Part shown: one piece after another, positions 1 to 64,000 of the stretch
Numbering within the stretch: position 1 is the stretch's first letter
Layout: each line of letters begins with the position of its first letter
Assembly: GCF_020386635.1 (NCBI RefSeq)
Contig: NZ_CP081942.1
Location: 5,208,001-5,272,000, forward strand
Reading direction: 5' to 3'
From: Pseudomonas sp. MM211
Lineage (GTDB): Bacteria > Pseudomonadota > Gammaproteobacteria > Pseudomonadales > Pseudomonadaceae
Length of the DNA stretch: 64,000 nucleotides
The notes under the pieces: generated by a model
What the model was told of the DNA's origin: nothing
The model's input: the letters and a program-made list of their open reading frames with translations, nothing else
Databases searched by the model: none
Position numbers and translations under genes: made by a program

Positions 1-1026
1 GGCATCGGGCTTGGCCAGGCGACGTGCCGTGCTGGCCATTTCTTTGAGTCGTTCGGGGTGCATCAAGACCTCGGTCAGCTGCGCTGCCAGATCGGCAGCG
101 TCAGTGGAGCGTTGTGGCAGAAGGACGGCGGCACCGTCCTTCGCGAGATAGCTGGCATTGCGCGTCTGGTGATCGTCGATCGCGTGGGGCAACGGCACCA
201 GGAAAGCCGGCAGACCGGCAGCAGCCAGTTCACTGACGGTCAGCGCGCCGGAGCGGCAGACCACCAGGTCGGCCCAGGCATAGGCGCGGGCCATGTCGCT
301 GATGAACGGCGCGACTTGCGCTTCGACGCCCACAGCGGTGTAACGTTCGCCAGTCACCGTGGCGTGCTGCTTGCCCGCCTGGTGAAAGACTTCCGGCCGC
401 AGCTCGGCAGATACCTGCGCCAGCGCCTCCGGCAGCAGTTTGTTCAGTGGTTCGGCGCCCAGGCTGCCACCCAGAATCAGCAGACGCGGGCGACGACCGG
501 TCAACGAATCGCGGGGCGTTTCCAGGAACAGTTCCTCGCGCACCGGGTTGCCGGTGGTACGACGCTTGTCCGACGCAGCGAAGGTATCGGGGAAAGCCTC
601 GCAGACCCGGCTGGCGAATGCCACCAGGCTGCGATTGGCGGTACCGGCCACTGCATTCTGTTCGTGAATGATCAGTGGCACGCCGGCCAGTCGCGCAGCC
701 AGGCCGCCCGGGCCGGTTACATAACCACCCATGCCCAACACGCACACCGGCTGCAGCTCACGCACCACCTTGCGCGCCTGGAACAGCGCCTTGAGCAATT
801 GCAACGGCGCCTTGAGCAGCGACAGCTTGCCCTTGCCACGCAGCCCGCTGACGTTGATCAGATGCAGCGGCAGACCGGCAGCCGGCACCAGCTCGTTCTC
901 GATACCGCGCGGCGTGCCCAGCCAGTGCACGCGATAGCCGCGGGCCTGGAATTCACGGGCGCAGGCCAGAGCCGGGAACACATGGCCCCCGGTGCCGCCC
1001 GCCATGATCAGCACATTACCGGCCAT
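1..1026 (-). CDS. murG: MurG, lipid II synthase (3' end cut by window)
   Basis: UDP-GlcNAc:undecaprenyl-PP-MurNAc-pentapeptide GlcNAc transferase, which makes lipid II at the inner face of the cytoplasmic membrane. The frame opens with MAGNVLIMAGGTGGHVFP; the glycine-rich GGTGGH loop at residues 10-15 is the family's N-terminal signature, and an IIHEQNAVAG segment further on is also typical. 342 codons are visible. The family usually has about 355-360, so only the last 15 or so residues lie beyond the left edge. The ATG at 1026 overlaps the end of ftsW by 11 bases, which fits translational coupling in the dcw cluster. No start other than this ATG gives the conserved N-terminus. Confidence 0.96.
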   Translation of the reverse strand, partial: MAGNVLIMAGGTGGHVFPALACAREFQARGYRVHWLGTPRGIENELVPAAGLPLHLINVSGLRGKGKLSLLKAPLQLLKALFQARKVVRELQPVCVLGMGGYVTGPGGLAARLAGVPLIIHEQNAVAGTANRSLVAFASRVCEAFPDTFAASDKRRTTGNPVREELFLETPRDSLTGRRPRLLILGGSLGAEPLNKLLPEALAQVSAELRPEVFHQAGKQHATVTGERYTAVGVEAQVAPFISDMARAYAWADLVVCRSGALTVSELAAAGLPAFLVPLPHAIDDHQTRNASYLAKDGAAVLLPQRSTDAADLAAQLTEVLMHPERLKEMASTARRLAKPDA

Positions 1027-2242
1027 GAGCAGCCTCCTTGCCGGTAGCGGGCTCGGGGAAGTCCGACTCGTCGAATTCGACGTCCTCGTTGCCCAGCTGA
1101 TTGCGCGTTTCCCACTCAATGCGCAGCAGCAGCGCCAGGCTCACGCAGCAGATCACCAGAGAGCTGCCGCCGTAGCTGAGGAACGGCAGCGTCAGACCTT
1201 TGGTTGGCAGCAGGCCGATATTCACACCGATGTTGATCAGGAACTGGCCGATCCACAGGAAGGCCAGGCCAAAGGCTACATAGGCCGAGAAGTATTGCTT
1301 GGCGCGCTCAGCCCACAGCCCGATATACAGGGCACGCACGCTGACGAACACGAACAGGCCGACGGTCGCCAGCGCGCCGACCAGGCCAAGCTCCTCGGCC
1401 AGTACGGAGAACACGAAGTCGGTGTGTGCTTCAGGCAGGTAAAACTGCTTCTGGATGCTATTGCCGAGCCCCACGCCCAGCCACTCACCGCGACCGAAGG
1501 CGATCAGTGCCTGGGTCAACTGGTAGCCGGAACCGTATTGGTCGGCCCACGGGTCGGTGAAGGTGATCAAACGCTGCAGGCGGTATTCCTGGGTCTGCAC
1601 CAGCACGAAGACTGCGCCCACGGCCAAGGCCACCATCAGGCCAAAGCGCAGCAGGCCGACGCCACCGAGGAACAACATGGCCATCGCCGAGCCCATCATC
1701 ACCACGGTGGCGCCGAAGTCAGGCTCCAGCAGCAGCAGAAAAGCCATCGGCAGCAACACCACGAACGGCTTGAAGAAACCGGCCCAGCTCTCACGCACCT
1801 CTTCCTGGCGACGCACCAGGTAACCGGCGAGGTAAATCACCACGAAGACCTTGGCGATCTCCGACGGCTGGATGTTGAAGGCGCCGAAGCCGATCCAGCG
1901 CCGTGCGCCGTTCACTTCACGGCCAATACCCGGCACCAGCACCATGACCAGCAGCGCCAGCGCAGCCAGGAGCAACAACCAGCCGTGGCGCTGCCAGGTC
2001 GCCAGTGGAATCATCAGCACCACACCAGCGGCGCCAAGGCCGATCACCAGGTACACCAGGTGGCGGATCATGTAGTACAGCGGGCTGCCGGTGTTGACCG
2101 CCGCCACTTCGGTGGAGGCCGAGGAGATCATCACCAGGCCGAGACCGAGCAGCGCCAGGCAGCCAGCGAGCATGGGGAAGTCCATGTCCAGGCCACGGCG
2201 GCTGAACAGCGGGGACGGATAAGGGCGCAAGAAGGACAGCAT
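1016..2242 (-). CDS. ftsW: FtsW, septal SEDS peptidoglycan polymerase
   Basis: SEDS-family polytopic membrane protein that polymerises lipid II at the division septum together with FtsI (PBP3). 408 residues from the ATG at 2242, giving an N-terminus MLSFLRPYPSPLF before the first membrane segment. The frame is open further upstream, but that part lies inside murD. About ten hydrophobic segments are visible, and the family signature around GFGAFNIQPSEIAKV is intact, as is the late GLTLPFLSYGGSS motif. Its start overlaps the murD stop by one base (TGATG), so the two are probably coupled. Confidence 0.96.
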   Translation of the reverse strand: MLSFLRPYPSPLFSRRGLDMDFPMLAGCLALLGLGLVMISSASTEVAAVNTGSPLYYMIRHLVYLVIGLGAAGVVLMIPLATWQRHGWLLLLAALALLVMVLVPGIGREVNGARRWIGFGAFNIQPSEIAKVFVVIYLAGYLVRRQEEVRESWAGFFKPFVVLLPMAFLLLLEPDFGATVVMMGSAMAMLFLGGVGLLRFGLMVALAVGAVFVLVQTQEYRLQRLITFTDPWADQYGSGYQLTQALIAFGRGEWLGVGLGNSIQKQFYLPEAHTDFVFSVLAEELGLVGALATVGLFVFVSVRALYIGLWAERAKQYFSAYVAFGLAFLWIGQFLINIGVNIGLLPTKGLTLPFLSYGGSSLVICCVSLALLLRIEWETRNQLGNEDVEFDESDFPEPATGKEAAHGR

Positions 2243-3588
2243 CAGACGAACGCCTCCACGGCCTGGGCGAACAAGCGCCCGCGTTCTTCGAAGTTCTTGA
2301 ACATGTCGAGGCTCGCGCAAGCCGGCGACAGCAGCACCGCGTCACCATTTTGTGCGATAGCTGCAGCTTGCTCGACCGCCGCCTGTAGGCTGTCGACACG
2401 AACGATGTCCACTGCGCCGTCGAGCACCGCAGCCAGCTTGTCGGCATCACGGCCAAGCAGCACCACGGCGCGGCAATGCGCCGCCACCGGTTTGCGCAGG
2501 CTGGAGAAGTCGGCGCCTTTGCCGTCGCCACCGGCGATCAGCACCAGCTTGCCGGCGATGTCATCGCCCAGGCCTTCGATGGCCGCCAGGGCGGCACCGA
2601 CGTTGGTGGCCTTGGAATCATCGTAATAGCTCACGCCTGCACGCTCGCCGACCCACTGGCAGCGATGCGGCAAGCCAGTGAAACCCTTGAGGGTATCGAG
2701 CATGGCATCCATCGGCAGCCCTACAGCGTGGCCGAGCGCCAACGCGGCCAGTGCATTGGACTGGTTATGCGCGCCGCGGATTTTCAGCTCGCGCACCGGC
2801 AACAGTGTCTCGAACTGATAGGCCAGATACTTCTCGCCATTTTCCTCGAGCAGACCGAAGCGCTTGAAGTCAGGTTTACCGAGGCCGAAGCTCCAGCACG
2901 GTACCTGCTCGGCGATCATCGGCCGCGACAGCGGGTCGTCCCGGTTCACCACCACTTGCCGCGCGCCACGGAACACGCGGTGCTTGGCCAGGTGATAGGC
3001 CGGCAGATCGGCATAGCGATCCATATGGTCTTCGCTGATATTCAGGCAGGTAGCCACTTCAGCGTTGAGCAATTCAGTGGTTTCCAGCTGGAAGCTGGAC
3101 AGCTCGATCACATACAGCTCGACGTCATCGGCAAGCAGATCCAGCGCAGGCGTGCCAAGGTTGCCGCCCACGGCGACCTTGCGACCGGCCGCTACAGCCA
3201 TCTCGCCGACCAGAGTGGTCACGGTGCTCTTCGCGTTGGAGCCAGTGATGGCGATGATCGGGGCCTTGGCGGCGCGGGCGAACAGATCGATGTCACCGGA
3301 CAGCTTGGCACCACGCTTCGCCGCTTCCTGCAACGCAGGAGTGGCCACGGCCAGGCCGGGGCTGATCAGCAGTTCGCTGGCACGGCCAAGGAATTCCGCA
3401 TCCAATTCGCCACACCGCACTTCGACCTGCGGGAACTGTTCACGCAAGGTGCTCAGCTCCGGCGGATTGGCACGGGTATCGACCACGGCAAAGCGCATGC
3501 CCTGGCGCGCGAGGTAGCGCACCAGGGACATGCCGCTCTTGCCGAGGCCGACAACGATGCGGAATTGGTCGGAAGCGATCAGGCTCAT
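2242..3588 (-). CDS. murD: MurD, UDP-MurNAc-L-alanine:D-glutamate ligase
   Basis: Cytoplasmic Mur ligase adding D-Glu to UDP-MurNAc-L-Ala. 448 residues, normal for the family. An N-terminal Rossmann-type UDP-binding part (VVGLGKSGMS, residues 12-21) is followed by the ATP loop TGSNAKST at about 115-122 and a C-terminal domain. It lies seven bases downstream of mraY and overlaps ftsW by one base, the conserved order mraY-murD-ftsW-murG. No missing key residue was noticed. Confidence 0.97.
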   Translation of the reverse strand: MSLIASDQFRIVVGLGKSGMSLVRYLARQGMRFAVVDTRANPPELSTLREQFPQVEVRCGELDAEFLGRASELLISPGLAVATPALQEAAKRGAKLSGDIDLFARAAKAPIIAITGSNAKSTVTTLVGEMAVAAGRKVAVGGNLGTPALDLLADDVELYVIELSSFQLETTELLNAEVATCLNISEDHMDRYADLPAYHLAKHRVFRGARQVVVNRDDPLSRPMIAEQVPCWSFGLGKPDFKRFGLLEENGEKYLAYQFETLLPVRELKIRGAHNQSNALAALALGHAVGLPMDAMLDTLKGFTGLPHRCQWVGERAGVSYYDDSKATNVGAALAAIEGLGDDIAGKLVLIAGGDGKGADFSSLRKPVAAHCRAVVLLGRDADKLAAVLDGAVDIVRVDSLQAAVEQAAAIAQNGDAVLLSPACASLDMFKNFEERGRLFAQAVEAFV

Positions 3589-3595
3589 TCGTTCC

Positions 3596-4678
3596 TCAAC
3601 GCAGTTTCAAAGTGGCAAGACCGATCAGCACCAGAATGACGGTGATGATCCAGAAACGAACGATGACCCGCGGCTCGGGCCAGCCTTTCAATTCAAAGTG
3701 GTGATGTATCGGTGCCATGCGGAACACGCGCTTGCCGGTCAGCTTGAAGCTGGCGACCTGGATGATCACCGACAGGGTTTCTATGACGAACACGCCCCCC
3801 ATGATGAACAGCACGATTTCCTGACGCACGATCACCGCGATGGTGCCCAGTGCAGCGCCTAGCGCCAGCGCACCGACGTCGCCCATGAACACCTGCGCCG
3901 GATAGGTGTTGAACCACAGGAAGCCGAGGCCGGCGCCGATCAGCGCGCCGCAGAACACGATCAGCTCGCCTGCGCCCGGTACATAGGGAATCAACAGGTA
4001 TTCGGAGAAATTCACGTTGCCCGACAGGTAGCAGAAGATGCCCAGGGCGCCGCCGACCATGACGGTCGGCAGAATGGCCAGGCCGTCGAGGCCATCGGTC
4101 AGGTTCACCGCATTGCTGGAGCCGACGATGACGAAATAGGTCAGCACCACGAAACCGATGCCCAGCGGGATGCTGACATCCTTGAGCAACGGCACGATCA
4201 GGGTGGTTTCCACCGGCGTCTGCGCCGTCATATAAAGGAAGATCGCCGCGCCCAGGCCGAATACCGACTGCCAGAAATATTTCCAGCGGCTCGGCAGGCC
4301 GCGCGAATCTTTCTCGATCACCTTACGGTAATCATCGACCCAGCCAATGGCGCCGAATAGCAGGGTGACGATCAGTACCACCCACACGTAGCGGTTGCTC
4401 AAATCCGCCCACAGCAGGGTGCTGACGGCGATTGCCGAAAGGATCAGCGCACCGCCCATGGTCGGCGTACCCTTTTTCGACAGATGCGACTGCGGGCCGT
4501 CGTTGCGCACGGCCTGACCGATCTGCCGAATTTGCAGGGTACGGATCATCCAGGGGCCCAGGAACAGCGACAGTGTCAGCGCCGTGAGCACGCCGAGAAT
4601 CCCGCGCAGCGTCAGGTACTGAAAGACCGCGAAGCCCTTGTGGAACTGTTGCAGATACTCTGCCAGCAGCAGCAGCAT
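3596..4678 (-). CDS. mraY: MraY, phospho-MurNAc-pentapeptide translocase
   Basis: Integral membrane enzyme transferring phospho-MurNAc-pentapeptide to undecaprenyl phosphate to give lipid I. 360 residues, the standard length. Catalytic landmarks are present: the DD pair at 115-116 (WVDDYRKV), NLTDGLDGL at 192-200 and the HHH motif at about 325-327. About ten transmembrane segments. The start codon directly abuts the murF stop. Confidence 0.97.
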
Positions 4679-6058
4679 TTAGTGACTCTCCCCGCTATCG
4701 CCACACAGTGCGACCACGACGTTTTCCATCGCGGCGCTGCGTGAACCTTTAATTAGAATGGTGCTGTCGCCGGGCTCGGCGCGTACCGCATCGATCAGCG
4801 CGGCCTGGTCGGCGAAGTGCCGGCCAGCGGAACCAAAAGCCTGTACGGCGTGTTTCATCTGTGGCCCGACTGCATACAGAGCGTCCACCTTGCCGAGCGC
4901 ATATTCGCCGACCTCACGGTGCCCCTGCTCTGACCACTCGCCCAGTTCACCGATATCACCCAGCGCCAGTACCTTGCGCCCGGAGAAACCGGCAAGAATA
5001 TCGATGGCAGCGCAGATCGAAGCCGGGTTGGCGTTGTAGGTATCGTCAATCACCCGTGCGCCGTTCTGCGCCAATTGCGCGACGGCACGCCCTTTGACCG
5101 GCAGCAAGCTTTCGAGACCGTTCTTGATGGCTACCAGCGGCACCGCCAAGGCATGGGCGGCAGCGGCCGCAGCCAAGGCATTGGCGACGTTGTGCTCACC
5201 CAACAGGTTCAGTTGCACGCGCGCCTGGCCATCATGGCAATACAGGCTGAAAGCCGAGCACCCACGAGGGTCGCGGCTCAATTCGCTGGCATGGAAATCA
5301 GCAGATGCATCACGCAGGGCAAAACTCAGCACCCGGCGCCCGGCCGCACGCTTGACCCAGCGCTCGAAGGCCACGTCATCGCGGTTAAGCACGGCGACGC
5401 CACCTTCGGCCAGCCCTTCAAGGATTTCACCCTTGGCCAGCACGATGTTCTCGGGCCCACCGAATTCACCCACATGAGCGCTACCGGCGTTGGTAATGAT
5501 CGCCACGTGAGGCTGAGTCAGGCCGACGGTGTAGGCGATCTCGCCAATACCGGAAGCACCGAGTTCGATCACCGCGCCCTTGTGCTCTGGAGCCAGCTCC
5601 AGCAGGGTCAACGGCACGCCAAGTTGGTTGTTCAGGTTGCCACGGGTGGCCAGCACGGTGCCGCCCAGATCCATGAAAGCAGCGCGCAGGATGCTGGCGA
5701 GCATTTCCTTGACCGTGGTCTTGCCACTGGAGCCGGTCACGGCCGCCAACGGGCCGCCGTAGGCCTGACGATTCAATGCAGCCAGTTGGCCAAGTGCCAG
5801 TGTCGTATCGCCAACCACCAGCTGTGACAGCGCAACATCTGGTACTTCACGCTCGACCAGCGCAGCCACGGCGCCCTTGGCAGCGACCTGCGCCAGGTAG
5901 TCATGGCCGTCGAAACGCGGGCCGCTCAGGGCGATGAACAATTGGCCCGGCACGATGCTGCGGCTATCGGTGCTGACGGCATCGAAAGCGCGATCTTCGC
6001 CAACCAGGCGGCCATTCAATGGCCCGGCCACTTCGCTCAAACGCAGTGCCTTAAGCAT
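4679..6058 (-). CDS. murF: MurF, UDP-MurNAc-tripeptide:D-Ala-D-Ala ligase
   Basis: Adds D-Ala-D-Ala to UDP-MurNAc-tripeptide, completing the soluble precursor. 459 residues. The ATP-binding loop TGSSGKTT lies at 108-115, and IDDTYNANPAS in the C-terminal half is a MurF hallmark. The start overlaps the end of murE by eight bases. Substrates come from MurE and the product goes to MraY, both neighbours. Confidence 0.97.
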   Translation of the reverse strand: MLKALRLSEVAGPLNGRLVGEDRAFDAVSTDSRSIVPGQLFIALSGPRFDGHDYLAQVAAKGAVAALVEREVPDVALSQLVVGDTTLALGQLAALNRQAYGGPLAAVTGSSGKTTVKEMLASILRAAFMDLGGTVLATRGNLNNQLGVPLTLLELAPEHKGAVIELGASGIGEIAYTVGLTQPHVAIITNAGSAHVGEFGGPENIVLAKGEILEGLAEGGVAVLNRDDVAFERWVKRAAGRRVLSFALRDASADFHASELSRDPRGCSAFSLYCHDGQARVQLNLLGEHNVANALAAAAAAHALAVPLVAIKNGLESLLPVKGRAVAQLAQNGARVIDDTYNANPASICAAIDILAGFSGRKVLALGDIGELGEWSEQGHREVGEYALGKVDALYAVGPQMKHAVQAFGSAGRHFADQAALIDAVRAEPGDSTILIKGSRSAAMENVVVALCGDSGESH

Positions 6059-7513
6059 GTGCCGCCTCCCATGCCGCGAGTGCGCGAGCCGCTTCCTGCA
6101 GATCGGAGAACGGCTGACGCACGCCGTCGATTTCCTGGTAGTCCTCGTGGCCCTTGCCAGCCAGCACCACCACGTCGCCCACTGCGGCTTCGCCGATCAG
6201 TTCAGCGATGGCACGGCCACGACCATGGACGAAACGCACTTGATCCGCGCTGCGCAAACCGCCACGGATATCCTCGAAAATCTGCTCGGGTGCCTCGCTG
6301 CGCGGATTGTCGTCGGTAACCAGCGTGGCATCGGCCAGGCGCTCGACGACTTCGGCCATCAGCGGACGCTTGCCGCGATCACGATCACCGCCGCAGCCGA
6401 ACAGGCACAGCAGGCGACCGGTGACATGTGGGCGCAACGCACTCAGTACTTTTTCCAGGGCGTCCGGGGTGTGGGCGTAATCGACCACCACCAGCGGTGC
6501 CTGCTGACCACCCAGACGCTGCATGCGCCCGACCGGCCCCTGCAGACGCGGCAGGGTCTTGAGAATCTCGTCCAGCGGGTAGTCCATGGCCACCAGCGCA
6601 CCGACCACCGCCAGCAGATTGCTGAGGTTGAAGCGCCCCAACAACGAGCTGCGCAGGCTGCCTTCGCCACGCGGCGTGACCAATGTGGCGCGCACGCCCT
6701 GATCATCGAAATGGATGTCGCGGCAGAACAGGTAGGCGCTTTGATTTTCCAGGCTGTAACCGATCAGGCGCGACTCGCGCTCTTCCTCGGCCAGTTTGCG
6801 ACCTACGGCGTCATCCAGATTGATCACCCGGCTACGCAGGCTCGGCCAGGCGAACAGGGCCGACTTGGCAGCCTGATAGGCCTCCATCGAGCCGTGATAG
6901 TCCAGGTGATCGCGCGACAGGTTGGTGAACACCGCCACGTCGAAGTCCAGCGCGGCGACACGACCTTGATGCAGACCGTGGGACGATACTTCCATGGCGA
7001 TCGCCCGGGCACCGTTCTTCTTCAGCCCGGCCAGGGTCGCCTGCACGCCGATAGGATCGGGCGTGGTGTGCAGCCCCTGAGCCAGGGCGCCATAGAAACC
7101 GTTGCCGAGGGTGCCGACGATGCCGCAAGGCTCGCCGAGCAGATCCAGTGCCTGAGCCAGCAATTGGCTGACGCTGGTTTTACCGTTGGTGCCGGTGATG
7201 CCGACCATGTGCAGGCCACGGCTCGGCTCGCCATAGAAGCGTCCGGCAATCGCCGACAACTGCCCTGCCAGCCCCTTGATGGCGACCAGCTCGGCGCTCT
7301 CGGCGGTCATTGGCAGGGAACCGTCGATTTCGTAGGCAACCGCAGCAGCACCACGGGAAATCGCGTCGGCAATGTGCACGCGGCCATCCTGACGAGTGCC
7401 GGGCACGGCCAGGAACAGATCGCCCGGACGCACCTGACGGCTGTCCAGGGTCAGCTCACGGATCAGTACGCCGCTGCTTGCCTGAGGCAACAACTGGTTC
7501 AATGGCATGGGCA

Positions 7514-7514
<1 letters not shown>
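6051..7514 (-). CDS. murE: MurE, UDP-MurNAc-dipeptide:meso-DAP ligase
   Basis: Adds the third residue to UDP-MurNAc-L-Ala-D-Glu. 487 residues with the ATP loop GTNGKTS at 108-114. A DNPR motif near residues 402-405 is the established signature for meso-diaminopimelate rather than lysine, consistent with a Gram-negative wall. Two in-frame ATGs lie two codons apart (MPMPL); the first, at 7514, abuts the ftsI stop and is used here, but initiation two codons later is equally possible. Confidence 0.96.
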
Positions 7515-9539
<2,025 letters not shown>

Positions 9540-9543
<4 letters not shown>

Positions 9544-10486
9544 CGCAGCTTCTCCGCGACACGCATGACGGCGCTGCGCGAGCGAGGGTTGGCCTTGAGC
9601 TCGGCTTCGGAAGCAAACTGCGGCTTGCCGATCAGCTTCAGGCGCGGTTCGAAGGCCTTGGGAATGATCGGCAAGTCGCGGGGCAATTTGTCCATTTCGC
9701 CCTTGGCGTGCTTACGCATGAACAATTTGACGATGCGGTCTTCCAGGGAGTGAAAGCTGATCACGACCAGACGACCACCAACTTCCAGGCTTTCCAGCGC
9801 GGCATCGAGACCACGTTCCAGGTCACCCAGCTCGTTGTTGACGTGAATGCGCAGGCCCTGGAAAGCTCGGGTAGCCGGATTCTTGCCCTTCTCCCAGGCG
9901 GGATTGGCCACGGTCAGTACCTGAGCCAGATCGGCGGTACGCTCGAACGGCTGCTCGGCACGACGTGCTACCACCGCGCGAGCCATACGCTTGGCAAAAC
10001 GCTCTTCGCCGTATTCCTTGAAGACCCGGGCGATTTCGTCGGCATCGGCAGTGGCAATGAACTGCGCTGCACTGACGCCACGCGTCGGATCCATGCGCAT
10101 GTCCAGAGGGCCGTCATTGAGGAAGCTGAAGCCGCGTTCGGCGTCGTCCAACTGCGGGGACGACACACCCAGATCCAGCAGCACGCCACTGGCCCTACCG
10201 GCGAGATCGCGGACAGCGAGCTCATCAGCAAGTTCCGCAAAGCTTCTCTGCACAACGACAAAGCGGCCGTCTTCGGCCGCTAGCGTATTTCCAGTCGCGA
10301 TTGCGAGAGGTCCTTATCGAACCCCAGCAAGCGACCGCCTGGCCCGATCCGATCAAGGATCAGCCGGCTGTGCCCCCCTCGCCCGAATGTACCGTCCACA
10401 TAGCAGCCATCCGCACGCAGCGAGAGGCCTTCGACGGCCTCCTCGAGCAGTACAGTGATATGGCGGAAGGTAGAGGTCATATTCAC
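9540..10486 (-). pseudogene. rsmH: RsmH (MraW), 16S rRNA m4C1402 methyltransferase, apparent frameshift
   Basis: SAM-dependent N4-methyltransferase acting on C1402 of 16S rRNA in the P site. The N-terminal frame (start 10486, [21 protein letters not shown]) carries the SAM motif [12 protein letters not shown], then stops at about 10280. The rest, with [20 protein letters not shown] and the C-terminal [10 protein letters not shown] segment, continues in another frame to 9540. Adding one base at about 10308-10310, where CC follows the codon for Asp in FDKD, restores an uninterrupted protein of about 315 residues reading FDKDPLAIATG across the junction. That matches the family length. A missing base in a C run is likely to be a sequencing error, but a real lesion cannot be excluded because rsmH is dispensable in E. 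coli. The stop overlaps the ftsL start. Confidence 0.9.
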
Positions 10487-10938
10487 AGGATCAGGTCACG
10501 TAAGTCATCGGAAAGAGCACCCGGTTGCTTGATGGCGGCCAGATCGGCGTCAGCCACGGCATTCCAGGAATCCTCATCCCACAGTTGAAATTTATTTAGC
10601 TGCCCTACCAACATCGCGCGCTTATCCAGCTTGGCGTACTCGCGCAGACGCGGTGGAACCAGAAAACGACCACTACCGTCCAGCTCGAGATCGACGGCAT
10701 TACCAATCAGCAAACGCTGCAGGCGGCGGTTTTCCTCACGGAAGGACGCCAGCTCACGCAGCTTGTTTTCGATGATTTCCCACTCCGGCAGCGGATAGAC
10801 ACAAAGGCAGGGATCGATGGCATCAATGGTAACGATGAGCTGGCCAGCCGAACGCGACACGAGCTCGTCCCGATACCGGCTAGGCATCGCGAGTCGCCCT
10901 TTGGCGTCGAGACTTATGGCGTTAGCTCCGCGAAACAC
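10483..10938 (-). CDS. mraZ: MraZ, transcriptional repressor of the dcw cluster
   Basis: AbrB-like DNA-binding protein that binds repeats upstream of its own operon. 151 residues starting at GTG 10938 ([19 protein letters not shown]), with the two tandem MraZ half-domains each holding the DxxGR core (DAKGR near residue 13, DGSGR near 90). A purine-rich AAGGGG sequence lies upstream of the GTG. It is first gene of the cluster, and its last codons overlap the rsmH start. Repeats that fit its own binding site lie 43-66 bases upstream. Confidence 0.96.
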
Positions 10939-10980
10939 TGTTGCGTTTCCCCTTAATTAGCCATCTGCATCCAAAAAAAC

Positions 10981-11004
10981 CCACTTCATGCCACTTTTCA
11001 CCAC
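10981..11004 (-). promoter_or_regulatory. MraZ-box operator: three GTGG repeats with 10-bp period
   Basis: On the minus strand GTGG occurs at 11004-11001, 10994-10991 and 10984-10981, so the repeats are exactly 10 bp apart and lie on one face of the helix. MraZ of other bacteria is known to bind short G-rich direct repeats spaced by one helical turn upstream of mraZ. The array lies just after the predicted transcription start and before the mraZ GTG, a good place for autorepression. The assignment is inferred from pattern and position. Confidence 0.75.
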
Positions 11005-11012
11005 CGGAGCAC

Positions 11013-11042
11013 ACTATAGGAACGCGCATACCCCACCGTCAA
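11013..11042 (-). promoter_or_regulatory. sigma-70 promoter of mraZ/dcw cluster
   Basis: Minus strand: -35 TTGACG (11042-11037), 18-base spacer, -10 TATAGT (11018-11013). Both hexamers are near consensus. Predicted start of transcription is near 11005, placing the MraZ boxes at the beginning of the transcript. Confidence 0.75.
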
Positions 11043-11242
11043 GGCGCGCCAGAACGGAAAAGTCCTTATAGAACGGAGATTTAGCGGATAAAGGAGGGAG
11101 TGTGACAGAGGTATCGGAGCGATAGTCGGGGTAAAAACAAGCACATACAGAAGCCTGACCCACAAACTTAAAGTAGTTTGTTAAGAGTAAGATCTTTTCG
11201 GTATTAGAAACGAGAGGATGGAGCGCAAAGCGAAAGGAGGTG

Positions 11243-11597
11243 GAGAGTCGATCTATAAGCCGGGTTCTGTCGAGGACAGTCATTCCTCTACGACGGACAT
11301 CACTGTACGTCTTTAGCAACCTACCCGGTTCCAGCGCGGGCCACGCCAATGGAACCCTATTTGGTCTTGCTCCGAGTGGGGTTTGCCTAGCCACGGACTG
11401 TTACCAGCCGTGCGGTGCGCTCTTACCGCACCTTTTCACCCTTACCGGCGCCGAAGCGCTTAGGCGGTTATTTTCTGTGGCACTTTCCGTAGGCTCACGC
11501 CCCCCAGGCATTACCTGGCACTCCGCCCTATGGAGCCCGGACTTTCCTCCCCCACACTTCGCGAACGAAGCACGGCAGCGACTGTCCGATCGACTCT
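11243..11597 (-). ncRNA. rnpB: RNase P RNA (type A)
   Basis: Catalytic RNA that removes 5' leaders from pre-tRNAs. The minus strand shows the universal blocks: GAGGAAAGTCCGGGCTCC near the 5' end, AGGGTGAAAAGGTGCGGTAAG in the middle, and CGACAGAACCCGGCTTAT near the 3' end. The last is complementary to the opening block, closing the core pseudoknot. The 5' AGAGTCGATC and 3' GATCGACTCT ends pair to form P1. About 355 nt, as expected for Pseudomonas. Exact ends are set by the P1 helix and could move by a few bases. Confidence 0.96.
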
Positions 11598-11606
11598 CCG
11601 CCGACT

Positions 11607-11636
11607 AGGGTAACCGCTGGGGCACCGCGAGAACAA
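11607..11636 (-). promoter_or_regulatory. Probable rnpB promoter
   Basis: Minus strand: TTGTTC (11636-11631), 18-base spacer, TACCCT (11612-11607). The predicted start lies 7-10 bases on, matching the mature 5' end at 11597. Moderate match to sigma-70 consensus; supported mainly by its position. Confidence 0.55.
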
Positions 11637-11638
11637 GT

Positions 11639-12511
11639 TCAAACATCCTGCTGACGCTCTAACGCGGCCTGATAAAGCAGGTTCTTGCGCACCCCGGTGA
11701 TCTGCGCCGCCAGCGCCGCCGCACGTTTGAGCGGCAGTTCGGCGAGCAGCAGATCGAGCACGCGCAGCGCTTCGACACTGACCGCGGCCTCGTCTTCAGG
11801 CGCCTGCCAGCCCGCCACCAGCACCACGCACTCGCCACGCTGCTGATTGGCATCCGCAGCCACCCATTCGCACAACTGCTCGAGCGGCAGCCCCTGCAGG
11901 GTTTCGAAGGTCTTGGTCAGCTCACGCGCCAGCAGCGCCTGGCGCTCGCCGCCGAACACGTCGCGCATGTCCTGCAGGCATTCCAGAATCCGGTGCGGCG
12001 CCTCATAGAAGATCAGCGTACGCGGCTCTTCACGCACCAGCTCAAGGCGGGTGCGCCGCCCCACGCTCTTAGCGGGCAGGAAACCTTCGAAGACGAAACG
12101 ATCGGAAGGCAGGCCGGCAGCGGACAACGCGGCGATCAACGCGCAAGCGCCCGGCACCGGCACCACGCGAATACCCGCAGCACGCGCCTGGCGCACCAGA
12201 TGGTAGCCGGGATCGGAGATCAGCGGCGTACCGGCATCAGAAATCAGTGCGACATCTTCGCCCGCACGCAGACGCTCGATAAAGCGGCTGCCCTCATCAC
12301 GCTCGTTGTGCTCATGACAGGCAGCCAGCTGCGTGCCAATACCGAAGTGCTGCATCAGGCGCGAGGAGTGCCGGGTATCCTCGGCAGCGATCAGCGCGAC
12401 ACTGCTGAGCACCTTGAGCGCCCGGGCGCTGAGGTCGTCGAGATTGCCGATAGGCGTCGCCACCACGAACAAGGTGCCCGTGGCGGAACGGGGAGCTTCA
12501 TTAGCAGTCAC
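11639..12511 (-). CDS. rsmI: RsmI, 16S rRNA 2'-O-methyltransferase (C1402)
   Basis: Tetrapyrrole-methylase-fold enzyme that 2'-O-methylates C1402 of 16S rRNA, the same nucleotide whose base RsmH modifies. 290 residues. The N-terminal GTLFVVATPIGNLDDLSARA block and the AEDTRHSSRLMQHFGI and SDAGTPLISDPG motifs are the family signatures. It is divergent from lpoA, its usual partner arrangement. The promoter is expected in the 170 bases to 12682. Confidence 0.96.
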   Translation of the reverse strand: MTANEAPRSATGTLFVVATPIGNLDDLSARALKVLSSVALIAAEDTRHSSRLMQHFGIGTQLAACHEHNERDEGSRFIERLRAGEDVALISDAGTPLISDPGYHLVRQARAAGIRVVPVPGACALIAALSAAGLPSDRFVFEGFLPAKSVGRRTRLELVREEPRTLIFYEAPHRILECLQDMRDVFGGERQALLARELTKTFETLQGLPLEQLCEWVAADANQQRGECVVLVAGWQAPEDEAAVSVEALRVLDLLLAELPLKRAAALAAQITGVRKNLLYQAALERQQDV

Positions 12512-12682
12512 GGCGGCGCCTCATCTAATCAGAAAGCGCTCATTGTAACGCGTGCGACAAACGAGGGGTTCCCGACGGACGATACCGCTGTCTGCGCACC
12601 GGTTAACACCTTCGAGATCGCGCCGACGGCATGCCTTGGGTACAATTGTGCGTTCATTTGCTCAAGAACCGGAATCGCTTAC

Positions 12683-14457
12683 ATGATCGCCTGCCTGCGT
12701 CCGCTCTCTGCACTCTGCCTTGCCGGCTTGCTCGTTGCCTGCAGCAGCTCGCCCACCTCCAACCTCGGCGAACTGCCTCGCACACCTCAAGCCAGCCTCG
12801 AGCAGATGCTCCAGCAGGCCGGTACCAGCCAGAGCGAAGACGCGCAATTGCTGCGCCTCACCGCCGCCGACCTGGCCTACAAGCAAGGCAACGCCGAGCG
12901 CGCCAGCGGCATTCTCGCTCAGGTCGACCTGCAGACCCTCAAGCCGGCTCAGCAGATATTCGCCAGCACGCTCGCTGCCGAATTGGCCCTGACCCGCAAC
13001 GATGCCAAGGCAGCGCTCAGTGCCCTCGCCCATCCCAGCCTTGAGCGCCTCGGTGAACTGCCGGTCGAACAGCAGACACGCACCCAGCTGACCCGCGCCA
13101 ACGCACTCGAGAAAGATGGCCAGATTCTCGCCGCAGCCCGTGAGCGCGTGTTCATCGCGCCGCTGCTGAGCGGCGACGAGGCACAGCGCAACCAGGATCA
13201 GATCTGGAGCCTGGTCTCCAGCCTGCCGGCCGAGCCGGCGCCCAGCGCCGACGATGCCGATCTGGCCGGCTGGCTGTCTCTGGCGCAGGTCGCCAAGACA
13301 GTCGGCACCCTGCAACAGCAGCAGGGCGCCATCGACAACTGGCTGGCTCAGCACCCGAACCACCCCGCTGCCCTGCAACTGCCGAAAGCCCTGGCCGACC
13401 TGCAGGCGCTGTCCAGTCAGCCGCTGGAAAAGATCGCCCTGCTGCTGCCACAGGAAGGCCAACTGGCATCCGTGGCGCGCGCACTGCGTGACGGATTCCT
13501 TGCCGCTCACTACCAGGCGCAGCAGAGCGGCGAGAAGCAGCCGCAGATCCAGCTGTACGACAGTGCCCGCCTGACCTCCCTGGATGATTTCTACCGCCAG
13601 GCTCAGGCCGATGGCGTGCAACTGGTCGTCGGCCCACTCGAGAAGAATCTGGTGACTCAGCTGGGTAATCGCGAGCAACTGCCGATCACCACGCTGGCCC
13701 TCAACTACAGCGAAGCCAGCGCAGAAAGCCCGGAGCAACTGTTCCAGTTCGGTCTGGCTGCCGAAGACGAAGCCCGTGAAGTCGCTCGTCGCGCCTGGGC
13801 CGATGGCAAGCGCAGCGCCGTCGCACTGGTTCCCAAAGGTGACTGGGGCGATCGCGTTCTGGCCGCGTTCCAGCAAAGCTGGCAGGCCGCCGGCGGCACC
13901 TTCCTCGGTGCCGAACATATCGACCAACCGGTGGACATGGCTCGGCAGATCGCCAACCTGTTCCAGCTCAGCGGCAGCGGTTCGGCCTCTGGCGCCGCGC
14001 CCAGCCGCCGCCAAGATGTCGATTTCATCTTCCTTGCCGCCACGCCGCAACAGGCTCAACAGATCAAACCGACCCTGGCCTACCAGTACGCAGGTGAAGT
14101 ACCGGTCTATGCGACCTCGCACCTGTTCAACGGCAGCATGAACGCCGCCCAGTATCGCGACCTAGACGGCATCCGTTTCTGCGAAACGCCGTGGCTGCTG
14201 GACGCCAACGACCCACTGCGCCAGCAGGTCAACAACCAGTGGCCGCAAGCTGGCGGCAGCATGGGCCGCCTGTACGCCATGGGCGTCGACGCCTTCCGCC
14301 TGGCGCCGCGCCTCGGCCAGCTCAAGGCACTGCCAGACAGCCGTGTCGATGGTCTTTCAGGCAGCCTCAGCCTGAACCCAGCACAGCGCGTGGAGCGTCA
14401 ACTGCCCTGGGCTGAAATTCGTGGCGGGCAGATCCAGCGCCTGCCCGACGTTCCGCT

Positions 14458-14461
<4 letters not shown>
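12683..14461 (+). CDS. lpoA: LpoA (YraM), outer-membrane activator of PBP1A
   Basis: Outer-membrane lipoprotein that stimulates the class A peptidoglycan synthase PBP1A from outside. 592 residues from ATG 12683. That start gives a lipoprotein signal peptide MIACLRPLSALCLAGLLVAC with the lipobox Cys at residue 20; longer upstream frames overlap rsmI and lack this. A helical TPR-like N-terminal half and a C-terminal periplasmic-binding-protein-like half (KIALLLPQEGQLASVARALRDG) follow. It heads a lpoA-yraN-SIS-dolP operon conserved in gammaproteobacteria. Confidence 0.93.
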
Positions 14462-16051
<1,590 letters not shown>

Positions 16052-16068
16052 TCAGTAAACGCCGTAAC

Positions 16069-16108
16069 AAAAAACGCCAGCCAGGCATGCCCTGACTGGC
16101 GTTTTTTT
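16069..16108. terminator. Bidirectional intrinsic terminator after dolP
   Basis: Stem of AAAACGCCAG (16071-16080) with CTGGCGTTTT (16096-16105), plus an inner CAGG/CCTG, ending in seven T on the plus strand and flanked by A's on the other. It lies between the convergent dolP and nitrilase genes and can serve both. Confidence 0.85.
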
Positions 16109-16126
16109 ATAACGGGCGCTTAGGCA

Positions 16127-16883
16127 TCAACTGGACAACACAATGTCGCGCCCCTGCCAGCCATCCGCCTGCCTGGAAACGACTAGCAGACGATTGCCCA
16201 CGCCTGCCGCTGATGCGATACATCGCCCCTGCCCATCCCAGAACGCACTACGCCCGGCTGCAACCCAGCCTCCCGTTGGGCCTCCATGATTAGCCATCAG
16301 CACCGCCATACCATGCCGCCGTGCATAGTCCTGCAACAGCGAGCTGTCGTGGTGATAACCGCCCTCGCCGATAAGCACACTGGCTGCATACACCTGCGCA
16401 CCACGCTCGGCTGCCTGAGCAGGATGGTCGGCATGAGCGAAATCCGCACACACCGACAAGGCCACCGACATGGCCTCAATACGCAGCAACTGGCCACCCT
16501 GGCCTGAGCTGAAAAACTGCTCTTCACCTGCATGCAGATACTGCTTGGTAATAGATGGCACGTGAGCCGTCGGGATGAACAATGCAGGCGGCAATTTGCG
16601 GCTTGTCATGGCCTGCGACACGCAGCGGGAAACCTACTACGGCCGTCATGCCGGCCTGCACGGCCAGACTGCACAACGGACCGAGCAACGCGCTGTCGGT
16701 AGCCTGCGCCAGCACAGCGGCCAGAGCCGGCTCGTATCCGCTAAGAGATAGCTCGGGGAAGACAATCAGGGCCGCGCCCAGCTCACGAGCGCGCCGCATG
16801 AAATCCAGATGCAGAGCCAGGTTGGCAGCGAGATCGCCAGCCTGCACCGCACATTGAGCCGCAACCAGAACAGGTGACGACAT
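16127..16883 (-). pseudogene. Carbon-nitrogen hydrolase (nitrilase family), frameshifted
   Basis: Nitrilase-superfamily amidohydrolase of unknown substrate. The N-terminal frame from ATG 16883 has the catalytic Glu region LIVFPELSLSGYEP and ends prematurely at 16524. The C-terminal frame continues to 16127 with the Lys-containing KQYLHAGEEQFF and the Cys-containing VALSVCADFAHADHP. Removing one C at about 16547 joins them as ...AIYYKQYLHAGEE..., giving 251 residues with Glu-Lys-Cys complete. The lesion may be a sequencing error in a two-base C run or a recent inactivation; either way the coding sequence is otherwise intact. It is flanked by terminators on both sides, so it is a single-gene unit. 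Confidence 0.85.
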
Positions 16884-16945
16884 GAGCTTCTCCGCGAAAA
16901 GCGCAACTTTAGCGCAGCGTCTGCGCCGCTAAAACTAACAGCAAT

Positions 16946-16981
16946 AAAAAAGCCAGTCAGGTCACCCTGACTGGCTTTTTT
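16946..16981. terminator. Bidirectional intrinsic terminator downstream of pnp
   Basis: Perfect stem AGCCAGTCAGG (16951-16961) with CCTGACTGGCT (16966-16976) flanked by A-run and T-run on either side. On the minus strand it follows the pnp stop at 17005; on the plus strand it faces out of the nitrilase promoter region. Confidence 0.85.
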
Positions 16982-17004
16982 CGTAGCAGCGGCGTTAGCC
17001 CGGA

Positions 17005-19110
17005 TCAGACACCCGAAGCTTTGGCAGCGGCAACGTCCTTGATGGACAGCTTGATACGGCCGCGGTTGTCGACGTCCAGTACCAGCACTTCGACCTCCTC
17101 GCCTTCTTTCAGAATGTCGGTGACCTTCTCTACGCGCGCATCGCTGAGCATGGAGATGTGCACCAGACCGTCTTTGCCCGGCAGGATGTTGACGAAGGCA
17201 CCGAAGTCGACGATGCGCTCAACCTTACCGACATAGATCTTGCCGATCTCGGCTTCCGCAGTGATGCCCAGAACGCGCTGACGCGCGGCTTCTGCAGCTT
17301 CCTTGGTTTCGCCGAAGATCTTGATCGAGCCGTCGTCTTCGATATCGATCGAAGCCTTGGTCTCTTCACAGATGGCGCGGATGGTGGCGCCGCCTTTACC
17401 GATGACGTCGCGAATCTTGTCCTGATCGATCTTCATGGCGATCATGGTCGGCGCATTGGCCGACAGTTCGCTACGCGATTGAGCAATGACCTGATTCATC
17501 TGGCCGAGGATATTCAGGCGCGCTTCCAGGGCTTGGCCCAGAGCGATTTCCATGATTTCTTCGGTGATGCCCTGGATCTTGATGTCCATCTGCAGCGCGG
17601 TGACGCCATTGGCGGTACCCGCTACCTTGAAGTCCATGTCGCCCAGGTGATCTTCGTCGCCGAGGATGTCGGTCAGAACGGCGAATTTCTCGCCCTCTTT
17701 CACCAGACCCATGGCGATACCGGCTACCGGTGCCTTCATCGGCACACCAGCGTCCATCAGCGCCAGGGAAGCACCACAGACCGAGGCCATGGAGCTGGAA
17801 CCGTTGGACTCGGTGATTTCCGACACGACACGGATGGTGTACGGGAACACGTCAGCAGCTGGCAGCATGGCTGCGATCGAACGACGAGCCAGGCGGCCGT
17901 GGCCGATTTCACGACGACCAGTGGCGCCCATACGGCCACACTCGCCCACCGAGTACGGCGGGAAGTTGTAGTGCAGCATGAAGGGGTCTTTACGCTCGCC
18001 TTCGAGGGTGTCCAGCAGCTGTGCGTCACGGGCAGTACCGAGGGTAGCAACGACCAGCGCCTGGGTTTCGCCGCGGGTGAACAGCGCCGAACCGTGGGTC
18101 TTGTCCAGTACGCCGACCTCGATGTTCAGGCCACGTACGGTACGGGTGTCACGGCCATCGATACGCGGTTTGCCGTTGACGATGTTCTCGCGCACGGTGC
18201 GGTATTCGATTTCGCCAAATACTTCTTTGACTTCGCCGGCAGTTGGCTGGCCTTCTTCGCCAGAGAACTTGGCAACGATTTCATTGCGCAGCTCACCCAG
18301 ACGGGCATAGCGCTCGTGCTTGACGGTGATGGTGTAAGCCTGGGAGATGGCATCACCGAACTCGCCGCGAATAGCGCTGAGCAGTGCGGTGTTTTCAGCC
18401 TTAGGCTGCCAGTCCCACGTCGGCTTGGCGGCTTCGGCAGCCAGCTCGGCGATAGCCTGGATAACGACCTGGAATTCATCATGGGCGAACAGCACAGCGC
18501 CCAGCATCTGGTCTTCGGTCAGCTCTTTGGCTTCCGACTCAACCATCAGTACGGCGTCTTTGGTGCCGGCTACGACCATGTCCAGGCTGGAAGCCTTGAG
18601 CTGCTCATAGTTCGGGTTCAGCAAGTAGCCGGTTTCCGGATGGAAAGCGACGCGGGCGGCACCGATTGGGCCGTTGAACGGAATGCCGGAGATCGCCAGA
18701 GCAGCCGAGGTACCGATCATCGCAGCGATGTCCGGATCGGTCTTCTTGCTGGTGGAAACCACGGTGCAGATGACTTGCACTTCGTTTTGGAAGCCTTCCG
18801 GGAACAGCGGACGGATCGGACGATCGATCAGACGCGAGGTCAGGGTTTCTTTCTCGGAGGGACGGGCCTCACGCTTGAAGAAACCGCCGGGGATCTTGCC
18901 TGCAGCGTAGGTTTTTTCCTGGTAATGCACGGACAGCGGGAAAAAGCCTTTGCTCGGGTCGGCAGTTTTAGCGCCGGTTACGGCAACCAGTACAGCAACG
19001 TCGTCGTCAACGGTGACCAGCACTGCGCCGGAGGCTTGACGGGCGATACGGCCAGTCTCGAGGGTAACGGTCGATTGACCGAACTGAAATTTCTTGATTA
19101 CCGGGTTCAC
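17005..19110 (-). CDS. pnp: Polynucleotide phosphorylase
   Basis: 3'-5' phosphorolytic exoribonuclease, trimeric core of the RNA degradosome. 701 residues from GTG 19110 ([20 protein letters not shown]), with GAAGGAAAA just upstream; longer in-frame readings cross the rpsO-pnp hairpin and are rejected. Two RNase PH domains flank a helical region; the KH domain follows ([17 protein letters not shown]), then a C-terminal S1 domain ([21 protein letters not shown]). It is downstream of rpsO, the classic rpsO-pnp order. Confidence 0.98.
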
Positions 19111-19217
19111 GGTGTTTTCCTTCTCTCTGTTGCCTTTGGGGAAACGGTTTCTTGCGAATTCGTGGGCAGTTGCTTCGGGAGTCGACCCGGCGCTGTCCAA
19201 AACAGGTAAAGCATAAA

Positions 19218-19260
19218 CGCAAAAGCTGGAAGCAGGGCGAGCCCACTTCCAGCTTTTGCG
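19218..19260 (-). terminator. rpsO-pnp intergenic hairpin (attenuator / RNase III-type stem)
   Basis: A 15-bp perfect stem (19218-19232 with 19246-19260, core AAAAGCTGGAAG/CTTCCAGCTTTT) around a 13-base loop, between rpsO and pnp. In E. coli the comparable interval contains the rpsO terminator and the RNase III processing stem through which PNPase autoregulates. The U-tract is weak (TTTTGCG), so partial termination or RNA processing seems more likely than a full stop. Confidence 0.7.
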
Positions 19261-19282
19261 GTCAACGACGCATAAGCATTGC

Positions 19283-19552
19283 TTAGCGACGCAGACCCAG
19301 GCGACCAATCAGGGCGCTGTAACGGCTGGTGTCTTTACCCTTCAGGTAATCCAGCAGCTTGCGGCGCTGGTTAACCATACGGATCAGACCACGACGCGAG
19401 TGGTGATCTTTACCGTTGGCCTTGAAGTGGCCTTGCAGCTTGTTGATGTTAGCGGACAGCAGAGCAACCTGAACTTCCGGGCTACCGGTATCGCCTTCGG
19501 CTTGCTTGTAGTCGTTAACGATCTGAGCTTTTTCTTCAACGCTGAGTGCCAT
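19283..19552 (-). CDS. rpsO: Ribosomal protein S15
   Basis: Primary 16S rRNA-binding protein of the 30S platform. 89 residues, exact family length, [16 protein letters not shown] at the start and the [18 protein letters not shown] block in the second half. Lies 140 bases downstream of truB and upstream of pnp. S15 autoregulates translation by a leader pseudoknot in E. coli; I did not identify an equivalent here. Confidence 0.98.
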
Positions 19553-19692
19553 GTGGGCATCCTCTCATCTGGAGACTGTCGCGAACGACAATCTCAATAG
19601 GCCGGGAATAACTTCCCGTGTTTTAAAAGGAGTAATGACCGCGCCTATTGACAGCCACCCTCGATACGAGCCGTTTGAGCAGCTCGCCACGG

Positions 19693-20610
19693 TCATGCAG
19701 ACCGAATCAAACGACGCGGCGCAATGCGCCCGTCTTCGCTCACTTCACCGATACCGATGAAGCGGCCATTGTGATCTTGTACCCGCACCATGCCAAACTT
19801 CGGCGCATCCGATGCACGCACGGGCTGCCCTTGCAGCCAATAGAACGAACTGTGCTCCGAGAAGCTGAGCAGCGGCCAGTGTTCAAGCCCACTGTCGACA
19901 GGGTGAAGGAAGCGATCAACCGCCTCGTGACCACCGTCGGCATGCACCTGCTCCAGCTCTTCCAGGCTGACTGTCTGCGTCAACCCAAACGGCCCGGCCT
20001 TGACCCGACGCAGATCTGCGACGTGAGCACCACAACCCAACAGTTGGCCAATATCCTCGACCAGGGTACGAATATAGGTGCCTTTGCTACAGTCCACCGC
20101 CAGGCTCGCCTTGTCGGCAGCGCAATCAAGCAACTCAAGGCGCGCAATACTAACAGAACGCGCCTCGCGCTCCACTACTTCTCCTGCCCGAGCCAGCTTG
20201 TATAACGGCTGTCCGTCACGCTTGAGTGCCGAGTACATGGGCGGAATCTGACTGATATTGCCGCGAAAACGTGGCAGCAGCGCTTCAATATCAGCCGCCA
20301 CAACGTTCACCTCACAGCGCTGCAGTACTTCGCCCTCGGCATCCGCCGTGGTGGTGGTGACGCCAAGCTGCATGACCGTCTCGTAACCCTTGTCGGCATC
20401 GAGCAGATACTGGGAAAACTTGGTTGCTTCACCAAAGCACAGCGGCAATACGCCGGTGGCCAGTGGGTCGAGGCTACCGGTGTGCCCCGCCTTCTCGGCA
20501 TTGAGCAGCCAGCGAACTTTCTGCAGTGCGGCGTTGGAACTGAAGCCTTTGGGCTTGTCGAGCAGAATAATGCCGTCGACCTTGCGACGAATACGCTTTA
20601 CCTGGGCCAC
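19693..20610 (-). CDS. truB: TruB, tRNA pseudouridine-55 synthase
   Basis: Makes the universal pseudouridine 55 in the T-loop. 305 residues. The N-terminal [17 protein letters not shown] motif and the catalytic Asp48 in [12 protein letters not shown] are present, with a C-terminal PUA-like segment. Its start is four bases from the end of rbfA. Confidence 0.97.
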
Positions 20611-20614
20611 GTGC

Positions 20615-21022
20615 TTACTCCTTGGCCTCGGTATCGTCTTCGTTGTGTTTGCTGTCCTCGGTCACCGCACGCTCGATCAGCGCCGACAGCTGAGCACCAC
20701 GAATCACACTCTCGTCGTAGTGAAAACGCAGGTTTGGCACACTGCGCAACTTCATCGCCTTGCCGAGCTGCATACGCAGGAAGCCGCTGGCGTCATTGAG
20801 CACCCGCAGGCTTTGCGTAACGGGATCTACGCCTTCCTCCGGCTCCGCACCCATGATGGTGACGAATACTTTGGCGTGGCTGGCGTCGCGGCTGACATCG
20901 ACCGCCGTGACAGTCACCAGGCCACCCAGGCGCGGGTCTTTGACTTCGGTGCGAATCAGCTGCGCCAATTCGCGTTGAATCTGGTCGCCGATACGTTGAG
21001 CACGGCTATAGTCTTTTGCCAT
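20615..21022 (-). CDS. rbfA: RbfA, 30S ribosome-binding factor
   Basis: KH-fold maturation factor for the 16S 5' end, needed for late 30S assembly and cold growth. 135 residues, [23 protein letters not shown] at the start, FVTIMG in the KH core. Located between infB and truB as in most gammaproteobacteria. Confidence 0.96.
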
Positions 21023-21131
21023 CTTTGCTACCTTCCACTCGCCTCGATGCTTGAAAAAGCATCGGACTCAAAAGCGGCAAACGCCCGGCCGCGCAAATGC
21101 GGGGCCGGGCGCTGCGTGTTGCGACTCGCGA

Positions 21132-23620
21132 TTACAGGCTGCGAGCCACCTGGACTTTCTCGAACACTTCGATCTTGTCGCCGACCTTGACATCGTTGTA
21201 GCTCTTCACAGCGATACCGCACTCCATGCCATTACGCACTTCGGCCATATCGTCTTTGAAGCGACGCAGGGATTCCAGCTCGCCTTCGAAGATCACCACG
21301 TCGTCGCGCAGTACGCGGATCGGACGGTTACGGTGCACGGTACCTTCAACCACCATACAACCGGCGACCGCGCCAAACTTCGGCGAACGGAACACGTCAC
21401 GAACTTCGGCGATACCGAGGATGTTCTCGCGAACGTCACTGCCGAGCATACCGGTGAGCGCCTTCTTGACGTCCTCAATGATGTCGTAGATGACGTTGTA
21501 GTAACGCATGTCCAGACCTTCCTGCTCGACGATCTTCCGTGCGCCAGCATCGGCACGCACGTTGAAGCCGAACAGTACAGCGTTGGAGGCCAGTGCCAGG
21601 TTGGCGTCGGATTCGGTGATACCACCAACCCCGCCACCGACGACGCGCACTTGCACTTCGTCGTTACCCAGACCGCCGAGCGAGCCTTGCAGAGCTTCCA
21701 GCGAGCCACGGACGTCGGATTTGAGGACGATGTTGAGCGTCTTCTTCTCTTCCTGACCCATGTTCTCGAAGATATTCTCCAGCTTGCCAGCATGAGCACG
21801 GGCCAGTTTCACTTCGCGGAACTTGCCCTGACGGAACAGCGCAACTTCACGCGCTTTCTTCTCGTCAGCCAATACGCTCATTTCGTCACCGGCTTCCGGT
21901 GTCCCGTCGAGACCGAGGATCTCAACCGGAATCGCCGGGCCCGCTTCTTTGATCGACTTGCCGTTTTCGTCGAGCATGGCGCGGATACGACCGTAGTTCG
22001 AACCGACCAGAACCATGTCGCCCTGGCGCAACGTACCGTCCTGAACCAGAACAGTCGCCACTGGGCCACGCCCCTTGTCCAGGCGAGACTCAACCACTAC
22101 ACCACGGCCCGGGGCCGACGGCGTTGCGGTCAGCTCCAGCACTTCGGCCTGCAGCAGCACGGCTTCAAGCAGATCGTCTACACCGGTACCCACTTTCGCG
22201 GACACCGACACGAATGGCGTATCACCGCCCCACTCTTCGGACGTCACACCGTGAACCGACAGCTCGCTGCGGATACGGTCGAGGTCAGCGCCCGGCTTGT
22301 CGATCTTGTTCACCGCAACCACCAGCGGTACGCCAGCAGCCTTGGCATGCTGAATCGCTTCGATGGTTTGCGGCATCACGCCGTCATCAGCAGCCACGAC
22401 CAGGATCACGATATCGGTCGCCTTGGCACCACGAGCACGCATCGCGGTAAACGCGGCGTGGCCCGGGGTATCAAGGAAGGTGACCATGCCGCGATCAGTT
22501 TCCACGTGGTAGGCGCCGATGTGCTGGGTGATGCCACCTGCCTCACCAGAAGCCACCTTGGCGCGGCGGATATAGTCGAGCAGCGAGGTCTTACCATGGT
22601 CAACGTGACCCATGACAGTAACGACCGGCGCGCGGGAGATAGCCTCCCCTTCGAACTTCAGGTACTCAGCCAGTTGCTCTTCCAGCGCGTTGTCGCTGAC
22701 CAGCTTGACCTTGTGGCCCAGCTCTTCGGCGATCAGTTGCGCAGTTTCCTGGTCGAGAACCTGGTTGATGGTCACCGGAGTGCCCATCTTGAACATGAAC
22801 TTGATGACTTCAGCAGCTTTGACCGACATCTGCTGGGACAGCTCGCCAACAGTGATGGTCTCGCCGATGGCAACGTCACGCACGACCGGATACCGGTCGG
22901 GCTCTGGAAGCCATGCTGATTGCGCTTCTTGAGCTTGGACTTACCACGACCGCCACGACGGAAGTTATCGCTTTCTTCGTCGACAGTACGCGGAGCAACA
23001 CGCGGAGCAGGCGCCTTTTCCTTGACGGTTGGGCGATGCTGAGTGGTCTTGCGATCGCCACCACGGCGATCAGCGTCGTCGTTACGAGCTTTGTCTGGGC
23101 GACGCGGCTCGTCCTTTTTACGCTCATCGGCTGCAGGTGCTGCGACAGGAGCGACAACCGACGGAGCCTCAACAGCAGGGGTTCGCTCAGCAGTCGGCGA
23201 GGAAGTCTGACGCTTGGCCTCTTCCTCGGCCTTACGCTTGGCTTCTTCCTCGGCCTTCAGGCGAACGGCGTCCGCCGCGGCGCGCTGCTCTTCGAGCGCA
23301 CGCTGCTTCTCGGCTTCGATCTCTTCGTTGCTGCGCTCGACGAAGGTTTTCTTCTTGCGCACTTCAACGCTGATGGTCTTGCTGCCAGCGACCCGCAGGG
23401 TGCTGGTGGTTTTGCGCTGCAAGGTAATCTTGCGCGGCGCGTCGGCTTTCTTCTCGCCGTGGCTGCTCTTCAGATGAGCAAGCAGGGCCTGCTTCTCGTT
23501 ATCGGTGACAACTTGCTCGGCACTGCTGTGCGGCAAACCCGCCTCTCGCATCTGCTGCAGCAGGCGCTCTACCGGTGTGTCGACCACTTGGGCCAGTTCT
23601 TTCACCGTGACTTGCGTCAT
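21132..23620 (-). pseudogene. infB: Translation initiation factor IF-2, apparent frameshift
   Basis: GTPase that brings initiator tRNA to the 30S subunit. The N-terminal frame (23620, [21 protein letters not shown]) holds the IF2_N domain and a charged Glu/Lys/Arg coiled region with repeated KAEEEAKR. It leaves frame after [11 protein letters not shown] at about 22890-22891. The remainder, from [14 protein letters not shown] on, carries the IF2 N2 region, the G domain ([18 protein letters not shown]) and the C1/C2 tRNA-binding domains to 21132. Deleting two bases at 22890-22891 or adding one rejoins them (about 828 residues). IF-2 is essential, so an error in the sequence is much more likely than a true mutation. 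A GTG at 22883 could in principle start a 583-residue short form, but no Shine-Dalgarno precedes it. Confidence 0.93.
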
Positions 23621-23646
23621 GCACTTCTCTCCTCAGGCCGTAAAAC

Positions 23647-25128
23647 TTACTCGAACCAGTGGGCTCGGGCGGCCATGATCAGCTTGCCGGCACGCTCTTC
23701 GTCGATGCCGTCGATGTCGAGCAGGTCGTCAATAGACTGCTCGGCCAGGTCTTCGCGGGTAACCACACCGCGCACTGCCAGTTCCTGCGCCAGGCCTTTG
23801 TCCATACCCTCGAGTTCGAGGAGGTCTTCGGCCGGCTGGGCGTCTGCCAGCTTTTCTTCTGTAGCGATGGCTTTGGTCAGCAAACGATCTTTCGCTCGCG
23901 AGCGCAGTTCGTTGACGATTTCTTCATCGAAACCATCGATGCTGAGCATCTCTTCCATCGGTACATAAGCAATTTCTTCCAGGCTGGTGAAGCCTTCTTC
24001 GACCAGCACCTGAGCCAGTTCTTCGTCGACTTCCAGCTCGTCGATGAAGCTCTGCAGGATGTCGCCAGTCTCGGCCTGCTGCTTGGCCTGGATGTCCGCT
24101 TCGGTCATCACGTTCAGCGTCCAGCCGGTCAGTTGGCTGGCCAGACGAACGTTCTGACCACCACGGCCAATTGCTTGCGCCAGGTTGTCCTCGCCAACAG
24201 CGATGTCCATGGCATGAGCATCTTCGTCAACGATGATCGCCGCGACTTCAGCCGGCGACATGGCGTTGATGACGAACTGAGCAGGATTGTCATCCCACAG
24301 CACGATGTCCACACGCTCACCAACCAGCTCGCCAGAAACCGCTTGCACGCGCGAACCGCGCATACCAATACAGGCACCCTGCGGGTCGATACGCTTGTCC
24401 TTGGAACGCACCGCGATCTTGGCTCGCGAGCCCGGATCACGAGAAGCGGCTTTAACCTCAATGAGGCCTTCGGCGATTTCCGGCACTTCGATACGGAACA
24501 ACTCAATGAGCATTTCCGGCGCAGTACGCGACAGGATCAGCTGCGGCCCGCGGTTTTCAGCACGGATTTCCTTGAGCAGCGCACGCAGGCGAACACCAAC
24601 CCGGAAAGTTTCACGCGGGATAATGTCTTCACGCGCCAGCAATGCTTCCGCGTTGGCACCCAGATCAACGATGACATTGTCACGGGTGACCTTCTTCACG
24701 GTGCCCGCGATGATCTCGCCAACACGCTCGCGGTAGGCTTCGACGACCTGAGCCCGCTCGGCCTCGCGCACTTTCTGCACGATGACCTGCTTGGCGGTCT
24801 GCGCAGCGATGCGCCCGAACTCGATGGACTCGATCTTTTCCTCGAGTACATCACCGACCTTGGCGCTCGCCTCGACAGCGCGCGGCATGTCGGTGGTCAC
24901 CTGATGCGCTGGATCGTCGAAGTGTTCTTCTTCGACAACGGTCCAGCAACGGAAGGTCTCATAGTTGCCAGTCTGGCGATTGATCGCCACGCGCAGCTCT
25001 ACTTCATCTTCAAAACGCTTCTTAGTCGCCGTGGCTAAAGCCAACTCAAGCGCTTCGAAAATTACAGAGGCCGGCACGCCCTTTTCATTGGATACCGACT
25101 CAACAACCAGCAGTACTTCTTTGCTCAT
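23647..25128 (-). CDS. nusA: NusA, transcription elongation/termination factor
   Basis: RNA polymerase- and RNA-binding factor for pausing, termination and antitermination. 493 residues from ATG 25128 ([17 protein letters not shown]); an upstream in-frame codon extends into the rimP gap and lacks conservation. N-terminal RNAP-binding domain, S1 domain (about 135-200), two KH domains ([20 protein letters not shown] in KH1), then two acidic C-terminal repeats. It lies between rimP and infB and is expected to autoregulate the operon. Confidence 0.98.
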
Positions 25129-25194
25129 CGTACGCCTCGCCTCTCGCAATCCATTGGGATCCACGCATTCCGCGAACCCCGCGGGATCCGTGTC

Positions 25195-25653
25195 TCAATC
25201 AAACCTGGGGATAATATTGGCCTTGTCGATCAGATCGATCGGCAAAAGGAACTCGTGGTCATCCACCTGCACCACCACATCTTCCTCCTCCACACCGCGG
25301 AGCAGACCCTGAAAATTGCGGCGCCCTTCGAACGGCGAGCGCAACTTGATTTTTACCTGTTCGCCAACATGGCTGCCGAACTGCACCAACGTGAAAAGCG
25401 GCCGATCCATACCGGGCGACGACACCTCCAGGGTGTACTCCGCTGCAATAGGATCCTCGACATCGAGAACACCGCTGATTTGCCGGCTGACCTTCTCGCA
25501 ATCGTCGATAAGAATGCCATCGGCGCTATCAATATAAATACGTAGCAGCGAATGCCGCCCCTGAGACAGAAACTCAATACCCCAGCACTCGTAGCCAAGC
25601 GCCTCGACTACCGGGGCCACCAAGGCCTGCAACTGTTCTAGCTTGCTCGACAC
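25195..25653 (-). CDS. rimP: RimP, 30S ribosome maturation factor
   Basis: Cytoplasmic assembly factor for the 16S central pseudoknot and S12 binding. 152 residues from GTG 25653 ([20 protein letters not shown]); the GTG is preceded by GAGGGG at a fitting distance, while longer frames cross a terminator. Landmarks are [12 protein letters not shown] and [14 protein letters not shown]. First gene of the rimP-nusA-infB transcript, preceded by two terminator-like hairpins. Confidence 0.96.
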
Positions 25654-25680
25654 CTGAACCCCTCGCGCATGCTGTGCAAA

Positions 25681-25703
25681 TAAAAAATGGGCGAAACGCC
25701 CAT
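25681..25703 (-). terminator. Leader terminator immediately upstream of rimP
   Basis: Minus strand: ATGGGCG-TTT-CGCCCAT followed by six T in all. It ends about 28 bases before the rimP GTG, inside the leader, so it would act as an attenuator of the rimP-nusA-infB transcript rather than as a gene-end terminator. Confidence 0.75.
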
Positions 25704-25747
25704 CCATAAAACCGTCCGTGCGACGGCAAATCTGTCTACCAGCTAGC

Positions 25748-25770
25748 AAAAAGCCCCTTGAAAGGGGCTC
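25748..25770 (-). terminator. Intrinsic terminator after the initiator-tRNA remnant
   Basis: Minus strand: AGCCCC-TTTCAA-GGGGCT followed by TTTTT. It begins about 10 bases beyond the CCA end of the degenerate tRNA. Together with the hairpin at 25681-25703 it makes a tandem block in front of rimP. Confidence 0.8.
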
Positions 25771-25779
25771 AGCTAATAC

Positions 25780-25855
25780 TGGCTACGGGGGAATGGATTA
25801 ACCAACGACCTTCGGGCCATGAGCCCGACGAGCCATCGAACCGCTCCACCCCGCG
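25780..25855 (-). tRNA. metY: tRNA-fMet(CAT), degenerate copy (probable pseudo-tRNA)
   Basis: The position upstream of rimP-nusA is that of the initiator tRNA metY in E. coli and Pseudomonas. The acceptor 5' strand CGCGGGG, the C1-A72 mismatch typical of initiators, the GAGC/GCTC D-stem, and the anticodon arm TCGGG-CTCATGG-CCCGA with CAT are recognisable, and CCA is encoded. However, the T-arm is one base short and does not pair (GTTGG against CATTC), the T-loop lacks the universal TTC, and the D-loop lacks the usual GG in its normal place. The elbow therefore cannot form normally. I read it as a decayed copy; other initiator genes must exist elsewhere in the genome. Confidence 0.65.
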
Positions 25856-25917
25856 CTAAAACCGGGAACGGATTATACGACCGAAACGCCCCACAGGTCA
25901 ACCAAACCACCAGAAAC

Positions 25918-25942
25918 AGAAAAGCCCGCATGCAGCGGGCTC
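25918..25942 (-). terminator. Intrinsic terminator after tRNA-Leu
   Basis: Minus strand: AGCCCGC-5-GCGGGCT followed by TTTCTGTTTC, 11 bases after the CCA end of tRNA-Leu. It separates the secG-tRNA-Leu transcript from the rimP unit. Confidence 0.75.
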
Positions 25943-25953
25943 TTCTGTTTAAT

Positions 25954-26039
25954 TGGTACCGAGAAGGGGACTCGAACCCCTACAGCCTATGGCCACTACC
26001 ACCTCAAGGTAGCGTGTCTACCAATTCCACCACCTCGGC
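25954..26039 (-). tRNA. tRNA-Leu(GAG)
   Basis: 86-nt class II tRNA. Minus strand begins GCCGAGGTGGTGGAATTGG, anticodon stem-loop CTACC-TTGAGGT-GGTAG with anticodon GAG, a long variable arm, T-arm GGGG-TTCGAGT-CCCC, and the encoded CCA. The acceptor stem GCCGAGG pairs with its 3' strand with one G-U-type mismatch. Reads CUC/CUU leucine codons. Located next to secG, as leuU is in E. coli. Confidence 0.96.
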
Positions 26040-26049
26040 AAATTAACGC

Positions 26050-26439
26050 TTACTGCTCTTCAGGGGTTTGAGGTACATCTTGCTGCCCCGAAGTTGGCGC
26101 CTGCTGTTGCTCAAGCACCGGTACATCTTCTGCTGCAGGCTTGCTTTCCTGCGGCACTTCCATCACTGCCGGATCAGGCAAACCAGCCTGACCAAGCGCA
26201 TCAGACTTTTGATTAGCAAAGTAAGCTAACCCCAAGCTGGTAATGAAAAAAGCGGTGGCAAGTATAGCAGTAACTCGACTCAGAAAGGTAGTAGTTCCTT
26301 GACTACCGAATACGGTATTCGAAGCACCAGCACCAAACGAAGCACCCGCATCCGCACCCTTACCCTGCTGCAGCAGAACCAGCACAACCACACCGATCGC
26401 ACCCAGCAGATGAAGAACCACAACGACTGTTTCCAGCAT
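26050..26439 (-). CDS. secG: SecG, protein translocase subunit
   Basis: Small membrane subunit of the SecYEG channel. 129 residues from ATG 26439 ([28 protein letters not shown]). Two hydrophobic helices at about 3-22 and 52-72 surround the conserved loop [22 protein letters not shown] hydrophilic Pro/Gln/Glu-rich tail of about 55 residues is longer than in E. coli but common in Pseudomonas. The upstream in-frame extension overlaps tpiA. Confidence 0.95.
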
Positions 26440-26443
26440 ATTC

Positions 26444-27199
26444 TTAGTTTCCTGCAGCGCGACAGATCGCACCGAACTCATCCGCATTCAGAGAGGCTCC
26501 ACCCACAAGCCCCCCATCGATATCTGGCATGCCGAATAGCTCGGCAGCATTGGCGGCCTTGACACTGCCGCCATAAAGAATTCTCAAAGCACCTGCAACA
26601 TCTGCATCTTTACCAGCGACCCGAGCACGAATCGCCGCATGCACATCCTGAGCCTGCGCGGGCGACGCCGTCAGCCCGGTACCAATGGCCCAGACCGGCT
26701 CGTATGCCACTACAGCAGCCGACAGAGCCGCAACGCCCAGGGCGTCGATCACGCTATCGAGCTGACGCTCGACGACTGCAAGCGTCTCCCCAGCTTCGCG
26801 CTGCTCGAGGGTTTCCCCCACACACAGAACCGGAACGAGCCCGGCAACCTGCGCCGCAGCGAACTTGCGCACGACCTGCTCTTCGCTATCACCCAGGATC
26901 AGGCGACGCTCGGAATGGCCGATCAGCACGAGCTGGCAACCGGCATCGCGCAATTGCTCGCTCGACACCTCACCGGTCAACGCACCCTGCCCCGCCTCGA
27001 CTGCGCAGTCTTGCGCGCCAACCGACACGGCAACACCACCCAACCCCTCGACAACCTGACCGAGATGAACACTGACAGGGAACACAGCAACATCGACATC
27101 AGCAGGCAACGCCTGCTGATTCAGACCACCGATCAGCTCTGCGACACTGGCGCGGGTACCGTGCATTTTCCAGTTACCAGCAACCATTGGGCGGCGCAT
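26444..27199 (-). CDS. tpiA: Triosephosphate isomerase
   Basis: Interconverts dihydroxyacetone phosphate and glyceraldehyde 3-phosphate. 251 residues, a complete TIM barrel. Catalytic residues are in place: Lys11 (AGNWKMHG), the His of VLIGHSERR and the Glu of [11 protein letters not shown]. Four bases upstream of secG. Confidence 0.98.
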
Positions 27200-27264
27200 G
27201 CTTTACCTCGTTGGTCAAAGAGGGCGCAGATGTTACCCAACCGATTGTGGACTGGCAAGCCGAA

Positions 27265-28602
27265 TCAGACACAGACTCGAGAGACAACCTCAGCCAATTC
27301 ATTGGCATAGGCTCGCACCTGAGTTTCGTCCTCGCCCTCTACCATCACCCGAACCAGCGGTTCGGTGCCGGACTTGCGCAGCAGCACACGGCCACGCCCC
27401 GCCATACGCTCGGTCACGCTGTCACTGGCCGCCTGAACATCGGGATGCTTGAGCGGATCGACACCGCCACCGAAACGCACATTGACCAACACTTGCGGAC
27501 ATTTGCGCAGACCCTGGCGCGCCTCGGCAAGGCTCTGCCCACGCCGACGGATGGCAAGCAACACCTGCAGCGCAGCGACGATGGCGTCGCCCGTAGTGAC
27601 GTGCTGGAAACACACCAAATGCCCAGAGTTCTCGCCACCCAGCTGCCAGCCACGCTCCAGGAGCTCGGCGATCACGTAGCGGTCGCCCACATTGGCGCGC
27701 ACGAAGGGAATCTGCAGCTCATCGAGAGCTAGTTCAAGACCCAGATTGCTCATCAGCGTACCGACAACGCCACCCTGCAGCTTGCCACGAGCCTGGAGGT
27801 CGCGAGCGATGATGAACAGCAGTTCGTCACCGTCTACCGCAGCTCCAGTGTGATCGACCATCAGCACCCGATCGGCGTCACCATCGAAAGCAATGCCCAG
27901 ATCTGCCTGACGCGCGATCACTTCGGCCTGCAGGTTTTCGATATGGGTCGAGCCACAATCGGCGTTGATATTCAGCCCGTTGGGCTGAGCGGAAAGCACC
28001 GAAACCTCGGCCCCGAGTTCCTGAAACACCGCCGGAGCGACCTTGTAGGCCGCGCCATGGGCACAATCGAGAACGATCTTGAGGCCGGCGAAATCGGTAC
28101 TGGTCGGAACACTGCTCTTGCAGAACTCGATATAGCGACCCGCGGCATCATTGATCCGCGACACCTTGCCGAGCTGCTCGGATTCGACCACCGTCATCGG
28201 CGCATCGAGCAGCTCCTCGATCATCAACTCGACCTCGTCAGGCAGTTTGGTGCCCTGCCCGGAGAAGAACTTGATGCCGTTGTCATGGTGCGGGTTGTGC
28301 GACGCACTGATGACGATACCCGCTTCGGCATGGAAGGTACGCGTCAGATAGGCGATCGCCGGTGTCGGCATCGGCCCCAGCAGCATGACGTCAGCGCCTG
28401 CAGCGGACAGACCCGCCTCCAGGGCCGACTCGAACATGTAGCCGGAGATGCGCGTGTCCTTGCCGATCAGAATCCGGCACTTGCCCTGCTTACGAAAGGC
28501 CATGCCTGCAGCCCAGCCGAGCTTGAGCATGAAGTCCGGGGTGATGGGATAGTGACCGACGCGCCCACGAATACCGTCGGTGCCAAAATACTTGCGACTC
28601 AA
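27265..28602 (-). CDS. glmM: GlmM, phosphoglucosamine mutase
   Basis: Converts glucosamine-6-P to glucosamine-1-P for UDP-GlcNAc synthesis, feeding peptidoglycan and LPS. 445 residues if translation starts at TTG 28602 ([13 protein letters not shown]), which has AAGGGAG eight bases upstream; no ATG is near, and longer readings enter folP without conservation. The phosphoserine loop [11 protein letters not shown] has Ser101. The Mg-binding DGDADR motif is present. Confidence 0.97.
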
Positions 28603-28624
28603 AACGACAACTCCCTTCTTCTGA

Positions 28625-29476
28625 TTACTGCGCCGCCTCGACTGCGGCGACCATGCGCACAACATCGACGGTTTCCGCCACATCGTGAACGCGCAGAATG
28701 CTTGCACCCTTGGCAACGGCCAGAGCCGCCAGGGCCAGACTGCCATACAGGCGTCCGTCGACCTCGCGACCCAATACGGCGCCAATCATACTCTTGCGTG
28801 AAACGCCTACCAGCAGTGGTAGACCAAAAGCCTGCAGCGCCGACATGCGCCGGAACAGGCTGAGGTTGTGCTCGAGGGTCTTGGCAAAGCCGAAACCCGG
28901 ATCCAGAACGATACGCTGCGCAGAAATACCTGCTGCCTCGCAGACCGCCAGACGCTCACGCAGAAAGTCCGCCACGGCATCCAGCACATCGTCGTACTGC
29001 GGGCTTTGCTGCATGGTCGTGGGCTCGCCACGCATATGCATCAGGCAAACCGGCAAGCCGCTGTCGGCAGCCGCTTGAAGCGCACCATCACGCTGTAGCG
29101 AGCGCACGTCGTTGATCAGCCCGGCACCCAGCCTGGCCGACTCACGGATGACTTCCGGAGTCGAGGTATCGACGGAGATGATCACGTCCAGCTCAGCGGC
29201 GATGGCTTCCACCATCGGCGCCACGCGCGCGAGCTCCTGCTCCACGGCCACCGGAGCGGCGCCCGGCCGAGTGGACTCACCGCCGACATCGATCAGCGTC
29301 GCCCCGGCCAGCAGCATGCTTTCGGCATGGCGCAACGCCGCATCGCGCATGGCGAAGCGGCCACCGTCGGAGAAAGAATCTGGGGTTACGTTGAGGATCC
29401 CCATCACCTGAGGACGGGTCAAATCAAGAAACCGGCTGCCACAGGGCAGCCGGTTCCGGGGTATCGCAAGGGACAT
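28625..29476 (-). CDS. folP: Dihydropteroate synthase
   Basis: Condenses dihydropterin pyrophosphate with p-aminobenzoate in folate synthesis; the sulfonamide target. 283 residues, a TIM barrel with [16 protein letters not shown] near residue 24, [11 protein letters not shown] near 60 and [10 protein letters not shown] near 100. Eight bases downstream of ftsH, the conserved ftsH-folP-glmM order. Confidence 0.97.
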
Positions 29477-29484
29477 GAAAAGCC

Positions 29485-31410
<1,926 letters not shown>

Positions 31411-31588
31411 TTAGCTACCCTCTGAAGCAGGCCCCTTGCCGAAGCGTGCTTCGCATGACGACCAGTTATAAACCGATCTAACTTACTACAAACGCCCGCC
31501 CGTGGCTGACACCGTCTGTAACCCTTTATGAGATATCTGCCCGTAACGATGCGCGCATAGGCTTGGACTGACAACCAAGCCTTTGGTT

Positions 31589-32221
31589 TTACTCTTCGCG
31601 CTGTACTTTGAGTCCGCGAGCCAACATGTACTGCTCACGAGAACGGCCGCGCGATGACAGCGGTTTGCGCATCTGCACCTTCTCGAACAGACCACGAACC
31701 TGCTTGTGGTACTCATCGAAACCTTCGCCATGGAAGATCTTGATCAAGAAATCGCCACCAGGACGTAATACCCGCGTGGCGAGATCCAGTGCCAGCTCGC
31801 ACAAATACATGGCACGAGGCTGATCCGACTCCCTGACTCCACTCATATTGGGGGCCATATCGGAAATCACAAGGTCTACCGGATGATTGTCGATCGCTTC
31901 CAGAATGCGCGCGAACACCGCGTCATCCGTGAAATCGCCCTGAATGAAAGTCACGTCCGGAATACTGTCCATTTCCAGGATGTCAGAAGCGATCAGCCGG
32001 CCTTTATCGCCAATGACGCGACTGGTGACCTGCGACCAACCGCCCGGAGCAGCACCGAGGTCGACCACCGTGATGCCGGGGCGCAGGATGCGATCCTTCT
32101 CTTGAACCTCCAACAATTTGTAGCTGGCACGTGAACGATAGCCGTCCTTTTGCGCCATTTTGACGTACGGATCGTCGAAATGCTCTTTCAGCCAACGCTG
32201 GCTGGTCTTGGAACGGGCCAC
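31589..32221 (-). CDS. rlmE: RlmE (FtsJ/RrmJ), 23S rRNA U2552 2'-O-methyltransferase
   Basis: SAM-dependent methyltransferase acting on the 50S A-loop, a heat-shock gene in many bacteria. 210 residues, GTG start at 32221 ([20 protein letters not shown]). SAM motif [13 protein letters not shown] near residue 52, [12 protein letters not shown], and [10 protein letters not shown] with the catalytic Lys. Divergent from yhbY. The 178 bases to ftsH contain an 8-bp inverted repeat at 31559-31582. Confidence 0.97.
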
Positions 32222-32320
32222 AACAACACCTCGGAAGAACAGAATGAATAACTGGGCGGTCTTCGAGCGGCTCGGTTAAAATAGGCCGCTTTCCCCAGAT
32301 TAAGACGCAGGGTTCAGATT

Positions 32321-32632
32321 ATGCCGCTCACTCAAGAGCAGAAGAAACAGTTCAAATCTATCGGTCACCACCTGAAACCGGTATTGATCGTTGCCGATAA
32401 CGGTGTTACCGAAGGCGTATTGGCGGAGCTGGAGCGCGCCCTGAACGATCATGAACTGATCAAGATTCAGCTGCGCATTACCGAGCGCGAAGGCCGCCTG
32501 GCAGTGATCGATGAACTGTGCAAGGCCAGCAAGGCCGACCTGGCACAGGTTATCGGAAAAATGGCGTTGCTCTACCGCAAGAATCCCAAAGCCAATCGCA
32601 ATCTGTCCAACATCAGCCGCCATCAGGGCTGA
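32321..32632 (+). CDS. yhbY: YhbY, CRM-domain ribosome assembly RNA-binding protein
   Basis: Single CRM domain protein associated with pre-50S particles in E. coli. 103 residues, MPLTQEQKKQFKSIGHHLKPVL at the start and the GLxx-like loop VADNGVTEGV. A possible -10 TAAAAT lies at 32277-32282, about 40 bases before the ATG. Divergent from rlmE, the standard arrangement. Confidence 0.94.
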   Translation: MPLTQEQKKQFKSIGHHLKPVLIVADNGVTEGVLAELERALNDHELIKIQLRITEREGRLAVIDELCKASKADLAQVIGKMALLYRKNPKANRNLSNISRHQG

Positions 32633-32641
32633 GTCGTCGAA

Positions 32642-33055
32642 TTAGCCGACCGCGGGGTCGGCTACCGAAGACTTGCGGGGTACAGGCTGTAGCACCAGCA
32701 GCAGACCGAAAAATGCCAGCAACAGGTAACTGAACAGTTGCCAACGAATGGCATCTGGCCAGAGCGCGAGCGAAGCCAGCAAGCCCGAGGCGATTGCCAG
32801 TACCGCGAGCAGCAATTGCCCGCGGCGCTCGCCCCAAAGCGACGAAAGACGACGCAACCTGACCAGCAAGCCAGCCTGAATCAGCACGCAGACCAAGGTG
32901 ATCAACACCATCTGCGGCATCAGCACGCCGGCGATTTCATCGATCAGCAGCGACGCCAGCCCTACACTGTATAGCCCCGGCAGCACCATGAAGTGCAGTA
33001 TCCAGATGCCGCCCACCCAGAGGGTTTGCAGCAGCATCCAGAAGCCTGCCGCCAT
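32642..33055 (-). CDS. DUF4149-like integral membrane protein
   Basis: Function unknown. Four hydrophobic helices are visible: GFWMLLQTLWVGGIWILHF, the VLMPQMVLITLVCVLIQAGLL segment, LLLAVLAIASGLLASL, and LFSYLLLAFFGLLLVL, with a short Pro/Ser tail. The early Trp-rich helix is typical of small DUF4149/TMEM205-like proteins found between greA and yhbY in Pseudomonas. I chose ATG 33055 (137 residues); a TTG at 33097 overlapping greA would add 14 polar residues. Confidence 0.75.
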   Translation of the reverse strand: MAAGFWMLLQTLWVGGIWILHFMVLPGLYSVGLASLLIDEIAGVLMPQMVLITLVCVLIQAGLLVRLRRLSSLWGERRGQLLLAVLAIASGLLASLALWPDAIRWQLFSYLLLAFFGLLLVLQPVPRKSSVADPAVG

Positions 33056-33074
33056 GTCGGACGTCGCGGCGAGG

Positions 33075-33547
33075 TCAGACGTGACGAACTTCGACAATTT
33101 CGTACTCGATCAGACCGCTTGGCGTTTTCACCGTAACCACGTCACCCTCGTCCTTGCCGATCAAGGCACGGGCGATAGGTGAACCAACGGAAATCTTGCC
33201 CTGCTTGATATCGGCCTCGTCCTCTCCGACGATCCGGTAGGACACACTTTCGTCAGTCTCGACGTTGGCGATTTCCACCGTGGTGCCGAAGATCACCTTG
33301 CCGGTATGGGCAATGGTGCTGACATCGATCACCACTGCATTCTGCAGGCGCCCTTCGATATCACGCACGCGCGCCTCGACCATACCCTGCTGCTCACGAG
33401 CAGCATGGTATTCGGCGTTTTCCTTCAAATCGCCCAATTCACGGGCCGTGCCGATATCCTGGCTCAGCTTCGGACGGACGACCTTGGTCAGGTGGGCCAG
33501 CTCTTCTTCCAGGGCGCGAGCGCCCTCGACGGTCATTGGGTATTTGA

Positions 33548-33551
<4 letters not shown>
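33075..33551 (-). CDS. greA: GreA, transcript cleavage factor
   Basis: Binds the RNA polymerase secondary channel and stimulates cleavage of backtracked RNA. 158 residues: N-terminal coiled-coil with the acidic tip ([20 protein letters not shown]) and a C-terminal FKBP-like domain. Start overlaps the carB stop by four bases. Confidence 0.97.
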
Positions 33552-36769
<3,218 letters not shown>

Positions 36770-36790
36770 GTTCTCTCTCGAATCCTTAGG

Positions 36791-37939
36791 TCAGTCGGCG
36801 GGCTTAGCGGCGTTTGGCCATGGCGTCGATGAAGCGGTCGAACAGCGGGGCGACATCGTTCGACCCGGGCTGGCTTCAGGGTGGCCCTGGAAGCTGAACG
36901 CGTCCTTGTCGGTGCGCTCGATACCTTGCAGGGTGCCGTCGAACAGCGACTTGTGGATCGCCCGCAGGTTGCCCGGCAGAGTTGCTTCGTCCACGGCGAA
37001 CCCGTGGTTCTGACTGGTGATCATCACCACGCCGGTATCCAGATCCTGAACCGGGTGGTTGGCACCGTGGTGGCCGGTGCCCATCTTCACGGTCTTGGCG
37101 CCGGAAGCCAGGGCCAGCAACTGGTGACCGAGGCAGATGCCGAATACCGGAATATCGGTTTCCAGTACGTCCTTGATCGCCTGGATCGCGTAGTCGCAAG
37201 GCTCGGGATCACCCGGGCCGTTGGACAGGAATACGCCGTCAGGGTTGAGTGCCAACACATCCTTGGCCGGTGTCTGCGCAGGCACCACGGTGAGACGGCA
37301 ACCACGCGCGACCAGCATGCGCAGGATGTTCAGCTTAACGCCGTAGTCATAGGCCACGACGTGATAGGGCAGCTCGCTGGCGGCAATTTCCGGATGGCTG
37401 TCATCCTTCAGATCCCACACGCTGGAACGCCACTCATAGCGCTCGGTGCAGCTGACTTCTTTGGCCAGATCCATACCTTTGAGGCCCGGGAAGCCCCGCG
37501 CCAACTCAAGGGCTTTTTCCTCGGTGGCATCAGCACCGACCAGGATGCAGCCGTTCTGCGAACCTTTCTCGCGCAGAATGCGCGTCAGGCGGCGGGTATC
37601 GATACCGGCGATGGCGACAGTGCCGTTTTCCTTGAGGTAATCCTGCAAGGACTGCTTGTTGCGCCAGTTACTGGCGGTCAGCGGCAGGTCACGGATGATC
37701 AGACCAGCCGCCCAAACGCGATTCGACTCGGCGTCTTCTGGGGTGGTACCGGTATTACCGATGTGCGGATAGGTCAGCGTGACAATCTGCTGGGCATAGG
37801 AAGGATCGGTGAGAATTTCCTGATAGCCGGTCATGGCGGTGTTGAACACCACCTCTCCGATAGTCTGGCCATCGGCCCCGATGGCCTCGCCGCGAAAAAT
37901 GCTGCCGTCAGCAAGGGCGAGTATGGCTGGCTTACTCAA
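36791..37939 (-). CDS. carA: Carbamoyl-phosphate synthase small subunit, C-terminus frameshifted
   Basis: Glutaminase subunit supplying ammonia to CarB. TTG start at 37939 ([12 protein letters not shown]) with GGAGG upstream. The class I amidotransferase triad is present: Cys of [11 protein letters not shown], His and Glu of GHPEASPG. Directly after that motif the frame reads [12 protein letters not shown] and ends at 36791 (382 residues). One extra G in the GGG at 36864-36866 would restore [18 protein letters not shown] and the expected stop at 36804, for 378 residues. The normal tail is thus still encoded in the adjacent frame, pointing to a one-base sequencing deletion. Confidence 0.95.
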
Positions 37940-37972
37940 GAAGACCTCCCGTAGATCGTGAAGCGAACGCAG

Positions 37973-38000
37973 ATTGTAAAAAAGCGGGATGACGTGTGAA
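37973..38000 (-). promoter_or_regulatory. Candidate carA promoter with -35 inside a hairpin loop
   Basis: Minus strand: TTCACA (38000-37995), 16-base spacer, TACAAT (37978-37973). The predicted start is about 27 bases upstream of the carA TTG, giving a very short leader. The -35 lies in the loop of the hairpin at 37978-38017. Confidence 0.5.
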
Positions 38001-38017
38001 GGTCATCCCGCTTTTTT
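37978..38017. terminator. 16-bp perfect hairpin with A/T runs, carA upstream region
   Basis: AAAAAAGCGGGATGAC (37978-37993) pairs perfectly with its complement at 38002-38017, forming a bidirectional intrinsic terminator. No gene ends here on either strand: carA and the methyltransferase are divergent. It may be the remnant dapB terminator left when the R-M genes separated dapB from carA, or a functional block isolating carA. Confidence 0.75.
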
Positions 38018-38037
38018 AATTGATTCATTCTGCGCAA

Positions 38038-38057
38038 CTTTAGTGGACACACTAAAG
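38038..38057. promoter_or_regulatory. Inverted repeat, candidate operator of the R-M locus
   Basis: CTTTAGTG, four bases, CACTAAAG: a perfect 8-bp inverted repeat lacking flanking T-runs, so not a terminator. It lies in the divergent carA/methyltransferase interval, about 75 bases before the methyltransferase -35. A DNA-binding protein site is plausible; the methyltransferase itself has an HTH-like N-terminus. Confidence 0.45.
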
Positions 38058-38131
38058 CGGAAAGCCTACAGGAAAACCCGGTTTTTCGAAAGCCATAACC
38101 AGGGAAAACTTGCAAACCGATCCATCACTAA

Positions 38132-38159
38132 TTGACACACCACCCCTCAGCCGTAAAAT
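38132..38159 (+). promoter_or_regulatory. sigma-70 promoter of the cytosine methyltransferase
   Basis: TTGACA (38132-38137), 16-base spacer, TAAAAT (38154-38159). The -35 is perfect consensus. Predicted start near 38166, about 30 bases upstream of the ATG. Confidence 0.75.
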
Positions 38160-38196
38160 TCGGTACTTCCTACAGGTTTCGGCAGGGAAACCCTGA

Positions 38197-39600
38197 ATGA
38201 GTACCTATCTAAGCATTTCGGCCACCGCCGCCGCACTGAAGATCAGCGTACAGCGTGTTAGAACCCTGTGCCGAAATGGCAATCTGGCCGCCCAAAAAAT
38301 TGGCAGCAGCTGGATCATCGACCCACTCAGCGTCACCCACTACGGTTTAAAAACGGCTCATATGCTTGCACATGATCATCCGGCGCAGCAGCGCCAGAGT
38401 GGAAAACCCATCGCCCTGAGTTTCTTTTCCGGTGCCATGGGCCTGGATCTAGGCTTGGAAAAGGCTGGTTTCGATATTCGCCTGGCTTGCGAATCGGACA
38501 AGTACTGCCGCCAGACCATCGCCCTGAACCGCCCGGACACTGCACTGCTCGGCGATATCAATAGCTGCTCCGCAGAACAGGTGCTGGAAGCCGCCGGCAT
38601 CGGACGCGACGACGTCGACGTAATCGTCGGCGACCCACCCTGCCAAGCCTTCAGCACGGCCGGCAAACGCAAGGCGTTCAATGACGACCGCGGCAACGCC
38701 TTTCTCAAATACATCGACCTCGCCCTGGAGATTCGTCCACCACTGATCGTCATCGAGAACGTCCGCGGCCTACTCTCTTGCCCAATGGATCATCGCCCTC
38801 ATGACCAACGCGGCACGGACTTCCCTGATCTTTCACTGGACGAAATGAAAGGAGGCGCACTGAACTTCGTGCTCAGCAAGCTTCGTAATGCGGGCTACGC
38901 CTACTCGTTCAACCTGTACAACTCGGCGAACTTCGGCACCCCACAGGTGCGCGAGCGGGTCATCATCATCTGCTCACGAGACGGGCAAACCGCTCCGTTC
39001 CTGACACCAACCCATAGCGAGGATGGCGCCCTGAACCTGCCCGCCTGGCGCACCGTACGCCAGGCCCTGGAAGGCCTGAGCAATCATGCCCACCTGAATT
39101 TCCCGGAAAAGCGCCTGCGTTATTACCGCCTGCTCAAAGCTGGGCAGAACTGGCGCAACCTGCCAGAGGATCTGCAGCGCGAAGCGATGGGCAAATCCTA
39201 CTTCTCCGGCGGTGGCAAGACCGGCTTTCTACGGCGCCTGGCCTGGGACAAACCCTCGCCTACCCTGGTGACGCATCCGGCGATGCCCGCCACGGATCTG
39301 GCGCACCCACAGGAAGACCGCCCGCTGTCGATCCAGGAGTACAAACGTATTCAGGAATTTCCCGACGACTGGCAACTGGCGGGCCCGCTGATCCAGCAGT
39401 ACAAACAGGTCGGCAATGCTGTGCCGGTGAGCCTCGGCCACGCTGTAGGGGTTCTGCTGCGCGGCCTGCTCGCAGGCGAAGCGCACCCGGCGCCGAGCGC
39501 GTTCAAGTTCTCGCGCTATCAGGCGACCTGCCACGAACAATGGCTGAAAGCCTTCGAGCAGCAACGACGCAAGGCGCAATTGACCCTGGCAATCAGCTAA
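38197..39600 (+). CDS. DNA (cytosine-5) methyltransferase with excisionase-like HTH N-terminus
   Basis: Type II R-M methyltransferase, 467 residues. Residues 1-48 (SISATAAALKISVQRVRTLC...IGSSWIIDP) resemble the excisionase/MerR-like HTH_17 domain. The m5C methyltransferase starts near residue 72: motif I ALSFFSGAMGLDLGLE, motif IV GDPPCQAFSTAGKR with the catalytic Cys, motif VI IVIENVRGLL, motif VIII NFGTPQVRERVIII and motif X QVGNAVPVSLGHAVG; the target recognition region lies between VIII and X. It is convergent with the restriction gene, 12 bases away. The HTH fusion suggests autoregulation, as known for M.SsoII-type enzymes with different HTH domains. Recognition sequence cannot be read from the protein. 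Confidence 0.93.
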   Translation: MSTYLSISATAAALKISVQRVRTLCRNGNLAAQKIGSSWIIDPLSVTHYGLKTAHMLAHDHPAQQRQSGKPIALSFFSGAMGLDLGLEKAGFDIRLACESDKYCRQTIALNRPDTALLGDINSCSAEQVLEAAGIGRDDVDVIVGDPPCQAFSTAGKRKAFNDDRGNAFLKYIDLALEIRPPLIVIENVRGLLSCPMDHRPHDQRGTDFPDLSLDEMKGGALNFVLSKLRNAGYAYSFNLYNSANFGTPQVRERVIIICSRDGQTAPFLTPTHSEDGALNLPAWRTVRQALEGLSNHAHLNFPEKRLRYYRLLKAGQNWRNLPEDLQREAMGKSYFSGGGKTGFLRRLAWDKPSPTLVTHPAMPATDLAHPQEDRPLSIQEYKRIQEFPDDWQLAGPLIQQYKQVGNAVPVSLGHAVGVLLRGLLAGEAHPAPSAFKFSRYQATCHEQWLKAFEQQRRKAQLTLAIS

Positions 39601-39612
39601 AGCTCTGGACGC

Positions 39613-40344
39613 TCAGGCTTCGGAGTTAAAACGCAGCAAGCGCGCCCAATCGATCGCGCCCTGTTCGTCACAGAACTCCAGGGTGAACTCGCGGGTGAAC
39701 TTGTTAATCATCTGCCCGTAGCTCTCGGCAAACTCGTCGTTGCGCTCACGGGCCTTGAAGCCAAGCGGCTCGATCAGCTCCAGGTAAAGATCCTCATCAC
39801 CTGAAATGAACGCCCAGAAACGCTGACCGCAATATTTGAAATAGCTGCCTTTGTCGGGATTGTTGTCGCGCCCATAGCAACAGCCATTGACCGCAACCAC
39901 CTGCAGCCCCGAATTACCGGTACGCAGGGTGCGCTGGGCGGTGAGAAAATTACTTTTCATCTGACCGATCTGCGAGCTATTACCCCAGTTCGGCCCTGAC
40001 TTGATCGCAACGATGTAACGCAAGCCCTCCTTATCGAATTCCAGATCCACTCCGGTGATACCGGACTTCCAACCCCCATAGACCTGAGCATTGATAAAGA
40101 TCGCCAATCCTTCCAACCAATCGCCGAACAAGGTTTCTTCGTTGGAGGAAATATGCGCGTCGATGATCCCGCGAATGATCTGCTCGGCCGTGAGGACGTG
40201 CTTGGCGCGGTACATATAAGGGTTCTTACGCTTGAGCACATCTTTGAGCTTGAGCCGCCCAAGGCTGGCAATACGCTTCTGGTGAAAGGCACCAATATTC
40301 AGCTCGACGTAACGCGCCACATCATCGAGATTCAACGGATTCAT
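39613..40344 (-). CDS. Type II restriction endonuclease, PmeII/EcoO109I-like
   Basis: 243 residues from ATG 40344, which has AAGGA nine bases upstream; an ATG at 40353 would add three residues but overlaps that site. The central block GVDLEFDKEGLRYIVAIKSGPNWGNSSQ, with an Asp and an xIK pair, resembles the PD-(D/E)xK core of the EcoO109I group, to which I assign it from memory of that SGPNWGN motif. Tail-to-tail with the methyltransferase, and in the same direction as dapB, 70 bases downstream of it. With no strong own promoter seen, it may be read from the dnaK-dnaJ-dapB side. Family assignment moderate, restriction role likely from context. Confidence 0.8.
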   Translation of the reverse strand: MNPLNLDDVARYVELNIGAFHQKRIASLGRLKLKDVLKRKNPYMYRAKHVLTAEQIIRGIIDAHISSNEETLFGDWLEGLAIFINAQVYGGWKSGITGVDLEFDKEGLRYIVAIKSGPNWGNSSQIGQMKSNFLTAQRTLRTGNSGLQVVAVNGCCYGRDNNPDKGSYFKYCGQRFWAFISGDEDLYLELIEPLGFKARERNDEFAESYGQMINKFTREFTLEFCDEQGAIDWARLLRFNSEA

Positions 40345-40381
40345 CGCCAACATCCTTATTCACAAGGCTTGCAGATGAAGC

Positions 40382-40406
40382 CGGATGAGGCCAGTGACCT
40401 CATCCG
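40382..40406 (-). terminator. Weak hairpin just after dapB
   Basis: CGGATGAGG (40382-40390) pairs with CCTCATCCG (40398-40406), nine perfect base pairs, 9 bases beyond the dapB stop. On the minus strand no T-run follows, so termination should be inefficient and transcription into the restriction gene is possible. Confidence 0.5.
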
Positions 40407-40414
40407 CACTACGA

Positions 40415-42411
<1,997 letters not shown>

Positions 42412-42534
42412 GGGTTTCTAACACTCTCAAAATTCGTACCGTCCAGACACGCCAACGCGGGAGCAAGCCCCCGCGCGGCGGATCGCCCTGGCACACAGCT
42501 GTGCGACAGGGCGCAAACACAGGCAAGCCGGGGC

Positions 42535-44457
42535 TTACTTGTTGTCCTTGACTTCCTCGAACTCGGCGTCGACCACGTCGTCCGCAGAGCCCTTGGTTTC
42601 ACCCGCATCCGCCGCCGCACCGGCAGCACCTGGCTGCGGCTGTTCGGCATACATTTTCTGCGCCAGCGGCGTGGTCGCTTCGGACAGGGCATTCATCTTC
42701 GCTTCGATGGCTGCCTTGTCGTCGCCACGTACGGCAACTTCCAATTCACCCAACGCAGCTTCGATGGCCGCTTTCTCGTCCGCAGTGGCCTTGTCGCCAG
42801 CTTCGGTGAGCATCTTGCGGGTCGCATGAACCAGCTGATCGCCCTGGTTACGGGCAGTGGCCAGTTCTTCGAACTTGCGGTCTTCCTCGGCGTTGGCCTC
42901 GGCGTCACGTACCATGCGCTCGATCTCGTCATCGGAAAGGCCGGAGTTGGCCTTGATCACGATGGACTGGGTCTTGCCGGTTGCCTTGTCCTTCGCGCCG
43001 ACGTGCAGGATGCCGTTGGCGTCGATGTCGAAGGTCACTTCGATCTGCGGCACGCCACGCGGAGCTGGCGGGATCTCGGCCAGGTCGAACTTGCCCAGGG
43101 ACTTGTTCTGACCGGCTTGCTTGCGCTCACCCTGCAGCACATGGATGGTCACAGCGCCCTGGTTGTCGTCCGCGGTGGAGAACACCTGCGACTTCTTGGT
43201 CGGGATGGTGGTGTTCTTGTCGATCAGCGCAGTCATCACGCCACCCATGGTTTCGATACCCAGGGTCAGCGGCGAAACGTCGAGCAGCAGTACGTCCTTG
43301 ACGTCACCAGCCAGAACCGCACCTTGAATGGCAGCGCCCATGGCAACGGCTTCGTCCGGGTTGACGTCCTTGCGTGCTTCTTTGCCGAAGAACTCGGTCA
43401 CCAGCTTCTGCACCAGTGGCATACGGGTCTGACCACCGACCAGGATCACGTCGTTGATCGCACCAATATCGATACCGGCATCTTTCAGCGCAATGCGGCA
43501 AGGCTCGATGGTGCGCTGCACCAGATCCTCGACCAGCGATTCCAGCTTGGCGCGGGAGATCTTCACGTTCAGGTGCTTCGGACCGGTGGCGTCTGCAGTG
43601 ATGTACGGCAGGTTGACGTCGGTCTGCTGGCTCGAGGACAGCTCGATTTTAGCCTTCTCGGCAGCTTCCTTGAGGCGCTGCATAGCCAGCGGATCGCCCT
43701 TGAGGCTCATACCGCTTTCTTTCTTGAATTCGTCGACGAGGTAGTCGATCAGACGGATATCGAAGTCCTCACCACCGAGGAACGTATCGCCATTGGTAGC
43801 CAACACTTCGAACTGGTGCTCACCGTCGACTTCAGCGATCTCGATCACCGACACGTCGAAAGTACCGCCGCCCAGGTCATAAACGATCACGGTGTGATCG
43901 CCCTTGGCCTTGTCCATGCCATAGGCCAGCGCAGCCGCGGTCGGCTCGTTGATGATGCGCTTGACGTCCAGACCAGCGATGCGACCGGCATCCTTGGTGG
44001 CCTGACGCTGGCTGTCGTTGAAGTAAGCCGGAACGGTGATCACCGCTTCGGTGACTGCTTCGCCGAGATAGTCTTCGGCGGTCTTCTTCATCTTCTTGAG
44101 AATTTCAGCCGAGATCTGCGGCGGCGCCATTTTCTGGCCGTTGACTTCGACCCAAGCATCGCCGTTATCAGCCTTGGCGATCTTGTACGGCACCATCTGA
44201 ATGTCTTTCTGCACGACTTCTTCGTCGAAGCGACGACCGATCAGACGCTTCACCGCATACAAGGTGTTGTGCGGATTGGTCACAGCCTGACGCTTGGCCG
44301 ACTGGCCGACCAGAATCTCGCCATCGTTGGCGTAAGCGATGATCGACGGCGTGGTGCGCGCGCCTTCGGCGTTTTCGATGACTTTGACTTTGCCATTTTC
44401 AAGAATGGAGACGCAGGAGTTGGTGATCCCCAGGTCGATACCAATAATTTTGCCCAT
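42535..44457 (-). CDS. dnaK: DnaK (Hsp70) chaperone
   Basis: ATP-dependent protein folding chaperone. 640 residues: nucleotide-binding domain to about 385, substrate-binding domain, helical lid and an Ala/Gly/Glu tail ending in EEVKDNK. Family signatures [13 protein letters not shown] and [13 protein letters not shown] are intact. The phosphate-1 motif reads [10 protein letters not shown]: Ile stands at position 11, where E. coli DnaK and nearly all Hsp70s have Thr (GTTNS). The codon is ATC, so one substitution from ACC. Transcribed with grpE upstream and dnaJ downstream. Confidence 0.98.
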
Positions 44458-44556
44458 TTTACTCTCCCGAAACTTTGATATAGCCGCAGCGTTGTCGTGA
44501 CCGCTGCGGTAGCACTAATACGCTTGACTTAATAGATGGGGGCTCAGCCGCCGATT

Positions 44557-45123
44557 TCAAGCCTGCTCGTCAATGGACGGTGGCGCCTCGGCCGGTGCCT
44601 TGCTGACCACGACCATCGCCGGGCGCAGCAGGCGACCATTGAGCATGTAGCCCTTCTGAAACACCTTGAGCACGCTGTTTGGCTCGACGTTGGTGCTTTC
44701 CTGCAAAGCCATGGCCTGATGGTGCTCCGGATTGAACGGCGCACCATGCGGATCGATAGCTTCCAGCTGATGACGCTTGAGGGTGTCGAGCAGCAATTTG
44801 AGCGTCAGCTCCAAGCCCTCGCGCACGGCCTTAATGGCCTCATCGTCCGGGCTCGACAACTCGAGACCGCGCTCCAGGCTGTCAACCACCGGCAGCAGAT
44901 CGTTGGCGAATTTCTCGAGAGCGAATTTATGCGCCTTCTCGACATCCTGCTCAGCGCGGCGGCGCACGTTCTGCAGATCGGCAGCCATGCGCAGCGACTG
45001 ATCCTGCGCAGCCGCCAGTTGCTCTTCCAGCGTTTGCACGCGAGCAATCAGGTCGTCACTCAGCGCAGCGTCATTCGCTTCAGCCTCGGGAGGCTGCGGA
45101 TCCAGGTTCTGTTCGTCAGCCAT
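44557..45123 (-). CDS. grpE: GrpE nucleotide-exchange factor
   Basis: Exchanges ADP for ATP on DnaK and acts as thermosensor. 188 residues: acidic disordered N-terminus ([18 protein letters not shown]), long coiled-coil, then the beta wing around [26 protein letters not shown]. First gene of the heat-shock operon; a sigma-32-like promoter lies 50-80 bases upstream. Confidence 0.97.
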
Positions 45124-45175
45124 GCATTTCTCCTCTGAATAATTCGACGAGCCTCAACTCGCGCGTCTGCCGCCT

Positions 45176-45203
45176 ATATAAGGACGATTTGTAGGGTTTC
45201 AAG
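45176..45203 (-). promoter_or_regulatory. sigma-32 heat-shock promoter of grpE-dnaK-dnaJ
   Basis: Minus strand: CTTGAAA (45203-45197), 13-base spacer, CCTTATAT (45183-45176). The -35 is a perfect sigma-32 element; the -10 matches CCCCATNT at five of the seven specified bases. Its place upstream of grpE supports heat-shock control. Confidence 0.8.
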
Positions 45204-45262
45204 GGGCGCAAGCACATCGCAGCAGCATACGAGGGGCAGGATTGCCACCACGAGACAAAACA

Positions 45263-45278
45263 CTGTATAAATAACCAG
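45263..45278 (+). promoter_or_regulatory. LexA box upstream of recN
   Basis: CTG-TATAAATAAC-CAG, the CTG-N10-CAG format with an AT-rich centre, 22 bases before the recN ATG. recN is a strongly SOS-induced gene in gammaproteobacteria, usually under one or more LexA boxes. Confidence 0.85.
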
Positions 45279-45300
45279 ACAAATTCTCGGAGGCCTCGCC

Positions 45301-46974
45301 ATGCTGGTGCACCTGTCCGTACACAATTACGCCATCGTCGAACACCTTGATCTCGAGCTGGATAAAGGCATGAGCGTCATCAGCGGCGAAACGGGCGCCG
45401 GCAAATCGATCATGCTCGATGCCCTTGGCCTGACTCTTGGCGATCGCGCGGACAGCGGTGTGGTACGCCCCGGAGCCGACAAGGCTGACATTCTCGCCAG
45501 CTTCGATCTGGGCGATATCCCCGAAGCTCACACCTGGCTCGCCGAGCGCGACCTGGACAATGACGGCCCGTGCATTCTGCGCCGCGTGATCACCACCGAA
45601 GGCCGCTCGCGTGGCTACATCAATGGCACGCCCTGCCCGCTCGGCGACCTCAAGGCGCTGGGCGAGCTGCTGATCGACATCCACAGCCAGCATGAACATC
45701 AGTCGCTGCTCAAGGCCGACACCCATCGACGCCTGCTCGATGAATATGCCAATGCCCAGGAACTGGCCCGCCAGGTGCACCTTGCCGCCCAGCGCTGGAA
45801 ACAAACACGTAGCGAACTGGAACGTCTCGCCTCTCAGGGCGATGAGCAGCGCGCGCGCCATCAACTGCTTAGCTATCAACTGGAAGAGTTGGAGAACCTC
45901 GGGCTTGGCGACAATGAGCTGGAGCAGCTCGAACAGGATCACAAGGCCCTGACCAACGCCGAAGGCCTGCTCGCAGCCTGTCGCCAGGTCATCGAGCAAT
46001 GCAGCGAGAGCGATGCCGGCAACGTACTGTCTGCCCTGACCAACAGCTTGAGCCGACTCAGCGGCGTCCAAGGCCAACCGGGCGCGCTCAACGAAGCCGC
46101 CAATTTGCTGGCCAGCGCACAGATCCAGGTCGAAGAGGCGGTGGGCGAGCTGAACCGCTTTCTCGATCATTTCGAGGCAGACCCTCAGCGCCAGCAACAA
46201 CTTGAGGAGCGCCTGGACACCATCTATACCCTGGCACGCAAGCATCGCATTCACCCCAGCGAACTGCCCACCATGCAGCAGCAGCTGTTCGACGAACTGG
46301 AAGGCCTGAATGCCGATGACCAAGCCACCGAACGCCTGAGCGAAGAACTGGCCTCCTATGGCCGTCACTACCAGGAGAAGGCCGCCGAACTGAGCGCCCA
46401 CAGACACAAGGCGGCAGGCAAGCTGAGCAAAGCGGTGGAAAAGGAAATGCAGACGCTGGGCATGCCCGGCGGGCGCTTCAGCATTCAACTGCAGGAAAAC
46501 ACCAGCAACGAACCGAACGCCAATGGCCTCGAACAGGTGGAGTTTCTGGTCAGCGCCAACCCGGGCCAACCCATCAAGGCACTGGCCAAGGTGGCCTCAG
46601 GCGGCGAGCTGTCGCGTATCAGCCTGGCGATCCAGGTGATCACCGCACAAACCTCACGGGTACCGACCCTGGTGTTCGACGAAGTGGACGTGGGCATCGG
46701 CGGCCCTACCGCCGAAGTCGTCGGTCAGTTGCTGCGCCGCCTGGGCGAGCGTGGCCAGGTACTCACCGTCACTCACCTGCCCCAGGTCGCCGCCCAGGGT
46801 CACCAGCACCTGTTCGTGCACAAGGTGCGCGGCAACAACGCGACCCGTACGGCCGTCAGCAAGCTGAGTGACGCACAGCGCATAGAGGAAATCGCCCGCA
46901 TGCTCGGCGGCATCGACCTCACCGAAGAGTCACTGGCCCACGCCCGTAAGCTGGTCAGCAACGCGCAGAGCTAG
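45301..46974 (+). CDS. recN: RecN, SMC-like DNA repair ATPase
   Basis: Acts in double-strand break repair, bringing DNA ends together for RecA-dependent recombination. 557 residues from ATG 45301, GGAGG seven bases upstream. Walker A GETGAGKS at 29-36, long central coiled-coil, then the ABC signature SGGELSR and Walker B LVFDEVDVGIGG. Divergent from grpE; a terminator shared with fur follows. Confidence 0.97.
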   Translation: MLVHLSVHNYAIVEHLDLELDKGMSVISGETGAGKSIMLDALGLTLGDRADSGVVRPGADKADILASFDLGDIPEAHTWLAERDLDNDGPCILRRVITTEGRSRGYINGTPCPLGDLKALGELLIDIHSQHEHQSLLKADTHRRLLDEYANAQELARQVHLAAQRWKQTRSELERLASQGDEQRARHQLLSYQLEELENLGLGDNELEQLEQDHKALTNAEGLLAACRQVIEQCSESDAGNVLSALTNSLSRLSGVQGQPGALNEAANLLASAQIQVEEAVGELNRFLDHFEADPQRQQQLEERLDTIYTLARKHRIHPSELPTMQQQLFDELEGLNADDQATERLSEELASYGRHYQEKAAELSAHRHKAAGKLSKAVEKEMQTLGMPGGRFSIQLQENTSNEPNANGLEQVEFLVSANPGQPIKALAKVASGGELSRISLAIQVITAQTSRVPTLVFDEVDVGIGGPTAEVVGQLLRRLGERGQVLTVTHLPQVAAQGHQHLFVHKVRGNNATRTAVSKLSDAQRIEEIARMLGGIDLTEESLAHARKLVSNAQS

Positions 46975-47000
46975 CATTCGCAACACTTTATTACAGGCAT

Positions 47001-47029
47001 GAAAAAGGCGACCCAGGGTCGCCTTTTTC
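47001..47029. terminator. Bidirectional terminator between recN and fur
   Basis: GAAAAAGGCGACC (47001-47013) pairs perfectly with GGTCGCCTTTTTC (47017-47029). Symmetric A- and T-runs let it serve both convergent genes. Confidence 0.88.
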
Positions 47030-47043
47030 ATTACCGGTCGTAC

Positions 47044-47457
47044 TTACTTTTTGACGCCAGTGGTGCGCACGTACAGAACCAGATTGTGATCAACCAGTTC
47101 GAAACCGTGCTCACGAACGATTTCCTTCTGGCGCTTTTCGATTTCAGCATCGAAAAACTCGATCACGTCACCAGTGTCCACGCACACCATGTGATCGTGG
47201 TGACCGCCGTCAGCCAATTCGAACACGGCATGGCCGCCATCGAAGTTGTGGCGCACCACCAGGCCGGCCGCTTCAAACTGGGTCAGAACCCGGTAAACAG
47301 TAGCCAGACCGACATCTTCACCAGCCTCCATCAGAGACTTGTAGACATCCTCTGCGCTCATGTGGCGTTGTTCGGCAGAGTCGAGCATCTGCAGGATTTT
47401 GACCCGTGGCAGGGTCACTTTCAGGCCAGCTTTGCGGAGTTCGCTATTTTCAACCAT
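47044..47457 (-). CDS. fur: Fur, ferric uptake regulator
   Basis: Fe(II)-dependent repressor of iron acquisition. 137 residues from ATG 47457 (MVENSELRKAGLKVTLPRVKIL); a longer reading adds five residues without support. Winged helix to about residue 83 (GLATVYRVLTQFEAAGLV is the recognition region), then dimerisation domain with the HHDHMVC metal site near 87-93. The zinc-type CxxC motifs of E. coli Fur are not present, as usual in Pseudomonas. Divergent from bamE. Confidence 0.97.
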   Translation of the reverse strand: MVENSELRKAGLKVTLPRVKILQMLDSAEQRHMSAEDVYKSLMEAGEDVGLATVYRVLTQFEAAGLVVRHNFDGGHAVFELADGGHHDHMVCVDTGDVIEFFDAEIEKRQKEIVREHGFELVDHNLVLYVRTTGVKK

Positions 47458-47480
47458 GGTCTGCTTTCTCACGGAAGCGC

Positions 47481-47509
47481 TTCGCAGCTTCCCTTATTGC
47501 GGGTATGAT
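47481..47509 (+). promoter_or_regulatory. Candidate promoter of bamE
   Basis: TTCGCA (47481-47486), 17-base spacer, TATGAT (47504-47509), predicted start about 38 bases before the ATG. It lies within the fur/bamE divergent interval. Confidence 0.5.
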
Positions 47510-47553
47510 CGGGGTTTACGTTGCCCAGCCAAGATAGTGGAAGACGCCCACCG

Positions 47554-48063
47554 ATGCAAAAAACCAAACTCCTGCTGACCAGCCTCATGTTTATGGGGCT
47601 CATCGCACTCGCCGGTTGCTCATTCCCCGGGGTTTATAAAATCGACATCCAACAGGGCAATGTCGTCACGCAGGACATGATAGACCAGTTGAGGCCGGGA
47701 ATGACCCGACGCCAAGTGCGGTTTATCATGGGCAATCCCCTGCTGACCGATACCTTCCATGCCAATCGCTGGGATTACCTGTACAGCATGCAGGCCGGTG
47801 GCAGCCAGCGGCAGCAAGAGCGCGTAAGCGTGGTGTTCAACGGCGACGACCAACTGGTCGGCCTGTCCGGTGACTTCATGCCAGGCGTCAGCCGCGATGA
47901 CGCAATCCTCGGCCGCGATGGCGCGCCGCAGACAGCACCGACTCAGCAGCAGGACGAACCTGCAGCCCCCGGCTCGCTGCTCGAGCAGATCCAGCGTGAT
48001 GTGGATAACGTCGAAACCGTACCGGTACCGACGCCGGAGCCACTGGAAACCTCTCCCCAGTAA
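47554..48063 (+). CDS. bamE: BamE (OmlA/SmpA) outer-membrane assembly lipoprotein
   Basis: Lipoprotein of the BAM complex for beta-barrel insertion. 169 residues from ATG 47554 ([22 protein letters not shown]), lipobox Cys at 22. The SmpA/OmlA domain has [31 protein letters not shown] and the [13 protein letters not shown] block; a Pro/Glu/Gln-rich tail extends it beyond the E. coli protein. Next to fur, as in other pseudomonads. Confidence 0.95.
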
Positions 48064-48075
48064 GCGCTCCCGCAT

Positions 48076-48106
48076 AAAAAAGCCCCGGCCAGTGCCGGGG
48101 CTTTTT
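48076..48106. terminator. Bidirectional terminator between bamE and rnfH
   Basis: AAAAAGCCCCGGC region (48077-48089) pairs with GCCGGGGCTTTTT (48094-48106), four-base loop, T-run on each strand. Serves the convergent bamE and rnfH-ratA units. Confidence 0.88.
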
Positions 48107-48150
48107 CGTTGCGCTCGGAATAGAGCTGCAGCATCTACTGCGCCCCGGAC

Positions 48151-48480
48151 TCAACGCCTACTGCTGTCTCCCGCCAGCCTTGCCCGCTCGACAGCCTGGG
48201 CTGCCCGACGCTTGCGTACGTCCTTGGGATCAGCGAGCAGCGGACGGTAGATCTCGACGCGGTCTCCCTCTTCCAACAAGCGAGTTTCGGGCGACGCCAC
48301 TGCCTTGCCGAATATTCCCAGGGGCGCCCCAGCCAGATCGAGATCGGCAATATGCTCCTGCAACCCCGACTGCAGCGCGGCCTGGCGTACCGTGCTGCCG
48401 GCCGGCAGTTGCAGCGCTAAAAGAAACTGCCTGTCAGGTGCGGCGAAGACCACCTCCACCGACACCCGCTCACTGCCCAT
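48151..48480 (-). CDS. rnfH: RnfH family ubiquitin-like protein (YfjF)
   Basis: Small beta-grasp protein of unclear role, named from Rnf clusters but here away from rnf genes. 109 residues from ATG 48480 (MGSERVSVEVVFAAPDRQFLLALQLPAGS). The GIFGKAVASPETRLLEEGDRVEIYRPL block is the family signature, followed by a basic Arg/Ala tail. Its start overlaps the ratA end by 11 bases. Confidence 0.9.
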   Translation of the reverse strand: MGSERVSVEVVFAAPDRQFLLALQLPAGSTVRQAALQSGLQEHIADLDLAGAPLGIFGKAVASPETRLLEEGDRVEIYRPLLADPKDVRKRRAAQAVERARLAGDSSRR

Positions 48481-48907
48481 GGAGTTCCTTGGCGCGCTGA
48501 CAGAATGCATCGACCATGGTGTTGGCGGCCTGGTTGAACAACGGGCCGAGGGCGGCGCGCACGATCGGGCCGGCGTAATCGAAGGTCAGATCGAGGCTGA
48601 TCTTGCAGGCCTTATCGCCCAGCGCCTTGAATACCCACTGCCCATGGAAATGCTCGAAGGGGCCACTCTCCAGATTCAGCTCGATGGACTGACCAGGCAC
48701 CAACACATTGCTGGTGGTGAAACGCTGGCTCAGCCCGGCCTTGGCCACTTCCAGGCTGGCGCGCATGTGCGTGTCACTGACCTCGAGCACCTCGCTCGAG
48801 GCACACCAGGGCAGAAACTCCGGGTAGCGCGCTACATCGTTGACCAGGTCATACAGCGCTTGTGCCGGGTAAGGCAGCAAGGCTGAGCGTTGAATGTGAG
48901 TACTCAT
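48470..48907 (-). CDS. ratA: RatA/YfjG, START-like (coenzyme Q-binding/ribosome) protein
   Basis: START/Bet v1-fold protein. E. coli RatA has been reported to block 70S assembly; the wider family (COQ10-like) binds ubiquinone, and the physiological role is disputed. 145 residues, MSTHIQRSALLPYPAQALYDLVNDVARYPEFLPWC at the start. Followed by rnfH in a two-gene operon opposite smpB, the ratA-rnfH/smpB arrangement typical of gammaproteobacteria. Confidence 0.9.
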   Translation of the reverse strand: MSTHIQRSALLPYPAQALYDLVNDVARYPEFLPWCASSEVLEVSDTHMRASLEVAKAGLSQRFTTSNVLVPGQSIELNLESGPFEHFHGQWVFKALGDKACKISLDLTFDYAGPIVRAALGPLFNQAANTMVDAFCQRAKELHGQ

Positions 48908-49097
48908 ATCAATAGGGTTTCCACGATTGGCGACATCACATTACTGCGATACCACAGGGCGATACGGCATACCTACGAGCATCGACCGCAAGACGAGAAG
49001 TGCCCACATTGTCGAGTATTCACCCAGAGGGCTCAAGCGCACCGCTGCCCTTATGCTTTTAGCGTGAGGATGCATGGCGCGCAGCTGCCATAGTCCA

Positions 49098-49103
49098 TAT
49101 AAT
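49098..49103 (+). promoter_or_regulatory. Consensus -10 element immediately upstream of smpB
   Basis: TATAAT is nine bases before the smpB ATG at 49113. A start about seven bases after it would leave a leader of only a few nucleotides. The -35 region is weak (TGGCGC at 17 bases). Confidence 0.5.
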
Positions 49104-49112
49104 GCGCCGCCT

Positions 49113-49595
49113 ATGGCTAAACAAACGAAACATCCGCAAGGCAGCATCGCGCAGAACAAAAAAGCGATGCACGACTTCTTCGTCGAGTCCCGCTTCGAGG
49201 CCGGCCTGGCTCTGGCCGGCTGGGAAGTGAAAAGTCTGCGCGCCGGCAAGGGTCAACTGGTCGACAGCTACGTGCTGCTCAAAGATGGCGAAGCCTGGCT
49301 GATGGGTTGCCACATCACGCCGCTGAAAACCGCCAGTACTCATGTCATCGCCGACCCGACGCGTACACGTAAGCTGTTGCTGAACAAGCGCGAGCTGGAA
49401 AAACTGTTCAGCTCTGTTCAGCAAAAGGGCTACGCCTGCGTAGCACTGTCTCTGTACTGGAAACAGCATCTGGTGAAATGCGAAATCGCTCTTGCCAAAG
49501 GCAAGAAAGATTTCGACAAGCGTCATAGCGAGAAAGAGCGCGACGCCGACCGAGAAGTGCAGCGCGCCATGCGCAGCAAGGGCAAGGACGAGTAA
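49113..49595 (+). CDS. smpB: SmpB, tmRNA-binding protein
   Basis: Partner of tmRNA in trans-translation. 160 residues from ATG 49113 ([23 protein letters not shown]), an OB-fold with the conserved [19 protein letters not shown] and the basic tail ([21 protein letters not shown]). No Shine-Dalgarno precedes this ATG. An upstream in-frame ATG at 49074 with GAGGA close by would add 13 non-conserved residues that overlap the -10 element. ssrA is not in the window. Confidence 0.96.
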
Positions 49596-49745
49596 CTGCC
49601 GCTCCAAGCCGCAGAGCCGTCGCATCGATCCACCCGCAGCGCATGCCCGGTGGATCAACCCCCTTATCCATCACCCGATTTATACGTGCCTTGATATGCC
49701 GGCACATAGCCGGATATCGCCTGGTGGGTTACGTGAAACGCTCGC

Positions 49746-49776
49746 GTAGCCTGGGTTGAGCGAAGCGATACCCAGG
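49746..49776 (+). repeat. REP-like palindromic element, copy 1
   Basis: Starts GTAGCCTGGG, with CCTGGG (49750-49755) pairing with CCCAGG (49771-49776) around TTGAGCGAAGCGATA. Two related copies occur at 59706-59775. It lies in the convergent smpB-lldR interval. Confidence 0.8.
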
Positions 49777-49787
49777 AATGATTATTC

Positions 49788-50555
49788 CTAGAGCCCCTGG
49801 CGCCGCTGTGCGCGCAGTTCGCGGACTTCCTGCTGCAGTACGTCGGCCAATACTTCCTGAACGTAGTCGATGTGCTGGTTCGACAGAGCTCGCGCATCCT
49901 CGGCCCGCCCCTCGATGATCGCCTCATAAAGCGCCCGGTGCTGTGCATTGAGCATGCCGCGGGTTTCCCCGCGCAGGGCATACATACCGCCGATATTGGT
50001 GACCACGTTGCGTTTGAGCAGATCGAACAAACCACGAATGGTATGCAGTAGCACGGCATTGTGGCTGGCCTCGGCGATGGCCAGGTGGAAGCTGGCGTCG
50101 GCCGCACCCTCCTCGGCGCGCGTCACCTCACCAGCCCGCGCATAGCAATCCTGCAGACGTTCGAACGCGTCACTCAAGCGCTGGCGATCCACATCGGTGG
50201 CGCGCAACGCTGCGTAATAGGCGCAGGAACCCTCCAGGGTATGCCGAAATTCCAGCAGGTCGCGCTGAGCATCGGTATTGCTTTCCAGCAGGTGCATCAG
50301 CGGATCACTGAAGGTCGAGCCGAGGTTCTCGCAGATGTAGGTGCCACCACCCTGCCGGCTGCTCAACAGGCCTTTGGTGGCGAGCTTCTGAATGGCTTCA
50401 CGCAATGAAGGGCGGGAAACGCCGAACTGCTCGGCGAGCACGCGCTCGGCAGGCAGACGCTCACCGGCTTTCAGAGTGCCCTCGAGGATCATCGCTTCGA
50501 GACGCGCAACGATGTCGTCAGACAGGCGCCTCTGCCGCACCGGGCCAAAATTCAT
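49788..50555 (-). CDS. lldR: LldR, FadR-type lactate-responsive regulator
   Basis: GntR/FadR-subfamily repressor, known in P. aeruginosa to control lactate utilisation and respond to lactate. 255 residues from ATG 50555 (MNFGPVRQRRLSDDIVARLEAMI). N-terminal winged helix (GERLPAERVLAEQFGVSRPSLREAIQKLATKGLL) and C-terminal FCD domain with metal/ligand residues in DASFHLAIAEASHN. Divergent from lldP; operator copies lie upstream of and inside lldP. Confidence 0.95.
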   Translation of the reverse strand: MNFGPVRQRRLSDDIVARLEAMILEGTLKAGERLPAERVLAEQFGVSRPSLREAIQKLATKGLLSSRQGGGTYICENLGSTFSDPLMHLLESNTDAQRDLLEFRHTLEGSCAYYAALRATDVDRQRLSDAFERLQDCYARAGEVTRAEEGAADASFHLAIAEASHNAVLLHTIRGLFDLLKRNVVTNIGGMYALRGETRGMLNAQHRALYEAIIEGRAEDARALSNQHIDYVQEVLADVLQQEVRELRAQRRQGL

Positions 50556-50671
50556 GCTTTCAATGCTCCACTGCACCGCGAAGACAGCGCCAGATCGGCA
50601 GGCCGCCAGGAAACCCGTGCAGCCTAACCAGAGCCCTGCGCTATCACAAGCTCAACGCCCGGCTATGCGCC

Positions 50672-50687
50672 TGCTACCAAAGTAGCA
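50672..50687. promoter_or_regulatory. Inverted repeat upstream of the lldP -35
   Basis: TGCTAC-CAAA-GTAGCA, a 6-bp perfect inverted repeat ending 10 bases before the lldP -35. It differs from the LldR core, so it may bind another regulator, belong to the lldR promoter, or be chance. Confidence 0.35.
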
Positions 50688-50697
50688 ACGACACAAA

Positions 50698-50726
50698 TTG
50701 ACGCACCCGAAGAAAAGAAATTATCC
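50698..50726 (+). promoter_or_regulatory. sigma-70 promoter of lldP-lldD-dld
   Basis: TTGACG (50698-50703), 17-base spacer, TTATCC (50721-50726; TATCCT with an 18-base spacer also fits). Predicted start near 50733, so the LldR site at 50748-50758 lies just downstream, in position to block initiation or escape. Confidence 0.65.
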
Positions 50727-50747
50727 TGACTCGCTTACTTTGTAAAC

Positions 50748-50758
50748 TGGTCTTACCA
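50748..50758. promoter_or_regulatory. LldR operator (O1) in the lldR-lldP interval
   Basis: TGGT-CTT-ACCA, matching the FadR-type TNGTNNNACNA consensus. It lies 15-25 bases after the predicted lldP start of transcription. The rest of the 301-base lldR-lldP interval contains the promoter and the inverted repeat at 50672-50687; nothing coding is seen. Confidence 0.8.
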
Positions 50759-50856
50759 ATAATAACGATCCGGTTGCAGCGCCGACCCTGCCTTCATCGA
50801 CAAATCACTGGCAGCTTGCGATCCGGCGATACCAACAACAATCAGCGAGCCTCACC

Positions 50857-52542
50857 ATGCAAACATGGCAACAGTTGTACACGCCGCTCGGCAGCCTTGG
50901 CCTGTCCGCGCTGGCGGCCGTCGTTCCGATCATCTTCTTCTTCCTCGCCCTGGCCGTGTTCCGCATGAAGGGGCACGTGGCAGGCAGCATCACCCTGGCA
51001 CTCTCGGTGATCATCGCCATCGCTACGTTCGGCATGCCGGTAGACAAGGCCCTGGCCGCCGCCGCTTACGGCTTCGCCTATGGCCTCTGGCCCATCGCCT
51101 GGATCATCGTCGCAGCCGTGTTCCTGTACAAACTGACGGTCAAGAGCGGCCAGTTCGAAGTCATCCGCAGCTCGGTATTGTCGATCACCGATGACCAGCG
51201 CCTGCAGGTGCTGCTGATCGGCTTCTCGTTCGGCGCATTCCTGGAAGGCGCCGCCGGTTTCGGCGCACCAGTGGCCATCACCGCCGCCCTGCTCGTCGGT
51301 CTGGGCTTCAACCCGCTCTACGCCGCCGGCCTGTGCCTGATCGCCAACACCGCACCGGTGGCCTTTGGCGCGCTGGGCATTCCGATCATCGTCGCTGGCC
51401 AAGTCACCGGCATCGACGCTTTCAAGATCGGCGCCATGGCCGGCCGCCAGCTGCCGCTGCTGTCGATCATTGTGCCGTTCTGGCTGGTGGCGATGATGGA
51501 CGGCTGGAAAGGCATCAAGGAAACCTGGCCAGCCGCGCTGGTCGCTGGCGTCAGCTTCGCCATCACCCAGTACTACACCTCCAACTACATCGGCCCGGAA
51601 TTGCCAGACATCACCTCGGCACTGGTCAGCCTGGTGTGTCTGACCCTATTCCTCAAAGTCTGGCAGCCCAAGCGTGCCGCCGACAGCCAGATCGCCGGCG
51701 TTTCCGGTGGTGCGGCAGTAGCTGGCGGGTTCGGCGGTGTACGTAGCACCACGCCATCGCCCTATAGCCTGGGCGAGATCCTCAAGGCCTGGTCGCCATT
51801 CCTGATTCTCACCGCCATGGTCACGGTGTGGACGCTGAAACCCTTCAAGGCACTGTTCGCTCCAGGCGGCGCCCTGGACAACCTGGTGTTCATGCTGCCG
51901 ATCCCGTACCTCGATCAACTGGTGGTCAAGGTCGCGCCGATCGTCACCAACCCAACGCCTATCGCGGCCGTGTTCAAGCTCGACCCAATCTCAGCCACCG
52001 GTACCGCCATCTTCCTCTCGGCGGTTCTGTCGATGCTGGTATTGAAGATCAATTTCAAAATTGGTCTTACCACATTAAGGGAGACCTTCTACGAATTGCG
52101 CTGGCCGATCCTGTCCATCGGCATGGTGCTGGCGTTCGCCTTCGTCACCAACTATTCAGGCATGTCGACCACCATGGCGCTGGTGCTGGCCGGTACGGGC
52201 GTAGCGTTCCCGTTCTTCTCGCCATTCCTCGGCTGGCTGGGGGTTTTCCTGACCGGTTCGGATACCTCCTCCAACGCCCTGTTCGGCTCGCTGCAGGCCA
52301 CCACGGCGCACCAGATCGGCGTCAGCGACACCTTGCTGGTGGCTGCCAACACCAGCGGTGGCGTGACCGGCAAGATGATCTCGCCGCAGTCCATCGCCGT
52401 GGCTTGCGCGGCGACCGGCATGGTCGGCAAGGAGTCCGATCTGTTCCGCTTTACGCTCAAGCACAGCCTGATCTTCGCCACTTTCGTCGGCCTGATCACA
52501 TTGGCTCAGGCCTACTGGCTGACCGGCATGATCGTCCACTGA
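50857..52542 (+). CDS. lldP: L-lactate permease
   Basis: Lactate:H+ symporter of the LctP family in the inner membrane. 561 residues with about 13-14 hydrophobic segments, [19 protein letters not shown] at the start and the [22 protein letters not shown] signature near residue 127. A second exact LldR core lies within the gene at 52062-52072, where the reading frame uses TTA and AGG codons that are rare here. First gene of lldP-lldD-dld. Confidence 0.97.
52062..52072. promoter_or_regulatory. Intragenic LldR-operator core (candidate O2) inside lldP
   Basis: TGGTCTTACCA occurs again, identical over all 11 bases to the O1 core, 1,314 bp downstream in lldP. Flanking bases (AAAT before, CATTAAGG after) are AT-rich for this genome, and codons Thr-Leu-Arg are spelled ACA TTA AGG. 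Binding by LldR is inferred from identity alone. Confidence 0.5.
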
Positions 52543-52706
52543 GTCTCGGATAGGGCAGCACACGGCGTGCTGCCCTATCCTCTGGAACTCAGGCGAAACG
52601 ACAGATTCATCGAACACAGCCGCAACAACTCCAAAGCCCTCGGCAGCGCCAGGGCTTTGTCGCTGACAACACGTTGACGCGTCAGCCCAGACACGGAATC
52701 CAGCCC

Positions 52707-53846
52707 ATGATCATTTCTGCCTCCACCGATTACCGCGCCGCTGCCCAGCGCCGCCTGCCGCCGTTCCTGTTCCACTACATCGACGGCGGCGCCTATGCCG
52801 AGTACACGCTGCGGCGCAACGTCGAGGACCTCGCCAGCATCGCTCTGCGTCAGCGCGTGCTGAAGAACATGTCCGAGCTGAGCCTGGAAACCCAGCTATT
52901 CGGCGAGACATTGTCGATGCCGGTGGCGCTGGCCCCCGTCGGTCTCACCGGCATGTACGCCCGCCGTGGCGAAGTGCAAGCAGCCAAGGCGGCGGCCGAC
53001 AAGGGCATCCCCTTCACGCTCTCCACCGTTTCGGTTTGCCCGATCGAGGAAGTGGCGCCAGCGATCAACCGCCCGATGTGGTTCCAGCTGTACGTATTGA
53101 AAGACCGTGGCTTCATGAAGAACGCCCTGGAGCGGGCCAAGGCGGCTGGCGTCACCACGCTGGTGTTCACCGTCGACATGCCAACCCCAGGCGCTCGGTA
53201 TCGCGACGCGCACTCGGGCATGAGCGGCCCAAACGCCGCCATGCGGCGCATGCTACAAGCCTTCACTCACCCGGCCTGGGCTCTTGACGTTGGCCTCTTG
53301 GGCAAGCCCCACGACCTGGGCAACATTTCCGCCTACCGCGGCAGCCCTACCGGCCTGGCTGACTACATCGGCTGGCTGGGCGCCAACTTCGACCCGTCGA
53401 TTTCCTGGAAGGATCTCGAGTGGATCCGCGAGTTCTGGGACGGCCCAATGGTGATCAAGGGCATCCTCGATCCCGAGGACGCCCGCGACGCAGTGCGTTT
53501 CGGCGCCGACGGCATCGTCGTCTCCAACCATGGTGGTCGCCAGCTCGATGGCGTACTGTCCAGCGCCCGTGCTTTGCCAGCCATCGCCGATGCGGTGAAG
53601 GGCGACCTGAAGATCCTCGCCGACTCGGGCATCCGCAGCGGCCTGGACGTGGTGCGCATGATCGCCCTGGGCGCCGATACCGTGATGCTCGGCCGCGCCT
53701 TCGTCTACGCACTGGCTGCTGCGGGCGGTGCGGGGGTGAGCAACCTGCTGAGCCTGATCGACAAGGAAATGCGCGTGGCCATGGTGCTGACCGGCGCCAA
53801 ATCCATCAGCGAGATCAGCGCCGAGTCGCTGGTTCGGGAGCTCTGA
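52707..53846 (+). CDS. lldD: FMN-dependent L-lactate dehydrogenase (quinone)
   Basis: Membrane-associated flavoprotein oxidising L-lactate to pyruvate and passing electrons to the quinone pool. 379 residues from ATG 52707 ([20 protein letters not shown]). An FMN TIM-barrel with [11 protein letters not shown] near residue 24, [16 protein letters not shown] near 73, and the catalytic-base block [10 protein letters not shown] near 273. 163 bases after lldP and four bases before dld. Confidence 0.97.
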
Positions 53847-53849
53847 GGC

Positions 53850-55562
53850 ATGCCATCGATCAGCCGCGACACCTTGCTGGCGACCCTGCGTGAAGCCGTG
53901 GGCAGCGAGCACGTGCTTACCGACGAGCAGAGCACCCGGCGCTTTCGCAAGGGCCATCGTACCGGGGACGGCGGCGTGCTGGCCGTGGTAAAGCCCGGCA
54001 CGTTGCTGGAGCAATGGCGGGTACTGCAGGCAGCCGTCGCCGCCGATCGCATCGTCATCATGCAGGCGGCCAACACCGGCCTCACCGGTGGCTCGACACC
54101 GGATGGCAACGACTACGATCGCGAGATCGTACTGATCAGCACCCTGCGTATCACTGGCGTGCAATTGATCAACGATGGCGAGCAAGTGGTGTGCCTGCCC
54201 GGCGCCACACTGGATCGCCTGGAACAGGCATTGGCGCCACTCGGCCGCGAGCCCCATTCGGTGATCGGCTCCTCCTGCATCGGCGCGTCGGTACTCGGCG
54301 GTGTGTGCAACAACTCGGGAGGCTCGCTGGTTCGCCGTGGCCCGGCCTACACCGAACTGGCGCTGTACGCGCAAGTGAAGGAAGACGGCACGCTGGAGCT
54401 GATCAACCACTTGGGCATCGAGCTGGGCAACAGCCCCGAAGAAATACTCACTCGCCTACAGCGTGGCGACTACAGCCCGTTCCAGGTCAGCAATGACGGC
54501 ACTGGCAAGGCTTCGGACGGCAGCTATGCCAAGTACGTGCGCGATGTGGACGCGGATACACCTGCGCGCTTCAATGCCGACCCGTCACGGCTGTTCGAAG
54601 CCTCCGGCTCGGCTGGCAAGCTGTGCCTGTTCGCCGTGCGCCTGGACACCTTTCCCAAGGAGCCGAGCACCGTCTTCTATATTGGCAGCAACGATCCCCA
54701 CGACCTCACCGAGGTGCGCCGCCACCTGCTCAGCCAGTTGCCGAGCCTACCCATTGCCGGTGAATACATTCACCGCACCGCCTTCGACATTGGCGAGAAG
54801 TATGGCAAGGACACCTTTCTGGTCATCGACAGGTTCGGCACTGCCAAGGTACCTGCGGCCTTCGCACTGAAGAGCCGTGTCGATGGCTTCTTCGAGCGCT
54901 TCGGCCTACGCGGCATCAGTGACCGGGCGATTCAAGTGCTGATGAATCTGCTGCCCAGCCACCTGCCGTCACGTATGCGCCAGTATCGCGACCGCTACGA
55001 GCATCACCTGCTCGTCCGCGTCGCCAACGACAGCCTGGAGCAGACCCGCGCCTTTCTGGGCGAATACTTTGGGCAACGCAGTAGCGGTGCCTTTTTCGAA
55101 TGCGATGCCGACGAGGGCCGCAAGGCATTCCTGCACCGCTTCGCCATCGCTGGCGCGGCGATCCGCTACCGTGAGGCGCACCGCAGCAGCGTCGAAGACA
55201 TCCTCGCCCTGGATATCGCCCTGCGCCGCAATGACCGTGACTGGGTCGAAACGCTGCCGGCGGAGATGGAAGAGCAGATCATCCACAAGCTCTACTACGG
55301 GCACTTCTTCTGCCATGTGTTCCATCAGGATTACATCGTCAAGAAGGGCGTCGATCCGATCGCCATGGAGCACGCCATGTGGACGCTGCTCGATGAACGC
55401 CGCGCCGAGTACCCGGCCGAGCACAACGTCGGTCACCTGTATATCGCCAAGCCGGCGCTGGCGGATTTCTACCGCGAGCTGGATCCGACCAACGCCTTCA
55501 ACCCGGGTATCGGCCATACATCGAAGAAGAAACACTGGGAGAAGTGCTGCGCCGATCATTGA
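53850..55562 (+). CDS. dld: Quinone-dependent D-lactate dehydrogenase
   Basis: FAD-linked peripheral membrane D-lactate oxidase of the E. coli Dld type. 570 residues: N-terminal FAD-binding domain with GGVLAVVKPGTLLEQW and the SSCIGASVLGGVCNNSGGSLV flavin loop near residue 140, substrate/cap region, and C-terminal HNVGHLYIAKPAL with the conserved GIGHTSKKKHW end. With lldD it allows use of both lactate isomers. A terminator follows. Confidence 0.95.
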   Translation: MPSISRDTLLATLREAVGSEHVLTDEQSTRRFRKGHRTGDGGVLAVVKPGTLLEQWRVLQAAVAADRIVIMQAANTGLTGGSTPDGNDYDREIVLISTLRITGVQLINDGEQVVCLPGATLDRLEQALAPLGREPHSVIGSSCIGASVLGGVCNNSGGSLVRRGPAYTELALYAQVKEDGTLELINHLGIELGNSPEEILTRLQRGDYSPFQVSNDGTGKASDGSYAKYVRDVDADTPARFNADPSRLFEASGSAGKLCLFAVRLDTFPKEPSTVFYIGSNDPHDLTEVRRHLLSQLPSLPIAGEYIHRTAFDIGEKYGKDTFLVIDRFGTAKVPAAFALKSRVDGFFERFGLRGISDRAIQVLMNLLPSHLPSRMRQYRDRYEHHLLVRVANDSLEQTRAFLGEYFGQRSSGAFFECDADEGRKAFLHRFAIAGAAIRYREAHRSSVEDILALDIALRRNDRDWVETLPAEMEEQIIHKLYYGHFFCHVFHQDYIVKKGVDPIAMEHAMWTLLDERRAEYPAEHNVGHLYIAKPALADFYRELDPTNAFNPGIGHTSKKKHWEKCCADH

Positions 55563-55576
55563 GACACGCAAAGAAG

Positions 55577-55604
55577 AAAGGGGAGACCTCTCGGCCTCCC
55601 CTTT
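55577..55604 (+). terminator. Intrinsic terminator after dld
   Basis: AAAGGGGAG (55577-55585) pairs with CTCCCCTTT (55596-55604). It begins 15 bases past the dld stop and ends the lactate operon. Confidence 0.8.
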
Positions 55605-55883
55605 CGTAAATGTCCTGTGCTGGCAATTCTGTCGCCGCTTTCTTCGCCCGCCTGGTTGGGCAGTGCGGGCCGGGTGCCGTGACGACCCGGTTGGGTCGGC
55701 GGCGCCAGCTCTCCTGATTGAGCGAGCTGGGTGGACGTGTCGTCCGGGCCTTGAAACTGAGATAAAGCTTACGCCCGACAGCGCGACCATAAATTGCAAA
55801 TATTGCTTGGATAAGCATCACTTGCGCAATTTTACGTTAATCCCTCACTATTCAGCGCAAGCAAACAACAAATAAGCCTAGCC
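55605..55883. other. Intergenic region dld-Lrp gene
   Basis: The left part is GC-rich without a recognisable gene. The last 100 bases before 55884 are AT-rich (TAAATTGCAAATATTGC, CAATTTTACGTTAATCC) and probably hold the promoter and autoregulatory sites of the Lrp-type gene. No repeat or RNA gene seen. Confidence 0.5.
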
Positions 55884-56363
55884 ATGAACAAACTAGACCG
55901 CTATGACCTGAACATTCTTGCCGAGTTGCAACGCGACGCGACCCTGTCCAATCAGGATCTGGCCGAGCGTATCGGCCTCTCTCCCTCCCCTTGCTCACGG
56001 CGAGTGAAACAGCTCGAGGATGATGGCTACATCGTGCAGCAGGTTGCCCTGCTGGATCGCAAGAAACTCGGCCTGAGCCTGACTGCCTACGTGCTGATCG
56101 GCATGGATCGCCACACGCCCGAGCGCTTCGAACATTTTCAGGAAGAGATTCGCAAGTGCCCCGAAGTACTGGAATGCTGCCTGGTCACCGGGATGGACGC
56201 CGACTACCAGCTCAAGGTGGTGGTGCCCGACATGGATCACTACCAGAAGCTGCTGCTCGGCACGCTGACTCGCATCGATGGCGTTTCCAGCGTGCGCTCG
56301 AGCTTCGTGCTGCAGCAGATTCTCTCCAGCACGCAGCTACCGCTCCAGCACCTGCGTAGCTAG
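55884..56363 (+). CDS. Lrp/AsnC family transcriptional regulator
   Basis: 159 residues. N-terminal HTH (YDLNILAELQRDATLSNQDLAERIGLSPSPCSRRVKQLEDDGYI) and C-terminal RAM domain (VTGMDADYQLKVVVPDMDHY) that binds amino acids or similar effectors. Its targets are unknown; the neighbours do not make an obvious regulon, though the position next to dld leaves a link possible. Convergent with rluE, 27 bases apart. Confidence 0.93.
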   Translation: MNKLDRYDLNILAELQRDATLSNQDLAERIGLSPSPCSRRVKQLEDDGYIVQQVALLDRKKLGLSLTAYVLIGMDRHTPERFEHFQEEIRKCPEVLECCLVTGMDADYQLKVVVPDMDHYQKLLLGTLTRIDGVSSVRSSFVLQQILSSTQLPLQHLRS

Positions 56364-56390
56364 AGGCTGCTCGATAGACAGGGGGGACGC

Positions 56391-56999
56391 CTACTTGAGC
56401 GTGGCCGGGACTTCCCGCCACTCGCCCGGCTGCAGCCCCTCCAGCGACCAGGGGCCGATACGCACGCGCACCAGACGCAGGGTTGGCAATCCTACGGCAG
56501 CGGTCATGCGCCGCACCTGACGGTTGCGCCCCTCACGAATCACCAGCTCCAGCCAGGCAGTCGGTACGCTTTTGCGAAAGCGCACAGGCGGGTTGCGTGG
56601 CCATAGTTCGGGCTCATCGAGCAGACGCGCGTCGGCCGGCAAGGTCGGCCCGTCGTTTAGCTGCACCCCCTCTTGCAGTTGCTGCAGCTGTTCGGCACTG
56701 GGCTCGCCTTCGACCTGCACCCAATAAGTCTTGGCCAACTTGTGCTTGGGATCGGCGATGCGCGCCTGCAACTGGCCATCGTTGGTGAGCAGCAGCAACC
56801 CCTCGCTATCGCGATCCAATCGCCCGGCCGGATACACGCCAGGCACGGCGACGAAATCCTTGAGCGTGGCACGGCCTTGGTCATCATTGAATTGGGTGAG
56901 CACGTCGAACGGCTTGTTCAGCACGATCAGGCGCGGCTCGGCAGGCGGCGCCTTGGGCACACGATACGGACGAGACGCGGGGCGAGAAGGTCGGGACAT
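56391..56999 (-). CDS. rluE: RluE-type 23S rRNA pseudouridine synthase (U2457)
   Basis: RsuA/RluB-E family enzyme. 202 residues without an S4 domain, which favours RluE over RluB or RsuA. Basic Pro-rich N-terminus, [14 protein letters not shown], catalytic Asp in [16 protein letters not shown] near residue 61, and [16 protein letters not shown] near 155. Confidence 0.9.
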
Positions 57000-57071
57000 G
57001 CAGCAAGGCCATCGGGAAAGCGAGGCGCGCAGTTTAACGTAAAGGATCAGCGCCTGTTGCTGGCCCCGGCT

Positions 57072-57998
57072 CTAGCGCCCACTTCGATCAATGACCGGTG
57101 CGTGCAGCGCCATCAGCTCGATGACCCAATCGATGAACACCCGCAACTTGGCGCTGACGTGGCGGTTCGGCGGGTAGGCGATGTACATCGGCATCGGCTC
57201 GAACTGCCAGCCCTCGAAAACGGCGACCAACTCGCCGCGTTGCACATGCTCGCACGACATGTAGTTCGGCAGCCAGAGCACGCCCAGCCCCGCCAAACCG
57301 GCGGCCAGATAGGCGTTGCCATCGTCGATTGCCAGCACATAGCGCCCCTCCACATTGACGCTTTCGCCATCACGGTGCATGACGTACGAAAACAGCTTGC
57401 CGGCCCGCGCGCGCTTGAAACCGACGATGCGGTGGTGGCTATCGGCGAGTTCCTGCGGATGCGCGGGAGTGCCGCAGCGCTGCAGGTAACTGGGCGTGGC
57501 GTAAACACCCGATTGCAGGTCACCGACGCGGCGCGCCATCAGTGACTGGTCGGTGATCTCGCCGCCGCGGATCACGCAATCGACGTTCTCGCCCACCAGG
57601 TCGATAAGGCGGTCGCTCACCCCGAGGTCGAGCTGGATATCGGGATAACGCGCATGGAAGGCCGGCAGCGCAGGTACCAGAATCATCCGCGCGAACGGGC
57701 TGGGCACATCCACGCGCAGCCGCCCGCGCGGCATGCTGGTGGCGTCCGAGAGGCTGGTTTCGGCGTCGTCCATATCGGCCAGCAGGCGCACCACCCGCTC
57801 GTAATAGGCAGCGCCGTCGGCAGTGACGTTGACCTTGCGCGTTGTGCGGTTCAGCAAGCGTACACGCAGCCGCGCCTCGAGCTGCTGCACCAGCTGCGTG
57901 ACGCTGGTCTTGCTCATGTGCAGCGTATCGGCGGCCTTGGTGAAGCTGCCGGCCTCCACTACCCGTGCGAAGGCCCTCATCGCGTCGAATCGATCCAC
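57072..57998 (-). CDS. LysR family transcriptional regulator
   Basis: 308 residues with an N-terminal winged HTH (MDRFDAMRAFARVVEAGSFTKAADTLHMSKTSVTQLVQQLE) and a PBP2_CrgA-like effector domain. Inducer unknown. It is divergent from ridA with 125 bases between, the classic LysR layout, so ridA is its best candidate target. Confidence 0.93.
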   Translation of the reverse strand: MDRFDAMRAFARVVEAGSFTKAADTLHMSKTSVTQLVQQLEARLRVRLLNRTTRKVNVTADGAAYYERVVRLLADMDDAETSLSDATSMPRGRLRVDVPSPFARMILVPALPAFHARYPDIQLDLGVSDRLIDLVGENVDCVIRGGEITDQSLMARRVGDLQSGVYATPSYLQRCGTPAHPQELADSHHRIVGFKRARAGKLFSYVMHRDGESVNVEGRYVLAIDDGNAYLAAGLAGLGVLWLPNYMSCEHVQRGELVAVFEGWQFEPMPMYIAYPPNRHVSAKLRVFIDWVIELMALHAPVIDRSGR

Positions 57999-58123
57999 TC
58001 TGCCACCGGTGATTATTTGGATTTCCCAAACAGTGTTGATCGAACTGGCCGGTTTATCCAGCGCGTCGGCACGCCTAGAGTGAACCCATCACTTATATGG
58101 GGCGATTGCCCAAAGGAGCCGAC

Positions 58124-58519
58124 ATGACTACTCGCGACGTGGTTTTTCCCCCAGGCCGTCAGGCCCTTTATGAGCGCAACCGCTACTCACCCGCCGTACG
58201 CTCCAATGGTTTCCTGTTCGTATCCGGCCAGGTTGGCAGCCATCCCGACGGCTCCCCCGAGCCGGATCTGAAAGCTCAGGTTCGCCTGGCCTTCGAGAAC
58301 CTCAACGCGGTTCTCAAGGCCGCCGATTGCACCTTCGATGACGTCGTCGATGTGACAGTGTTCATCGTCAACCCCGAACAACGTTTCGAGACCATCTGGG
58401 AGGTCGTTCCAGACTACTGGGGCGAGGCACCGCATCCGAACATCACCTGCGTGGGCGTGACCTGGCTGTATGGCTTCCAGTTCGAGATCAAGGTGATCGC
58501 CAAGCTGCCAACAGCCTGA
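58124..58519 (+). CDS. RidA/YjgF family protein
   Basis: 131 residues from ATG 58124 (MTTRDVVFPPGRQALYERNRYSP), GGAG six bases upstream. Rid proteins hydrolyse reactive enamine/imine intermediates; this subgroup has the SNGFLFVSGQVG block and conserved ending PNITCVGVTWLYGFQFEIKVIAKL. The archetypal RidA catalytic Arg position (C-x-R-x-x) is not obvious: the segment reads PHPNITCVGVTWL, without Arg after the Cys. It is more likely a non-RidA Rid subfamily member. Confidence 0.88.
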   Translation: MTTRDVVFPPGRQALYERNRYSPAVRSNGFLFVSGQVGSHPDGSPEPDLKAQVRLAFENLNAVLKAADCTFDDVVDVTVFIVNPEQRFETIWEVVPDYWGEAPHPNITCVGVTWLYGFQFEIKVIAKLPTA

Positions 58520-58649
58520 TCGACGAACCTCCTGCACTCGGTAACGGCGCGGACGGTCAGACGCTTGCTGCGGCGGTGTGTGATACACTTTGCGGCGGCC
58601 ACAAGCTGCCCACCCGCCACCGCAGCCCCTACCGGAGCCGAGATTTTCG

Positions 58650-59702
58650 ATGTCCGATACCGCCTCGCCCAAACCCGTTGCCAGCGGCGACAAATTCCGC
58701 ACCGTTCAGGGTATTACCGCCATCAAGGACGGCCAAAAGCGTCGTACCTCGAGCGAGCCCCAGGTTTATGAACCCAAGCCAAACTGGTTAAGGGTCAAGG
58801 CTCCGACCGGCAGTCGCTTCGAAGCGGTCAAGCGCAATGTCAGCGAGCACCGCCTCAGCACCGTGTGCCAGGAATCCCACTGCCCGAACATGGGTGAGTG
58901 CTGGTCAAACGGCACGGCCACGATCATGTTGATGGGCTCGGTCTGCACCCGTGCCTGCCGCTTCTGTGCGGTGGACACCGGTAACCCGAACGGCTGGTTG
59001 GACAAGGAAGAGCCACAGAACACCGCCAAGTCGGTGGAGCTGATGGCCCTGCGTTACATCGTGCTGACCTCGGTGGATCGTGATGACCTGCCGGACGGCG
59101 GTGCCGCGCACTACGCAGCCTGCGTCCAGGCAATCAAGGCCAACACGCCGCAAGTGGTCGTGGAAGCGCTGACCCCCGACTTCGACGGCGACCTGCCGTC
59201 CATCGAGCGCGTGGTGGATTCCGGTCTCGAAGTGTTCGCTCAGAACGTCGAGACAGTCGAACGCTTGACCCGCGAAGTACGCGATCCTCGCGCCGGCTAC
59301 CGCAAGACCCTCGACGTACTGGCCCACGCCAAGCGCCATCGCCCGGACGTGCTCACCAAAACCAGTCTGATGCTCGGCCTGGGCGAGACCGACGACGAAG
59401 TGTTCGAAGCGATGGAAGATATGCGCGCCGTGGGCGTGGATATCCTCACCCTGGGTCAGTACCTGCAGCCGACCCGCAATCACCTGACGGTAAAGCGCTG
59501 GGTGAGCCCGGACGAATTCAACCGATTCCGCGAGATCGGCCTGCAGATGGGCTTCATGGAAGTGGCAGCCGGCCCTCTGGTGCGCTCCAGCTATCGGGCG
59601 GACAAGGTGTTCGAGAAGAACAATCTGGGCCTGGCAGCGCCAGTACCGGTGCCTGGCCAGCAGGTCAACACCAGCCTGATTCCTGCGCTGAACGTCAACT
59701 GA
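58650..59702 (+). CDS. lipA: Lipoyl synthase
   Basis: Radical-SAM enzyme inserting two sulfurs into protein-bound octanoyl groups. 350 residues from ATG 58650 ([16 protein letters not shown]). The auxiliary cluster Cys are 73, 78 and 84 ([12 protein letters not shown]) and the SAM cluster Cys are 99, 103 and 106 (CTRACRFC). Conserved C-terminal [11 protein letters not shown] is present. Convergent with lipB, whose product is its substrate. Confidence 0.98.
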
Positions 59703-59705
59703 TCA

Positions 59706-59775
59706 CCTGGTATCGCTACGCTCAAGTTGACCAGGCTCATCCGTAGCCTGGCGTTGAGCGCAGCGATACCCAGGG
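59706..59775. repeat. Inverted pair of REP-like elements (BIME-like)
   Basis: A minus-oriented copy (59706-59736, CCTGGTATCGCTACGCTCAA...) and a plus-oriented copy (59743-59775, GTAGCCTGGCGTTGAGCGCA...) lie six bases apart and could fold into two hairpins or one long one. Same family as 49746-49776. It lies between the convergent lipA and lipB. Confidence 0.75.
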
Positions 59776-59816
59776 AAAACACTCTACGGCAACTGCGCTA
59801 GCGCAAAGTTCGCCGG

Positions 59817-60443
59817 CTACTGCCCATACCCCAAACGCTGACGAAGAGCCTGCTCAAGGCGCTCGGCAACCTCGTCGAAACGCAGCGGCGCGTCCAACTG
59901 ATCCCTGAGCTGCGTCATTTTCAATCCGGCATAACCGCACGGGTTGATGCGCTGGAACGGACGCATGTCCATGTCAACATTGAGCGCCAGGCCGTGGAAC
60001 GAGCAGCCACGGCGCACACGCAGGCCCAGCGAAGCGATCTTGTCGCCATTGACATACACACCCGGTGCATCTGCCTTGGGCGCGGCTTCGACGCCATAGC
60101 TCGCTAACACATCGACCAGCGTCTGCTCCATGGCACTGACCAGCTCACGCACGCCCAGATCCAGGCGGCGCAGATCCAGCATCAGATAAGCCACCAGTTG
60201 GCCTGGCCCGTGATAAGTCACCTGCCCGCCGCGCTCCACCTGAATCACCGGAATGTCACCGGGGGCCAGTAGATGCTCGGGCTTGCCGGCCTGACCTTGG
60301 GTGAATACCTGCGGGTGCTGCAACAGCCAGATCTCATCCGGCGTGGCATCGTCGCGCTCAGCAGTCAGCGTGCGCATCGCCTCCAGGGTTGGCAGATACT
60401 CCACGACCCCGAGATGACGCACGATAAGCTCGGCTGCTGCCAC
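59817..60443 (-). CDS. lipB: Octanoyl-[ACP]:protein octanoyltransferase
   Basis: Moves octanoate from ACP to lipoyl domains. 208 residues, GTG start at 60443 ([20 protein letters not shown]) overlapping the ybeD stop by one base (TAGTG). Motifs are [17 protein letters not shown], the GDKIASLG Lys and the active-site Cys in [10 protein letters not shown]. Confidence 0.96.
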
Positions 60444-60721
60444 TACAGCACCATTTGCACGCGGCCGGTGGCGCGCAGGTCGACATGGATCGACTGCAGC
60501 TGCTCGACGCCGGTAGCGGTGATCAGCACCTGCACGGACAGGAAGCGGCCGTTGCGGCTGTCCCGCGTGACCAGGGTGCCGGCATCGAGATCCGGCGCGT
60601 GGCGCTGGATGACCTCGATCACCATGTCAGTGAAGCCGTCACCGGCCTCGCCGATCACCTTGATCGGGTAGTTCGGGCAGGGGAATTCGATTTTCGGAGC
60701 TTGTACGTCGGTATCGGTCAT
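60443..60721 (-). CDS. ybeD: YbeD/DUF493 family protein
   Basis: Small alpha/beta protein of unknown function conserved between dacA and lipB. 92 residues from ATG 60721 ([24 protein letters not shown]). Core motif [18 protein letters not shown] and C-terminal [10 protein letters not shown] match the family. E. coli YbeD is close to 87 residues. Confidence 0.93.
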
Positions 60722-60789
60722 GATGTTCACTGATCCAAAATGAAACGCCCTCGGGTCGAGGGCGTTCATCGAAACATGGGGACGAGCTG

Positions 60790-61965
60790 TCAGTTAAACA
60801 ACCCGTAGAAGAACAGACGAATGCTATCCCACAGGCTGCGGAAGAAGCCACCCTCCTCGACGGCTTCCAGCGCCACCAGATCAGCACTGTGCACCACTTG
60901 GTCATCCATCTTCACTTCGACCTTGCCGATCACGTCGCCCTGGGCGATGGGAGCGGTGATCTGCGGGTTGAGGGTCATGCTGGCCTGCAGCTTCTCCAGC
61001 TGGCCTTTTGGCAAGGTCAGGGTCAGATCCTGAGCCAGACCGGCCTTGACCTGAGCGGTCTGGCCTTTCCACACCTGGGCCTGCGCCAGCTCGGCGCCCT
61101 TCTGATAGAAGGTGCGGGTTTCGAAGAAGCGGAAACCATAGGTCAGCAGCTTCTGGGTTTCAGCGGCGCGAGCACGTTCGCTATCGGTACCGAATACCGA
61201 GGTGATCATCCGTGCGCCGTCACGTACAGCCGAAGCCACCAGGCAGAAGCCGGCTTCATTGGTGTGGCCAGTTTTCAGGCCATCGACAGTGCGGTCACGC
61301 CACAGCAGCAGGTTACGGTTAGGCTGCTTGATGTTGTTCCAGAGAAACTCTTTCTGCGAGTAGATCGCATAGTGCTCGGCATCTTCATTGATGATGGCGC
61401 GCGCCAGGATGGCCATGTCATGGGCACTGGAGTAGTGCTCGGGGTGCGGCAGACCGGTGGCGTTCATGAAGTGGCTGTTCTTCATGCCCAGGCGTTCGGC
61501 AGTGGCGTTCATCATGTCGGCGAAGGCGTCTTCACTACCGGCAATGTGCTCGGCGATGGCGATGCTGGCGTCGTTGCCGGACTGAATGATGATGCCATGC
61601 AGCAGGTCGTCGACCGAGGCCTGGCTATTCACCGGCAGGAACATGGTGGAGCCACCAGAAGCGGCACCACCCGTACGCCAGGCATGCTCACTGATGGTGA
61701 CCATGTCCTGCTCGCCGATCTTGCCGTTGCGGATTTCCAGGGTGGCGATGTAAGCGGTCATCAGCTTGGTCAGACTGGCTGGCGGCAGACGCTCGTCACC
61801 ATTGTTATCGATAAGGACGTTGCCGCTGGCGCCATCCATCAGCACATAGGACTTGGCTGCCAGTTGCGGCGGAGCCGGCAACGGCGCTTGGTTGGCCCAG
61901 ACGCTGGAGGCGCCGAGCAACATAAGTGACAGGAAGATGCGTTGCGCGAAGCTGGTGATTTTCAT
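60790..61965 (-). CDS. dacA: D-Ala-D-Ala carboxypeptidase (PBP5/6 type)
   Basis: Low-molecular-weight penicillin-binding protein trimming pentapeptides. 391 residues from ATG 61965. Signal peptide to about residue 24 (SSVWA), active-site SLTK with Ser64 and Lys67, SGN at 129-131, KTG at 231-233. The C-terminal amphipathic segment [17 protein letters not shown] is the membrane anchor. Upstream in-frame residues (MPARACSTISDLERR) are not signal-like and are excluded. Confidence 0.96.
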
Positions 61966-62101
61966 CCGTCTCTCTAAATCGCTGATGGTCGAACAGGCCC
62001 TTGCGGGCAAGTATGAAATGTCATCGCCGCACGGTGACGGCGATTCACTGCTTAGTCAGGCGGCTGGCCGATTAGTTGCCAGCGTCAAAGGGCTATGCCC
62101 C

Positions 62102-63116
62102 TCAGTCTGCCTTGACCAGAGTCGCTTGGCCGAGGTTGGCCACACGAATGCTTTCACGCACTCGCTCAGCCTCGACCTGGCTGTTGATCGGGCCCAGTCG
62201 CACGCGGTGCAGTATCTGCTGGTTGAGCACCACTGAGTTGATGAACACCGGGGCAGTCACCGACTCGCTCAACTTGGACTTGAGAAGCTCCGCAGCGTCG
62301 GGATTGGCGAAGGCTCCCACTTGGAGATACAGGCCAGACGCTCCGGCTGAAGCGTTTTTTTGAGTCGATCTGCACCGGCACGGTGGCGGCGGCATGCTGC
62401 TGTGGCGGCGGCGAATACTGCTCGACCGGGGCGCTGGCTAACTGCAGCTGGGCAGCTTGTGCGGGCTGAACCTTGGCCATCTGCGGCTGCGCCAGCACCA
62501 TCGGCACCGGGCGGCCTTGCTGAGCCCACCATTCAGTGGGGTCGATGCCCTCGACATGAACCTGAGCGGTGCCCTTCTCCGCATAACCGAGCTTCTTGGC
62601 GGCAGCGAAAGAGAGGTCGATGATGCGGTCGGAGTAGAACGGGCCACGGTCGTTGACGCGCAGGATCACGGACTTGCCGTTCTCCAGATTCGTCACTCGC
62701 ACGTAGCTGGGCAGCGGCAGGGTCTTGTGCGCGGCGGTCATGCCGTACAGGTCGTAAGCCTCGCCGTTGGCGGTGGCCTGGCCGTGGAACTTGGTGCCGT
62801 ACCAGGAAGCCGGCCCCGTTGCCTTGTAACGGCGCGCATCGGCGATCGGGTAGTACTGCTTGCCAAAGACCACGTATGGGCTGGCTTTTACCGGGCCGTA
62901 ATGCGGCATCGGGATCGCGTCCTGGATCTTCGAGACGTCGACGTCCCACCAGGGTGCGCCGTCTTTATGCGGGCGGTTGAAATCGCCTGGGCCGGAAACC
63001 GACCCACCTGAGTCCTGCACCGGCGAGGTGCCGGTTGGCGCGCGACTGGAAGAGCAGCTCGCCAGCATCAGTGCAAGGATGCCGCACGCGGCCAGCTTGA
63101 ACGGCAAACCCGTCAT
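62102..63116 (-). pseudogene. rlpA: RlpA, septal-ring lytic transglycosylase, apparent frameshift
   Basis: Outer-membrane lipoprotein that in P. aeruginosa cleaves denuded glycan strands at septa. The frame from ATG 63116 has a lipoprotein signal (lipobox LMLASC, Cys at 21) and the double-psi beta-barrel domain (GPASWYGTKFHGQATANGEAYD, VRVNDRGPFY). It leaves frame at a run of seven A (minus strand) at 62355-62361. The SPOR domain (LYLQVGAFANPDAAELL) is in the other frame and ends at 62102. One fewer A restores 337 residues reading QIDSKNASAGASG. Loss of SPOR would abolish septal targeting. Likely a homopolymer error. The ATG overlaps the mltB stop by four bases. Confidence 0.92.
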
Positions 63117-64000
63117 TGATTGGCACCTCGGGCCTGAACCAGCAACTCGGACAACTGATTGACCGCCATGGCGTACATCACGCTGCGGTTATAGCGAGTG
63201 ATGACATAGAAATTCGGCTGACCGATCCAGTACTCGGCACCCTCGGCGCCTTCGAGGCGGAACGCGGTAACCGGCAGGTCATCGGCGAGCACGTCATTGC
63301 TCGACCAGCCCAGTGCGCGCAGTTCACCCACGTTCTTTTCCGGATCGAGACCGGCGCTCAGGCCCTGATCGACCTGATCGCCCTTGACCGTGGCAAGACT
63401 AGCCACCGGTTGGCCCGGCTGCCAGTTATGACGCTTGAAGTAGCTGGCAACGCTGCCGATGGCATCGGTCGGGTTGCTCCAGATATTGATGTGGCCGTCG
63501 CCGTCGAAATCCACCGCATAGGCGCGGAAGCTGCTCGGCATGAACTGCGGCAGGCCCATGGCACCGGCATACGATCCCTTCAGACTGGCTGGGTCGACCT
63601 GTTCTTCACGGGTAAGCATGAGGAACTCGCGCAGTTCCTTGCGGAAGAACGGCGCGCGCGGCGGGTAATCGAAAGCCAGGGTCGACAGCGCGTCGATCAC
63701 CCGGTAACTGCCGGTGTTGCCACCGTAGGAGGTTTCCACGCCGATGATGGCGACGATGATCTCGGCTGGCACGCCGTATTCTTTCTCGGCACGCGCCAAG
63801 GCTTCAGCATGCTCGTTCCAGAACGCCACGCCTTTGTTGATGCGCGCGTCGGTGATGAAGATCGGCCGATATTCCTTCCACGGCTTGACCCGCTCGGCGG
63901 GACGCGAAATGGCGTCGAGAATGGCCTGCTTGCGCTCCACACCGGTAAACAGCGTGCTCAGTTGCTCGCTGGCGAAGCCGTAGTCACGGGTCATCTCGGT
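63113..64000 (-). CDS. mltB: MltB, membrane-bound lytic transglycosylase B (5' end outside window)
   Basis: Cleaves peptidoglycan glycan strands to 1,6-anhydro products. The window holds about 295 C-terminal residues; the N-terminus and signal lie to the right of 64000. The catalytic Glu is in IVAIIGVETSYGGNTG. SYAGAMGLPQFMPSSF and the FDGDGHINIWS calcium-like loop are characteristic. It is followed directly by rlpA; in other pseudomonads the pair sits between rodA and dacC/dacA. Confidence 0.96.
   Translation of the reverse strand, partial: TEMTRDYGFASEQLSTLFTGVERKQAILDAISRPAERVKPWKEYRPIFITDARINKGVAFWNEHAEALARAEKEYGVPAEIIVAIIGVETSYGGNTGSYRVIDALSTLAFDYPPRAPFFRKELREFLMLTREEQVDPASLKGSYAGAMGLPQFMPSSFRAYAVDFDGDGHINIWSNPTDAIGSVASYFKRHNWQPGQPVASLATVKGDQVDQGLSAGLDPEKNVGELRALGWSSNDVLADDLPVTAFRLEGAEGAEYWIGQPNFYVITRYNRSVMYAMAVNQLSELLVQARGANQ

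Follow-up and report, generated by a model that had tools for sequence, protein, structure and literature searches.

The methyltransferase and endonuclease genes between dapB and carA

The window, which is the whole 64,000-nucleotide stretch of Pseudomonas sp. MM211 DNA analyzed here, contains a type II restriction-modification pair between dapB and carA, in which a methyltransferase gene (M, plus strand) and an endonuclease gene (R, minus strand) stand tail-to-tail, separated by 12 bp. M (38197-39600) encodes an HTH_17-fused cytosine-5 methyltransferase of 467 aa, as identified with Pfam, NCBIfam, PADLOC, and an AlphaFold model, and R (39613-40344 from its conserved start) encodes a PmeII-family endonuclease of 243 aa with the EcoO109I fold. 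The upstream neighbor of R and its possible source of read-through is dapB (40415-41218, minus strand), which was assigned from the ORF list and by identity to relatives; in the same list dapB ends at 40415 and carA, also on the minus strand, starts at 37939. The ORFs and the Pfam matches agree with the tail-to-tail pair described in the first-pass annotation, and with a methyltransferase adjoining an endonuclease of a known family the pair was classed as a type II system. The start of the feature had been placed at 38038, but this position falls in the carA leader; comparison by eye with an empty relative (L094) put the insert proper at about 38100-40414. The leader (37978-38057, minus strand) comprises a hairpin at 38038-38057 and a terminator at 37978-38018, was seen in the Pseudomonas loci inspected, both empty and occupied, and is retained beside the insertion. 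It is overlapped by a match to the Rfam sRNA P31 at 37939-38011 on the plus strand (59.6 bits, gathering threshold 40), and the kind of leader found on the strand opposite P31 is called P32 in the excerpted P. syringae work (PMC4997734).

In the ORF list R extends over 39613-40353 (246 aa). Since residue 4 of that ORF is a methionine that was invariant in an alignment of 30 sequences and is preceded by AAGGA, translation probably starts at 40344. Apart from M and R, no free-standing ORF of at least 60 aa is listed in the dapB-carA interval, so a separate C gene is absent, as had been proposed, and the C gene upstream of R that defines a C-protein-controlled system was not found there.

The Pfam search of M returned DNA_methylase (PF00145, 9.5e-55, residues 74-418) and, at the N-terminus, HTH_17 (2e-5, residues 4-42, 38206-38322, plus strand), the latter with 25.2 bits, 1.8 under the curated cut-off of 27. 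The AlphaFold model has a helix-helix-beta hairpin-helix pattern at residues 7-53, with a block pLDDT of 91-95 from residue 11, and the PADLOC model aligns with M from residue 3 onward. The PCQ and ENV motifs, by which M was recognized as an m5C methyltransferase, were invariant in 40 sequences. Together, the sub-threshold HTH_17 match and the helix pattern bear out the proposal of an HTH fused to a complete m5C methyltransferase, and an N-terminal DNA-binding HTH is what regulatory methyltransferases of the SsoII/EcoRII type carry. The fusion is usual within the family and not a peculiarity, because HTH_17 and DNA_methylase occurred together in 107 of the 120 relatives listed among 6766 found (counted by hand). 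A recent carrier was looked for and the idea set aside, as the matches consisted of ten plasmids at 43-58% identity and, in a search that finds close relatives only, one viral contig with a relative at 69%. A second, distant m5C methyltransferase-like gene lies elsewhere in the genome (G000:C1:123912-124292, L002; 38% identity over 127 residues).

R matched RE_EcoO109I (PF14511) at 4.6e-89, the family expected from the earlier reading, and both its sequence profile and its overall fold are those of EcoO109I; a phmmer search against PDB sequences returned nothing relevant, although the profile and fold searches did match. No PADLOC or NCBIfam model was found for R, and several relatives with 77-79% identity are named 'PmeII family type II restriction endonuclease' by NCBI.

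EcoO109I itself has the specificity RGGNCCY. The specificity of the present pair is very probably GGWCC, judging by site avoidance. The window has 8 GGWCC sites against 93.8 expected under a Markov model and 147 GGSCC sites against 190.5, and this strong avoidance of GGWCC, not of GGSCC, speaks against a GGN reading of the site. Another 20 kb of the same genome contain a single GGWCC against 25 expected. The observed/expected ratio was 0.09-0.48 in nine occupied Pseudomonas genomes, the highest value being that of a pair-bearing genome with mild depletion only (G1211, 0.48), and had a median of 0.60 around 57 empty intervals (20 kb each), as measured on stretches of 12.7-20 kb (Mann-Whitney p 1.6e-5, a value that overstates the evidence because the genomes are related); GGSCC also differed slightly between the two groups (p 0.04). 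The ratio was 0.23 in G270 and 0.37 in Vreelandella arcis, both from small counts, and little depletion was seen in two carriers of SinI-type pairs (G322, 0.81, and G271, 0.79; 8 of about 10 sites each). Two genomes with empty dapB-carA intervals, G113 (L121/L176) and G008 (L122/L177), were depleted of GGWCC like the carriers (0.13-0.23), which would fit traces of a GGWCC system recently lost. In the excerpts of the methylation study, P. mendocina is methylated at GGWCC and PmeII is one of the enzymes listed as having a site identical to the methylated motif (PMC8112702). The likeness to PmeII consists of the family name of R, the GGWCC depletion here, and the GGWCC methylation there (PMC8112702), the comparison being one of name and description rather than of the sequence of PmeII itself.

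Promoter and predicted operator of the methyltransferase gene

Upstream of M lies the promoter TTGACA-N16-TAAAAT (38132-38159, plus strand), which agrees with the consensus at 11 of 12 positions and whose TTGAC is invariant in 12 aligned loci; M would be expressed from this sigma-70-type promoter of its own. The DNA between the conserved blocks in the -35/-10 spacer is not conserved. The promoter is followed by a conserved nested palindrome at 38162-38205, GGTACT-N8-GTTTC-N6-GAAAC-N8-AGTACC (general form GGTACY-N8-GTTTC-N6-GAAAC-N8-RGTACC), which spans the start-site region, the ribosome site, and codons 1-3 of M, its last arm being codons 2 and 3. In the 17 M genes with at least 66% identity, some of which are nearly identical (e.g. 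L009, L010, L112) and so not all independent, GGTAC was present in every case, TTTCG in 16, and AGT ACC as codons 2-3 in 16, the exception being G193 with CGT ACC. Among the remaining serine codons of these genes AGT accounts for 0-41% (at most 13% in 14 genes), and in seven genes ACC accounts for just 6-22% of the remaining threonine codons. In two more distant M genes from plasmids (57 and 53% identity), a palindrome of their own with an identical inner left half-site occupies this position.

The nested form was matched at 9 or more of 11 positions in 12 of the 15 loci tested, where 0-6 of 300 mononucleotide shuffles did as well; it is not universal, because the inner right arm is degenerate in the other three (L163, L170, L185). 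The full palindrome, searched with up to 3 mismatches, has a single match in the 5.28-Mb genome, and its inner core alone occurs at five places. Exact copies of GTTTC-N6-GAAAC in the fetched loci (1.65 Mb, partly overlapping) stand at M starts, apart from one unrelated match in L147, and none was found upstream of R. A palindromic site at the gene's own promoter, a further mark of SsoII/EcoRII-type regulation, is thus present at 38162-38205, and it is predicted to be the operator bound by the winged helix of M. The conservation of the nested palindrome over the promoter and codons 1-3 gives strong, if indirect, support to autorepression of M, and with it to the earlier suggestion that the fusion lets the enzyme regulate its own promoter. 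The N-terminal domain, probably as one dimer or two, would bind the palindrome and cover the start site, the ribosome site, and the first codons, by which the gene would be shut off.

The ribosome site and start codon also lie between the arms, so that the palindrome could instead act as RNA, a 5' stem of the M mRNA hiding the ribosome site and tuning M at translation, with the HTH binding elsewhere or only helping methylation. As RNA, the 44 nt do fold more stably than shuffles (z -2.4) with both arm pairs formed. The left arm, however, starts 3 nt past the -10 box, and part of it is therefore probably untranscribed; when the RNA was taken to begin at 38165, stability fell to z -1.5 and the GGTAC arm lost the pairing that it has in the palindrome. 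A leader stretch lacking the right outer arm gave z -0.6, and the leader stretches of L012, L160, and L162, in which the right arm is wholly or partly cut off, gave -1.8, -0.2, and -1.0. What is conserved is the bases themselves, beyond mere pairing, and control by RNA is accordingly considered unlikely.

Several m5C methyltransferases, namely M.SsoII/Ecl18kI and M.EcoRII, are described in the excerpted literature as repressing their own genes (PMC3695355; PMC3978073; PMC12707154). As far as those excerpts go, these enzymes resemble M in the HTH fusion and the predicted feedback, and they differ from it in the following respects. The M.SsoII domain has been modeled on the phage 434 repressor, whereas that of M is an HTH_17 winged helix; in Ecl18kI the promoters of M and R overlap with the site between them, whereas R is convergent here and has no copy of the site; and only the present palindrome extends into codons 2-3 of M. 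Within the titles and abstract starts of open-licence PMC articles, neither HTH_17-type control of m5C methyltransferases nor a SinI-type operator was found. Self-repressing m5C methyltransferases are already known; the control site described here, the swapped partners, and the recurring address (the last two described below) look new.

Transcription of the endonuclease gene

In the R-bearing loci that were read, R is the next gene after dapB, at a distance of 70 bp here (40345-40414, minus strand) and of some 25 bp in V. arcis. A scan of the minus strand over 40344-42600 found no sigma-70-like site (at least 9 of 12 matches) for R, which is weak evidence because promoters of Pseudomonas often depart from that consensus, and the strong independent promoter that would have told against the first-pass annotation did not appear in consensus form. 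The hairpin reported between dapB and R was confirmed at about 40382-40406, with an 11-bp stem and no T-run, but its description as weak had to be corrected, since folding of the 81 nt gave z -3.3; this stem-loop could reduce read-through. Given the lack of a site copy or a recognizable promoter, R would most likely be fed by read-through of the dapB transcript, which is plausible from the gene order. The terminator scan found no terminator between M and R and, with 12 bp between the convergent ends, each transcript can enter the other gene antisense. Transcription of M would thus run antisense into R, keeping R expression low during the synthesis of M and freeing it once M represses itself. 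In the excerpted review, antisense control has a precedent in EcoRI and Eco29kI (PMC12707154).

Two other ways of driving R were weighed against dapB read-through. One is a promoter of its own within the last part of dapB or the 70 bp that follow it, independent of the dapB transcript, which we regard as a real possibility, though short of an even chance. Stand-alone promoters are usual for restriction endonucleases, those of Pseudomonas can be far off consensus, and a stem-loop follows dapB; on the other side are the failure to find a consensus site for R and the space of only about 25 bp left between dapB and R in V. arcis. The coupling of restriction to heat shock that had been proposed, by read-through along grpE-dnaK-dnaJ-dapB, agrees with gene order and direction in the window, where no T-run terminator was found between dnaJ and dapB or between dapB and R. 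It seems quite improbable nonetheless, since a very stable hairpin of 86 nt separates dnaJ from dapB (41205-41290, minus strand; -43.9 kcal/mol, z -7.2, no T-run). In the three Halomonadaceae-type loci (Vreelandella and G270), moreover, dnaJ lies 1.4-4.7 kb from dapB, yet the gene behind dapB is again R or M; what the loci have in common is therefore dapB and not the chaperones.

Parentage and chromosomal address of the pair

Relatives of R found elsewhere are mostly accompanied by a different kind of methyltransferase. Among the best 80 of 145 R-relative loci, 68 have their best amino-methyltransferase (PF01555) match on the strand of R and at most 65 nt upstream, and four more have it elsewhere in the locus, two of these with a second such match at most 29 nt upstream of R; a single enzyme (L022) served as tblastn query for these matches, and Pfam was searched with this one alone. 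Five of the 80 have an HTH-fused m5C enzyme in convergent order, and the remaining three (L013, L043, L083) have neither kind, with a contig end less than 200 nt from R. PF14511 systems of other phyla, whose R is 66-73% identical to that of the window, differ from it in that R follows an N6_N4-type amino-methyltransferase. The relatives of M, on their side, have other partners: of six fetched loci without dapB or carA nearby, four face RE_SinI and one RE_TdeIII (the sixth is in G1006). The SinI-type systems share with the window the M family (67-71% identity, four loci), the tail-to-tail order, and the M palindrome, whereas their R belongs to an unrelated family (PF09570 against PF14511 here). 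A plasmid M beside an annotated SinI-family gene is arranged head to head instead of tail to tail. Since R relatives mostly follow amino-methyltransferases and other M relatives face SinI or TdeIII nucleases, the window pair looks like a chimera of R and M from different arrangements, in the tail-to-tail order usual for M on chromosomes.

At an E-value of 1e-100, M was found in 7 of 383 genomes of the genus, its own included, always between dapB and carA, and the same address was found in P. daroniae, P. oleovorans, V. arcis, and G270, so that 11 of 11 placeable loci of the close M clade, in Pseudomonas and Halomonadaceae, lie there. V. hamiltonii has dapB followed by R and then the contig end. 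G270 and V. arcis share 94-95% identity in dapB and carA. In a selected set of 60 dapB-carA intervals, 57 were empty, and the three occupied ones were carriers known beforehand; in the empty intervals the dapB and carA matches are 189-382 bp apart, too close for cargo of similar size. Comparison of the interval in relatives thus agrees with the rare insertion that had been suspected, as do the 376 genomes without M at this threshold.

Across the two groups, Pseudomonas and Vreelandella/G270, identity is 70-74% for M and only 59-64% for dapB, whereas between Pseudomonas lineages the order is reversed (M 77-84%, dapB 83-90%), and on this account lateral movement of M to the address is favored. 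R points the same way, its identity between sp1636 and other Pseudomonas (77-79%) being about that between V. arcis and Pseudomonas (76-78%). These figures weigh against a single old insertion that was inherited vertically and lost many times, and such a history, although possible, appears doubtful. In its favor, the rows at this address group together in the M tree, in a single clade of 41 rows (SH-aLRT 100), and the site was read for eight rows of that clade, the window included; the tree is a quick one with two very long plasmid branches, and no trust should be placed in its outer order. With flanks only about 60% identical, homologous recombination can hardly have been the guide for lateral movement.

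The reading that we consider moderately probable as a whole is a GGWCC system of mixed parentage, in which M represses itself through the palindrome while R depends on dapB read-through and antisense timing. A restriction system entering a new cell must methylate before cutting, and a methyltransferase with its own repressor domain and an operator kept by codon constraint would be a compact solution of this kind. Because R has no such site, both the antisense timing and the read-through from the host can be tested directly. As a more tentative extension, which may well not hold, M could be a portable, self-timing module that joins at least three endonuclease families, prefers the dapB slot, and times R by antisense. 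With the operator partly in the first codons, promoter, operator, and gene would move as one unit. If so, an M module could be joined tail-to-tail with PmeII, SinI, and TdeIII endonucleases, R would be timed by antisense transcription without any promoter element of its own, and a host biosynthetic transcript would drive restriction in two bacterial families.

M stands without R at the locus in G193, G1299, and G270, and the dapB-carA address, with some loci lacking R, offers natural replicates of the gain and decay of a defense system. In G1299 and G270, a search for remnants of R gave chance-level matches only. The dapB-M gap of G193 (L106/L187) has a 14-residue match to the C-terminus of R, correctly placed and oriented (E 0.011, a weak value in a search against only three short gaps), which hints at deletion of R. 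Directly before the M promoter in L160 and L164 stands GTTAGGGC, which resembles an integron attC core, and SinI-type pairs may therefore travel as cassettes.
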